Source: a virus
Direction: 5' to 3' (one strand)
DNA: 42,964 nt
Virus record (IMG/VR): IMGVR_UViG_3300050821_007730
Span: 1-42,964 of that record
Each line of letters starts with the position of its first letter. Positions within the stretch are counted from its first letter, which is position 1. Of this stretch, positions 1 to 42,964 are shown in pieces. The notes beneath the pieces are model-generated. The model saw only the letters and a list, made by a program, of their open reading frames with translations. It made no database searches and was not told where the DNA came from. The position numbers and the translations under genes are program-made.

Positions 1-955
1 GACCAAAGAGGAAGGAGACCGGCGGCTATTTTGGGCGGGAAATGTGCCCGAGCCACAGGGCGAAGAAAAAGGAAAGGAAATTGTCTGTACAGACAATTTG
101 CCCCCGTCTATCGTCAAGCAAATAAAGGATTGGCCTCAGGAACGAAAGCGCGAATTGGCGGAAGCCTGGGAGTCGATTTCGGACCTCGACGAGAAGCTGT
201 ATTCGGCTCTGATGGCGGCGCGCCGGAGGGTCATAGAACAGGAACAGGATACCCTACTTACCCGGTTCGCCGTCAAGCCCAATCATCAGGAGCACATCAA
301 AAAGGGGGAAACCCCGGAGGAAGCCGCCGCCCGCCGCGCCCGGTGTGAGCCGCTCCTCGCCCCGCTGCAATTGTATGTGCAGACAATTCGCGAGTCCGTA
401 CAAAGTCAAAACGGAACTCCGCACGAAGCCCGAAACGGCCGCACACAAACAAGCGCAACCTTATTGCTCGTAACCCCCCTTAACGGCGGCGAAGAGAAGC
501 GGGCGAGCGGTCACTCTGATGCCCCTAGCGCGCCCGTACGAACTGCTCCTTTGGATGGTGAGAAGTCAAATGGGCACCTACCCGCAGCCGAAGACCCCGA
601 TTTACGCATTCTCACGCCGGAACAAAAGGAAGCCTTCGAACTCTGTTTCAGCGAACTGCCGGGTATGCAGCAGGCCTACAAACACACAGGCTTTGCGAGC
701 GAAGCAGTAAGCCGCGAGCGCAAGACAGATCGAATTCTGGTGTGGCGTCTGGTACGCATTGTCGGGCCGGCAAAGATGATCGCTTTTCTTCTTTATGTGG
801 CCGGCCAATTCCGCGGGCTCAACCGCAACGCATTGGGCAAAAAAGAGCCACGGCCGCCGGGCCATGAGCACGGGCCGCGGTCGTTCGGTTTGATTTTGGA
901 ATGGGCTCTAGATTTCGCTCGGGCGGAGCAGAGTCAAAGTGCAGGTGGTTCATGA
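1..955 (+). CDS. Phage replication initiator-like protein, 3' part of a gene that spans the window ends
   Basis: The frame is open from base 2 with no stop upstream, so the gene enters from outside the window. It joins in frame to the open frame at 42630-42964: the last two bases 'ga' plus base 1 'g' make one Glu codon. The joined product has 429 residues; this part supplies residues 113-429. It follows a winged-helix-like N-terminal region with a charged linker, an acidic/basic helical stretch (ERKRELAEAWESI), a low-complexity middle and a hydrophobic C-terminal helix (AKMIAFLLYVAGQF). The layout, an N-terminal DNA-binding domain followed by a divergent tail, resembles lambda O-type and plasmid initiators; the exact family is not recognised. 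A GTG at 44 would be an internal start only if the circle did not close. Two related palindromes (78-99, 369-388) lie inside the gene. Confidence 0.7.
   Translation, partial: TKEEGDRRLFWAGNVPEPQGEEKGKEIVCTDNLPPSIVKQIKDWPQERKRELAEAWESISDLDEKLYSALMAARRRVIEQEQDTLLTRFAVKPNHQEHIKKGETPEEAAARRARCEPLLAPLQLYVQTIRESVQSQNGTPHEARNGRTQTSATLLLVTPLNGGEEKRASGHSDAPSAPVRTAPLDGEKSNGHLPAAEDPDLRILTPEQKEAFELCFSELPGMQQAYKHTGFASEAVSRERKTDRILVWRLVRIVGPAKMIAFLLYVAGQFRGLNRNALGKKEPRPPGHEHGPRSFGLILEWALDFARAEQSQSAGGS
78..99. repeat. 22-bp perfect palindrome in the initiator gene (origin or operator candidate, copy 1)
   Basis: The left arm AAATTGTCTGT (78-88) is followed directly by its exact reverse complement (89-99). 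A second copy of the central 20 bp with two mismatches lies at 369-388. Paired or iterated sites inside an initiator gene are typical of lambdoid origins, where O binds repeats within its own gene. A repressor operator is the alternative. Confidence 0.6.
369..388. repeat. 20-bp near-palindrome in the initiator gene (origin or operator candidate, copy 2)
   Basis: The sequence AATTGTATGT then GCAGACAATT matches the copy at 79-98 in 18 of 20 positions, 290 bp further into the same gene. The outer arms AATTGT and ACAATT are conserved exactly. The spacing equals 290 bp, not a multiple of three, so the similarity is not a protein repeat: the two copies are read in different frames. Confidence 0.55.
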
Positions 956-970
956 CCAGGAGGCGGCGAA

Positions 971-1249
971 ATGCTGAACGTTGAGACCTATAACGAGCGG
1001 CTGACGCGGCTCACGAGGGAAATAAACTCCGAGAGCCCTGTGACTGTAATGGAGGCCGCTATCTTGGTGGCGTGGAACCAAGCCAAGCTCGGTCTGTCGG
1101 AATGGTCCAACAGTCGCCGCACGCTCAACCAATGGGCGGAGCGCGTTCTCAAAGATCATCACATTTCGGAGGTCCCAATCTCAACGGGCGATGGGGAAGG
1201 CGGTGACGGTCTAAGTCGCTCCCGAAAGGCGTCGCCTGGGGGCCTCTAG
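971..1249 (+). CDS. Small early protein, unknown
   Basis: A 92-residue protein starting at an ATG with a strong Shine-Dalgarno AGGAGG (958-963) seven bases upstream, 15 bases after the initiator gene stop. The first 65 residues look alpha-helical and mixed charged (LTRLTREINSESPVTVMEAA, NSRRTLNQWAERVL); the tail is Gly/Ser-rich and probably disordered. No family recognised. Its position directly behind the replication gene suggests a replication or early regulatory accessory role, which is inference from context only. Confidence 0.65.
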   Translation: MLNVETYNERLTRLTREINSESPVTVMEAAILVAWNQAKLGLSEWSNSRRTLNQWAERVLKDHHISEVPISTGDGEGGDGLSRSRKASPGGL

Positions 1250-1299
1250 AAGCGCGGCTACAGGCGCGGCTGTAGCGAGACCAGGGTACGGGTCGGGCG

Positions 1300-1313
1300 T
1301 ACTCACATGAGTA
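1300..1313. promoter_or_regulatory. Dyad TACTCA-CA-TGAGTA in the early leader
   Basis: A perfect 6+6 bp inverted repeat with a 2-bp centre lies in the 130-bp gap between the genes at 971 and 1380. The half-site with its flank, TGAGTAAAG, recurs in the triple direct repeat at 12987-13018, which suggests a shared DNA-binding factor. No convincing promoter was seen beside it. Confidence 0.35.
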
Positions 1314-1379
1314 AAGGGTTTAGTCAGACACGTTGAAGAGGGGGGGCCTGGTCTACTGGCCGGGTCCCCTGAAAAACAC

Positions 1380-1613
1380 ATGGCGCGTATAACCAGCATC
1401 GCCACCAAAAAAGCACCGGGGCCTTACTTCGAATCGTTCCAGCACTGGCGCTGCCACAAATGCGGAGCCAACGGAAGGACCGGTTACCTCGTGACCGACG
1501 ATCCCATCTCGGTGGTGGACCGCATCTGGGAAGCGCACGCGATCGCGGATATCGTGTGTCACGAAAAAAACGGAGGGGTCGCTCTGACCCTTGGAGAAAG
1601 GGAGTATGCCTGA
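1380..1613 (+). CDS. Small Cys-containing protein, possible zinc ribbon
   Basis: A 77-residue protein with the CxxC knuckle WRCHKCGANG (residues 23-32) and a later VCHEKN (59-64), giving Cys/Cys/Cys/His that could bind one zinc ion. The start is an ATG with no strong Shine-Dalgarno, preceded by a GC-rich run (1342-1371) that may fold. The 3' end overlaps the next gene by 8 bases. Function unknown; small zinc ribbons of this size are common in phage early regions. Confidence 0.6.
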   Translation: MARITSIATKKAPGPYFESFQHWRCHKCGANGRTGYLVTDDPISVVDRIWEAHAIADIVCHEKNGGVALTLGEREYA

Positions 1614-1977
1614 ACCCATACCGATCAACCTGAAATGGAAACGCAAGGCGATTACCTTGCGGCTTGGCGATGCTGCGACGAAGGAATACACAGGCCAGCG
1701 GAAGAGGCTCAAACAAGTGCTGGTTCTTGGAAACCTCGCCGTCCATGGTGATTACCGTAAAACGACCCAGGATTTTTCCCTTGATGTTTTCACGGTGACC
1801 CACGTCCCTACGTCCATGGCCGTACGAAAGGGGTTAACGAAGCAACAGGCCATGGCACTGGCGTATTCCCTAGCGGAACTCGACTGGACCTTTCATGACG
1901 TTGCCAAAATACCGGAAGCGACGAGGGTCGAAGCGCGGCGGATTATATTCGGCGAACACGCCACGGTAGGAGCCTAA
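1606..1977 (+). CDS. Hypothetical protein upstream of the tail-like cluster
   Basis: A 123-residue protein. The ATG at 1606 is preferred to the in-frame TTG at 1591 because it sits just behind GGAGAAAGGGAG. Its stop overlaps the ATG of the next gene by one base (TAATG), so it is probably translated in the same operon. The sequence looks like a mixed alpha/beta fold with a basic N-terminus (LKWKRKAITLRLG) and a helical C-terminal part (LTKQQAMALAYSLAELDWTF). No family recognised; it may be a small virion or tail-assembly protein because it leads the structural-looking plus-strand operon. Confidence 0.6.
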   Translation: MPEPIPINLKWKRKAITLRLGDAATKEYTGQRKRLKQVLVLGNLAVHGDYRKTTQDFSLDVFTVTHVPTSMAVRKGLTKQQAMALAYSLAELDWTFHDVAKIPEATRVEARRIIFGEHATVGA

Positions 1978-2978
1978 TGGCCGTCGCGTTCACCCAGAAG
2001 GCCGTGCGTTTTACCAAAGCCCGCTGCGACACCTCCGCCCACTTACGGGCGGACCTCGACACCATCCTGCTCTCGGTCGGGTGGACGCACGTGCGGAGCG
2101 TGACGAATGGCTTTGTGTACGCGCTGATGTCGCCCCCGCCGCAGAGTCTCAGCGCCAAGTGTCTCATTCAAGACCAGGGCAAAACCTTCGGCGTGCAGAA
2201 CTACCCGGTGATCCAAATCCAGATGATGAGCTTTACGCACGAAGTCGCGGGCGCGTCCCATCCGATCATCTACGGTGTCAGCCAACTGTCCGCCATCGGC
2301 TACCAGGTGCTGGCCGGCTGCTGCCAGCTCTGGATCTCGCTTCCCGGTTACACGGCCAGCGCGCCGGCCACAGGCGCCACCGCGCACAACATGGCGTGCG
2401 GCATCCCCTCGCTCCCTCCCGATGTGGCCACCGAGTGCAGCGCGGACCTCAGCACCAAGCCACCCATTACGGATCTCTGGTGGAGTGGAGGCGGCTCGAT
2501 CGATGGCTTCCGCAACGGACGGTTTTGTGTGATCGGCTATTCGTTCTCGATCAACGAAGTAGTGACGCTTCCGCCGCCGACGAATCAGGATGCCTACTCG
2601 GGCTCGCTGCGCATTTTCCCGGTCACCGGGACGGAGAACACCGATTATTCGGCGCACATCGATCCACGCACGATCAAGTACAACCCGGCCGGGCCGAACA
2701 CAGGGAACCCGATTTTCTTCGATGCGCTGATTGGCTGGAATTACCAGATTCAGGGCCAGATCTGGGACGCCTTCGTGATGTCGCGCGATATGCCCATGGA
2801 CGCGACGTACATCTCCACCGAGCTCGACACCAACGGAAAACCGTACACGGCGAAGTGGATCAACTACATGGGGGACACGATGTCAAATTCAACGTTTGGA
2901 GGAGGGTCGAGCTGGTTTGCGTCGCTCTACCTGCTCGTCGCCAGTCCTCCGGGAGGTGCGGGAAATGTCGCGTACTAA
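1977..2978 (+). CDS. Tail-fibre-like structural protein A
   Basis: A 333-residue, beta-rich protein full of Gly, Ser, Thr and aromatic residues, typical of phage surface proteins. Its N-terminal motif LDTILLSVGW (residues 27-36) and C-terminal block GQIWDAFVMSRD (about 260-271), followed by a Gly/Ser-rich end, are matched in the 414-residue protein at 3667 (YDLLPAVGW and GKIWDGIVSTD), so the two are probably diverged paralogues. The gene starts with a TAATG overlap to its predecessor. A role in host recognition is inferred from composition and neighbours, not from a recognised domain. Confidence 0.6.
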   Translation: MAVAFTQKAVRFTKARCDTSAHLRADLDTILLSVGWTHVRSVTNGFVYALMSPPPQSLSAKCLIQDQGKTFGVQNYPVIQIQMMSFTHEVAGASHPIIYGVSQLSAIGYQVLAGCCQLWISLPGYTASAPATGATAHNMACGIPSLPPDVATECSADLSTKPPITDLWWSGGGSIDGFRNGRFCVIGYSFSINEVVTLPPPTNQDAYSGSLRIFPVTGTENTDYSAHIDPRTIKYNPAGPNTGNPIFFDALIGWNYQIQGQIWDAFVMSRDMPMDATYISTELDTNGKPYTAKWINYMGDTMSNSTFGGGSSWFASLYLLVASPPGGAGNVAY

Positions 2979-3210
2979 AGAGCTGCGAGACCGGCGGTCC
3001 ATTCAGCGGGCGCACGACATCCTGAAAGCGGCGCTGACGGACCTGCCCGTATCCTGGCCCGACGCACCCACGAAAGCCGCCGCGCACGGAGCGCTCGACG
3101 CCCTTTGCTGGGTGCTACGCCATGATCACAACACCTTATTTGCCGAGAACCTTGCCACGCTCCACCGCAACATTGAGCAGGCGGGCTATGTGCTGTCGGA
3201 GGTGCAGTGA
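2965..3210 (+). CDS. Small helical protein, unknown
   Basis: An 81-residue protein starting at an ATG with GGGAGG (2951-2956) upstream; a longer in-frame reading from 2896 would overlap the previous gene far more. It overlaps the 3' end of tail-like protein A by 14 bases and the next small gene by an ATGA overlap at 3207-3210. The sequence is helical, with a Trp/His-rich centre (ALDALCWVLRHDHNTLF). It lies between two large structural genes; assembly or chaperone roles are possible but nothing in the sequence proves it. Confidence 0.55.
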   Translation: MSRTKELRDRRSIQRAHDILKAALTDLPVSWPDAPTKAAAHGALDALCWVLRHDHNTLFAENLATLHRNIEQAGYVLSEVQ

Positions 3211-3383
3211 TGCTGCTTTGGGAGCTTCTGGCTGTGCTCGGTGTTTTTCTACTGGGGTCGCTGTTCGGCGGGGCGGTGGAGTTTCACCAGCATTGTGAGC
3301 ATTGTCTTTGTGAAAGCTGTAAAGAATATCGAAGAGATCTGGTGAGAAGAGTAGGAGCCAGGGCCGCGCGGAGGGGAAGGTGA
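3210..3383 (+). CDS. Tiny membrane protein with a CxxCxCxxC cluster
   Basis: A 57-residue gene with an ATGA overlap to its predecessor and a TGATG overlap to its successor, so translational coupling supports it. Residues 2-23 form one hydrophobic membrane segment (LLWELLAVLGVFLLGSLFGG). Right behind it comes CEHCLCESC (residues 29-37), a CxxCxCxxC arrangement able to hold a metal ion, then a very basic tail (RRDLVRRVGARAARRGR). The predicted topology puts the Cys cluster and the basic tail in the cytoplasm by the positive-inside rule. No family recognised. Confidence 0.6.
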   Translation: MLLWELLAVLGVFLLGSLFGGAVEFHQHCEHCLCESCKEYRRDLVRRVGARAARRGR

Positions 3384-3667
3384 TGCCTAATCCCACGGGA
3401 GTCAATCGACACCTGACGTTCAACCAGCTCCACTACCGCGCCAATCCCGACTATCAGGAGGCGCAAAAAACGCGAGCCCGTGCTCGGTACGCACTACTTA
3501 AGCGCGAAGGGGGCGCCGAGTTTAGGCTCGTGCAGATCCGGAAAGAATTGTATCAGGCGCGGCAAATCATCGAGCAGCACCTGGACGCGGTCGAATACCA
3601 GGAGAAGAAACTGGACGCGCTGGTCCGCGAAGCAGACGAGATTCTTCGGGCGCGGAGGCAGCGGTAA
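3383..3667 (+). CDS. Small coiled-coil protein
   Basis: A 94-residue protein; the ATG at 3383 is chosen over the GTG at 3380 because it overlaps the upstream stop (TGATG) and follows GAGGGGAAGG. Residues about 45-92 form a long charged amphipathic helix (IRKELYQARQIIEQHLDAVE...KLDALVREADEIL), a likely coiled coil. The stop overlaps the ATG of the next gene (TAATG). It could be a small assembly factor for the adjacent large tail-like protein, analogous in position to fibre chaperones; this is inference. Confidence 0.6.
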   Translation: MPNPTGVNRHLTFNQLHYRANPDYQEAQKTRARARYALLKREGGAEFRLVQIRKELYQARQIIEQHLDAVEYQEKKLDALVREADEILRARRQR

Positions 3668-4911
3668 TGCCAGCCCTAGAAGACTTCTCCGTACACTTCG
3701 CCTCTTCCCGCGGCATGCGGGTGGTAAACGACGTGATCCCGTCCCGCAACGTGATCGACGCCTTTTACGACCTGCTGCCCGCGGTGGGGTGGAGTGTGAT
3801 TCAAAGCATCGCGCCCTCGGGGACGATCCAGTATCCGCTAGGGTTCCCGACCGTGCCGGATGCGACGCCAGGCAGTGGGCCAAACGTAACGTGCAGCAAG
3901 ATGTGGGTGCAGGTGAACTCCACGGTTTTCTCTATCTACAATCCGCACAATGAGACCGGCGTGTCAGGGCCGAACTGCGTAATGGTCCCGCTCGACACCA
4001 CGCCGGGCGCCAGTCTGGGTAATATGGCCTCGGCCATCCAGGGAAATACCCAGTACAACTGCTCGGTGTTCGGCTCTATTGGGCCGCCGAGCACCTTGGC
4101 GCTCGTGCTCACGGGCAAGGTAGCGGGCGCGGATCTGAACTTTCCGGGTCTCCAGGCCGATGGCTCGTTTGGCATCGCGGGGGTGGTGGACGGCGGCGGC
4201 TACGAATTTCAATCGCTGGCGCAGACGGACGGCCTGAACTCCGCGCAGTACAAAGTGAAGATCACGGCGAAATACCCGCCTCTGGTCTTCAATGTGGCGA
4301 ACGACGGCCGGCTGTTCTTCGATTTCACGATCTTCTCGGGCGGCGCCGCGGAGTATGCGCTCGACGTGATCCCCTTCACGGGGCCGCCGATTCAGCAGTA
4401 CACCATCGTGGCCAACGGATATCAGTTCTGGATCGGGGACGGCTCGCCCGACAATTACCCGATCGAAGGGCGGTCGCTTTTCGCCTCCGCGCCCTACATC
4501 CCCACGGACTACCAGGGAGCCTTCGCCGTCTTCGTGGTGGGGCCGCACGTGCTGCCGAGTGCGACTCAGTACACCGCCACCTTTGGAGCGATCACCACGT
4601 CGCTCGATGCGCCGCCGGCGACCTACAACAATTCCGGGGGATTCCCGCGGCTGATGCAGTTCCGCTCGCCGGGGACCATTCCGCTCTTGACGCCGGATGG
4701 AAAACCGCTACTGCAGGGGGCGCTTGTGATGATGGGGAAGAATGCGACCGACACGCCGTCGATTGTCGGCAAGATCTGGGATGGGATTGTTTCTACCGAC
4801 CAGGTGGGGCCGTTGGGGCTGATCCTCAACGGACAGAAGTACCAGTTTGTGGGCTTCCAGCCGGGGGCCAGTGGGCAGAGTAGGTCCAGTTTTCTATTGA
4901 GGTTCACATGA
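3667..4911 (+). CDS. Tail-fibre-like structural protein B, paralogue of A
   Basis: A 414-residue beta-rich protein that shares its N-terminal region (FYDLLPAVGW) and a C-terminal block (GKIWDGIVSTD, then a Ser/Gly-rich SGQSRSSFLLRF end) with the 333-residue protein at 1977. The middle is longer and Pro/Gly/Tyr-rich, in keeping with a surface-exposed, fast-evolving fibre or appendage. No catalytic motif seen. The pair of paralogues each followed by small helical genes suggests a duplicated module. Host-recognition role is inferred. Confidence 0.6.
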   Translation: MPALEDFSVHFASSRGMRVVNDVIPSRNVIDAFYDLLPAVGWSVIQSIAPSGTIQYPLGFPTVPDATPGSGPNVTCSKMWVQVNSTVFSIYNPHNETGVSGPNCVMVPLDTTPGASLGNMASAIQGNTQYNCSVFGSIGPPSTLALVLTGKVAGADLNFPGLQADGSFGIAGVVDGGGYEFQSLAQTDGLNSAQYKVKITAKYPPLVFNVANDGRLFFDFTIFSGGAAEYALDVIPFTGPPIQQYTIVANGYQFWIGDGSPDNYPIEGRSLFASAPYIPTDYQGAFAVFVVGPHVLPSATQYTATFGAITTSLDAPPATYNNSGGFPRLMQFRSPGTIPLLTPDGKPLLQGALVMMGKNATDTPSIVGKIWDGIVSTDQVGPLGLILNGQKYQFVGFQPGASGQSRSSFLLRFT

Positions 4912-5132
4912 AAATCACTATCGAGAGCACAACGAGAATTGTCAACGCTTCTGGCATCGACTGCCGCGTCTGGGAAGGCGTCACAGAGCGCGGCGTCAAG
5001 GTGCAATGCCTGATCCCACGGATTGCCGCGCTTGCCGATCAGGACTTATCACAGTTTGAGGCGGAGCTGACAGAACATCACTCACCATCATCGGCGGAAG
5101 TACAGGCCTGGCCATTGAGGATGATCTTATGA
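4908..5132 (+). CDS. Small hypothetical protein
   Basis: A 74-residue protein starting in an ATGA overlap with the upstream structural gene and ending in another overlap with the next gene. The N-terminal 45 residues look like a small beta domain (KITIESTTRIVNASGIDCRV), the rest helical. No family recognised. Continuous translational coupling from 1977 to 5724 argues that it is a real member of the tail-like operon. Confidence 0.55.
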   Translation: MKITIESTTRIVNASGIDCRVWEGVTERGVKVQCLIPRIAALADQDLSQFEAELTEHHSPSSAEVQAWPLRMIL

Positions 5133-5476
5133 TCATGGAAGAGACAGTGAAGCCCGGTGACATCGCCCGGGCCGTGCGGTTCGGCTCGCCGGTGCATGAG
5201 ATTGCCAAGCAGTTGAGCCGGAGCTGCCCGGAGTATGTGGGCCTCGAGGCGCGGGGAGCGCTGGATCAACTTTGGGGCACCACCAACGAATTGGATGCCG
5301 GAGCCATTCTGGGAGCGTTGATCACGTATTACATTGCACTGGGAGTCTGCATTGGGCAAAGCATTGGTAGCCCCGAGCATCCGAAGAGTAACGGAGAGGG
5401 CGCGCGTGTGTCGGGAGTCGGGCCCGTGAAGGGCGAGTTTGTGATTCGGGACCTGCCGGAGGATGCGGAACGATGA
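5129..5476 (+). CDS. Small hypothetical protein with a hydrophobic segment
   Basis: A 115-residue protein; the ATG at 5129 makes an ATGA overlap with the upstream gene (a second ATG at 5135 is possible). It contains a hydrophobic stretch about residues 55-78 (AGAILGALITYYIALGVCIG) that could be a membrane helix, flanked by polar domains. The C-terminus is Gly-rich and charged. Function unknown; it might anchor to membrane or pack inside a tail protein. Confidence 0.5.
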   Translation: MIMEETVKPGDIARAVRFGSPVHEIAKQLSRSCPEYVGLEARGALDQLWGTTNELDAGAILGALITYYIALGVCIGQSIGSPEHPKSNGEGARVSGVGPVKGEFVIRDLPEDAER

Positions 5477-5724
5477 AAAGCAACCAACGCACCGATGTCG
5501 AGATTAAGGCGGTGGCGCGGCTTTGGAATAGCTTCGACATCGGGGAACTTCCGGAGCATGAGGAGGCCGTGTTGTCGGCCGTCTACCATTCGCTGCGATG
5601 GGCAAGAGGACTTCGCGAACCCGAACCGGCCGCTTTTCTAGCGAAGCGCATCGGATTGCGGCGCCTGTCCGGTTCCCAATCGCCAGCAGGCCTCGCGACG
5701 GGCGCAAAGGGAGAAGAGAAATAG
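5473..5724 (+). CDS. Small hypothetical protein
   Basis: An 83-residue protein with an ATGA overlap to its predecessor. The first 55 residues are helical and acidic/aromatic (EIKAVARLWNSFDIGELPEHEE), the C-terminal third is basic and low-complexity. Its stop lies two bases before the ATG of the next structural gene. No family recognised. The reading frame that overlaps it from 5598 is the unneeded upstream extension of the next gene. Confidence 0.5.
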   Translation: MKSNQRTDVEIKAVARLWNSFDIGELPEHEEAVLSAVYHSLRWARGLREPEPAAFLAKRIGLRRLSGSQSPAGLATGAKGEEK

Positions 5725-5726
5725 CT

Positions 5727-6149
5727 ATGGCCTTAGATGCGGCATCCAACTACCTCCGCGACAAACTGAACGATCTGCTCTTCGGCGCGGGAGCCTCGCC
5801 CACGGCCAGCTTCGTGCCCGCCACCTGGTACTTTGCGCTGTTCACCACGATGCCCACGTCCTCGGGCGGCGGCGTCGAAGTCTCGGGCGGCTCTTATGCC
5901 AGGGTCGCCAAAACAAACAACGTCACCAATTTTGCGGCCAGTTCGGGCCAGGTAAAGACGAACGCCACGCTGATCGATTGGGGCACAGCCACGGGCAACT
6001 GGGGCACGATCCTGGGAATTGGAGCGTTTGATGCTTCCAGCGGCGGCAATCTGCAAGTGTTCGGGTTACTTTCGGCCTCGCAGATCGTCAATAGCGGCCA
6101 GGCGTTCAGCCTTCCGGCGAATGCGGTCAATTTGAACTGGGCAGCATAA
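5727..6149 (+). CDS. Phage tail-associated beta protein of a widespread prophage family
   Basis: A 140-residue protein with the pattern NYLRDKLNDLLFG, WYFALFTTMPT, GGVEVSGGSYARV and WGTILGIGAFDA, then NSGQAFSLPA. This order is common in small prophage-encoded virion proteins, usually annotated as hypothetical or tail-fibre-associated. The ATG at 5727 is chosen because GGAGAAGAGAA lies just upstream and the longer frame overlaps the previous gene. The Gly/Ser-rich middle and alternating strands suggest a beta sandwich. It probably forms part of the tail tip or fibre; exact position in the virion is unknown. Confidence 0.65.
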   Translation: MALDAASNYLRDKLNDLLFGAGASPTASFVPATWYFALFTTMPTSSGGGVEVSGGSYARVAKTNNVTNFAASSGQVKTNATLIDWGTATGNWGTILGIGAFDASSGGNLQVFGLLSASQIVNSGQAFSLPANAVNLNWAA

Positions 6150-6158
6150 GGAGAAGAA

Positions 6159-6647
6159 ATGGCAGCCGATCTCAAGCTGAAATACGGCACGGACAATCAG
6201 ACCATCACCATCACCTTGGCGTCGAATGCCAATAACGTGGTGCAGGCCTCGACGGTGGTTGACAACACCGCCAACCTATACAAAGACGCCCTGGTGATGG
6301 TGAAGATCAAGACGAACGCTTCGGGCACGAGCGCCACCGGGTATCTGAATCTGTATTTCTTTGGGACCGTCGACACGGCCGGGCCAACTTACCCGGAAGG
6401 CGCGACGGGGACCGATGGCACGGTGACTTTAACCGCGCCCCCGAATCTCCCGCCGCCGGTCATTATGAATGCCGTCGCCAACGCCACGAGCTATACGGCC
6501 GGTCCCTTTTCCGTGCGCCAGGCCTTCGGCGGCTCGATGCCCGAGAAGTGGGGCGTCATCATTGAGAATAAGACGGGCGCCGCCCTCGATTCTACCGCTG
6601 GCAACCACAAGGTGATTTACCAGGGCCAGTTGGAGCAAAGCGTATGA
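6159..6647 (+). CDS. Putative tail or surface structural protein
   Basis: A 162-residue protein with a good ribosome site (AAGGAGAAGAA) before its ATG. The Thr/Val-rich, strand-forming sequence (QTITITLASNANNVVQAS, GYLNLYFFGTV) and its place between two tail-like genes point to a virion component. It contains no catalytic motif I can see. It overlaps the next gene by an ATGA. Similar short beta proteins lie beside LamG-domain proteins in soil phage genomes, from general memory rather than a search. Confidence 0.55.
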   Translation: MAADLKLKYGTDNQTITITLASNANNVVQASTVVDNTANLYKDALVMVKIKTNASGTSATGYLNLYFFGTVDTAGPTYPEGATGTDGTVTLTAPPNLPPPVIMNAVANATSYTAGPFSVRQAFGGSMPEKWGVIIENKTGAALDSTAGNHKVIYQGQLEQSV

Positions 6648-7468
6648 GCTGGGGCAACCGCAAGCCGCCCATGCCGTGCTCTATCAACTGGGGCCACCCG
6701 CTGGCCAACGGCCTCATCGCCTGTTTCCTCTGTAACGAGATGGGCGGCCCGCTTATCGACCTGGTCAGCGGCAACCGGATCACACTCGTGAATGCCGGGG
6801 TCCGGGGCAGCTTTCAGTTCGGCTACGGGCTCAACTGCAACGGCTCCGACGCCGGGTGCCAGATTCCGGCGTGGGACAAGCTAAAGGAAGTGTCGCAGGA
6901 GTGCACGATGCTCTGGCGGGGCCAGATCAACACCGGGGCGACCAATAACGCGGGGCTTTTCGGCGTCAACTACAACAGTGGGGGTACGTCCCCGTTCAAC
7001 TGCTACCACCTCTACCTTCCGGGCGGCTCCAGTCTAGGGGCGGCCTGGAATGCGGGCGGGGCTAATAACACCCTCACCCACGCGCCAACGAACGCTTTTG
7101 ACAACACAGAGCGGCAGGTGGTGGGTGTGATTCGAGGCCTCAGTGGGGGTAACGCGCTTTACGAAAATCTCGTGCAGCTCACGACGTCGAGTGGCAGTTT
7201 CGGCCCCAGTTACACCTCCACGTCACCCTTCTCCATCGGAACCTTCGTCAACGGCGCGGGGACGAACAGCAAAAGCACCTTCCGCCACGGATATATCTGG
7301 AAGCGGGGAATGGACCTGGGCACGGTTCAGTGGCTGTACGCCGAGCCGTACGACATGATCCTGGAGATCAAGCGGATCACCTACTTCATTCCGGCGGCCG
7401 GCGGCGGCGCGATCGTCGGGGGCATGCGGGCCAATTCGATTCTGGGGGGAGGGGTTTATGTCGCCTGA
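6644..7468 (+). CDS. LamG-like (concanavalin-type jelly-roll) tail protein
   Basis: A 274-residue protein laid out like phage LamG-domain proteins: an opening line (INWGHPLANGLIACFLCNEM), a hydrophobic/glycine core (GFSQF-like GSFQFGYGLNCNG), a strand-rich middle (TMLWRGQINTG, RQVVGVIRGL) and the characteristic ending VQWLYAEPYDMILEIKR. LamG jelly rolls bind glycans, so a receptor- or polysaccharide-binding role at the tail is likely. The C-terminal 25 residues are a Gly-rich tail. It overlaps its predecessor (ATGA) and the next small gene (11 bases). Confidence 0.7.
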   Translation: MSWGNRKPPMPCSINWGHPLANGLIACFLCNEMGGPLIDLVSGNRITLVNAGVRGSFQFGYGLNCNGSDAGCQIPAWDKLKEVSQECTMLWRGQINTGATNNAGLFGVNYNSGGTSPFNCYHLYLPGGSSLGAAWNAGGANNTLTHAPTNAFDNTERQVVGVIRGLSGGNALYENLVQLTTSSGSFGPSYTSTSPFSIGTFVNGAGTNSKSTFRHGYIWKRGMDLGTVQWLYAEPYDMILEIKRITYFIPAAGGGAIVGGMRANSILGGGVYVA

Positions 7469-7652
7469 GGTGCGCCTGGCTAACCTTGTCTATCTTTTTG
7501 AGGCGCTGGAAAAACACCTGCACACCTGTCCCGCATGGAATTGTGCGGCTCTGCAACGTAATTCTGTTGACCCGCGCAGTCAATATGTGAGGCCGCTTTT
7601 CGAAGCTCTCCGAGAGGCGGTTAAAGTCCAAAAGGTGCCCCATGCTTCGTAA
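7458..7652 (+). CDS. Small hypothetical protein
   Basis: A 64-residue, mainly helical protein (VRLANLVYLFEALEKHLHTC) overlapping the LamG gene by 11 bases at its start and the next gene by 11 bases at its end. A modest GGGGGGAGGGG tract (7444-7453) precedes the ATG. No family recognised. Coding status rests on the tight spacing and absence of any alternative gene here. Confidence 0.45.
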   Translation: MSPEVRLANLVYLFEALEKHLHTCPAWNCAALQRNSVDPRSQYVRPLFEALREAVKVQKVPHAS

Positions 7653-8232
7653 GAACACCTCCGGCCAGTATGTCTATTTCGCCCTGGTGAACGCCACCAC
7701 GGGCGCGGCACTTACCGGCGCCACGGTCACCGGCAAACGCTCGATTGACGGCGCCGCCCAGGGATCCGTCACCGGTACAATCACCGAGGACGCCGGCGGG
7801 CAGTATCATCTCGCCCTCAGCCAGGCGGACACCAACGGCAACGATATCGGCTATCTATTCACCGCGACGAATGCCATTCCGGTATCGATCATGGTCGTCA
7901 CCACGGCCGCAGACCCAACCGATGCGGTGCGGTTTGGGTTGTCTGCTCTTCCCTCCGCGCCGATGATGGTGAAGAAGAATCAGGCGCTGAATAACTTCAT
8001 GTTCCCGATGATCGACGCGACCGGCGCCTCGAAAACAGGGCTCACGGTCACCGCGCAGCGATCCCTTGACTTCGCGGCCCTCGGAAATTGCGCCAATGCC
8101 GTTTCCGAGCTGTCGAACGGAATCTATGGAATCAACCTTGCGAATACGGACCTGAACGCCAACTGCATCATGTTCCGGTTCTCCTCGCCGGGAGCCCAAG
8201 ATACGTTCTATTTCCTGGTGACGCAGCCGTAA
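7642..8232 (+). CDS. Tail protein with two tandem copies of a beta domain
   Basis: A 196-residue protein made of two similar halves. Residues about 4-90 (GQYVYFALVNATTGAALTGA...TVTGKRSIDG...GQYHLALSQADTNGNDIGYLF) and 109-196 (NFMFPMIDATGASKTGLT...VTAQRSLDF...GIYGINLANTDLNANCIMFRF) share order and key residues, so an internal duplication is likely. Such repeats resemble the short immunoglobulin-like or baseplate-type modules used in tail fibres. The ATG at 7642 lies inside the previous gene. A structural or host-contact role is inferred. Confidence 0.6.
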   Translation: MLRKNTSGQYVYFALVNATTGAALTGATVTGKRSIDGAAQGSVTGTITEDAGGQYHLALSQADTNGNDIGYLFTATNAIPVSIMVVTTAADPTDAVRFGLSALPSAPMMVKKNQALNNFMFPMIDATGASKTGLTVTAQRSLDFAALGNCANAVSELSNGIYGINLANTDLNANCIMFRFSSPGAQDTFYFLVTQP

Positions 8233-8236
8233 GACT

Positions 8237-8470
8237 ATGGCAAAGGTGCAATTCGTCGTCGAGCGGAGCTGCCCGTTTGTTGCGAATCCGAGTGGTGATC
8301 CAGGATTGAAAGGCCAATGCTTTTGGGTGTATTATCCGCCTCAATCGAAGCCTGAGCCGATCCTGTGCTGCCACGGTCCCGCCTGCGGTCGCGGCCGTAC
8401 CTTTCACCTGGTAACTCCCGTCGGCAGCATGGTGGGCTTTTGCGAGCACATGGGGAAAGTGATCGAGTAA
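8237..8470 (+). CDS. Small Cys/His-rich protein
   Basis: A 77-residue protein with Cys at 12, 28, 44, 45, 50 and 69 and neighbouring His residues (CCHGPACGRGRTFH, FCEHMGK), enough to bind zinc. It starts five bases after the previous stop and ends immediately before the next ATG. No known family recognised. Small Cys-rich proteins sit near tail and regulatory genes in many phages; the role here is unknown. Confidence 0.5.
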   Translation: MAKVQFVVERSCPFVANPSGDPGLKGQCFWVYYPPQSKPEPILCCHGPACGRGRTFHLVTPVGSMVGFCEHMGKVIE

Positions 8471-8983
8471 ATGCCCGCCTTCTCCAACCTCGGAAACCAG
8501 CCGCTTACCCGGTGGCAGAACCTGAAGCCGCCTTACATCGAAGGTGCGCTGGTCACGACGTACTTGGCAACCAGCGGCCTAATCGTCCGCTGGCCCCAAC
8601 CCATCCGGTTCCAGCGCACGCGGCCCGCCAATACAGGCCGGGCGGTCTACGTCAATTTCGGCAACATGCCGCTGATTCGGTGGCAGCCCTACCGCAACGA
8701 TAGCTATGGGGCAGCGACGTTCACCCTGGACCCGCTGCTGCTCGTGATTCCCAATCCCGCGCCGCTCAGCGTTACGATGACGCTCTATCCCCAGCTCGCG
8801 GCAATCAACGCGCGGACGGTCAGCATCACCCCGGATCTGCAGTTCTCAGCGACCAATCCGTACTTAACGGTGACGATGACGCTGCATCCGCAATTGACGT
8901 TTTACAACCGCGGAGGACAGCCACCAAGCTGTATTACAGGGTCAGGAAGATTGAATCCGGCGTTTGAAAACTTCGTGTTCTGA
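8471..8983 (+). CDS. Tail or surface protein with internal repeats
   Basis: A 170-residue protein carrying a repeated motif: FSNLGNQPLTRWQ (residues 4-16) and VNFGNMPLIRWQ (60-71), and a second pair VTMTLYPQLA (about 100-109) and VTMTLHPQLT (135-144). The RANTGRAVYVNFGN-like stretch (PANTGRAVYVNFGN) recurs in other phage surface proteins as far as I recall. It is the last gene of the plus-strand cluster and starts directly at the previous stop. Likely a fibre or decoration protein. Confidence 0.55.
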   Translation: MPAFSNLGNQPLTRWQNLKPPYIEGALVTTYLATSGLIVRWPQPIRFQRTRPANTGRAVYVNFGNMPLIRWQPYRNDSYGAATFTLDPLLLVIPNPAPLSVTMTLYPQLAAINARTVSITPDLQFSATNPYLTVTMTLHPQLTFYNRGGQPPSCITGSGRLNPAFENFVF

Positions 8984-8997
8984 GTTATTCTCAGTCC

Positions 8998-9093
8998 ATG
9001 CCTACAACCAAGCGTTCGACGGGAGTCAAGAAATCCATGCCTGCCACCAAAAAGGCGGCGGGCAAGAAGACCAGCTCCCGGACGAAAACCTAA
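8998..9093 (+). CDS. Possible 31-residue Lys-rich peptide
   Basis: A short open frame with 10 Lys/Arg residues among Thr, Ser and Ala (MPTTKRSTGVKKSMPATKKA...), resembling the tail of bacterial histone H1-like proteins. It begins 14 bases after the last tail-cluster gene and its stop overlaps the end of the convergent gene at 9090. No clear Shine-Dalgarno. It could be a DNA-binding or packaging peptide, or chance. Confidence 0.3.
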   Translation: MPTTKRSTGVKKSMPATKKAAGKKTSSRTKT

Positions 9094-9299
9094 ACCGAGG
9101 GGGCCGCGGGCGGCTTGTCTCCCGCGGCTTTCGTGCGCGCGATCAGCCGCAAAATAGCCGCCCGGCGAATCTGCGGGTCGGGCCAAGCGGGGTGCTCGGT
9201 CTTCAGCTCCGCGTAGACGGCCATAAGCCCTTCCAAGCGAATGCCGGCCCGCCGGTGATACTCCAGCAGCTCGTCGATAGACAGGCGCCGCCGCTTCAC
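9090..9299 (-). CDS. Small helical protein
   Basis: A 69-residue protein starting at a GTG that overlaps the stop of the upstream gene (GTGA, 9296-9299). It is rich in Arg/Lys at the N-terminus (MKRRRLSIDELLEYHRRAG) and helical throughout. It is last in the minus-strand run 10568 to 9090, and converges on the plus-strand tail cluster. Function unknown; the basic helical character would suit a nucleic-acid-binding accessory protein. Confidence 0.5.
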   Translation of the reverse strand: MKRRRLSIDELLEYHRRAGIRLEGLMAVYAELKTEHPAWPDPQIRRAAILRLIARTKAAGDKPPAAPSV

Positions 9300-9412
9300 C
9301 GCCGGTCACCCCTCCGCACGACCAACTCTTGCAGCGCGGCAATGGCCCGGTTGACCAGCTCCAGCTCGGCGCGGAGCGAGGCCAGGAAGGTGGCGAACTG
9401 TTCGGGGGTCAT
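9296..9412 (-). CDS. Very small coupled protein
   Basis: A 38-residue frame (MTPEQFATFLASLRAELELV...) held between neighbours by an ATGA overlap at its start (9409-9412) and a GTGA overlap at its end. The sequence is one amphipathic helix with a basic end. Its two-sided coupling is the main evidence that it is real. No function can be given. Confidence 0.45.
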   Translation of the reverse strand: MTPEQFATFLASLRAELELVNRAIAALQELVVRRGDRR

Positions 9413-9606
9413 TGGGGTGTAGCCTCCAAAGCGCGCTTGAGGGCACGCTGAATCGCTTCCGCGTAGACTTCGGGCGCGACCTCGGTCGCGAGTTCCAACA
9501 GCGCCAGATGGTAAAACAGCCGACGCGAGTGATCCGCCGAGAAAATGCGGTGTGCGGCTTGTTCCAAAACCTCCGCGTTCGCGTCGAAACGCTCCACGCG
9601 ATCCAT
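9409..9606 (-). CDS. Small helical protein
   Basis: A 65-residue protein. The ATG at 9606 overlaps the upstream stop (TAATG), which is better than the longer frame from 9768 that would lie inside the neighbouring gene. The protein is a bundle of helices (DANAEVLEQAAHRIFSADHS, RRLFYHLALLELATEV). No family recognised. It belongs to the coupled minus-strand set 9090-10568. Confidence 0.5.
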   Translation of the reverse strand: MDRVERFDANAEVLEQAAHRIFSADHSRRLFYHLALLELATEVAPEVYAEAIQRALKRALEATPQ

Positions 9607-10235
9607 TATCCCCGCCCTCCCTTCGCGTGCTGTATGTAAGTCGTGGTGACGAGCTTTTGTACCACGTCGGGCGTCACTGCCTCGCCGTGGGCTTCCCGCG
9701 CGTGACTGAGCACTGCGGCGTACACGTCGGTGAGGCAGTTGGCCTGCTCCACCATGAAATCGTGCCACGGAAGCCGCTGGGGCTGTGGCGCGGGGGCGAG
9801 CTGTCTGATAGGCTGGGCATGTCCATTACCCACCTCCGCCGGCGTGTGCTTGAGCGGCGCCGGGCGTGGCGCAGTAGGGGGCGCCGGCGGGGTGCGTTGT
9901 TTCTGCTCCGCCTGGTGAATCGACAGTCGAAGGTCGCGCTCCAGGCCGGTCTCCTCATGCCTTGGGGTGGGGTCTTCTAGATACAGATCCCACCGCGTTT
10001 TGGCGTTCTTTCCCGCCCCTTTGCGCTTACAGAGCCAGAACTCCTGTCCGGGCTGAATCTCGGCCAGGTGGATCTTGGCGGCGGTGTCGGTATCCAAGAG
10101 CATGGTGCGGCCATCGGTGAGAGTGTAGAGCACGCGGTCCCCGTAGCCCCAGTCCTTCAGGATGCCGCCCGCATATTTCATGGCCACGCGCTCGGGCTGA
10201 TTCAGGCAAAAGAGCACGCCGTTGTGGTTGGGCAT
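9606..10235 (-). CDS. Hypothetical two-domain protein
   Basis: A 209-residue protein. The N-terminal 75 residues form a probable small beta-barrel-like domain (YAGGILKDWGYGDRVLYTLTD, IQPGQEFWLCKRKG). A Pro/Ala-rich linker (about 100-150) leads to a helical C-terminal region (WHDFMVEQANCLTDVYAAVL). The ATG follows the upstream stop directly. Domain architecture suggests a binding domain tethered to a helical partner domain; I do not recognise the family. Confidence 0.5.
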   Translation of the reverse strand: MPNHNGVLFCLNQPERVAMKYAGGILKDWGYGDRVLYTLTDGRTMLLDTDTAAKIHLAEIQPGQEFWLCKRKGAGKNAKTRWDLYLEDPTPRHEETGLERDLRLSIHQAEQKQRTPPAPPTAPRPAPLKHTPAEVGNGHAQPIRQLAPAPQPQRLPWHDFMVEQANCLTDVYAAVLSHAREAHGEAVTPDVVQKLVTTTYIQHAKGGRG

Positions 10236-10568
10236 TTACGCCACCTCCCCACAGCACACCGCGCGCACCGTGCCCAGGGCCAGCCGGTCAGAGTGTACGG
10301 TCTTGCGGGTGGAGGCACAGGCCACGCACGCCAGCTCCTGAGCCGTGAACAGGAGTTCCGAGACGGTGTCCGCGCCCTCAAACTGGGCCAGCTCTTGTGG
10401 GCTGAGCAGCGGCACGTAATTGGTGCGCAGGTCCCAGGTGATGGAGTCTAGCTCCTCTTGGCAGTTAGTGCAGACCGCTTGGCCGTCCATATTCCGCAGG
10501 TTGCTGGATATGCAGCCGCAGCGGTCGCACGTGCCGTGTTCGTCGCATTTGTAGAAGTCCGTTATCAT
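10236..10568 (-). CDS. Zinc-ribbon protein, first gene of the 10568-9090 operon
   Basis: A 110-residue protein with an excellent ribosome site (AAAGGAGGATCTC before the ATG at 10568); the longer frame from 10673 is therefore rejected. Cys pairs CDEHGTCDRCGC (residues 8-19) and CTNC (33-36) form a likely zinc ribbon, and a second Cys set ends the protein (ACVACAS, AVCC). It probably binds nucleic acid or protein. A sigma70-like promoter is seen about 110 bases upstream (10680-10708, minus). Confidence 0.6.
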   Translation of the reverse strand: MITDFYKCDEHGTCDRCGCISSNLRNMDGQAVCTNCQEELDSITWDLRTNYVPLLSPQELAQFEGADTVSELLFTAQELACVACASTRKTVHSDRLALGTVRAVCCGEVA

Positions 10569-10678
10569 GAGATCCTCCTTTGAATTTCCCCGGGGGCCGG
10601 TGCACCGGCTCCCAGGTCGCCACGAGCCCCGGAGGTCTCCCAACCCCAGGTGCTGTAGGCGTTCGGTGGCCATGAAAG

Positions 10679-10738
10679 TATGCTATTCTATTGAGCAGTG
10701 TTAGTCAAGAAAAAACTATGTTATTCTTGCGAGCAGTG
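10679..10738. repeat. Pair of 22-bp direct repeats in a divergent intergenic region
   Basis: Repeat one (10679-10700) and repeat two (10717-10738) share TATG-TATTCT and GAGCAGTG and differ at about four positions; their starts are 38 bp apart. The first overlaps the minus-strand promoter, the second overlaps the start region of the plus-strand zinc-ribbon gene. They may be operator sites that control both units. Confidence 0.45.
10680..10708 (-). promoter_or_regulatory. Predicted sigma70-type promoter for the 10568-9090 operon
   Basis: On the minus strand TTGACT (plus 10703-10708) is followed after exactly 17 bp by TAGCAT (plus 10680-10685). The -35 matches five of six consensus bases and the -10 four of six. 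It lies inside the direct-repeat region 10679-10738, where a regulator could act on both divergent units. Confidence 0.45.
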
Positions 10739-10930
10739 CCCATATCCAAAGATAGGATTTGCGATTGTCGCCGCTGCCAATATGCTTGGGTGAAACGGGT
10801 AGGGACGGGCAGGCCGGTTCGATGTCCGCAGTGTAAAAGCCCCTATTGGGACACGGAACGCGGTGAACTCAACATGGGCAGGCCACCCGGAAAGAAGAAG
10901 AATGGAAAGCTCGGGTCGAAGCACCGATGA
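10718..10930 (+). CDS. Zinc-ribbon protein with the CPxCKSxYWD signature
   Basis: About 70 residues from the ATG at 10718; a GTG at 10736 is the other reasonable start and neither has a clear Shine-Dalgarno. The sequence CDCRRCQYAWVKR...RCPQCKSPYWDTER matches a common small bacterial and phage zinc-ribbon pattern with two CxxC knuckles, followed by a basic tail (GRPPGKKKNGKLGSKHR). Such proteins likely bind DNA. It heads the plus-strand cassette of exported proteins and overlaps the next gene by ATGA. Confidence 0.65.
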   Translation: MLFLRAVPISKDRICDCRRCQYAWVKRVGTGRPVRCPQCKSPYWDTERGELNMGRPPGKKKNGKLGSKHR

Positions 10931-11361
10931 GGAAGCATATGAAAACTCTTGCCTTCAGTCTCATCATGCTGGTTTCCCTGGCTGCGCCGGGCGGCTCGCA
11001 GGATCACGCGACACCATCCGATAGGACCTGGGGAATTGTAAACGGCCGCTGGTGGAAAGCAGTGTCCGCCGAAATCCGCATCGGCTTCGTGCAGGGCTAT
11101 GGTATCGGTCATTCACTAGCCGTGGCTGAAGGTCCACGATGCACAGAGGGCGAATGGTTCAAAGGAGATCCCAGTAATGGAGAAGTGCGGGCGGCTCTGG
11201 ACAAGTTTTATGAGGAGCCAGCCAACGCATCCATCGCAGTGACAGACGCTATCGAAATCGTCGCCCTGAAGTTCAACGGCAGGACCGGCTCACAGATCGA
11301 ATTAGAGACGACACTGCACCGCAAAGCGTCCACGATGGCTCCAGAGAGCAAGAAACCCTGA
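10927..11361 (+). CDS. Exported protein 1 of the conversion cassette
   Basis: A 144-residue protein with an N-terminal signal peptide (MRKHMKTLAFSLIMLVSLAA, cleavage probably after about residue 24). The mature part has a Trp-rich start (TWGIVNGRWWKAVSAEIRIG) and a helical end. It starts in an ATGA overlap with the zinc-ribbon gene. It should be exported across the cytoplasmic membrane of the host. The pattern 'NG.WW......G...G' and a later YEEPAN motif recur in bacterial exported proteins of unknown role. It is not an obvious virion protein, so a lysogen-expressed function is likely. Confidence 0.55.
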   Translation: MRKHMKTLAFSLIMLVSLAAPGGSQDHATPSDRTWGIVNGRWWKAVSAEIRIGFVQGYGIGHSLAVAEGPRCTEGEWFKGDPSNGEVRAALDKFYEEPANASIAVTDAIEIVALKFNGRTGSQIELETTLHRKASTMAPESKKP

Positions 11362-11409
11362 TGCCACCTCAGCGGCCCATAACACACCGGACATCCGCGA
11401 GGAGTAGAC

Positions 11410-12093
11410 TTGTGTGCAATGAAATGGAGAATCTGCCTGTTCATCGCGGCGTTTACAGGAGCGGCCATGGCCCAGAACGCCTCCATCCGTAACCTCATCG
11501 GCTTGCCGGAAGCAGGAGTGATCCTCACCGGCACACCGGACAATCCAACACTGCAGAACAGCACCGGGCGCGTCATCCTGGCCTGGACGCTGTTTTTGAC
11601 GGATGGCAAAGGGGCGGGGCACGTGTCCACTATGAGCGTGATGGGCTACCTCCGCGACGGAGAGCTGCAGCCGCAAGCAACCATAAATCACATGTCCCCG
11701 GACGGCGCCCATCGCGTCCAAGCGACCCCGCCAGGTGGCATGGGGCCAGCGGTATCGGCCACGTTGGACGTGGTGGTGTTCCGCGACGGCGAGGTAGTTG
11801 GGCCGGACAAGACCGGAATGCAAGCCAATATGACGGCCCGTATTCAAGGCGAGCAGGGGGTGGACAAGCTGTTCCTGGACGGCGATCTGATCCGCCTACA
11901 GGAGATTGTGGACCAAAAGAGCCTGCTGGCACCGCCGGACGGAATGAGCCGATTCGCGCTTATGGCCTACAACTATTCGCAGATCGACTTTGCGAAGGAA
12001 CTACTGCGGGTGCGTGACCGAATGGGCCTAGAATACGCGTCGAAGCTCGCCCGCACCAGCGCACGATACCCCAACCTTTGGAGGAAACCATGA
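11410..12093 (+). CDS. Exported protein 2 of the conversion cassette
   Basis: The start is either TTG at 11410 (five bases behind GGAG at 11401-11404, 227 residues) or ATG at 11419 (224 residues). A signal peptide is clear (MKWRICLFIAAFTGAAMAQ, cleavage after AMA). The mature protein has a beta-rich N-terminal half (GVILTGTPDNPTLQNSTGRV) resembling bacterial surface or periplasmic proteins and a helical C-terminal half (YSQIDFAKELLRVRDRMG). It overlaps the next gene by ATGA. Function unknown; it should be delivered to the periplasm. Confidence 0.55.
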   Translation: MCAMKWRICLFIAAFTGAAMAQNASIRNLIGLPEAGVILTGTPDNPTLQNSTGRVILAWTLFLTDGKGAGHVSTMSVMGYLRDGELQPQATINHMSPDGAHRVQATPPGGMGPAVSATLDVVVFRDGEVVGPDKTGMQANMTARIQGEQGVDKLFLDGDLIRLQEIVDQKSLLAPPDGMSRFALMAYNYSQIDFAKELLRVRDRMGLEYASKLARTSARYPNLWRKP

Positions 12094-12536
12094 AACGTTT
12101 GACGTTGGTCTGTCTGTTGAGTGTTCTTTCGGTTTTGTGCCTTTCGGCGCAAGCCCCCACAACGTGGACCGGCTACACCGGTGATCAAACGAGGGTCACC
12201 CTTTCACCTGGCTCCGCCGTCGCCGGATCGGCCGCCTGGTGCGACTTGCCATATGTGGGACCCGCGGGCTACCGCAGCGTTGGCATGACGATCACAGCGG
12301 GGAGCACCTGCTCATTTCCGACGATCGAGCTGCTCGATGCCCAGACGTACGCAAACTACGCCTGGCCGTACTGGAAAATCATTGGGAGTACTACGGCAAT
12401 CGGCCTGCTTTCGGGGGGGATTGGCCTTCGGGGTCTATATTGGTCGGAATGCGACATCCCGAGCAGCTACCCGTACAATCTCAATGCCGCTCAGATTTTC
12501 ATTTCCGACCTTGAAGTGTACCCTTGCCAGTACTGA
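12090..12536 (+). CDS. Exported protein 3 of the conversion cassette
   Basis: A 148-residue protein with a signal peptide (MKRLTLVCLLSVLSVLCLSAQA) and a ribosome site TTTGGAGGAAACC before its ATG at 12090. The mature part is Gly/Tyr/Trp-rich and contains four Cys (CDLPY, CSFPT, CDIPS, CQY), which could form two disulfides in the periplasm. No family recognised. It is coupled to exported protein 2 by ATGA. A hairpin at 12595-12608 lies 60 bp after its stop. Confidence 0.55.
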   Translation: MKRLTLVCLLSVLSVLCLSAQAPTTWTGYTGDQTRVTLSPGSAVAGSAAWCDLPYVGPAGYRSVGMTITAGSTCSFPTIELLDAQTYANYAWPYWKIIGSTTAIGLLSGGIGLRGLYWSECDIPSSYPYNLNAAQIFISDLEVYPCQY

Positions 12537-12594
12537 GGGGGCATTCTCTGCCGAGTCCCGCGGTCCAATTCCTCGGGTGATTTCAGGAGCGTAA

Positions 12595-12641
12595 GCCCGC
12601 GTGCGGGCGCACAGGGAGGCAAAAAGCAGTTGTCCGACAAC
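12595..12641. promoter_or_regulatory. Two dyads upstream of the acb2-like gene
   Basis: GCCCGC-GT-GCGGGC (12595-12608) is a strong short hairpin without a T-run, and GTTGTC-C-GACAAC (12629-12641) is a 13-bp perfect palindrome. The second lies 19 bp ahead of the predicted acb2 promoter -35 and would suit a repressor or activator site; the first may end transcripts of the exported-protein genes. Confidence 0.35.
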
Positions 12642-12659
12642 ATCGGAGCACTCCGGGAA

Positions 12660-12688
12660 TTGCCATTAGACTTTGGCCAGAGTAAGAT
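12660..12688 (+). promoter_or_regulatory. Predicted sigma70-type promoter of the acb2-like gene
   Basis: TTGCCA (12660-12665), a 17-bp spacer and TAAGAT (12683-12688). The predicted transcript start, about seven bases after the -10, falls at 12695, next to the ATG at 12696, so the message may be leaderless. That would explain the missing Shine-Dalgarno. Confidence 0.5.
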
Positions 12689-12695
12689 AGCAGCC

Positions 12696-12959
12696 ATGCC
12701 AGAGCAAACGACCCAAGGCGGCGCGTCCGCCCGCATTCAGCCGTACACCCCGCAGTGGGTGACCGAGGTGTTTTCCTACCACCAGCCGGGCGAGGAGCAG
12801 ACGCAGGGTATCGCGCAGCTCCGCAAGGCGGCCCAAGCCTTCGCCACCACGATCATCGATTCCTGCCCCAACTCGGCAGACCGCACCAACGCCTTACGCT
12901 TGGTGCGTGAGGCGATGATGACGGCGAATGCGTCGATTGTGCTGAACGGGCTGGTATAA
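12696..12959 (+). CDS. acb2: Acb2/Tad1-like cyclic-oligonucleotide sponge (anti-CBASS)
   Basis: An 87-residue protein with the hallmark order of the Acb2/Tad1 hairpin family: a short Trp-containing start (QWVTEVFSYHQP, residues 20-31), a first helix (EEQTQGIAQLRKAAQAFATTII), the CP turn (SCPNSADRTNA) and a second helix ending LVREAMMTANASIVLN (69-84). Known Acb2 proteins form hexamers that trap the cyclic di- and trinucleotides made by CBASS (and, for some, Thoeris) defence, so Cap effectors stay off. Usual length is 60-90 residues for phage members. The Tyr in FSYH and the helix-1 Arg/Lys pair fit ligand-binding positions, which I infer from memory of the family. The gene has its own promoter. 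Confidence 0.75.
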   Translation: MPEQTTQGGASARIQPYTPQWVTEVFSYHQPGEEQTQGIAQLRKAAQAFATTIIDSCPNSADRTNALRLVREAMMTANASIVLNGLV

Positions 12960-13394
12960 TTCAGCCGCCGCTGCTGCCTGGGCAGGGGTGAGTAAAGGTG
13001 AGTAAACGGTGAGTGATGTGGGGGGCAGGCGCCGTTCATAGCCGGCACAACCGATTCGGGCTCGGCGCGGGCCCCCGTCCCCAGGGTTTGATTTTCCGGC
13101 CCCCCGTTCCGGTGTCGCCTTTTGTCGCGGAACCTGCCCCGCGGCGAGTGAAGTGCCGCACGGGACAAAATGGGAAAACTGGGAAAATCCCATAATGTCC
13201 CACCGTAACCCACTGATTCTAGGGGGTCCAATGGTATACCATTTTGGTGATTTCGCCCAGAAACTGTTCTATCTGGGCAACTTAAAACAGGGCTGGCTGG
13301 GGTTGTGGAGTGTACAGCTTGGCGGGGGCACTACCGGGGGGTTTGTGGGCGAGGGGTACGGCGGAGGTGTGGCGGAAACTCTCGAAAGTTTCCT
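12960..13394. other. 435-bp non-coding region with repeats and three to four dyads
   Basis: The convergent acb2-like and recombinase genes leave a gap with no credible gene. It holds three direct copies of GGTGAGTAAA (12987-13018); a 14-bp-arm inverted repeat with 12 of 14 pairs (13162-13175 with 13188-13201); a perfect 14-bp palindrome AATGGTATACCATT (13230-13243); a 7-bp-arm hairpin GCCCAGA/TCTGGGC (13255-13278); and GGAAACT/AGTTTCC (13374-13393) at the recombinase 3' end. The region may be a recombination (res-like) site, a structured RNA or a regulatory centre. Confidence 0.5.
13374..13393. terminator. Possible terminator hairpin between convergent genes
   Basis: GGAAACT-CTCGAA-AGTTTCC makes a 7-bp stem with a 6-base loop just past the recombinase stop at 13395. 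On the plus strand a run of five T follows 12 bases later, so it may end plus-strand transcripts from the acb2 side better than minus-strand ones. Confidence 0.35.
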
Positions 13395-13979
13395 TCAGAC
13401 TCTTTTTACGGCGAGCAGCCGCTGGACCGTCCCCCGGCCGATCTCGAGCTGGCGGGCGATCTCCTCGAGGGAAGTTCCCGCCGCGTGCAGCTCGAGGGCG
13501 CGATCGTGCGAGAAGACTTTCACCGGCCGGCCGCCGTGGCGTCCGCGGTGCGCCGCGGCTTTTAAGCCGGCCTTGACCCGCTCGCGGATCATTTCCCGCT
13601 CGAATTCGGCGACGGCCGCCAGGATGTGCAGCAGTAGCCGGCTGGTGGGGTTGTTCTCGTCGGTGTCGATGTTCTGCGAGGTGCAGAGGAAGCGCACGCC
13701 GGCGGAGGTCAGTTCCAAGAGACCTTCAACCAGATTGAGCACCGAGCGGCCGAAGCGGTCGAGCTTCCATACCAGCACGGCGTCGAACCGGTGGGCCCGG
13801 GCGTCGCTCATCATGCGATCGAGCTGGGGGCGGTTCTTTTTGGCGCCGGACCAGCCTGTATCGACGTACTCTTGCGTGATGGTCCAGCCGCGGCGGGTGC
13901 AGTAATCCCTCAATTCGCGGAGCTGCATTTCACAATTCTGGTCTGTGGTGGAGACTCGGGCGTAAAGTGCACAGTTCAT
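13395..13979 (-). CDS. Serine recombinase (resolvase/invertase type)
   Basis: A 194-residue small serine recombinase. The catalytic serine is Ser10 in YARVSTTDQ, with Arg8 before it; the conserved LVWKLDRFGRS (residues 69-79) supplies active-site Asp and Arg residues. The long E helix region (LLLHILAAVAEFEREMIRERVKAGL) follows, then GRP at 150-152 and a helix-turn-helix (SLEEIARQLEIGRGTVQRLL, 170-189). The ATG at 13979 is chosen for its AGGAGGGG ribosome site. A GTG at 14030, overlapping the upstream stop (GTGA), would add 17 residues beginning with a second KVALYAR. It may invert or resolve phage DNA. Confidence 0.85.
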   Translation of the reverse strand: MNCALYARVSTTDQNCEMQLRELRDYCTRRGWTITQEYVDTGWSGAKKNRPQLDRMMSDARAHRFDAVLVWKLDRFGRSVLNLVEGLLELTSAGVRFLCTSQNIDTDENNPTSRLLLHILAAVAEFEREMIRERVKAGLKAAAHRGRHGGRPVKVFSHDRALELHAAGTSLEEIARQLEIGRGTVQRLLAVKRV

Positions 13980-14026
13980 ATTCCCCTCCTGAGGTGTGCA
14001 GGCGCTTCGGGCGTACAGGGCTACTT

Positions 14027-14902
14027 TCACGACCTGGTGGCCTCGCTCGAAATGCCGGTGGTTGAGATCGCCGAAAGCAGCGCTTGCCGCTCGAGGAGGG
14101 GCATACGCTGTAACTTGCCCGTCCAGCGCCGGATTTTGCGCTTGAGGTTCTCCCGCTCGCGGCAGTTGCTTCCGATATGCCGGTAGTCGTGCAGCTCGAC
14201 GGGCCTGGGGTAATTAAACCACACGTGTTCCGTGGTTTTGCCGCCGCGGCTGATGCCCCCAAACTGCACGTGATTCCAGCCTGCGAGGGCTTCCGCATAG
14301 AGCGTGGACCAATAGCCGGAAATCATCACACGACAGGGAAGGCGCTTCAAGATGGTGAGGAGCCGCCCGTGCTCCTCTTCGGTGGCCAGCTCGTGCTCGT
14401 AGAGTTTGCGAAACCGCTCAGAACGCGTACTGCCGATGTATGGCGGATCGCAGTACACCAGCTCCGCGCCGCCGAGCTGGGCATCCCGGAGGAAGGAGAG
14501 CGCGTCACCGCTCGCGAGTACGATCCTGGAGCACGCGCCGTTTTCGCCGCTGGAGGCCTCCGTCGATCGCATCCCGCCATTTTCGCCGGGCGCAGCTGCG
14601 ACCATCGCAAACACCGGGGCGCGCCGGCGCCGTTCGCCAGTTCCGGCGAGTAGCGATCGCACCTCGGCGATTCCGACGATGGAGGCCTCCGCCGGCAGTT
14701 GCGGCGCGAATGCCGGCGATAGCGCCATTCTCACCGCGTGCGGATCCAAGTCGAGCCCGATGTTGAGGCGCGCGGGGCGCTTATTCCGCATCACGGCGCC
14801 CGACCCCAGGAAGGGCTCGATATACACGTCATGGGGCGGCATCAGGTTAATGAGCGATTGAAAAACCCCCTGCCCGCCCTTTCCGCCGGGATAGTAGCTC
14901 AT
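14027..14902 (-). CDS. DNA adenine methyltransferase (D12/Dam-like) with a repeat-rich insert
   Basis: A 291-residue enzyme with motif I YIEPFLGSGAV (residues 27-37) and the catalytic DPPY motif (CDPPYIG, 151-157), the order expected of D12-type N6-adenine methyltransferases using S-adenosylmethionine. The ATG at 14902 opens with SYYPGGKG, the usual start of this family; the 14938 TTG is less likely. Residues about 61-126 are an unusual insert coded by short palindromic repeats. It would protect phage DNA or regulate genes. It overlaps the recombinase frame at 14027-14030. Confidence 0.8.
   Translation of the reverse strand: MSYYPGGKGGQGVFQSLINLMPPHDVYIEPFLGSGAVMRNKRPARLNIGLDLDPHAVRMALSPAFAPQLPAEASIVGIAEVRSLLAGTGERRRRAPVFAMVAAAPGENGGMRSTEASSGENGACSRIVLASGDALSFLRDAQLGGAELVYCDPPYIGSTRSERFRKLYEHELATEEEHGRLLTILKRLPCRVMISGYWSTLYAEALAGWNHVQFGGISRGGKTTEHVWFNYPRPVELHDYRHIGSNCRERENLKRKIRRWTGKLQRMPLLERQALLSAISTTGISSEATRS
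14525..14722. repeat. Palindromic repeat cluster in frame inside the methyltransferase gene
   Basis: The segment carries TGGAGGCCTCCG twice (14551-14562 and 14680-14691, 129 bp or 43 codons apart), the dyad TCGCCAGTTCCGGCGA (14634-14649), whose near twin lies at 14914-14929 just ahead of the gene, and GCGATCGC (14653-14660). The same simple words repeat through the encoded insert. It keeps the frame open. Confidence 0.5.
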
Positions 14903-15051
14903 GCTGGCCACTATCGCCAATTCCGGCGAGGATGTCAATCCCCCGGATCCTCCCGGCGATTACGGCGATCGCGGATCCGCGTGGGCCCCAGCGTCAAAAC
15001 TGCCGACTCTCGAGGATGTCGACCCAGCGGCGGGAATCCCGAACCTGCAGA

Positions 15052-15228
15052 CTATGGCAGCTTGCCTGTCGTGAGGAATTTCCCTGCTGGCACGCTGAAG
15101 TTCTCCTGCCACCATTGAATGTTGGCCTGGCGCGTGGCAAGGGGCGTATCTTCGTAGACTTTGGCGAGTAGAGAAATGATGGTGTTGGCGAGGATGAGGC
15201 CTGCGGTAACGGGGTCGATGGGGTTCAT
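15052..15228 (-). CDS. Small protein at the end of the virion operon
   Basis: A 58-residue frame (MNPIDPVTAGLILANTIISL...) starting in a TAATG overlap with the metallopeptidase-like gene. The N-terminal half is hydrophobic and helical (AGLILANTIISLLAKV), then comes an aromatic stretch (NIQWWQENFSVPAGK). It may be a small membrane-associated or virion peptide; an antiholin- or holin-like role is possible but unproven. It was identified directly from the sequence as a coupled frame. Confidence 0.5.
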   Translation of the reverse strand: MNPIDPVTAGLILANTIISLLAKVYEDTPLATRQANIQWWQENFSVPAGKFLTTGKLP

Positions 15229-15785
15229 TATTGAGCGTCCTTTGCGTGCTGGGATGCGAGGGCGTTGCTATTGAGTCTGCGGAGGAGTGCCGCTGCCTGG
15301 GGGTGCTTGGCCTCGATGCTCTGCGCCGCTTTCTCGACGTACGCGGGCGCTCCGAAACTCTTGTCACCGATGGAATAGGCCAGGCCTTCGTTGGTGAGCT
15401 GCTCGTCGGAGCCGCCGCCGGGCTGCTGGTTATAGAGGGGCAGGGCGTTGATGAGGTTGCGCTTGCCCTCGGGGACGGTGTTCACAAGCTGCGCCGCGTT
15501 GCTGCTCATGCCCGACTTGTCATAGATCGAGTGGGCGGATTCGTGCCCGATCAAATCCTGGGCGTTGGCGCCACTCGGTGGAATTGCCGGGTTGGATGGG
15601 GATTGCAGGGCGTTCCATTGACGAGGGCCAAGGGTCATGGAATCTGTTGGCGCGTCGTACGCTCCCGCTTGGCCTTTCGGGAGGTCCTGCACATAGATCG
15701 GGGTTCTGGTGAGGCGGGAATAGGCCTGGGGTTGTGGAGACAGCTTGTTACTGATGGCTTGTTCCCAACGTGTGAAGAAATCCAT
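15228..15785 (-). CDS. HExxH metallopeptidase-like virion protein
   Basis: A 185-residue protein with IGHESAHSIYD, giving the zinc-binding HExxH at residues 81-85, and a downstream NEGLAYS (132-138) whose Glu could be the third ligand, as in gluzincin-type peptidases. Zinc peptidases near ejection genes may cut virion proteins or the peptidoglycan stem peptides. The ATG at 15785 is chosen because the longer frame from 15866 is low-complexity Ser/Pro/Arg. It lies between the 609-residue internal protein and the small gene at 15052. Catalytic activity is inferred from the motif only. Confidence 0.6.
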   Translation of the reverse strand: MDFFTRWEQAISNKLSPQPQAYSRLTRTPIYVQDLPKGQAGAYDAPTDSMTLGPRQWNALQSPSNPAIPPSGANAQDLIGHESAHSIYDKSGMSSNAAQLVNTVPEGKRNLINALPLYNQQPGGGSDEQLTNEGLAYSIGDKSFGAPAYVEKAAQSIEAKHPQAAALLRRLNSNALASQHAKDAQ

Positions 15786-15893
15786 AATGAGACTGCCTGC
15801 CCGGTTCGATGGAGAAGCGGGGTTAATCGTCCGTAGCCGCCACGAGGAGCGCTCCTCCGGTGACAATGTGTAGAGAGCGGGAGCAGGGCAGGC

Positions 15894-17723
15894 TTACCGC
15901 GTCCGCCGATTGATCGCTGCGATTTCTTCGTCGGTCAGGGCTGCTGGGTTGTACGTCCCTCGATATTGCTTCATGGCTCCCATGCCGCCTCGGGGCTCGA
16001 TGGTCTTCTCACCCATGTCCTTCAGGCGCTGGAGAACCTGCCGCACTGTCTGGGGGCTGGGATCGTTCACCCGCGCGCCCTTCGCTGCGAGCTTCCACTG
16101 ATCGGGGGTCATTTTTGCGGCGTCTTTATAGGACACTCCGCTTTCGGCCTCACCGTTGGCGTCGTAGAGAAACTTCACCAGCGCGTCGGTTTTGCGGGCG
16201 CGTGCATTGGCCTGATAATCCGAAATCCGTTGCATGGTCGCTTTGGACATGCGGCCCGGCGTGGGCTTCCAGGATTCCGGGAGTTCAGGGGCGGGGGCAG
16301 CCGCGGGGATTGCATTTCGGTCGATGACAACCTTCGCAGGAAGCGATTTCACGCCCAACTCATCGAGCGCGGATAGACGATGGCCGCCTTCGAGGACGTA
16401 TGGACCTTTCTCGTCCATTACAACGATAAGCGGGTTGATTTCGCCGGATTGCTTGATCTGCTGAGCGAGTTGATGCACTCGTCTGAAATCGTCTGCCGCG
16501 TAGAAGTTGCCTTTCGCGGAGGCATCCGTAAACGCGGAGAGGGGCACTTCCCGAACGCCCGGCAACTCTTCAGGGTTCTCAAGTGAGCTATCGATAGAAC
16601 GCAGATTCGGGATGGCGTCCCGCACTGTCAGGCCGGAAACCTGAGCGCCCGCTTTTGGGTAATCTCCGGGCGCGGTCGGCTTCGGTGTTGCGGCGGGCGG
16701 AGGTTCGGGAGCTGCCGCTGCCGGCATCTGTTCCGGGAGCTGCGATTCAATTGCGGGGGATTTAATAGCGGGCGCGGTCTCCGGCGGCCCTTGCGGCGCA
16801 ACCCGCAGTTTGAGGCGGACGGGCTGAAATCCGGCGGCGGGCGGGGCTGCTGCAGTATTTGCCGCCGGGTTTTCCGGTGTGGGGGTTACGGGGCTTGTTG
16901 CGGTAGTTGTTGGTTTCTGTGGGTTTGTTGCGGTTTCCCCGGCCTTAATCCGCTCCGCCAGGTCCCGAATCGTGGCCTGCTCTTCCGCCGTGGCCCGCTT
17001 AAAGCTGGTCTTGCCGAAGCCTTGGGCCAGGCCGTCGAGGAGCTGGGCGTCTTCCGCGGCAGTTGCCGCGGCCGGGGCGGCCGCTTCGGCTTCCGGCGCG
17101 GCCTTGGATACGGCGTTCGCGATCTTGCTGCCGATCCGCAGGGCGTGCGCCGCGCGGGGCGAGACCAGGCCCACCACGTCGGGCGCAAGCCCCATGTTTT
17201 TCTTGAGGAGCCCCATGGCGGCGCCGGCGCCCTTCGCCACTACCGGGCCGGCCGCGCCGAGGGCCGCGGCGTCGAGAGATTGCCCCACGTCGCCGCCGGT
17301 CTGCACTCCGCGCACCGTGCCGGCCGCGACAGCTTGCGCGGCCATTTTGCCGGCGAGCCCGGCGCCTTTGGCGACGTCGGCCGCGGCGCCGGCCGGTACC
17401 GCGAATTCCGCGCCCTGCTCCAGGAACTTCCCGACTTTGGCCGAAACTGTGTCCGGCGGCTCGGCGTACGATAGCACCTCGTCGGAAATAGCGGGTAGAA
17501 CTTTCTCCGCGCCGGGGATCTTGCGCAGAAGCTCGTAGGCGCCGAGCACGGTACCGATGCCGCCGGCGCCGACTCCCGAGATGAAATCGGCTACGTGGCC
17601 CATGCTGGGATGGGCGGTCTGCTGGTGGTCGCGGTCAAATGCGGCAATGTCCGCGTCGGTCAATGACCGCGGCGCGGCGTCATGCTGCGCGATATCGGCG
17701 TCGGTGAGAACCTGGCCGGGCAT
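15894..17723 (-). CDS. Large internal (ejection) protein with a ParB-like domain
   Basis: A 609-residue protein. It opens with two copies of LTDADIAxxD (residues 6-28), has Gly/Ala-rich hydrophobic segments (about 47-175) that could insert into membrane, a long Pro/Ala/Thr-rich disordered part (about 215-370), and a ParB/sulfiredoxin-type domain at about 388-470 (REVPLSAF, QQIKQSGEINPLIVV, LEGGHRLSALDELG, LPAKVV). The C-terminal 120 residues are helical. Placement after the p20-like and 536-residue proteins matches P22 gp16-type ejection proteins. The ParB-like fold may bind or cut nucleotides or DNA. Confidence 0.6.
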   Translation of the reverse strand: MPGQVLTDADIAQHDAAPRSLTDADIAAFDRDHQQTAHPSMGHVADFISGVGAGGIGTVLGAYELLRKIPGAEKVLPAISDEVLSYAEPPDTVSAKVGKFLEQGAEFAVPAGAAADVAKGAGLAGKMAAQAVAAGTVRGVQTGGDVGQSLDAAALGAAGPVVAKGAGAAMGLLKKNMGLAPDVVGLVSPRAAHALRIGSKIANAVSKAAPEAEAAAPAAATAAEDAQLLDGLAQGFGKTSFKRATAEEQATIRDLAERIKAGETATNPQKPTTTATSPVTPTPENPAANTAAAPPAAGFQPVRLKLRVAPQGPPETAPAIKSPAIESQLPEQMPAAAAPEPPPAATPKPTAPGDYPKAGAQVSGLTVRDAIPNLRSIDSSLENPEELPGVREVPLSAFTDASAKGNFYAADDFRRVHQLAQQIKQSGEINPLIVVMDEKGPYVLEGGHRLSALDELGVKSLPAKVVIDRNAIPAAAPAPELPESWKPTPGRMSKATMQRISDYQANARARKTDALVKFLYDANGEAESGVSYKDAAKMTPDQWKLAAKGARVNDPSPQTVRQVLQRLKDMGEKTIEPRGGMGAMKQYRGTYNPAALTDEEIAAINRRTR

Positions 17724-19334
17724 CTATTTCCAATTTCCTTGGGCGTCGCGCGTTACCGTTTTGCCGTTGATGGTGCGTTTGTCGCCGGCTTTATAGGCTG
17801 ATGCGCCGGCGGCTGGCTTGCGGATGTTGGGCGCGTCCACCGTTGGCACGAATTTAGAGCCCGTGCGCTGGTTTAGGCTGTTGAGGCCGGCGGTGTACTG
17901 CTGATACGAACCTTCCGCGATCTGCTGGTGGAGTTCCCGGATATCATTCACCACGTCTTGCGGAATAGGTTTCCCCACTGCCAGGCTGCCGATCTTGCCC
18001 TGGATGCGATCGAGGAGACTGCCCGCCGTGCCGTACTGCGAAATCTCGGCGCCGTTGATGCGTTTGATGCCGTTGATCGCGTTGAGCGTCTCGACGCCTA
18101 CGAGCGGCAGATTTGCGCCCGCGGCCTTGTTCCCCTTGTCGTAGAGATCGAGTATTTTCCCCAGCGTCTCCGTGGCGCGCTTCGCCGTCAGAGCATCGTT
18201 ATCGAGCTTGATCGCGTCGCTTTGGACTTTGGCTACTGATGCCGGGGCCACGCCGGCCACTGCCGGATTATCACCTGCACGAATGGCCTTCGCCTCCGCG
18301 ATCGAGGTTGCAATCTTGGTGGGAGCGGTGGCGATCGCTTCCTGCTTCGCCTGGTTCACCCGCGCCGCAATTACGCGCGGGTCCGTCTCCGTGGCGATGG
18401 TCTTCTCTCGCTGAGACACATTCTCAGAGTGCCGTGCGATGACTTTGTCGATCCCTTCCAGGTCCGGAGAGAGCTGCGCCTCATTAAGTGCCCGTGCGTT
18501 TTCGTCGGGGTACTTTGCCGGGTCGATCGAGGCGTCGATGCGGGTTTTGAGCGCCTGCGGGGCGGCAGTCAGAGCTTTATACAGGTCGATCTTGTTCTGG
18601 GTGAGCTGCTTGTCGAGGTCGAGCTTGCCCGCTTCCGCCTTATTCTTCGCGGCTTCCCCTTCCGCCTTGGTTTTCTCCGTGCCGAGCTGGACCTGCTTGG
18701 GCGAGCCGGCCATCATCTGATCGGCGATTTTGCCCGCCACCACTTTGGCTTGTTCTCCCGTAGGGTCTTGCTGGATCGCGTCGCCCAGCATTTTGTCGAG
18801 GGGCGCGTAATGCGCGGGAGTCAAGAGGCCGTGCGAGATTCCGTCCTGGAACAACGTGTGCAGCATGGCGGGATCGTTGCCCGCCGCTTTCACCATGGCG
18901 CCGATGTTGCCGGCGTGATCGGACTCGGCCGCGGCCACTTTTTGATTGGTCTCTTTCAGGTCAGAGAGAGACTTCTGATATTTGGTGTAGCTCTCCTGAA
19001 TCGCAGGGAGCGCTTCTCCGTGTCCGGAGGTGGCGACGGCCTGGAACAGCTTGTCTTTGTCGAGGGCTACCGTCCCATCGGTTTGCGGAACTAACGCGCC
19101 CTTATAGGCTTCGTTGATGGCCCGGCGTTGCTCCAGGTTCATCTGCTGTTCCTGGAGCTTCAGCGCGTTCGACTGCTGCTCCTGCTCGCCCACCTGGAGC
19201 TGCTGCGCGCCCAATCGCTGCTGGAGCTGCTGCGCGCGGTACTTCATAATCTGCTCCATCGGGTCGATGATGGGCGGCGGGCGCAGATCGAGCGCGGCGG
19301 GCGAGGGATTGGCAACGTTGGTGTCGAATGGCAT
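17724..19334 (-). CDS. Large helical internal (ejection) protein
   Basis: A 536-residue protein that is almost entirely helical. Residues about 28-75 are a Gln-rich coiled coil (YRAQQLQQRLGAQQLQVGEQ) and 200-245 a Lys/Glu-rich coiled coil; the C-terminus ends with a small basic domain (AYKAGDKRTINGKTVTRDAQ) common at the end of phage internal proteins. It starts directly after the p20-like gene and ends directly before the 609-residue gene. In P22-like phages genes 7, 20 and 16 sit in this order and are ejected with the DNA. Confidence 0.6.
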   Translation of the reverse strand: MPFDTNVANPSPAALDLRPPPIIDPMEQIMKYRAQQLQQRLGAQQLQVGEQEQQSNALKLQEQQMNLEQRRAINEAYKGALVPQTDGTVALDKDKLFQAVATSGHGEALPAIQESYTKYQKSLSDLKETNQKVAAAESDHAGNIGAMVKAAGNDPAMLHTLFQDGISHGLLTPAHYAPLDKMLGDAIQQDPTGEQAKVVAGKIADQMMAGSPKQVQLGTEKTKAEGEAAKNKAEAGKLDLDKQLTQNKIDLYKALTAAPQALKTRIDASIDPAKYPDENARALNEAQLSPDLEGIDKVIARHSENVSQREKTIATETDPRVIAARVNQAKQEAIATAPTKIATSIAEAKAIRAGDNPAVAGVAPASVAKVQSDAIKLDNDALTAKRATETLGKILDLYDKGNKAAGANLPLVGVETLNAINGIKRINGAEISQYGTAGSLLDRIQGKIGSLAVGKPIPQDVVNDIRELHQQIAEGSYQQYTAGLNSLNQRTGSKFVPTVDAPNIRKPAAGASAYKAGDKRTINGKTVTRDAQGNWK

Positions 19335-19337
19335 GGC

Positions 19338-20339
19338 TTATGTGCTCCAAACGTCGTGAGTGCCGGGATCGATTCCGCTGCCCGTGCCGCGTGTCGGGAA
19401 ACCGCCCCATCCTCCGCCGAGACCCATGAGCATGGCGCCATTGGCCGCCTGGCCGATACCGCCCAGCATGCCGTTCCAGGCGTTGGCGGCGCCGATGTCG
19501 CCTTGGGCTTGCGAGTTCCCCGTGGCTATTTGCGTGTTGCCGGTATAGACGCCCGCGTTGATCAGGTTTTGCGCGTTCAGGTTGCCGGCGTTCACGCCCC
19601 ATTGGCCGGCCTGGCCGGTGCTATTCAGGAGGGCGTTGCCGCCCCACTCAGCCGCGTTCAGGTTCAGGTTGCCCGAATTGGTGGCGGCGGTGGTGTTCAG
19701 GCCGCCCTGGAATTCGGCGTTCTGTAGGCCCTGCGAGCCGAGATATTGGGAAGTGGTGCTTCCCAGATCGGTGAGCTGCTTCAGGCGGTTGAAGGTGTTG
19801 TTGTACTCGTTGCTCGCGAAGCCTTGCGCGTAATTATTGAGCCCGCGCGCCGCCGCGCCCGATTGGAGCAATCCCGCGCCCGCGGCCGACTGCAACACGT
19901 CCTGCTCGCCTTGCTGGAGACGGAAGTTATAGCCCGGATCGAGCTGCTTCATCATCTCTTCGACATTGGCGCCGGGCGCCGTGAGCTGCCCGAGTTGGCC
20001 GGCGGCTGTGCTGCCGAGAGTAAGGTAAGGATTGGACAGCGCTGTCGAGTTGGCGACCGCGTCCGTTCCGGCCTGCTTCGAATCGCCGGCCGCGCCCATG
20101 ATCCGGTTGCCGGCGTCGCCGGCGACCGTGGCGGCGTTGGAGTTCACGTCGCCGGCCGTGTTGGTGAGGTTCGTACCCGCCGTGTTGGCCGCGGCGGTGA
20201 CGATGGGGTTGGCCGCGCCCACGGCCGCATTGACCGTGCCGGCAGCTTTACCGTAGCCGGCCGTCTGCGCCGCCGCGGCGTCGTGCGCGGCGCTGGCGCC
20301 CTGGATTCCGCCGATGATCGAAGTGATGACTGAGGGCAT
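19338..20339 (-). CDS. P22 gp20/p20-like DNA transfer (ejection) protein
   Basis: A 333-residue Ala/Gly/Asn-rich protein with the typical signature DPGYNFRLQQGEQDVLQSA (residues 134-152) followed by LLQSGAAARGLNNYAQGFAS and EYNNTFNRLKQLTDLG, the hallmark of 'DNA transfer protein p20' relatives in P22-like and many soil phages. The N-terminus has a weak amphipathic helix and the rest is low-complexity helical. It is carried in the capsid and ejected to help DNA cross the envelope. The gene follows the GNAT-like gene by four bases. Confidence 0.75.
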   Translation of the reverse strand: MPSVITSIIGGIQGASAAHDAAAAQTAGYGKAAGTVNAAVGAANPIVTAAANTAGTNLTNTAGDVNSNAATVAGDAGNRIMGAAGDSKQAGTDAVANSTALSNPYLTLGSTAAGQLGQLTAPGANVEEMMKQLDPGYNFRLQQGEQDVLQSAAGAGLLQSGAAARGLNNYAQGFASNEYNNTFNRLKQLTDLGSTTSQYLGSQGLQNAEFQGGLNTTAATNSGNLNLNAAEWGGNALLNSTGQAGQWGVNAGNLNAQNLINAGVYTGNTQIATGNSQAQGDIGAANAWNGMLGGIGQAANGAMLMGLGGGWGGFPTRGTGSGIDPGTHDVWST

Positions 20340-20342
20340 AGT

Positions 20343-20804
20343 TTACTCGGGGCGTGAGATTCCGACCATGTGCCGGCTCCAGAGCTTGCCGTACTTGCGG
20401 ATCGAGTGCAGGTTGAAACCGAATTCCCGGAGTCCCATGCGATCGACACACCGTTTGGCGTGCGGGTTGTAGGTGGGGACTCCGCCGGTAATGCGTTGGC
20501 AGTCGGTGTGCGCCCAAACCCAAGGTACGAATTGCTCTTCCGCTTCATGGGAGAGCCCGCCCCACGACTCGGGCAACAGGGCGACGTGCAGCTCCCAGCA
20601 GACAGAGTTTTCCGGGAGCAAAGTAAAGAGCCCGACCAGCCTTCCGGGCTCCGTTTTCGCCAGCACGTACCAGATACGCGGGTCCTCGTTGGCCTCAAAT
20701 TGCAGCGGATCGCTGCAAGTTTCGTCGCCCACCCATGGCCAGACCTTCGGATCGGTGATGATATTCCGGATCAGCGCGTAGTCGGTGGTGCGCTCAAAGG
20801 TCAT
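20343..20804 (-). CDS. GNAT-like internal virion protein (T7 gp13 / P22 gp14 position)
   Basis: A 153-residue protein with a GNAT-type acetyltransferase fold by sequence: MTFERTTDYALIRNIITDP at the start, WYVLAKTEPGRLVGLFTLLPE, ELHVALLPESWG and a late NPHAKRCVDRMGLREFGF block similar to the coenzyme-A-binding half. Podoviruses such as T7 carry a degenerate GNAT protein in the virion (gp13), and this gene sits in the matching place beside the p20-like gene. The ATG at 20804 makes an ATGA overlap with the upstream gene, so the 20822 start is not used. Enzyme activity is uncertain. Confidence 0.65.
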   Translation of the reverse strand: MTFERTTDYALIRNIITDPKVWPWVGDETCSDPLQFEANEDPRIWYVLAKTEPGRLVGLFTLLPENSVCWELHVALLPESWGGLSHEAEEQFVPWVWAHTDCQRITGGVPTYNPHAKRCVDRMGLREFGFNLHSIRKYGKLWSRHMVGISRPE

Positions 20805-21316
20805 ACGGTGGGCGGCTGCCACTCGACCGTATAAGACGCGATTCCTGCCGAGTCTTGCGAGGCATCGCTCCCGGTCACATCCCAGGACAAGACAGCCAGG
20901 TCCGGGAAATTCACGGCCGTTACTTTTGGCGACGTGATCCAGGTAATGGGGTGGTCGATGGCCGTGGTGTGCGGGATGGTGAAGATCCCTATCGAGGTGC
21001 CATTCACTTTGATCCGCAGCGACAAATCGACAGTGACCGCTTTTCGTAGAACGCCGATTACTCGCACGCCCATACCGGGAATCCAGATCGTCACGTGATC
21101 CGCGATGTCATTCCCGACCGTGCAATCTTTCAGCAACAGAGTGCGCTGGAATGGCCCTTGCGCGCCGCCTACTGCTGAAGCTGTGAAGAGGCGCTCAAAA
21201 AAGATGATCCAGGTGCGGTGTAAGTTCCCGCTGTTCTCGGTGAACTTCGGATCGTCGAACATCGGCGTCCGGATGGGAACATACGGAACCGTCGTGTTCT
21301 CGGGCTGTTTGGCCAT
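20801..21316 (-). CDS. Tail-region structural protein, unknown
   Basis: A 171-residue protein with a helical N-terminus (ENSGNLHRTWIIFFERLFTAS) and a beta-rich remainder (IWIPGMGVRVIGVLRKAVTV...). The position between the gp10-like factor and the GNAT-like gene is where P22-like phages keep needle or adaptor genes (gp26/gp14), but I see no trimeric coiled-coil of a tail needle. It may be a tail-tip or fibre-attachment protein. A gap of 212 bases precedes it without a convincing gene. Confidence 0.5.
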   Translation of the reverse strand: MAKQPENTTVPYVPIRTPMFDDPKFTENSGNLHRTWIIFFERLFTASAVGGAQGPFQRTLLLKDCTVGNDIADHVTIWIPGMGVRVIGVLRKAVTVDLSLRIKVNGTSIGIFTIPHTTAIDHPITWITSPKVTAVNFPDLAVLSWDVTGSDASQDSAGIASYTVEWQPPTV

Positions 21317-21528
21317 GCTAGAGTACTTCCGTGTGGCTGCATTTCTTCGCTCAGCGGGCCTGGTATCGCCGTTGGCGCGGGGGGATCTGGTTTCGCCTTA
21401 CGCCACATCCCTTTCCGTACATGGACTTTTGGCAGCGTGAATCCCCAGTGTCGGGAGTCGAGCATGTCAACCAGGTTGAGTGCGACGGCCTGGATTGCAC
21501 GGAATCATGGCGCGAGTTAGTCGGGTGA

Positions 21529-23214
21529 TCAGTCCGCCCCCGCTATCTCTCCCAGGTAGGCGTTGAACAGCGCCACGTCCACTGCTGCTGCGATGGTCAC
21601 CCGGTAAATGCGATTCCAGGAGTGCCCGATTCTCCGCCACGGAATACCCGCCCGTTCATTGCTCCGCGCCTGCCATCCGGCGGGGTGTTGATTACTCCAC
21701 GTCTTCGCGCCATCGTCCGACCAGTCGAGGATGGCGATGAGGCCGGGCGCTCCCTGCATAGCGAGGAAAAAGCGTGTGTCGAACAATCGAAGATCTTCGT
21801 TGAACAGATAGGGTGACGTGCGGATGCGGTGAATGAGGGTTCCACTATTCCCCGTGCCGCTCAAGTTGTCTGTGAGGTAGTTGGTGGGATTGACCCCTAC
21901 CGTGTAGATTGCGCCCGTGGACCAATCGCCCCCGTAAAACGCGGGGCTCAGTGTTCCCAATCCGACGTACCCCTGAAAGGCCACGCGCGAGCGGTCTACC
22001 GATGTCCCATTCCAGTACCCGCGGCGGTGCCACATTTGGGAAGTGAAGTCATAGGACCAGGTCGCGTTTGCGGTGGGAAAACTGATGTTCCAAAAGTGGT
22101 GGCCGTTGAAAATCTCCCCGTATGAAATCGCATCCGAAACCTTGGTGTACGATCCCCACGCCTGCTCGACCGCGTGCGTGGAGATGCGCACTGGCTGGTA
22201 GCCTTGCGCGTACACCGCCATGATGCCGCCGCGGCGCACGTCGCGCGCCAGCCAGCCCACGCCATTGTTGACCCTGAGTGGGCTAAACGGTGCGGTGCAG
22301 GCGTAGTGGATGAAGGCGCCGGGGTCTCTCTGGTACGGGAAATTCGGCTGCACTTGACCGTTGTTCCGCCAGACTTCCGAGGATTCCAGGTCGCCAAAGA
22401 GCCACATCTCCTCGTGATCGGCGAGGATGCCCGCGAGGTTATCGGGGTAGCCTTCTTTGGTGGCGAATTGCGTTGGGTCCCAACTGCTCCCGCCGTTCAG
22501 GTCCACGTTGAGCACGTAGCTCAAATAGAACTTATTCGAGTTGAAGCCCTTCTGAGCCCAGAAGTAGCCATCCAAATAACTCACTCGCACGCCGGGAACC
22601 CGCTGCGCCGCCTGGCCTCCCGTAGAACTTACGGTGCCAGCGGAGCCGCTCAGCGTTGCGTTGCCGGAGCCATCGACGGAAAGGACAGTGAGGAATCCAA
22701 CTGTAAAACCCGTTCCTCCCGTGATGTCGATGCCGTCTCCGACGTCGCCCGCGGTAAAGGGAAGCAGCACGCTGGATACGATGTGGCTGTTGCTCCCCGA
22801 GATAACCAGGTCCGTCCATGGATTGATGAAGTGGACGGCCGCCACGCTTGCTCCGGTGTCGAGCCAAACCCAGCCATTGGAAGCCAGCAATATCTGTGCG
22901 CCGTTGGCCACGATGTCCACCGGGTTGCCGTCGTTTCCGATGTCCCCTTGATCGACTGTCGAGCCATCTTGCATCACCTCGTAAAAGTGAGAGCCGCCTA
23001 CTGCAAAGAGCCGGTTTTCGCCGGCCAGGACTCCACGTACCGGCGAGTGGGGCAACGTGGTGAACAGGTTCAGCCCCGGCGTCCGGTAGTACACGAACTT
23101 GTTTTTTCCCGCGCCCGATTCGACCAGCTCCGGGTACCAGTTCAGACAGTCTTCGGCATCGGCATTGAGACTGCTCGATTGGTAGGTGGGGCCGATGAAA
23201 CCGTTGAAGAGCAT
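21529..23214 (-). CDS. P22 gp10-like packaged-DNA stabilisation / tail accessory protein with inserted beta domain
   Basis: A 561-residue protein resembling P22/Sf6 gp10: it opens MLFNGFIGPTYQSSSLNADAE, has the WPT-like RTPGLNLF line, the central EMWLFGDLESSEVWRN block and the ending GIPWRRIGHSWNRIYRVTI. gp10 forms the hexameric part of the tail that plugs the portal with gp4. Residues about 135-204 are extra: DLVISGSNSH...GDVGDGIDITGGTGF...TGG, a beta domain also found in the neighbouring gp4-like protein at 23259. Its start is next to the 30-bp repeat block. Confidence 0.8.
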   Translation of the reverse strand: MLFNGFIGPTYQSSSLNADAEDCLNWYPELVESGAGKNKFVYYRTPGLNLFTTLPHSPVRGVLAGENRLFAVGGSHFYEVMQDGSTVDQGDIGNDGNPVDIVANGAQILLASNGWVWLDTGASVAAVHFINPWTDLVISGSNSHIVSSVLLPFTAGDVGDGIDITGGTGFTVGFLTVLSVDGSGNATLSGSAGTVSSTGGQAAQRVPGVRVSYLDGYFWAQKGFNSNKFYLSYVLNVDLNGGSSWDPTQFATKEGYPDNLAGILADHEEMWLFGDLESSEVWRNNGQVQPNFPYQRDPGAFIHYACTAPFSPLRVNNGVGWLARDVRRGGIMAVYAQGYQPVRISTHAVEQAWGSYTKVSDAISYGEIFNGHHFWNISFPTANATWSYDFTSQMWHRRGYWNGTSVDRSRVAFQGYVGLGTLSPAFYGGDWSTGAIYTVGVNPTNYLTDNLSGTGNSGTLIHRIRTSPYLFNEDLRLFDTRFFLAMQGAPGLIAILDWSDDGAKTWSNQHPAGWQARSNERAGIPWRRIGHSWNRIYRVTIAAAVDVALFNAYLGEIAGAD

Positions 23215-23217
23215 GGC

Positions 23218-23260
23218 AGTCGAAAACGGCAGTCGAAATTAGTCGAAGTCAGTCGAAACT
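23218..23260. repeat. AGTCGAA tandem repeat block between the gp4-like and gp10-like genes
   Basis: Three tandem 10-bp units, AGTCGAAATT, AGTCGAAGTC and AGTCGAAACT (23231-23260), follow a fourth AGTCGAA at 23218. They fill the 44-bp gap before the gp10-like gene. The 30 bp agree with the block at 38152-38181 in 29 of 30 positions. Protein binding, recombination or packaging are the possibilities. Confidence 0.6.
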
Positions 23261-24191
23261 ATGCCGCCGTGTTCGGATTCTGCGGCGCCGGCGCATCCGG
23301 TACCGGGGGCGCTTCCGTAGCCGACTGGTTGGACTGCTGAAGGCCGCGGAGCTCGACGAGCGTGGTGAGCGCCGTTTTGGCGATCATTTTTGCTGTGGCA
23401 GCATCGACTCTTCCATATTCCGGCATCAGGTCGAGCGCCAGATTGAAGCGGATGGCTTTCCAGAAGCCGGGGGGAAGGGCGAGAGGCTGATCGTACGTGG
23501 CGACTCCGCCGGTTTGTCCCAACGTTCCGACGTTCGCGGAGAGAGTGGCCGCGCCGCCCGCTACGGAACTGATGGAGTAGCGTCCTGCCGTGAAACCGGT
23601 ATAGCCTGCCGGCACATTGAGGAAGTTGCCCACGTCGCCCGCTACGAAGGTGTAGGAAGCGCTCGTTACCTTGGCGGCATTGGCTCCGTCAATGACCAGG
23701 TCGGGGAAAAGCAACGTGGTGAGCGCCACATATTCACCCCACGTGTAGAGGTCCAAGGTGGTGGAGGTGTCCGCCGTCGAGGGCCAGAAGTTGAGGGTGA
23801 CCAGCGGGTTTGCATTGTCGTTATACAGCAGCTCGGGTACTTTGGCCGTGGCCGCTTTGTCGAAAATGCGCGCCCAGCGGAGCGCGCCCACTGGTTCGAT
23901 CGGGGTACGCACCCCTGCCCGGATTGCGCCTGCCGATTCGATCTTGATCGGCCGCGTGGTGTTAAACGTTCCGCTCGGACCCATGGTCACGGAGTTGATG
24001 CCGGAGGCCAAGGCCTGGGAGAAATTTACGATAGAGAAAATCTGGAGCTGTTGCGTTTCCCAGTTGGCGAGAAGATCGTTCAGCCGATAGAGCCCATCTT
24101 GCGCTTCGTACGGATTCGGCAGCTCGCCCGCGGCGGTGGCTCCAATTAGCGTGAGAGCATGTACCACGAGGTCGCCAGCAGTGAGGGCCAT
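23259..24191 (-). CDS. P22 gp4-like head-completion adaptor with inserted beta domain
   Basis: A 310-residue protein, probably the dodecameric adaptor ring that joins portal to gp10. Family signs are the opening MALTAGDLVVHALTLIGA, NDLLANWETQQL, TTRPIKIESAGAI, LNFWPSTADTS and LPPGFWKAIRFNLAL. Between LFP (163) and YDQPLALPPG (234) it carries about 70 extra residues (DLVIDGANAAKV...AGDVGNFLNV...TGFTAGRYSISSV...TGG) related to the insert of the gp10-like protein. The close relative at 24480 lacks that insert. The stop lies at the edge of the AGTCGAA repeats. Confidence 0.75.
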   Translation of the reverse strand: MALTAGDLVVHALTLIGATAAGELPNPYEAQDGLYRLNDLLANWETQQLQIFSIVNFSQALASGINSVTMGPSGTFNTTRPIKIESAGAIRAGVRTPIEPVGALRWARIFDKAATAKVPELLYNDNANPLVTLNFWPSTADTSTTLDLYTWGEYVALTTLLFPDLVIDGANAAKVTSASYTFVAGDVGNFLNVPAGYTGFTAGRYSISSVAGGAATLSANVGTLGQTGGVATYDQPLALPPGFWKAIRFNLALDLMPEYGRVDAATAKMIAKTALTTLVELRGLQQSNQSATEAPPVPDAPAPQNPNTAA

Positions 24192-24192
24192 G

Positions 24193-24483
24193 TTACTTTT
24201 CTTCTTTCAGCCCGAACAGATCGCGGGCGGCGTGGGACGATTTGTTAAATTCGGCGTAGTCGATGATGCCGCGGGGGCCGGTGCATTCTTCGTAGAGCGT
24301 GGCGTGCGGGGGGCATCCGAAGTACTCACGCACGAACACTTCCCAGTGCTTCTCGAAGGTCACGATGCGCGGCGTCAGATCTTCGGGGGGTGCGCCGAAC
24401 AGGTGGCCCATGTACGCGCAAACTACGAGGTAAGCGAGCAGGACGATTAAGGCGACTGCCACACCGTCCACGAACGTTCTCAC
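24193..24483 (-). CDS. Small membrane-anchored protein between two gp4-like genes
   Basis: A 96-residue protein starting at GTG 24483, which overlaps the upstream stop (GTGA); the ATG at 24504 is less likely. Residues about 6-26 are a transmembrane helix (GVAVALIVLLAYLVVCAYMG) and the rest is a soluble domain with two Cys (YFGCPP, YEECTGPRG) and an aromatic/charged end. It could be an anchored accessory of DNA ejection or a lysis/superinfection factor. The family is not recognised. Confidence 0.5.
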   Translation of the reverse strand: MRTFVDGVAVALIVLLAYLVVCAYMGHLFGAPPEDLTPRIVTFEKHWEVFVREYFGCPPHATLYEECTGPRGIIDYAEFNKSSHAARDLFGLKEEK

Positions 24484-25244
24484 TCGGGCTGCCCCGTGAT
24501 CCAATTGAAGTCGCTCCGCGTACCTCCGCTCGATCCCAGGCCCGCGGCATCATTCATCAAACGCGGCGACTGGGTATTGCGTGACTGAATGGCGGAGAGC
24601 GACGAGCGCGCGATATCCAGGTCTTCGGGCGACATCCGCGCCCCTTGTGACTTAAATTGCCCCGCTACCCGCTTGGCCAGGTTGTAGACGATGGCCTCTT
24701 CGTAGCCGGGGGGAAGCTGGACCAGGTCATTGACTGTGACGGCCGTAGGGACCGCAGACCAGGTGTGCAGCTCGAAGGGGTAGACAATCGCTGGGATGGG
24801 CCAAAAGTAGAGAGTCGAGAGCGGCGAGGCGTAATCGTCGAACAGCTCGAGCGGGGGGCCGTTGACGTTGAGCACCTGCTTGGCCGCCCAGTCCGCGGGC
24901 TCCAGCAGCCGCATTCCCCGCCGCACCACACTCGGGCTCGAGGTGATGAAGAGGTTCGCCCGCTCGATTTTGATCGGGCGCGCGGCGTTGATCCACGCCG
25001 GACCCGTTCCCCCGGGCCCGATGGTGTACTTCTGGGTGTTCGCCACCAGGTTGTACTGGCTGATCAGAATGGTGAAGATATTGAGCTTGATGTTCGACCA
25101 GCTCCCCACCATGCGGTTGTAGATCGCGAAGACATCCTTGTACTGCGGATCGACCAGCACATTGGACGGACCCCGGCCCGGACGGTCAGTAATACCTGCA
25201 ATGCGGAGGGCTGCATAGAGCAGCGTGGAGAGGATGACACCCAT
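24480..25244 (-). CDS. P22 gp4-like adaptor protein, second copy without the insert
   Basis: A 254-residue protein parallel to the 310-residue one at 23259: ARPIKIERANLF corresponds to TRPIKIESAGAI, LYFWPIPAIVYP to LNFWPSTADTST, and LVQLPPGYEEAIVYNLAKR to LALPPGFWKAIRFNLAL. It therefore belongs to the gp4-like adaptor group but lacks the inserted beta domain, so the insert site is visible by comparison. Both copies may build a two-layer connector, or one may be a specialised relative. Its C-terminal 40 residues are polar and probably flexible. Confidence 0.7.
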   Translation of the reverse strand: MGVILSTLLYAALRIAGITDRPGRGPSNVLVDPQYKDVFAIYNRMVGSWSNIKLNIFTILISQYNLVANTQKYTIGPGGTGPAWINAARPIKIERANLFITSSPSVVRRGMRLLEPADWAAKQVLNVNGPPLELFDDYASPLSTLYFWPIPAIVYPFELHTWSAVPTAVTVNDLVQLPPGYEEAIVYNLAKRVAGQFKSQGARMSPEDLDIARSSLSAIQSRNTQSPRLMNDAAGLGSSGGTRSDFNWITGQPE

Positions 25245-25250
25245 GGCGGG

Positions 25251-25727
25251 TTACTCCGCGGTGACGAGGGCGATGCGTTCTTTCTTGGGCTTGCGCAGCT
25301 CGGCGAGCTTGGCGTCGACGGCCGCGGCTTCGGCGGCGGCTTCGGGCTCGAGCGCCGGCGCTTCGAACGGGACGGGGGCGGGATCTTTACTCCAGCCTTG
25401 CGCGAGTGCGGTTTGTACTTCCTCTTCGTTGTGAGCGGCCCTGGATTGGCCATCGCGGTACATGCACCGCGGGAATTCCTTGAATCGATAGGGGACCTTG
25501 GGCGGGTTGTTCAGGTCGAAGCTCTGAATCCCGCGCCCCGTCTGTTCGGCCTGATCGTGCTGAAGCAGGATCATGCGCATGCGTTCGAGTTCTTCGTGCG
25601 TGAGGTGGCCTGGGGCCATGGTGGATCTCTCCTGTAGGGGCAAGCCGTAGAGTGCTGCTTCGGCTTCGCGTTTTTGTTGCGGAGTGAGATTACTGCGCGT
25701 GACTCCGCGGGATTCGTTGAGAGGCAT
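25251..25727 (-). CDS. Small virion-operon protein with C-terminal Ala/Glu tail
   Basis: The protein has 158 residues from ATG 25727 or 122 from ATG 25619; the latter has a better ribosome site (AGGAGAGATCCACC). A central motif FPRCMYRDGQSRAAHNEEEV (residues about 91-110) with a following QGWSKDP is common in phage proteins of this size. The C-terminus is Ala/Glu/Lys-rich and helical. It sits between the decoration-like gene and gp4-like genes, suggesting a head-completion or internal role; exact function unknown. Confidence 0.55.
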   Translation of the reverse strand: MPLNESRGVTRSNLTPQQKREAEAALYGLPLQERSTMAPGHLTHEELERMRMILLQHDQAEQTGRGIQSFDLNNPPKVPYRFKEFPRCMYRDGQSRAAHNEEEVQTALAQGWSKDPAPVPFEAPALEPEAAAEAAAVDAKLAELRKPKKERIALVTAE

Positions 25728-25735
25728 GGAAAGAA

Positions 25736-25758
25736 GGGGGCAGCGCGAGGCCGCCCCC
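25736..25758 (-). terminator. Terminator-like hairpin after the 211-residue gene
   Basis: On the minus strand GGGGGC (plus 25753-25758) pairs with GCCCCC (plus 25736-25741) across an 11-base loop, followed by TTCTTTCC. It lies between the stop at 25765 and the ATG at 25727 and could partly end transcripts after the coat and decoration genes. Confidence 0.45.
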
Positions 25759-25764
25759 AAGGGA

Positions 25765-26400
25765 TTAGCTGGTGACGTTGGGGATCTGTACCTCGTGGTA
25801 CTGGATGATGAACTTGCCGGCCGCGGTGGTGTTGACCGCGATGCAGGCGAGCCCGAGAATGCGGCCCGGCGTGATGATGACCGAACCCTCGAGAACACAC
25901 CAGAGCGTGTAGCCTCCGGTGGCAGTCAGGGCGTTGGTGTTGCCGGAGTTCCCGACAGACCACCAGTTGTCATCCACTACGGTGGCCGTGTGGCCGGTGG
26001 CGGCGTTGCCGCCGTAACCGCGGCCGTTGAGGGTGGCGATGTTCAGCGTATCGGCCGTAGCCGGGGCCGCAGTGAGCGGGGCTTTGTTGAGGCAGAGCAG
26101 GAGGCCGAACATCGAAGCAGCGGCGGCCGAAGTGGTACAAATCCAGCCGATGTTGTCGATGACGTAGGACTTTCCGCCGGAGGGTTCCCCGTTCCACAGA
26201 TAGCTGGATGCGGTGGTGGTGGGGATGGCCGTCACGCAGGCGATGGCCGCGGTACGGATCACCCAGGAGTTACCCAGGCGCACCATTTCCATGCGCTCGG
26301 GCGTGCCCTGAGTGATAATCTGCTCGCCGCGGGGGCTGCCGAAAACGTCGGTCGTTTGCAGCTCGTTGAGATTGGGGACTAGCTGGTTTCGTGTGATCAT
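25765..26400 (-). CDS. Putative head decoration or structural protein
   Basis: A 211-residue beta-rich protein (SSYLWNGEPSGGKSYVIDNIGW..., GYTLWCVLEGSVIITPGRI) with a Thr/Ala/Gly-rich body and a good ribosome site (AGGAG at 26405-26409, minus). It follows the secreted-like protein and precedes a terminator-like hairpin. Its place two genes after coat, with no enzymatic motifs, fits a head decoration or minor head protein. I do not recognise a specific family. Confidence 0.55.
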   Translation of the reverse strand: MITRNQLVPNLNELQTTDVFGSPRGEQIITQGTPERMEMVRLGNSWVIRTAAIACVTAIPTTTASSYLWNGEPSGGKSYVIDNIGWICTTSAAAASMFGLLLCLNKAPLTAAPATADTLNIATLNGRGYGGNAATGHTATVVDDNWWSVGNSGNTNALTATGGYTLWCVLEGSVIITPGRILGLACIAVNTTAAGKFIIQYHEVQIPNVTS

Positions 26401-26424
26401 GATTTTCTCCTATTGATCCCCGGC

Positions 26425-27390
26425 TTAGTAGAGGTACACGTACGGCCCAACTGCCGTGGTGAAGGTGGTCGGAATGGTGAGCGCCGCCACGGTTCCGAAA
26501 GTGCCGGCGGTCTGCCCCTTGGTGAGGTAGGTATCTTGCGTGCCGGTCACGATCATGCGCGCCGTGTCCGTGGTCCCGTTGGACTGGAAACAGGCGTAAT
26601 ACTGCGCCGGCCCCACCGCGTAAAACTTGGCGGTGAAGGCGCGCGCCTGGTAGGTGCTGCTGGTGGCCGTGACTGCGCCCGCCACCGCGCTATTGGCCAG
26701 CGCATTGCCGGCCGAATCGTACAGGATCACCAGCCAGTTGTCGGTCGCTACGGTGGTTCCCGCGAGGATGGCGATTCCCGTGAGCAGCTTATTATGCGGC
26801 AGGTTCACTTCCGTGCAATACGTCTCGGTCGAAATGAGCGAGGTACCGTTGGTGTTGAGCGACGTATAAGCGGTGCCTCCGGAATCCGGGAAAGGGTACC
26901 GGAACTTGGTAAGGGGAGTGCGGAGGCCGATCACCCACTGGCCGCCGATGCAATCGGAAATCACGCCGGCTCTGGCGTTGATGTAGGGCAGGTAAAGCTG
27001 ATTGGCCCGCTTACAGGTGCCTTGCGGGGTGACTTCGCGCACGGCGTTGAAAGCCTGGGGAGGCCCCAGCCAGACGATGGCGCCGGAGACATGCGGGGCC
27101 GCGGCCGTGCCGCCGTAGCCGCGGATGATGCCGGTGGTGGTTCCCACGGCGCCGCCGCCGGGCAGGAGTTTCAACATCACCATTTCGTTGTCGATGAAGC
27201 CGACCGTACCGACGCCGACCGTGTAGCCGGTCACGGTGGTGATGCTGCCCACCGTCATGATCTGGCTCGACGAATCGGCGATCGCGGCGGAAAGGGTAGT
27301 GGGAGTGAGGATGACCTGCGCGTGCGAGGCGGGTACCGCGATCAGCAGCGCAACCAGGAAAAGAGAGGCGTTTCGAAAGATGTTATTCAT
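26425..27390 (-). CDS. Large protein with signal peptide in the head gene cluster
   Basis: A 321-residue protein. The ATG at 27390 begins a clear signal peptide (MNNIFRNASLFLVALLIAVPASHAQ, probable cut after SHA). The mature protein has a beta-rich fold with IIRGYGGTAAAPHVSGAIVW (about 87-107), a motif common in phage structural and fibre modules, and a Gly/Thr-rich C-terminal half. It stands directly after the coat gene, where virion proteins are expected, so export is surprising. It may act at the cell surface, or be a head decoration whose leader is not cleaved. Confidence 0.55.
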   Translation of the reverse strand: MNNIFRNASLFLVALLIAVPASHAQVILTPTTLSAAIADSSSQIMTVGSITTVTGYTVGVGTVGFIDNEMVMLKLLPGGGAVGTTTGIIRGYGGTAAAPHVSGAIVWLGPPQAFNAVREVTPQGTCKRANQLYLPYINARAGVISDCIGGQWVIGLRTPLTKFRYPFPDSGGTAYTSLNTNGTSLISTETYCTEVNLPHNKLLTGIAILAGTTVATDNWLVILYDSAGNALANSAVAGAVTATSSTYQARAFTAKFYAVGPAQYYACFQSNGTTDTARMIVTGTQDTYLTKGQTAGTFGTVAALTIPTTFTTAVGPYVYLY

Positions 27391-27417
27391 GGTGTTTTCT
27401 CGAAGTTGAATTTGGAA

Positions 27418-27446
27418 GGGGCCGCCGTTTTTCAACTGACGGCCCC
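27418..27446 (-). terminator. Terminator-like hairpin after the coat gene
   Basis: Arms GGGGCCG (plus 27418-27424) and CGGCCCC (plus 27440-27446) with a 15-base loop, six bases after the coat stop at 27453; the minus-strand transcript continues TTCC. It could set the ratio of coat to downstream proteins. Confidence 0.45.
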
Positions 27447-27452
27447 AACTGG

Positions 27453-28688
27453 TTACGCGCCGACTGTGCAGACTGCGCCGTTGTCTTGATAGAGAGCGCC
27501 GAACCCGCCGAGCGAATCCATGCGGTTGATCTGCATGGAGCGCACCGGGTCCCAAGCCTTCACCTTGCGGATGGACATCCCGGTATCGGGGTCCTGGGCC
27601 GCGCCGCTATCTTCGACTGCCTTGGGGACGTAGAGTTTCGCGCCCACGAAGGCGTGTGCGAAGCGCGAGAGCGCCAGGCCGACCGTTCCCACCTTGCCGT
27701 TGGGCGAGGAGGTGCCGGGCCAGAGGGTGAGAGCCGCGGCATTCAAGGGAAGGGCATCCACGTTCTGGTATTGCGAGCCAGGTCCGTAGATGGCCGGCAG
27801 GAAGTTAATCACGTCGACGTTGCCGCCCGCGGCGGTCAAAGCCGTGGTGATTGTGAACTGCGCCAACGTCGCCTTACCCGCAATGCGGCGGGTCATGGGG
27901 TTGACCGCATTCACGGCGTTGAGGTTGAACTTGTCCCCGACGTTGAACGTGTCGCCCGCGGTGGCGGTGATGGTCAGCGAAGTCCCGCTCTGGCCCGCGC
28001 CATAAGTCGAGACAGTCGAAGCCCACGTGCCCGCGGTGTGCGAGTAGAGAGAATTCGACTCATAGCACATGAAGCCGGCCAGCTCGCCGATCACTCCCTC
28101 TTTCCAGCTCCGCGTGATTTCATCGGCGGGGTGAAAGATGGTCGTGATGTTGGTTCCGAGAGACTGCATCATGGAAGAGCTCCAGATCATGCAGCGCTTG
28201 CCGGGAGGGCAGGCCTTTTCTTGGAGACGCTGGCGCGCCTGATAGGTCTGCGATACCGAGGTGGCATCGGTCCCGAGCACGCCCACGACGTTGGAAGTGT
28301 TCTGATAGGCGAACTTGGCGCAGCGGGAATCCCATTCCTGAGCCAGGGCCGCGGCGGCGGGGTCCAGGTAATTCTCGCGCAGCTCGGATTCGGACCGCTC
28401 TAATTTCACAGCGGCTTCATAGTCATCCCATTCAAAGGCCACTTGCAGCCACTGATCGAGAGAGACCGTGGTCGAAATGCGGTTGATCCCCTGCGGCTGA
28501 TAGCCCATACCATCGGCCACGGTGAAGCGCTGGGGGAATTTCTTGGTGATCTGCGAGCCGGGAGCGAACTCTTTCTTGAAGTCCTTCTCGGCGGATCGAT
28601 CGAAGTACTCGGCGACTACCAGCTTGTTCAGCAGCAGCCGGAGGATCTCCATGGAGACCCAGTTGGTGTTGAGGAAATTATTGGCCAC
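27453..28688 (-). CDS. Major coat (capsid) protein, P22 gp5-like
   Basis: A 411-residue protein starting at GTG 28688 directly behind the scaffold stop, with AAGGACG upstream. It resembles P22-type coat proteins: N-arm (MANNFLNTNWVSMEILRLLLNK), the VAFEWDDYEAAVKLERSES region, the large HK97-type core, the extra I-domain-like stretch (NLNAVNAVNPMTRRIAGKAT...TAAGGNVDVINFLPAI) and the C-terminal KVKAWDPVRSMQINRMDSLGG. It should self-assemble with scaffold into the procapsid. Confidence 0.85.
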   Translation of the reverse strand: MANNFLNTNWVSMEILRLLLNKLVVAEYFDRSAEKDFKKEFAPGSQITKKFPQRFTVADGMGYQPQGINRISTTVSLDQWLQVAFEWDDYEAAVKLERSESELRENYLDPAAAALAQEWDSRCAKFAYQNTSNVVGVLGTDATSVSQTYQARQRLQEKACPPGKRCMIWSSSMMQSLGTNITTIFHPADEITRSWKEGVIGELAGFMCYESNSLYSHTAGTWASTVSTYGAGQSGTSLTITATAGDTFNVGDKFNLNAVNAVNPMTRRIAGKATLAQFTITTALTAAGGNVDVINFLPAIYGPGSQYQNVDALPLNAAALTLWPGTSSPNGKVGTVGLALSRFAHAFVGAKLYVPKAVEDSGAAQDPDTGMSIRKVKAWDPVRSMQINRMDSLGGFGALYQDNGAVCTVGA

Positions 28689-29735
28689 TTATCGTCCTTG
28701 GCGAGCTTTCAGGTCGCGTCGATTTGCGGCGTTGCGAAACACCGTGAAATCGTTGGCTTTGAAGGCTCCCTCGATCTCGTCTTGGGGAACGGCGCCACGG
28801 CCGCTCACTTCCTTGGGAGGCTCGGGGGCCTTGGTTTTCGGTTTCTCAGGAGTTTCTTCGGCAGCGACAAACTTGCCATCTTCGCCGCGCACTGCCGGGG
28901 CCTTCCCTTCGGAGGGGGCTTTCGCAAGCTCCTCCTGGGTCAGCTTTTCGAGCAGCACGATTTTGCGGATGGCGGCGCCGGGATCGGTGCGGCCGAGCTG
29001 GACCAGGGCGGCCAGGTCTTCGGCTTTCGATCCGAGCACATACATGAGGTCCACCAGCACGGGCGATTGATCGAGCAGCGCTTTGACGGCGCCGGGAATC
29101 CCGTTATCAGCCGCGAACAGTGCCTTGGCGGCGGTGGAGATGGTTGAATCGGACGCTTCGCCGTACCGCTGGCGGGCCTCCGCAAGTTTCGTATCCATCG
29201 CCGCTTTGGAGGCTTTGGCGGCCTCCTCTTGACGGAAGTCGGCCAGCAGTTTCTTGGCGCGCTGTTCCGTCAGGGCCTCATAGTATTTGTCTTTGGCGTC
29301 CTCGTATTCGTCGATCGTCTTGAAATCGTCGATCTTCGGTTTTTTGAGGGCTTCAGCTTCAGCCGGCTTTGCGGTTTGCTCCGGGGTGGCGGCGGCTGGG
29401 GCTGCTTCTGCTGCTTTGGCTTCGCGCTTAAAGGTCTTCAGCTCCGCGGGGCTGAGGCCGGCTCGCTTCAGATCGGCGAGGACTTCGGCCAGGCGCGTGG
29501 CTGCATTCGAGCGCTCATGCTCCTGAGTGGTTTCTTTACCTGCTTCCGAGGCAGGGGCGGCTTTTACGGATTCTTTGGAGGCTGCCGGTTTCTCCACTTT
29601 CGGCGCTTTGGCTTCCGGGAGCTTGCCCGTCTGCCGCCATTCGGCGTACTGCTCCGAATCGCTGGGTACTTCGAAGGTGGCGGCCGCGGGGGACGATTCC
29701 GCGGGGGGCGCCTGTTGTACGGCTACGTCGCTCAT
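28689..29735 (-). CDS. Scaffolding protein
   Basis: A 348-residue, highly charged Ala/Glu/Lys-rich helical protein immediately upstream of the coat gene, the standard place and composition of a P22 gp8-type scaffold. Its N-terminal half is disordered (VPSDSEQYAEWRQTGKLP, then a Lys/Pro-rich stretch), the centre is helical (DDFKTIDEYEDAKDKYYEAL), and a small basic C-terminal region (RNAANRRDLKARQGR) would contact coat. It is expected to leave the procapsid before DNA packaging. Confidence 0.75.
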   Translation of the reverse strand: MSDVAVQQAPPAESSPAAATFEVPSDSEQYAEWRQTGKLPEAKAPKVEKPAASKESVKAAPASEAGKETTQEHERSNAATRLAEVLADLKRAGLSPAELKTFKREAKAAEAAPAAATPEQTAKPAEAEALKKPKIDDFKTIDEYEDAKDKYYEALTEQRAKKLLADFRQEEAAKASKAAMDTKLAEARQRYGEASDSTISTAAKALFAADNGIPGAVKALLDQSPVLVDLMYVLGSKAEDLAALVQLGRTDPGAAIRKIVLLEKLTQEELAKAPSEGKAPAVRGEDGKFVAAEETPEKPKTKAPEPPKEVSGRGAVPQDEIEGAFKANDFTVFRNAANRRDLKARQGR

Positions 29736-29794
29736 AGATTGGGGTACCTGGGGCCTGATGCGCTCAGGCGGGCGAGTTACTGCGAAACTCGGGT

Positions 29795-30034
29795 ATGGCG
29801 AATAATCGGATCTACTTGCGCTGCACCTGTGGGGAAGAGCTGCTGCTCGCCAAATACTGGCCCTACCACGGAGGCTGGACGCACTGGACAGGGCCTCAAG
29901 ATCCCGAAGACCACCTAGCCAACTGGCTGTTGGCGCATTCCCACGACATTAGCCAGTGGGGCATTGAAGGCGGCGCGCCTTTCTCCCTCAAATACGAAAT
30001 CGAGCCTGCTAAAGTCGTGAATGATGCCAGATGA
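29795..30034 (+). CDS. Small protein of the antisense cassette between portal and scaffold
   Basis: A 79-residue protein with ATG 29795 and no strong Shine-Dalgarno. It has an N-terminal Cys pair (LRCTCGEELLL) and an aromatic His/Trp-rich middle (KYWPYHGGWTHWTGPQ, HLANWLLAHSHD) that could bind a metal. It reads opposite to the virion operon around it and overlaps the next gene by 14 bases. Function unknown; a moron-like gene is a reasonable guess. Confidence 0.6.
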   Translation: MANNRIYLRCTCGEELLLAKYWPYHGGWTHWTGPQDPEDHLANWLLAHSHDISQWGIEGGAPFSLKYEIEPAKVVNDAR

Positions 30035-30203
30035 TGCGAACCTGTCTGTCGGCGATGTCCTGACATTCCCGGAATGGGAGCGCGGGAAAGCCCTGCTCGC
30101 CGGGCCGTGCCGCGTAATTATGACCCACGGGGCGCCGGGCACCTTCCGCGTCGCGGCGATTGACCCGGATGGGACGGTTACCTTGGAGAAGCTGACGGAA
30201 TGA
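30021..30203 (+). CDS. Small beta-barrel-like protein of the antisense cassette
   Basis: A 60-residue protein from ATG 30021 (a second ATG follows at 30024). The pattern NLSVGDVLTFPEW...CRVIMTHGAPGTFRVAAIDPDGTV suggests a small OB- or SH3-like barrel. It overlaps the upstream gene and the downstream gene (ATGA). Function unknown. Confidence 0.5.
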   Translation: MMPDDANLSVGDVLTFPEWERGKALLAGPCRVIMTHGAPGTFRVAAIDPDGTVTLEKLTE

Positions 30204-30463
30204 CCCGCCGTGGCTTACTGGCCGCCCTGGCCGCCTGCGCGCTCGATCCGGAGCGGCTGCTGTGGAGGCCGGGGGCGAAACTAATCTCGATTCCGAAGGA
30301 CGAGTTTCGCCGGAACTACATTGAGCCGGCGCTCGCGGCCATGCTCAAAAAGATCCGCGAGCGGTACGCGGCGTCCGACCTGGCTTGGCAGAACATCTGC
30401 GAAGAGAGACGCCAGGAGTATTTCTCAGAAGCGACTTGGCCTAAGCCTGCGCGTTATCTGTAG
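30200..30463 (+). CDS. Small protein with a Tat-like leader in the antisense cassette
   Basis: An 87-residue protein beginning MTRRGLLAALAACALDPERLLW, with a twin-arginine-like RR-GLL hydrophobic leader, then PGAKLISIPK and a helical C-terminus (ALAAMLKKIRERYAASDLAW). The block 'LDPERLLW.PGAK.ISIP' recurs in phage proteins from general memory. Its 3' end overlaps the portal gene's end by 23 bases on opposite strands. Whether it is exported is uncertain. Confidence 0.55.
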   Translation: MTRRGLLAALAACALDPERLLWRPGAKLISIPKDEFRRNYIEPALAAMLKKIRERYAASDLAWQNICEERRQEYFSEATWPKPARYL

Positions 30464-32528
30464 GGGCTTGCGCTGCATCCTGAGCCGACTGTGCTGCCGT
30501 GGCCGCCGCCTGCTGGGTAGCCATCTGTTGCTCGTGCGCCTGATCCCCTGCTTGGAGACCCGCTTCGTGAGTCTGTTCTTGTAGCCGCTGCCAAACGTCT
30601 TCCACAAACTTGATGCGCTCATTGAGCTGCTGAGACTTGGTGGTGATCTCGGACATCGTCACCTGGGCTTCGATCTTCAGCTTTTCAATCGACATCCGAT
30701 ATTCGTTGTCGATGATTTTTCCTTGCTTCTCCAGTTGCAGTTTTTGCAGCTCGGCCTGGAGCTGCTGCACGAGCAACCCGGCTTGCTGGGCCTGCTGAAG
30801 CGCCGCGGCGAGCTGCTGCTGCGCCTGGCCGGTTTGATTCGGATCGGTGGGCGAAATGATTTCCGCCATCTCGTCGCCCTTGGGTCCCAGTTCCCGCATT
30901 TGAATCGCGAGTGACAGGAGCTTGGCGGCCTGGGGCGGCGCGAGGGGCAGCGTTTGTAAGTGCTCGATCAACGTGTCGAGGAAGCTCGCGGCCTCGTCCC
31001 GTTGGGACTGATAGCTCGGCGCGGCGGAAACTTCCAAGCCGTGGTCCGCTTCATCCGTGACCGGATAATGCACCATCTCGTTAGTCTTCGCGTCGAGGTA
31101 TGGCTCTTTGGTGTTCAGCGTCACGACCTTGTGCTTATCGTCCCGCTGCCGGAGGGCCATCTCCTGCTCGGTGTCATAGGTGACTGAGAGCCAGGACTGG
31201 ACTACCTTCCCGCACAATTCGATGCCGCGCTCGAAGTTATCCACGAAATGGAACGACCCCAAATCCTGCTGGGCCGTGATCTTCTCGAGGGCGACGCCGG
31301 ATTTTTCGTTCTGCCGTTGCGCGGAAGTGGGCAGCGGTGAGATACCCATGGCCGCTTGGATCGCGCGCCGGGCGGACTCTTTGGCAACTTCATAGGCCTC
31401 AAAATTCGGGGTGAAGGCTTCGCGCGTCGGCAGGTTCACGGTGATGCCGCGCTCCAGTGCCCAATCGGGATAGTCGGCTTGGATGAAGGCGCGCGGCTCG
31501 CTGTTGAGGTTCTTCCAGCCGTCCGCATCGCTTTCAAACTGCCCCTTCCATCCCTTGTACGGGACCTTGGGACTCAGTCCCGCTTCTTCCATCTGCTGAG
31601 TCACCAGATACGCCAGTGACATTTGCGGATCGCGCGCCAGGCGGACCAGGCTCGATAACGTGCGTGTCGCGACTCCGCCCTTGTCGATGTATCTCTGCTT
31701 CCCGATAAAGGGAATGATTGCGATGATTTCCCCCGGCTGGGGCAGGCGCTCCAAAATCTCGATGCCGTTGGTGATGTACTGCGTGACCTTCCGCTCCGGG
31801 CGGCCTTCCTCGGAATCGTCCACCTCGACGCGCCAGTATTCCGCCACCAGGACCTGCTTGTCCTGGAGCCAGTCTTTGGCGACGCGCATGTGCTCGCTGG
31901 TGAAGTCCCGAATCTGCGCCTTGGGATAGCGCCGCTTGAACTCTTCCTTTGGAACCGGGTCGAGCACGAAGCAGCCGCGGGCGTCGGACCAGTCGGCCTC
32001 TTTGCAGTCCGGATCAAATAAGACGGAGTCCGGATTTGCGATGTTTTTGATGCGGATTTCCTGATTCTTCGAGCCCCGCGTCAAATAACGGCGGGTGACC
32101 CGCACCCACCCGTAGGAACCTTCCAGCATGTTCTCATACGCGGTGATGTAGGCGTTCTGCGCGTGCGAGCGGTATTCGATGGTGCGGATCAGGTTCTCTT
32201 CGAACTCCGCGGACTTGTCGTTCGCCCCGTTGCCCTCGGGGTTTACCTTGATGCCGCGCTTATTCTGGCGGACGTTGTTCGCGGCCTGGTTGACGTACTG
32301 ATTTAATTCGTCGTGAGAGATGCAGGGGCGTCCGACGTCTTCGCGTGCTTTGCGGTCTTTCTCGTCCCAGGGGTCGCCCGATAGATACTTGCGGTCCAGG
32401 CGGCTCTCTTCCCGAATCTCTTTCCAGGCGTCGTCGTAGTATCTATATCTGTCGCGGATCTCCTGAAGCAGTTCTTCGTCTTCGGCAGTCACTTTCTGCT
32501 CGACAGGGTCGCGGTAGTCTATTGGCAC
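30441..32528 (-). CDS. Portal protein, P22 gp1-like
   Basis: A 695-residue protein of the expected size for a P22-type portal. Family signs include YRYYDDAWKEIREESRLDRKYLSGDPW, RPCISHDELNQYVNQAANN, AENMLEGSYGWVRVTRRY-like EGSYGWVRVTRRYLT, and NPDSVLFDPDCKEADWSD. The C-terminal 150 residues are a long Gln/Ala-rich coiled-coil helix (QQAQQAGLLVQQLQAELQK) like the P22 portal barrel. It starts at GTG 32528. The dodecamer forms the DNA entry vertex, binding terminase and the gp4-like adaptors. Confidence 0.85.
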   Translation of the reverse strand: MPIDYRDPVEQKVTAEDEELLQEIRDRYRYYDDAWKEIREESRLDRKYLSGDPWDEKDRKAREDVGRPCISHDELNQYVNQAANNVRQNKRGIKVNPEGNGANDKSAEFEENLIRTIEYRSHAQNAYITAYENMLEGSYGWVRVTRRYLTRGSKNQEIRIKNIANPDSVLFDPDCKEADWSDARGCFVLDPVPKEEFKRRYPKAQIRDFTSEHMRVAKDWLQDKQVLVAEYWRVEVDDSEEGRPERKVTQYITNGIEILERLPQPGEIIAIIPFIGKQRYIDKGGVATRTLSSLVRLARDPQMSLAYLVTQQMEEAGLSPKVPYKGWKGQFESDADGWKNLNSEPRAFIQADYPDWALERGITVNLPTREAFTPNFEAYEVAKESARRAIQAAMGISPLPTSAQRQNEKSGVALEKITAQQDLGSFHFVDNFERGIELCGKVVQSWLSVTYDTEQEMALRQRDDKHKVVTLNTKEPYLDAKTNEMVHYPVTDEADHGLEVSAAPSYQSQRDEAASFLDTLIEHLQTLPLAPPQAAKLLSLAIQMRELGPKGDEMAEIISPTDPNQTGQAQQQLAAALQQAQQAGLLVQQLQAELQKLQLEKQGKIIDNEYRMSIEKLKIEAQVTMSEITTKSQQLNERIKFVEDVWQRLQEQTHEAGLQAGDQAHEQQMATQQAAATAAQSAQDAAQAPTDNAQA

Positions 32529-33311
32529 TTACGCTGCTTTCGCTTTGGCCTTTGCCGCCGAAGTGCTACGGATCACTGTCGCGGGGATCTGCAGAGGAGC
32601 ATCCAGGCGCTTGGCTGCGATCTCGCAGTATTTCTCTTCGATCTCGATGCCGATGGCTTGCCGCTTCAAATTGCGGGCCGCTACCAAGGTGGTGCCTGAG
32701 CCCATGAAGGGATCGAGCACAGTCCCGGCCGCAACTGCCAGGAGTGCTTCGACGATGCGAAGCGGCTTCTGCGTAATGTGCTCACGCTCGTGTGGGGTGT
32801 TGCACTGATAGAAGCCTTCCGGGGCGAGGCCGGTCAAGGTTCGCGGGCCATTCGTTCCCCAAACGACGTATTCGCAATTATTCGCCCAGCGGCCCTGTGT
32901 GCGTCGACCGTTGGGTTTGTGCCAAGGCACGATTCCACGCCACACAATGCCGCCCGCTTGAAGGGCATCGGTCACGGTGGGGAGCTGCCTCCAGTCGGTG
33001 AAGAGAGCCGCGATGGCGCCGGGGCTCAAAACGCGCCGTGATTCATTCAGCCACAAACAGAGCCAATAACCAAACGACCGCTGGTCCCGGCTATCGCCAG
33101 AGAAAGAGAGTAGCTTGTGGCCGCTCACACTCTCCGTTTGAACATATTTCGAGTGAACGCTTTGCAGGCGATCGCCACAAAACATTCCTCCACTGCTGTA
33201 CGGCGGATCGGTAAGTAGAATGTCGGCGGCCTCATCGGGCAAGTCGGCAAGCACCTTCAGGCAGTCTCCGCAGTAGATAGTGATGCCTTTGGAACGGTAG
33301 TAAGGTTTCAC
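32529..33311 (-). CDS. DNA N4/N6 methyltransferase (DPPY first, beta class)
   Basis: A 260-residue enzyme with motif IV LTDPPYSSGG (residues 33-42) before motif I VLDPFMGSGTTL (198-209) and the motif X HITQKP (178-183) between, i.e. beta-class order. These methyltransferases modify cytosine N4 or adenine N6. The central variable region includes HKPNGRRTQGRW, a possible recognition segment. It overlaps the upstream gene by GTGA (33308-33311) and abuts the portal gene. It has no restriction partner nearby, so it is probably for protection from host restriction. Confidence 0.8.
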   Translation of the reverse strand: MKPYYRSKGITIYCGDCLKVLADLPDEAADILLTDPPYSSGGMFCGDRLQSVHSKYVQTESVSGHKLLSFSGDSRDQRSFGYWLCLWLNESRRVLSPGAIAALFTDWRQLPTVTDALQAGGIVWRGIVPWHKPNGRRTQGRWANNCEYVVWGTNGPRTLTGLAPEGFYQCNTPHEREHITQKPLRIVEALLAVAAGTVLDPFMGSGTTLVAARNLKRQAIGIEIEEKYCEIAAKRLDAPLQIPATVIRSTSAAKAKAKAA

Positions 33312-33841
33312 TTACACCCTGGGCACGTTTCGTATCCCGTGCCGGTCACGTTCTGGTATTTCCACCCTGCCAAGCGCGCATTACAAAACGCATCCGTTCG
33401 CGTGTCGCCGGTGAAGACGGCTTCGGCGGTGCACCTAGAGCAGACCAGCCAGAGGCGTTGCTTGGCGAAGGCTTCGTTTACGGCGGCCTGGGCCCCAGCG
33501 TCATCTTCGGCGACGGGCGCCGGCGTCTGCGTTTCGGGCACGCTGTACGGGTGAAAGTTCCCTTCCGCGTCGACCGTGGGCAACTGCCGCGCTTCCGCGT
33601 CCTGCTTGCCTTCGATGATGTAGTCTTCGAGCGGCCTTGCGGGGAAGCGCAGGTACGGGCGGAGAGACTCGTACATGTTGTGACGCTCTTCAGGGATGCA
33701 CTTTAGAAGCAACTGGCGGAAGTGATCATCATCGCGGATGAGGAATCCCAACTGCTGCACCATGCCGCGGGGATCGTCCAGTGTGGCCAGACCGAATCCA
33801 CCAAGGTAATCGTTGATCAGTTTCTTGGGTTGCCTGTTCAT
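33308..33841 (-). CDS. Hypothetical protein with C-terminal zinc ribbon
   Basis: A 177-residue protein. The N-terminus is helical (KKLINDYLGGFGLATLDDP, HFRQLLLKCIPEERHNMYE), then comes a Pro/Ala/Asp-rich linker and a C-terminal zinc ribbon with CSRC (about 133-136) and CPGC at the end. The organisation suggests a nucleic-acid or protein adaptor. It begins in an ATGA overlap (33838-33841). Relation to the following methyltransferase is only positional. Confidence 0.5.
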   Translation of the reverse strand: MNRQPKKLINDYLGGFGLATLDDPRGMVQQLGFLIRDDDHFRQLLLKCIPEERHNMYESLRPYLRFPARPLEDYIIEGKQDAEARQLPTVDAEGNFHPYSVPETQTPAPVAEDDAGAQAAVNEAFAKQRLWLVCSRCTAEAVFTGDTRTDAFCNARLAGWKYQNVTGTGYETCPGCK

Positions 33842-34092
33842 TCTTGGTCCGTTGGCTTTTCCATCCCTGCGGTAGAGATGCCTTTGAGGTTCAGGTGCTT
33901 CACCAGATGAGCACCCAGCTTGGCTCCATCGTCCGGGCCGAACACGTGCTCTTCGGAGGGCGGCCGTTCGTTGTAGATGCCGCCGTTCATGGTGCCTTCG
34001 CGCTTCGTCGCCTTGCGCTCGAACTCGTGCGTAACCGTGTGGCCGCCATTCTTGGCGACCCGGATGCGCATCTCTTCCAGTTCGTTTTTCAT
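33838..34092 (-). CDS. Small protein, unknown
   Basis: An 84-residue protein with a clear GAGGAGACACTCCC before the ATG 34092, so the longer frame from 34203 is rejected. The sequence is mixed (EEMRIRVAKNGGHTVTHEFERK, GAKLGAHLVKHLNLK) without a recognised domain. It belongs to the row of small genes between portal-side methyltransferase and the large terminase. Confidence 0.5.
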   Translation of the reverse strand: MKNELEEMRIRVAKNGGHTVTHEFERKATKREGTMNGGIYNERPPSEEHVFGPDDGAKLGAHLVKHLNLKGISTAGMEKPTDQE

Positions 34093-34310
34093 GGGAGTGT
34101 CTCCTCTTCGCCGTCGCTTGCTTGCAAGGCGTTTAAGCGCCTTCGGAGTAGTTCCATCGCAATCCAGTTGAGGGGTTTGCCGTGGAGCTCCGGTGACACG
34201 CATTCCGCCGGGGTGCCATTAAACGAATAGGCGAGGCCGCCAGTGGGCGATAGGGCGATAGTGACTCTATTCCCGGTTGCCGGATCTCGGGCGATCGCGC
34301 AGCCTTCCAT
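34089..34310 (-). CDS. Small protein, unknown
   Basis: A 73-residue protein starting at ATG 34310 and overlapping the next gene. Strand-forming start (GCAIARDPATGNRVTIALSP), a short loop, then a helix (NWIAMELLRRRLNALQASDG) make a small alpha/beta fold. No family recognised. Confidence 0.45.
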   Translation of the reverse strand: MEGCAIARDPATGNRVTIALSPTGGLAYSFNGTPAECVSPELHGKPLNWIAMELLRRRLNALQASDGEEETLP

Positions 34311-34311
34311 G

Positions 34312-34512
34312 TCAGCCCTTTTTCACAAGCCCGCCGGTCTGGACTCCAGCGGTCACGTGCTCATGACCCTCGGGCGGCCACAGGTCACCCGGCTTCGGGC
34401 TGTGGGCTTCATGGTCTCCGCGGAACACGGTCTGTTTCGTGCCGTCTTCCAGGTCCAGCATCAGATGGCCGTGGAGGCCCATCTTGTTGACTGCGACGAT
34501 TTTCTTTTGCAT
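34312..34512 (-). CDS. Small beta protein
   Basis: A 66-residue protein from ATG 34512, with AGGAG upstream (plus 34514-34519). The sequence MQKKIVAVNKMGLHGHLMLDLEDGTKQTVF reads as a small barrel with an acidic, His-rich end. Possibly a tail-gene regulator or decoration; unknown. Confidence 0.5.
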   Translation of the reverse strand: MQKKIVAVNKMGLHGHLMLDLEDGTKQTVFRGDHEAHSPKPGDLWPPEGHEHVTAGVQTGGLVKKG

Positions 34513-34515
34513 GTA

Positions 34516-34719
34516 TCAATCTCCTAAAATGCGGTCGGCTTTCGCCCGGATTCTGGCCGCCGCGGCGGGCGACAGCTTGCCCTTCTTCACCTGCTGGGTC
34601 GCGCGGGCTTTCGCGTTCGCGGCGTGGCCCTTATCCTCCTCCGGGTACTTACGCTGTTTAGGCTGCCCGAAGGCGGAATCCGGCAAGCGGTTGCGGGCGG
34701 CGGCTGCGAGTTTAGCCAC
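34516..34719 (-). CDS. Small basic protein of a DUF6582-like phage family
   Basis: A 67-residue Lys/Ala-rich protein with LPDSAFGQPKQRKYPEEDKG, HAANAKARATQQVKKG and a helical end. The line 'LPDSAF.....YP..D..HA.NA.AR' recurs in phage-encoded domains attached to or beside portal and capsid genes. It starts at GTG 34719, directly after the previous stop. It may be an accessory virion protein. Confidence 0.55.
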   Translation of the reverse strand: MAKLAAAARNRLPDSAFGQPKQRKYPEEDKGHAANAKARATQQVKKGKLSPAAAARIRAKADRILGD

Positions 34720-35217
34720 TTATCCCACCCGCTGGTAGAAGTACGCCATGCCGAACGGCGTGGGGCTGGCCTGCTTCTGCCAATGGGAGCCGTCAGGCAC
34801 CACCAGCACGTAGCCGACAGGCATCGTGTCCCCCGCCGGCACGTTGCGCACGTTGGCGGGCTCCGGAAGCGGCGGGGGCGGCGGCGGAATCGACGGGATG
34901 GGGGGCACGGTGGTAACCGGGTCCGTCCCGCGAATCACGTAGCTCCAGCCGTTCGAAGCTTTGACGGCCGCCCATGCCGCGGGGGGTTGGGGCGGGTTCG
35001 TGTTCGCAATCTTGCCGGCAATCACCGCATCGGCCCAATTCTGGAAGCCCACCTTGTAATTGAAGGTCAGGTTGGCGTTGAGCATCGCGGCCACGGTGGA
35101 GGCTTCGGCCACGTAGTTGGCGAGGGCCTTGTCAATGTCCGGGTTCGATGGCAGCGGCTCGTTAGGATTTGAGCCCAGTTGCGCGACGATAGCCTGGTCG
35201 ATTTCGGTTTGCGTCAT
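34720..35217 (-). CDS. Proline-rich structural protein
   Basis: A 165-residue protein with a helical N-terminus (TEIDQAIVAQLGSNPNEPLP, LANYVAEASTVAAMLNANL), a Pro-rich linker (PPIPSIPPPPPPLPEP, about 105-120) and a small C-terminal beta domain (PVGYVLVVPDGSHWQKQA). Such linker-joined domains are typical of virion or cell-surface proteins. Position in the terminase-side run suggests an accessory virion role. Confidence 0.5.
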   Translation of the reverse strand: MTQTEIDQAIVAQLGSNPNEPLPSNPDIDKALANYVAEASTVAAMLNANLTFNYKVGFQNWADAVIAGKIANTNPPQPPAAWAAVKASNGWSYVIRGTDPVTTVPPIPSIPPPPPPLPEPANVRNVPAGDTMPVGYVLVVPDGSHWQKQASPTPFGMAYFYQRVG

Positions 35218-35311
35218 GAGAGTGTTTTGTCCTTTGCCCGGGTAGGTCCCAGGCGATGGTTTCGATGGGGTCCGGATCGTCCCAGGTCAGGTCGAAATAG
35301 CGGTGATTCAC
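35162..35311 (-). CDS. Possible small gene overlapping the proline-rich gene
   Basis: A 49-residue frame from GTG 35311 whose first 30 residues look protein-like (NHRYFDLTWDDPDPIETIAW) but whose last part runs into the 34720-35217 gene by 56 bases. No Shine-Dalgarno. The overlap and lack of coupling make it doubtful; the upstream 95 bases would otherwise be non-coding. Confidence 0.3.
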   Translation of the reverse strand: MNHRYFDLTWDDPDPIETIAWDLPGQRTKHSHDANRNRPGYRRATGLKS

Positions 35312-35324
35312 GAGGTTGCCCGGG

Positions 35325-35690
35325 CTAGAAGGTGCCTTGCTTGCCCATGGCGCCATTCAGGGCGATCTGCCAATTGATCACGCCGCCAGCGTCTTTGAAC
35401 ACGAGCCACGACACAGTATTCAAGGGAGTTTGGGTGCCTGCTCCGGTGTTCCCTTGCGAGAAAGCGTAGAATGGCAGCGACGAAATCTGATTCAGCCGCA
35501 ACGAATCCCACGCGGTGGCAACCGTGGAGAAGCAGTACACCTGATACTGCCCGGCGAGGGGCCGCAATCCACAGTAAAGATCCGTCCCGATCGTCACCGC
35601 CACAAAGGTGGGGGTGACGGTATAGACCGGTGGTGTTTGGGCGAAGAGAGGGACCGCCAACAAACAAAGGGCCAGCAGTCCCTTTCTCAT
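35325..35690 (-). CDS. Exported protein in the terminase-side gene run
   Basis: The protein has 121 residues from ATG 35690 (AGGATGG eight bases upstream) or 124 from ATG 35699. It opens with a signal peptide (MRKGLLALCLLAVPLFAQ), then a beta-rich mature domain (VYTVTPTFVAVTIGTDLYCG, YQVYCFSTVATAWDS). Two Cys could form a disulfide in the periplasm. The second signal-peptide protein in the virion operon, which is unusual. No family recognised. Confidence 0.55.
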   Translation of the reverse strand: MRKGLLALCLLAVPLFAQTPPVYTVTPTFVAVTIGTDLYCGLRPLAGQYQVYCFSTVATAWDSLRLNQISSLPFYAFSQGNTGAGTQTPLNTVSWLVFKDAGGVINWQIALNGAMGKQGTF

Positions 35691-35700
35691 GGCATCCATC

Positions 35701-36135
35701 CTACGCGGCCGGCGGCGGAGGCGGGGGCGGAGGAGGCGGGGGCGGCGTCCCCACGTTGATGGCGATGGTATCGCTGCCCGGATCTTTCGGCACGGTCACG
35801 CTCGAAGCGGCGACGGCAACCGAGCTCTGCAGCACCAGTTGAACGGCGGGCGGAGGTGCGGCGGCGCCCATGAGGGTAAACGCCACGGAAAAGGCCGGGA
35901 GTTTCGATCCGTCCGAGGCGGTAGCGCTGAAATCCACGCTCACCGTCACGCTCTGGCCGGCCGGGATGGTGATCTTGGGTACGATCATATATTCGTTCGC
36001 ATTCGGCGTGCCCACCACATATGCGCTGGTGTAGTCGCTGACCTTCGCGGTTCCCGTGACTGGTTCTTGTTTTCCGTTGGTGTCCACGGGGACGACGGTG
36101 AAAATGCCAACTTGTCCTGGCAGAATGTTGCTCAT
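35701..36135 (-). CDS. Ig-like protein with a 12-proline tail
   Basis: A 144-residue protein: an immunoglobulin-like beta domain (IFTVVPVDTNGKQEPVTG, VPKITIPAGQSVTVSVDFSA), then a linker, a second strand set and a C-terminal run of 12 prolines before the stop. Translating such a run needs elongation factor P. It may be a decoration protein; the Pro tail could bind a partner's SH3-like domain, or be disordered. Confidence 0.55.
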   Translation of the reverse strand: MSNILPGQVGIFTVVPVDTNGKQEPVTGTAKVSDYTSAYVVGTPNANEYMIVPKITIPAGQSVTVSVDFSATASDGSKLPAFSVAFTLMGAAAPPPAVQLVLQSSVAVAASSVTVPKDPGSDTIAINVGTPPPPPPPPPPPPAA

Positions 36136-36166
36136 GTTCGTTTCGGTCTCCTTAACTTGAGTGTGC

Positions 36167-36358
36167 TTATGATACGATCCGCAGTTCGGAGCGATGCCGC
36201 GAGCTTTCGAAGCCGTTATCCCACTTGATCCTGAGCCGGAAGCCGTGTTTCTGAGTAATCACGCCGGCGTTTCCGGCAAACGGCCGCGACATATCCGACA
36301 CTCGCATACCGACGCGGAATTCTGTCCGACACCACTCGGGAAGGCGCTTGGCTGTCAT
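36167..36358 (-). CDS. Small SH3-like/KOW-like protein
   Basis: A 63-residue protein from ATG 36358; the longer frame from 36571 overlaps the terminase gene and is Arg/Ala low-complexity. The motif FRVGMRVSDMSRPFAGNAGV...FRLRIKWDNGFES suggests a small SH3-like barrel as found in RNA- or DNA-binding KOW proteins. Location between terminase and virion genes points to a packaging or head role. Confidence 0.5.
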   Translation of the reverse strand: MTAKRLPEWCRTEFRVGMRVSDMSRPFAGNAGVITQKHGFRLRIKWDNGFESSRHRSELRIVS

Positions 36359-36366
36359 CGGTAAAG

Positions 36367-37710
36367 TCAGCTCCAGGGGCTCGGCGGCGCGCTGCGCGGC
36401 CGGGGCTGCTGTGGCAGTTCCGCTTTCGGCTGGCGCACGGCGACGGCCGCCCCGCAGAATGCGGAGGACGCATGCGACGCCCAGTTGTGCAGCGGCTTTC
36501 TTTGCGAAACCCCTTCGGCGCTCAACGCGGGCCATTGGTAATGGCGTAACGCCTGTATCCCATCCGCGCACTTCTGTTCATCGAAGCGGCATGTGGGAAA
36601 CAGCGTGCGCGCCGCGTTGATCTGATCGGTAATCAGCATCTTCGGCACGATGCGCGGCTTGCGGCCGGCTTCCCGCATCAGCATCTCGATGGACATCTTG
36701 CGGTCGCCGCCCCCGGCCAGTTTCTTGTGAATGATCGTATCCACACCGTCGTGCGGCAGCCAGTCCGTGCCGTACAGATACTGCTTGTTTTGCAGCCGGA
36801 TCACCCAGTCGGCTATCTCGGTTGCGTTGGCCTCTTCATGGTCGATGAAATTGTGCCAGCCATCGTAGACCTGCACGAACCAGATTGACGTGACGTCGCC
36901 AAAGCCCAGATCCCACACCGTGTGCACCGGATACGCCCGGTTATAAGGCACGTTGCCGATGCGCTTCTCGGCGGTCGCGGCTTTCATGTGGGGGCCGAAG
37001 ATGGCGCCCTCTACCGCGCTATCGCATTCGCCGCCGTAGATGCAGAGATACTTAGCCTCGTCCGTCTCTTTGAGATGGGCGATGCGCGCCTTCGAGATTT
37101 CCGAAAGCCACAGATTGTCTTGGTAACCTGTCCGCACCACCACCGTGCCCGGCGGGGGATTCAGCACCCAGCGGACATAGGTCTGATCGGTGGCCAGCTT
37201 CGGGTTGAAACTGATCCAGATTTCCGCGCCTTCTTTGCGGATCGTCGGAACTACGGTGTCCCAGGAATTGGCGGACACATCGACGGCCTCTTCCACCCAG
37301 ATGCCGTCCAAACCCTCGTAGCTCTTGATCTGATTGACGTTATGGTGCAACCCCGCGAACACGAATTCCGTGAAGCCCGGCGATGCCATGGGCCGCCCGT
37401 ACATGCCGGCGGTTTGCAGCCTAGTGCCTACGATCCGCGATTTTTCGATGCGGTAGCCGTCCTGCAACCCCAGCCTGACGATTTGCTCCTCGAGGAGCTG
37501 GTGCACCGATTCCGCGAGAGACTGCATGGTTTCGCGCGCGCAGAGCCAGCGCAGCCGGTATTGCGTGCCCATGATGAGCAGCGCCTGCGCCATCGACCAT
37601 GACTTGATGCCGTCCCGGCCGCCGTAGAGAACCTTGGCCGGCGCCGGCTCAAACAGGAACCGGATCTTTTCCGGAAACTCGACTTCGTTCTGCGTGAGCT
37701 GCGGCGTCAA
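36367..37710 (-). CDS. terL: Terminase large subunit
   Basis: A 447-residue protein, slightly short for the family but complete. The N-terminal ATPase has Walker A-like YGGRDGIKSWS (residues 29-39, with Ile where Gly is usual before Lys), and Walker B DGIWVEEA (135-142). The C-terminal nuclease starts at WDLGFGD (266-272), with further acidic residues in YGTDWLPHDG, and ends HNWASHASSAF. It starts at TTG 37710, overlapping terS by 62 bases. It cuts and translocates DNA into the procapsid. Confidence 0.85.
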   Translation of the reverse strand: MTPQLTQNEVEFPEKIRFLFEPAPAKVLYGGRDGIKSWSMAQALLIMGTQYRLRWLCARETMQSLAESVHQLLEEQIVRLGLQDGYRIEKSRIVGTRLQTAGMYGRPMASPGFTEFVFAGLHHNVNQIKSYEGLDGIWVEEAVDVSANSWDTVVPTIRKEGAEIWISFNPKLATDQTYVRWVLNPPPGTVVVRTGYQDNLWLSEISKARIAHLKETDEAKYLCIYGGECDSAVEGAIFGPHMKAATAEKRIGNVPYNRAYPVHTVWDLGFGDVTSIWFVQVYDGWHNFIDHEEANATEIADWVIRLQNKQYLYGTDWLPHDGVDTIIHKKLAGGGDRKMSIEMLMREAGRKPRIVPKMLITDQINAARTLFPTCRFDEQKCADGIQALRHYQWPALSAEGVSQRKPLHNWASHASSAFCGAAVAVRQPKAELPQQPRPRSAPPSPWS

Positions 37711-38152
37711 CGAATACCACTTTCAGAGTTGCTTCGACGGGGCCGCCGTTGGGGCCGGAAACCTCCGAGCGATCGCGATACCTGTCCGGCTTCGCCGCCT
37801 TCAGCAGATTCCACAGCAAGGTGTGATCCCACTCGAGGATGGTGAGTGGCTTGTCTTCGTACTTCTGGAGTTTCTGATTCCACACACGCGACAGCTCGCC
37901 CTTGTAGACGACCGGTTTCGCGACTCCCTCGAGCACGTGCTGATACGCAAGTTCTTCTAGCAGGTCCGCGCGCCGTTCGTGCCCCTCTTCCCACGCTGCA
38001 TGGAAAGCCGCGGCGTATTGCGGATCAGCCTTCAGGCGCTTATAGTGAATGGCGCGCGTGACCCCCGCTGCTTCGGCCGCGGCGGTGACACTCGAAATGC
38101 CGAAGCGGATTGCATCCAGAAACAGGCGCGTTTTCGGGGCATCGAAAGTCAA
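37649..38152 (-). CDS. terS: Terminase small subunit
   Basis: A 167-residue protein with a helix-turn-helix (SSVTAAAEAAGVTRAIHYKRLK, residues 20-41), as terminase small subunits have, then a helical DNA-recognition and oligomerisation region (WEEGHERRADLLEELAYQHVL). It starts at TTG 38152, inside the AGTCGAA repeat block (38152-38181). In headful phages the small subunit binds a pac site that is often in or next to its own gene; the repeat is a good candidate. Confidence 0.75.
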   Translation of the reverse strand: MTFDAPKTRLFLDAIRFGISSVTAAAEAAGVTRAIHYKRLKADPQYAAAFHAAWEEGHERRADLLEELAYQHVLEGVAKPVVYKGELSRVWNQKLQKYEDKPLTILEWDHTLLWNLLKAAKPDRYRDRSEVSGPNGGPVEATLKVVFVDAAAHAERSRVSGKDPVPV

Positions 38153-38181
38153 GTCGAAATTAGTCGAAATCAGTCGAAACT
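38152..38181. repeat. AGTCGAA tandem repeat block at the terS start (pac candidate)
   Basis: Units AGTCGAAATT, AGTCGAAATC, AGTCGAAACT, in direct tandem, with 29 of 30 bases identical to 23231-23260. They cover the last codons of the 38160 gene and the terS start. A shorter pair, AGTCGAGAC and AGTCGAAGC, lies in the coat gene (28005-28022). Confidence 0.6.
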
Positions 38182-38309
38182 GAGAGGCAGCGGGCTATGA
38201 GGTGGCGCGTCCACACCAGCTCCATCCGTTCCGCTTCGGTTAGCCGGTGGCGCGTCCGCAATCCAAAATCGAGAAGCCATTCGGACAATCCCAACAGGAC
38301 GCTCGTCAT
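38160..38309 (-). CDS. Small helical protein coupled to the holin-like gene
   Basis: A 49-residue protein (MTSVLLGLSEWLLDFGLRTRH...) whose ATG overlaps the stop of the upstream gene (ATGA, 38306-38309). Its end, SVSTDFD, is coded by the repeat block. Two helices (LLGLSEWLLDFGLRTRHRL and ERMELVWTRHLIARCL) make up most of it. Function unknown. Confidence 0.5.
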   Translation of the reverse strand: MTSVLLGLSEWLLDFGLRTRHRLTEAERMELVWTRHLIARCLSVSTDFD

Positions 38310-38533
38310 TTCATCGGCGGGGTCGATGACAGGACGTGCATCAGGATTTGCGTCACCAGGCTGGTCAGCGCCGCGGCGAGCGTCCCCATGATCCAGTTTT
38401 TGAGCGCATCCACTTTGTCGTTCAGGATCTTGCGGTCCGCCGTCTCGACTCGCTGCCCCGTCTCCAGATTGAGCAGGCGCGCGGCGTGATCGGCGAGCTG
38501 CGCTTCGGTTGTGAGCGGCGCTGGTGCGAACAT
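38306..38533 (-). CDS. Small membrane protein, XhlA/holin-like
   Basis: A 75-residue protein with a helical coiled-coil N-terminus (AQLADHAARLLNLETGQRVE, ADRKILNDKVDALKNW) and one C-terminal transmembrane helix (WIMGTLAAALTSLVTQILMH, about 47-66). This layout resembles XhlA-type haemolysin/holin accessory proteins. It may act in lysis, but no endolysin was recognised near it. The ATG follows a weak ribosome site. Confidence 0.5.
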   Translation of the reverse strand: MFAPAPLTTEAQLADHAARLLNLETGQRVETADRKILNDKVDALKNWIMGTLAAALTSLVTQILMHVLSSTPPMK

Positions 38534-38557
38534 CGTGGTCTTTCATAAAGACGGAGT

Positions 38558-38607
38558 GCGGCCTCCTGCCCTGGGAGGATTAGAAGCAAGGCATGGAAAG
38601 AGGCCGC
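38558..38607. other. Inverted repeat with nested hairpin
   Basis: GCGGCCTC (38558-38565) and GAGGCCGC (38600-38607) pair exactly around a nested CCTCC/GGAGG hairpin, in the gap between the membrane-protein gene and the LuxR-type gene. Possible terminator or attenuator; no T-run. Confidence 0.3.
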
Positions 38608-38622
38608 GGGGTCTCGGTCTTC

Positions 38623-39060
38623 CTACGGCGCCGGAGGTAACGGCGCTATAGAAACTGTGGGGATGCCGAGGGCCTGGTTGAGTAAGTCCGCGTGATCGCG
38701 CGCCCAGAGCGCGGCTGCCACCCGCGTGTGTACGCCGAGCTTTCGATACGCCTGGCAGTTGTAAATCTTCACCGTGCCCTCCGTAAGATCGAGCTCGTAG
38801 GCGATCTCTTTATTGAGCAACCCGCGGCTCACTAATACCAGGCAGCGGGCCTCCTGCGGGGTGAGCGCCCGCGGCTTGCGGAGATGCTCACAATCTGTGC
38901 TGTTGCATTCCAGGCAGATGCGCACCTTACGCATCTTATGCTCTGGGAGTTTCGCGCGCCGGCAGATGCCGCAGATCCGCTCCTTATCGCTTTCCACCGG
39001 CAGAAACGACTTCCCGCAGGTGGTGCAGTCCCGCTGGGGAGCGGTGTAGGTGGCTCTCAC
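38623..39060 (-). CDS. LuxR-type HTH regulator with N-terminal zinc knuckles
   Basis: A 145-residue protein. GTG 39060 is chosen because it overlaps the upstream stop (GTGA) and has AAGAAGG five bases upstream; the TTG at 39078 is the alternative. Two Cys pairs, CTTC (12-15) and CGIC (30-33), and a third set (CLEC, CEH) indicate zinc ribbons. Then follows a LuxR/GerE-type HTH (ALTPQEARCLVLVSRGLLNKE...GTVKIYNCQAYRKLGV, about 65-112). It likely controls transcription; no receiver or autoinducer domain precedes the HTH. Confidence 0.7.
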   Translation of the reverse strand: MRATYTAPQRDCTTCGKSFLPVESDKERICGICRRAKLPEHKMRKVRICLECNSTDCEHLRKPRALTPQEARCLVLVSRGLLNKEIAYELDLTEGTVKIYNCQAYRKLGVHTRVAAALWARDHADLLNQALGIPTVSIAPLPPAP

Positions 39061-39371
39061 GCGGCCTTCTTCAGACAATCGGTCACGGACAGCTTATAGA
39101 GGCCCGCTGTGTCCCTGCGGAGGTAGCGGAGCGTCCAACACCGCGGCGGGTTCTGATCGGTTTCGTAATCGAAGCTGTACCGCCTCGGATTCCCCCGATG
39201 CACTTCCATAGTCCGATCATCGCTGAACTCTACGAGGTTGAAGCGCTTCACCTGGCCCGTTTTGCGGTCAATCACGGCCGTGGCGTTGGGAGCTTGCAGT
39301 AACTCTTTCACGCGGGCGCCCGTGGCCCATTCAATCCGTGCTCCGAAAAAGTAGACAGGTATTCTGCTCAT
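39057..39371 (-). CDS. Hypothetical early protein
   Basis: A 104-residue protein from ATG 39371. It starts with MSRIPVYFFGARIEWATGARV, followed by a basic/beta segment (DRKTGQVKRFNLVEFSDDR) and a C-terminal LRYLRRDTAGLYKLSVTD. The mix of strands and basic residues could be a small nuclease or binding fold, but no motif is convincing. It overlaps the LuxR-type gene by GTGA. Confidence 0.5.
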   Translation of the reverse strand: MSRIPVYFFGARIEWATGARVKELLQAPNATAVIDRKTGQVKRFNLVEFSDDRTMEVHRGNPRRYSFDYETDQNPPRCWTLRYLRRDTAGLYKLSVTDCLKKAA

Positions 39372-39425
39372 TTGGTGCGCGGGGTAGTTTAGCCCTGGGT
39401 CCGCTCCGGCAGACCACTCGATGTA

Positions 39426-39551
39426 TTAGGCAGCTCCGATGCTTCGGAGGTAGCCCCAGCGCACAAATAAGCGCCGCAACTCGTCCAGGCCGAGCGGACC
39501 CGATTGCAACTTCCTCAGAATGTCGCGCTCGCAGCTTTCCGCTCGCATCAT
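39426..39551 (-). CDS. Tiny winged-helix-like protein
   Basis: A 41-residue frame (MMRAESCERDILRKLQSGPLG...) starting six bases after the stop at 39558, on ATG 39551 or 39548. LDELRRLFVRWGYLRSIG looks like a helix-turn-helix fragment. Too short for a whole winged helix; it may dimerise, or be a relic. Its coupling to the operon supports translation. Confidence 0.4.
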   Translation of the reverse strand: MMRAESCERDILRKLQSGPLGLDELRRLFVRWGYLRSIGAA

Positions 39552-39557
39552 GCCGGC

Positions 39558-39953
39558 CTAAAAATACGACTTCGCGGGGTCTTCGCAAGTCGCGTCCTTG
39601 CCGATATACCCGATTTCACTGTCTTCGCCGCGCCGATCCGCGGGGAGCATGACCTTGCCGCCGTCTTCCATCGCGTGCCGGTGGGTGTTCAGGTTTTGCC
39701 GGAGCTGGCGTAACTCCGCCCGCTGCCGCTCAATTTGCTCGAGCGCGTGTCCGTAGTTCTTGACCATCAGCCGCATGCGCTCGATCTTCTCTTCGATGGA
39801 AAGCTCCACCCAGTACTTTTCACGCTGAGCGCATTGGGCGTTGGAGCCGCATTGGGCGTCGGATTGGGCGTGAGCCCGAATCTTCTCCGCCTCGGCGTAG
39901 AGGCGTTCCTTCATTTCCGCGATGTTCAACGGCGCTTGCGTTGTAGCTGACAA
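39558..39953 (-). CDS. Coiled-coil protein, unknown
   Basis: The protein has 131 residues from TTG 39953, which has GGAG five bases upstream; ATG 39914 (118 residues) is the alternative. A long helix (EEKIERMRLMVKNYGHALEQ..., IERQRAELRQLRQNLN) dominates, with two Cys in the middle (AQCGSNAQCAQ). The Asp/Glu-rich end (RRGEDSEIGYIGKD) is acidic. Possibly a regulator or replication accessory. The 200-residue reading from 40160 would overlap the upstream gene. Confidence 0.5.
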   Translation of the reverse strand: MSATTQAPLNIAEMKERLYAEAEKIRAHAQSDAQCGSNAQCAQREKYWVELSIEEKIERMRLMVKNYGHALEQIERQRAELRQLRQNLNTHRHAMEDGGKVMLPADRRGEDSEIGYIGKDATCEDPAKSYF

Positions 39954-39961
39954 ATCTTCTC

Positions 39962-40420
39962 CTATGCCGCTTTCGCGGGGATCGTGCGCGCCTTGGCTAC
40001 CGCGGTCAATTCCCGCGGCCCGGTTCGCTTTGAAACCAGAAACAGGTGATGCTCCACCATCGGCACGTGCTTGTCGATGGCCTCTTTCAAGGGAATGGTG
40101 AGCAGCTCGATGAGCGGCTTCATTCCGAGGATCCGCTTCAGAATCGTGAAGGCTTTCCACTTGCGCGTGATGGTCCGCCTGTTGTCGCGTAGACCTACCA
40201 CGAGGGTGTATTCGTTGCCTGGAAAGCTAGGGGATTGGTCGCCGGGCACGGCATCCACGGCCAGGGCGAGCTGCTTCTCCACGTCCTTCAATTCGTCGGC
40301 AGTAGGTTTGAATTCCGCCTCTTTCCTGCGCAGTTCGCCTAATTTGTCGATCAGTACGGGGTCTACAACTACTGTGTTTTGAGGGGCTGGGGGCGCAATC
40401 ACTGAAACAGCGGTACGCAT
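39962..40420 (-). CDS. Early protein of unknown function
   Basis: A 152-residue protein from ATG 40420, first gene of the early minus operon. Helical N-terminus (VLIDKLGELRRKEAEFKPTADELKD), a beta/loop centre (GNEYTLVVGLRDNRRTITRKWKA) and a helix-rich end (LIELLTIPLKEAIDKHVPMVE). The basic centre could bind nucleic acid. It is transcribed away from the LuxR-type gene at 40481, probably from a promoter in 40421-40480. Confidence 0.5.
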   Translation of the reverse strand: MRTAVSVIAPPAPQNTVVVDPVLIDKLGELRRKEAEFKPTADELKDVEKQLALAVDAVPGDQSPSFPGNEYTLVVGLRDNRRTITRKWKAFTILKRILGMKPLIELLTIPLKEAIDKHVPMVEHHLFLVSKRTGPRELTAVAKARTIPAKAA

Positions 40421-40457
40421 TCCCTATGAGTATGCCCGATATTTCAGACAAAACAAT

Positions 40458-40484
40458 CCTACAATTGGAGTGCCCTACAAATGG
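40458..40484. promoter_or_regulatory. Direct repeats CCTACAAWTGG in the divergent control region
   Basis: CCTACAATTGG (40458-40468) and CCTACAAATGG (40474-40484) differ at one base and start 16 bp apart. The second copy spans the ATG of the LuxR-type gene at 40481, and both lie close to the start of the minus-strand operon at 40420. They could be the operator of a switch regulator. Confidence 0.5.
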
Positions 40485-40873
40485 GGGGTATACCGCGGAC
40501 CCTCCATTCCTCCGGTTTTGGCTCAGAGGTCCCATTGCGCCGATTTCAAAAAAAGGATGAGGGGCGCAGCTTGCAACTGGCCCCCCGGGAAGTAAGTATT
40601 CTTCGACTCGTCTGTGTCGGCGAGTCTTCGGACAAAGCAATCGCGTCGGTCCTCGGTTTGGCGCCGTGGACCGTGCACAAGGCCGTGACTTCGATGTTAA
40701 ATGAACTCGGCTGCGAAAACCGTCTCCAATTGCTCATTTGGGGATTGCAGCATCCCGATGCGCTCGAAACGGGACTCACGCGCGACCTGCCCCACGGTCG
40801 GGGATGTACCTGCGACGCGATCTATTGCCGGGCGATGGCCGCGGCTCGATTGCCGGGAGAGGAGGCCGCCTAA
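40481..40873 (+). CDS. LuxR-type HTH regulator, divergent switch gene
   Basis: A 130-residue protein from ATG 40481. Residues about 31-92 form a LuxR/GerE-type HTH: LQLAPREVSILRLVCVGESS, KAIASVLGLAPWTVHKAVTS and NRLQLLIWGL. The N-terminus is basic and short; the C-terminus has CTCDAIYC, three Cys that could bind metal or sense redox. It is the only rightward gene in this area and faces the early operon across a 60-bp gap with direct repeats, the place where cI/cro-type switches sit. Confidence 0.65.
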   Translation: MGGIPRTLHSSGFGSEVPLRRFQKKDEGRSLQLAPREVSILRLVCVGESSDKAIASVLGLAPWTVHKAVTSMLNELGCENRLQLLIWGLQHPDALETGLTRDLPHGRGCTCDAIYCRAMAAARLPGEEAA

Positions 40874-41327
40874 TCAGAATTGTGGATCGTTTGATACCCA
40901 GAATCCGTGAGCTTGGAAAGAATCCTTTCCAGGAAAGACGAACGGCAGGCGAAGGGCAAACAAGGGGCTTGTGTTCGCTGGCGAACACGGCTTACACTGA
41001 TTCCCAGACTTCGCTAATTGTAAAATAGCGGGGCACGGCCCCCTCAACGGACAGGAAAGGGGGCCGGCCCGATGGCGTGTTCACGAACAACACGACCATG
41101 CATGAGACTACAACACAACCCGCGCGAAACGCGTCAAGGATTTTGCTGAGACCGCCCCCTTGTAATCCGTGGCCAGTGTGGTACTCTCGATACTGCATTT
41201 GGGGTGTTGGGCGGTGGAGTCGTCCGGTTGACTCATCCGGCGGTTCAGCTCTGCCGTCTACACCTCACTCGCAAAGGCCCACCTGAACCGGGGCCATCTG
41301 GTTATGAGTCGCCGCGTCCAACCTCGA
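40874..41327. other. 454-bp region between the regulator and integrase: hairpins, dyads and a tRNA-like stretch
   Basis: No credible gene. It contains a 7-bp stem GGAAAG-type hairpin (40914-40931), the 18-bp dyad GTGTTCGC-TG-GCGAACAC (40971-40988), a smaller related dyad TGTTC-AC-GAACA (41078-41089), and at 41203-41264 a stretch with GGTGTTG at one end, CTACACC at the other, and a T-arm-like GGCGG-TTCAGCT-CTGCC (41239-41255). The latter, just downstream of the integrase gene, is a possible attP core in a tRNA 3' end, but it is too short and the T-loop is off consensus. Confidence 0.4.
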
Positions 41328-42299
41328 TTAGAGACCCAATTTAGAAACGGGATTGCCGCGGAACGGATCTTGCGAGCGGAAGTAACGACGGAGGTTTACG
41401 AGCGAGCGGTGGCCCGTCTGCGCCGCCACCACAAATTCGCCGACCCCGTTTTCAATCGCTTCTGTCACGAAACCCGAGCGGAGGGAATGCGCGGCATAGC
41501 TCCGCGGATCGAGGCCAACGCTGGCGACGGCCTTCTGCACGATGACGCCGATACGATTGGGATTGAGCCGCTTCAACGTGGCCACGTATCCGCGCCCCAC
41601 GGTCTGGGTGAACACCGGACCAGGTTTATCATCGCCCCGCACGTCCAGCCAGGCCCGGAGCGCTTTCACAGGGCAGGTTTCGGAATGCGCGCCGGCGACG
41701 ACGCCCAACACGCGGCCGATCCCTTTCTGGTCTTGCTTCTCGCGCCGGATCAGCACGGACACGCCTCCCTCGAGGAAACGCAGATCGGCCATATCGAGCG
41801 CACACAGGTTCGAGCGTCTCAAGGCTGTGGCAAAGCCGAACAGCAGGATGGCGCGATTGCGCACTACCTCGGCGCGCGCCTCGGTCATGTGGCCGAGAAT
41901 CTGGCGGAGCTGGTCGACGGTGAGCGGCGTTTTCTGGTCGGGCTGCTCGCAGCGGATGCGCTGGGCGCCGGTGAGCAGCGCGTAGACTTCGCGCGTGCAG
42001 GGCGATTCGTGGCCGGCCTGGCGGTGGCACCAGCGGATCGCGGAGACGAAGCGCGCGGCGCTGGTGATCTTGTAGCCGCGGCTCAAGCGATCGGTGAGAT
42101 ACAGCGCGACGGTCGACGTGCACGCGGGCAGCGACTCATGGCCCGCTTCTTTACACCACGCGGTGAAGGCTTTCCAATCGCTGGCATAGCCCAGCAAGGT
42201 CCGCGGCGCGCGGAGGGCGCGGGCAAGTTCCAAGCGGTACTGCGCGAGCTCTTCTTCGGTAGGAATGATTCCAGTGGGATGAGCGAGGGGCCGAGACAC
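41328..42299 (-). CDS. int: Tyrosine integrase
   Basis: A 323-residue tyrosine recombinase with an N-terminal SAM-like core-binding domain (residues about 14-110) and the catalytic domain. Active-site residues visible are Arg161 in ATALRRSN, Lys188 in RREKQD, His271 and Arg274 in AHSLRSG, His297 in TGHRS and Tyr306 in LRRYFRS. It starts at GTG 42299. It should catalyse site-specific integration of the phage at a bacterial attB, with attP near one of its ends. No excisionase gene was recognised. Confidence 0.85.
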   Translation of the reverse strand: MSRPLAHPTGIIPTEEELAQYRLELARALRAPRTLLGYASDWKAFTAWCKEAGHESLPACTSTVALYLTDRLSRGYKITSAARFVSAIRWCHRQAGHESPCTREVYALLTGAQRIRCEQPDQKTPLTVDQLRQILGHMTEARAEVVRNRAILLFGFATALRRSNLCALDMADLRFLEGGVSVLIRREKQDQKGIGRVLGVVAGAHSETCPVKALRAWLDVRGDDKPGPVFTQTVGRGYVATLKRLNPNRIGVIVQKAVASVGLDPRSYAAHSLRSGFVTEAIENGVGEFVVAAQTGHRSLVNLRRYFRSQDPFRGNPVSKLGL

Positions 42300-42629
42300 T
42301 CAGTCAGCTATACCCCGCAACGGCGGCGGTTTCTAGATCGACTTCGGGTATCGGGGGTTTCTCAGGCGCGGATAATATCAAATTATGCCACGCCTCAAAA
42401 AGCGGGGCACTCCGTGACAATGAAACTTCCCTCGGTGAGCCCTGGGAGACCGCCCCCCATTTCTAACCACTCATGGCTGGGTCATCTTGGCGGAGGAAAC
42501 AGCCATCAGTTGCAACGAGTTGGGAGACTTTCCGGGCTCACTTCAGATCATAAGCCAGCCTTCTTTCCCAATTCAATAGACTCACCCAAGATTATGCGTA
42601 CGGCAGCGTGCGCATGGAGGGATTTTCCA
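42300..42629. other. 330-bp region between integrase and the replication gene, with a long dyad
   Basis: No gene seen. An inverted repeat AGGCGCGGATAAT (42364-42376) against ATTATGCCACGCCT (42382-42395), one mismatch and one bulge, with a 5-base loop, lies about 65 bp before the integrase start. It could be an operator, an integrase arm site or the attP core. The right part (about 42560-42600) is A/T-richer, and GGAGG at 42616-42620 is the ribosome site of the replication gene. Confidence 0.4.
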
Positions 42630-42964
42630 TTGGCACAGACGGAAAAACAGACCACCGAGAAGCACCCGTATGTGATGACGGGCCCGGGGAAGCGCCACCG
42701 CGCCGATAATAGCCACCCTGAAGCCGTCGCCCTGGTCAAGCGCATGGGCAGCAAGAAAGGGTATAGCCCGTATCCTCCCGATCAGCACCACTGGCCGCAA
42801 CGCAAAGGGAACCCGCCGCTATTCCGCATCACGAGCTGGATGGCCGATCACACCATCGCGTGGGGCCATCGCTGTGAATATGCGGTCGACAAAAACGGCA
42901 ACGAGCTGCACCTGGAGCACCTGGCCGCCGACCTCGACATGGATCTGGCGAACGTGTACCGCGA
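42630..42964 (+). CDS. Phage replication initiator-like protein, 5' part (continues at base 1)
   Basis: The frame begins at TTG 42630, nine bases after GGAGG, and stays open to the window edge (111 codons plus two bases). The text reads FRITSWMADHTIAWGHRCEY, then HLEHLAADLDMDLANVYR: the second stretch looks like a winged-helix recognition region of a replication initiator. Joined with 1-955 it makes 429 residues. No helicase, primase or polymerase gene was found, so host enzymes are probably recruited, as by lambda O/P. A TTG start is slightly unusual but the ribosome site is good. Confidence 0.65.
   Translation, partial: MAQTEKQTTEKHPYVMTGPGKRHRADNSHPEAVALVKRMGSKKGYSPYPPDQHHWPQRKGNPPLFRITSWMADHTIAWGHRCEYAVDKNGNELHLEHLAADLDMDLANVYR

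Follow-up and report, generated by a model that had tools for sequence, protein, structure and literature searches.

Two adjacent tail genes of a short-tailed, soil-type phage encode proteins of unrelated families, into each of which a copy of the same all-beta module of approximately 70 residues is inserted. This raises the question of how a single module came to reside in both, and what it might contribute to the tail. The locus lies within IMG/VR record IMGVR_UViG_3300050821_007730, of which positions 1-42,964 (42,964 nt) were analysed and are referred to here as the window. The genes concerned are listed in Table 1, with portal and P22-type coat genes located upstream of the adaptor and nozzle genes. 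Elsewhere in the window, and likewise on the minus strand, an integrase gene (41328-42299; phrog_1, 1.3e-24) suggests a temperate phage. The product of the gene at the ejection-protein position (15894-17723) includes a ParB-like domain (residues 404-469; phrog_4715, 8.7e-8), for which the match to Pfam ParB_N falls below the cut-off. A further gene between those for coat and adaptor (26425-27555) has a signal-peptide-like start (MNNIFRNASLFLVALLIAVPASHA) if an internal ATG is used.

Table 1. Features of the adaptor and nozzle region of the window
Feature	Position	Strand	Basis or context
gp10-like nozzle/hub protein, 561 aa, platform and seven-bladed beta-propeller	21529-23214	-	phrog_578, profiles, AF2, Foldseek
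Type A beta module, gp10-like copy	residues 135-204, DNA 22603-22812	-	between blades 2 and 3 of the propeller
gp4-like head-tail adaptor, 310 aa, adjoins gp10 gene	23259-24191	-	phrog_12985 3.8e-30, phrog_637 Ad3 1.3e-6
Type A beta module, gp4-like copy	residues 164-233, DNA 23493-23702	-	between beta region and helix after LPPGFWKAIRFNLA
ORF of 103 aa between the two gp4-like genes	24193-24504	-	no PHROG match
Second gp4-like adaptor paralogue, 254 aa, without insert	24480-25244	-	SU10_adaptor, phrog_12985 3.4e-18

Two copies of one domain

The segments of the gp10-like and gp4-like proteins are homologous and belong to a single domain family. Comparison of the two proteins by BLASTP gave E = 2e-12 (42 % over 106 columns), and the Smith-Waterman score of the two copies was 142, against a mean of 36 for shuffled sequences (Z = 16). 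An earlier, sequence-only reading of this DNA had proposed exactly such a shared beta domain, and both the boundaries and the motifs that it assigned are correct. When the gp4 copy was used as a tblastn query, the window was matched at just two places (6.7e-42 and 6.3e-12), with no third copy detected therein by the type A profile. Nor do the two regions differ in predicted fold. The lone domain (gp4 copy), modelled using AlphaFold2 with 17 relatives in the alignment, forms an all-beta unit (pLDDT 97), and its strand order is identical to that of the gp10 copy in the whole-protein model.

In both proteins the segment is a true insertion, because relatives lack it at the corresponding site, as seen for 12/12 aligned gp4 relatives and for all 15 of the annotated gp10 relatives from GenBank phages; it is thus not a general property of either family, most members of which do without it. 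Rhodoferax phage P26218 is one example of a relative free of the insert. The second gp4-like paralogue of the window also lacks the segment, and, as had been noted previously, its sequence aligns with that of the 310-aa protein on either side of the gap.

The nozzle insert lies in a known slot

The gp10-like protein is a nozzle of the P22 gp10 type (Hc3 family). It matches phrog_578 (head closure Hc3, E 4.9e-63). Amongst solved nozzle/hub proteins, the profile of its family recovers Pan3 (9VYG, 2e-49), Pam1 (7EEQ, 1e-46), P22 gp10 (8TVR, 1e-12) and Sf6 (7SG7). A whole-protein AF2 model from 64 sequences (pLDDT 93, pTM 0.90) returned P22 gp10 (5.7e-25), the SU10 nozzle (1.7e-13) and T7 gp12 (1.3e-10) with Foldseek, alongside nozzle-type proteins of Sf6, Pam1 and crAss001. 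Strand counts in this model reveal seven four-stranded blades with platform strands at both ends, of which blade 1 covers residues 59-91, blade 2 residues 100-126, blade 3 residues 198-231 and blades 4-7 residues 260-439. The insert (133-188; strands 133-138, 145-148, 161-166, 173-180 and 186-188) has a local pLDDT of ~95, and is flanked by a blade-2 strand (124-126) and a blade-3 strand (198-205).

In the predicted structure, the insert hence occupies an insertion slot that is already known, between blades 2 and 3. The SU10 nozzle holds four Ig-like domains at this point (PMC9509320), the crAss001 muzzle has its IG1 domain between the same blades (PMC10172136), and, close to this site, the T7 nozzle tip departs from a blade-3 loop (PMC6702177). 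A parallel in arrangement is gp17 of SU10 (Kuravirus), in which modules likewise stand in series, four in SU10 and up to four here (PMC9509320); its domains are, however, Ig-like, and the type A HMM finds no match in SU10 gp17. Similarly, IG1 of crAss001 gp44 uses the same blade 2-3 site in a related seven-bladed propeller, but is an Ig-like domain of ~130 residues (163-292), accompanied by two further domains with no counterpart here, one of them Ig-like and the other a large crass domain (PMC10172136). The beta-barrel that T7 gp12 extends from a blade-3 loop is a further parallel to the slot insert of the window (PMC6702177). For the module and its host proteins, no Ig, FN3 or BIG family was matched in Pfam, and Ig-type folds are absent among the 50 listed Foldseek matches of the domain. 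Because SU10 and crAss001 fill the site with Ig-like domains, and no sequence link to SU10 gp17 is detectable, the shared slot is a positional analogy. A conformational switch has been shown for SU10 (PMC9509320).

Distribution of modules amongst nozzle genes

Loci related to the window were collected with profile A3, which gave 80; single-sequence searches with gp4 or gp10 for such loci returned no match. A motif-spacing measure of slot length was set aside because it missed 42 of 103 sequences. The module-bearing nozzles, 29 of 82 non-redundant homologues in a sample biased towards kin of the query, all fall within one clade of 32 (SH-aLRT 90) of a tree built from the gp10 core with the slot columns left out. 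These 29 nozzles possess one to four modules per protein, mostly in the blade 2-3 slot, and at least nine changes of state are required. In the IMG/VR sequences, the slot is filled by type A modules (one to three), by type B modules (signature GTVNTSGTAVTWVSGDQFDxSMVGxxITINGxxYTV...) or by mixed arrays, such as the B-A-B-A order of L034. A relationship between the two types is probable (hhalign 93 %), and in L060 and L076 a B module is found at another position of gp10. From these distributions, the gp10 insert is judged to be a clade-wide, swappable nozzle module and not a new arrival.

One explanation for such patterns is that the inserts are self-folding passengers, which are tolerated, near-neutral, and spread by recombination amongst repeat-rich virion genes with no dedicated role. 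Insert-free nozzles within the clade (L055, L049 and L065) would fit with this, as would the other module types that occur elsewhere in gp4 and gp10 (L019, L020, L024, L028, L076 and L097). However, the module is kept by 29 of the 32 clade members, and arrays of two to four modules occur, such that a purely passive origin appears quite improbable.

A number of other nozzles display inserts of their own. In gp29 of EBPR podovirus 1 (L028:6110-7684), a different beta module (ATVTLPAPVNWQSGSTVTIAGAAQAEYNG...) seems to fill the corresponding nozzle loop; that module recurs once further on, and the N-terminus of the protein looks shortened or divergent. Several IMG/VR nozzles (L097:1972-3717, L103:3983-5728 and L109:2608-4353) harbour a GIPxGTTVxSI-type insert in the blade-2 hairpin, immediately before the slot. 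The L009 nozzle contains three tandem type A modules, and two gp4-like genes of the same phage are separated by one (L009:731-2488) that weakly matches the right-handed beta-helix.

The adaptor insert is a singleton

By helix match, the gp4-like protein classes with the P22 gp4-type adaptors, as its family profile finds P22 gp4 (8EB7, 8TVU) at ~1e-7, on two helical stretches only, and Sf6 gp7 at 0.0022. The paralogue matches Pfam SU10_adaptor above cut-off (9.7e-7, residues 63-200). Direct single-sequence hhalign comparison of the gp4-like protein with SU10 gp11 and T7 gp11 produced no match. In Pfam, neither the domain nor the gp10-like protein has a family, and the gp4-like protein has only a weak match to P22_Tail-4.

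The type A insert of the window is the only one amongst 144 gp4-like ORFs of the sampled loci and 48 of a second scan, which partly overlap and comprise ~190 ORFs in all; no plasmids carrying the gp4 core were found. The gp4 insert thus looks like a separate, rare acquisition. T7 and SU10 adaptors have a fibre dock, whilst those of P22 and Sf6 do not (PMC6702177, PMC9509320), and family alignment suggests that the beta region which the insert borders may be the counterpart of this dock. T7 also offers a precedent, in that its adaptor (gp11) and nozzle (gp12) each bear small beta domains and hold the fibre between them (PMC6702177). These docks are, however, not presented as copies of a single module, and that of gp12 is at the propeller end rather than in the slot (PMC6702177); the type A profile has no match in T7 gp11 or gp12.

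The sequence-only reading had further suggested that the two partner proteins touch and that the domain may decorate or lock the tail; in its specific form, the two inserts would contact each other in the virion and lock the joint between gp4 and gp10. Whilst P22 gp4 and gp10 have been solved as one complex (8U10), and this phage does possess both inserts, L009, L030 and others combine gp10 modules with insert-free gp4 paralogues, so that pairing is evidently unneeded. In addition, it is the propeller that bears the gp10 insert, whereas in T7 and SU10 the adaptor meets the platform (PMC6702177, PMC9509320), and one 70-aa module per subunit is short for a bridge. A lock of this kind is therefore very improbable indeed.

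Inserts of other types (GIPAGATV or SGTGI.AGT) occur in gp4-like proteins at L024:3030-3980 (Xanthomonas phage PBR31), L019:2370-3353 and L020:3011-3979, where they sit elsewhere in the protein, before a conserved RP motif. Tandem gp4-like paralogues, numbering two to four, are found upstream of the nozzle gene in the clade (window 23259-25244; L030:1-2145; L042:1-1931; L065:403-3994), compared with one annotated adaptor in P22, T7 and SU10.

Origins of the two copies

In a domain tree of 71 columns, which contains many weak forks, the gp10 copy of the window pairs with that of the L030 nozzle (96/96). The two are 70 % identical and located at the same place, and L030 is also the nearest nozzle relative of the window in the gp10 core tree (support 100). 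The gp4 copy instead groups with copies from the N-termini of beta-helix proteins (92/95), and a single clade of the two window copies is rejected (p-AU 0.021). The two copies display no nucleotide-level similarity to one another, and the GC and GC3 of each are nearly equal to those of its host gene; hence there is no sign of recent duplication or import. Recent duplication between the two genes is in fact rejected by this lack of DNA similarity, by a protein identity of 49 % across the domain-aligned part, and by the AU result.

Since the sub-lineages differ, and neither nucleotide similarity nor a shift in composition is seen, the best reading is that of two separate acquisitions, not recent, which probably drew on a pool of virion modules. 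The gp4 copy looks like a module of the tailspike type that a neck protein has captured. Thus, of the original proposal, a mobile domain in two adjacent, unrelated tail proteins stands, but its joint entry into two partners does not, given that the gp4 copy is a singleton and the copies stem from different sub-lineages.

Relatives of the module and the case for adhesion

The module is a mobile element that is reused across many virion proteins of such phages. Whilst no match was obtained in 50,697 GenBank phage records (tblastn, four module variants), it is recurrent in IMG/VR phages, where the family is also found at the N-terminus of beta-helix, tailspike-like proteins; two beta-helix-type proteins with the module were additionally recovered from MAGs using the profile of alignment A1. 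Putative beta-helix spikes with signal-peptide-like N-termini are encoded at L049:5447-6916, L007:3554-5791, L013:3365-6058 and L124:3596-5287. The spike gene of L049 adjoins the insert-free nozzle gene, and the spike itself bears a type A module.

With best Foldseek E-values of 0.0045 (viral) and 0.093 (PDB), the fold relatives of the lone domain are to be taken as leads. The matches are weak but consistent, and include the decoration protein of phage Bridgette, a capsular depolymerase, a tail tube and endosialidases, together with a pectin-lyase-like protein, tail fibre, sheath, baseplate and head-tail adaptor in BFVD. The top PDB match is the Bridgette protein (8ECI; profile E 0.012, Foldseek prob 1.00, TMq 0.62), although in this Arthrobacter phage it is a stand-alone capsid protein, and the likeness is remote and below usual significance. 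A weak match to phrog_1407 (major tail protein, E 0.017) was also observed.

The main rival explanation casts the modules as decorations that bind carbohydrate or are otherwise adhesive, and that raise avidity for the host surface from nozzle, adaptor and tailspike-like proteins alike. Their presence on tailspike-like proteins would suit such a role, as would the depolymerase, endosialidase and decoration-protein chains amongst the nearest folds, and the exchange of module types in the slot. There is also precedent in the 936 lactococcal phages, which have shuffled one kind of host-binding module onto several virion proteins, namely Dit, MTP and neck proteins (PMC6669499). Those modules, however, have recognised CBM/BppA folds and measured host binding, and belong to siphophages, where they are not in a nozzle propeller (PMC6669499). 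Against adhesion, no carbohydrate-binding family was matched in Pfam by the domain or its host proteins, and S16 and G27 are the only invariant residues in 18 module copies, such that no conserved binding residue is evident. Adhesion is accordingly viewed as unlikely, if still worth serious consideration.

Proposed roles and implications

The account favoured here, which we hold to be probable by a modest measure, is that of a reused module that is swapped in and out of the nozzle slot, was acquired independently by the gp4-like adaptor, and acts at the tail tip and as a dock. Six gp10 modules would surround the distal tail, each lying against adjacent nozzle subunits and turned towards the cell surface. 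A change in the type and number (0 to 4) of slot modules would then affect both how large the tail tip is and what surface it presents, which points to a possible tip-building or contact role for the nozzle module. The gp4-like protein would have captured its copy independently, from kin of the N-terminal modules of beta-helix (tailspike-like) proteins. If the insert-bearing paralogue assembles into the usual 12-mer, as many as twelve modules may ring the neck, where, by analogy with the docks of T7 and SU10, they would most likely give tail fibres or spikes an additional surface for docking or contact. A broader version treats the blade 2-3 loop as a cassette slot of general use, through which this clade of uncultured, soil-type podoviruses swaps surface modules amongst tailspike-like, adaptor and nozzle proteins, with the nozzle taking part in host recognition so that swapping tunes host range; this version is distinctly unlikely.

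The swappable slot is of more interest than the pair of copies. A single recurrent insertion site in the nozzles of short-tailed phages ties together scattered cryo-EM observations from SU10, crAss001 and T7, and the natural series of zero to four exchangeable modules within one clade could be used to probe the roles of nozzle-tip domains.
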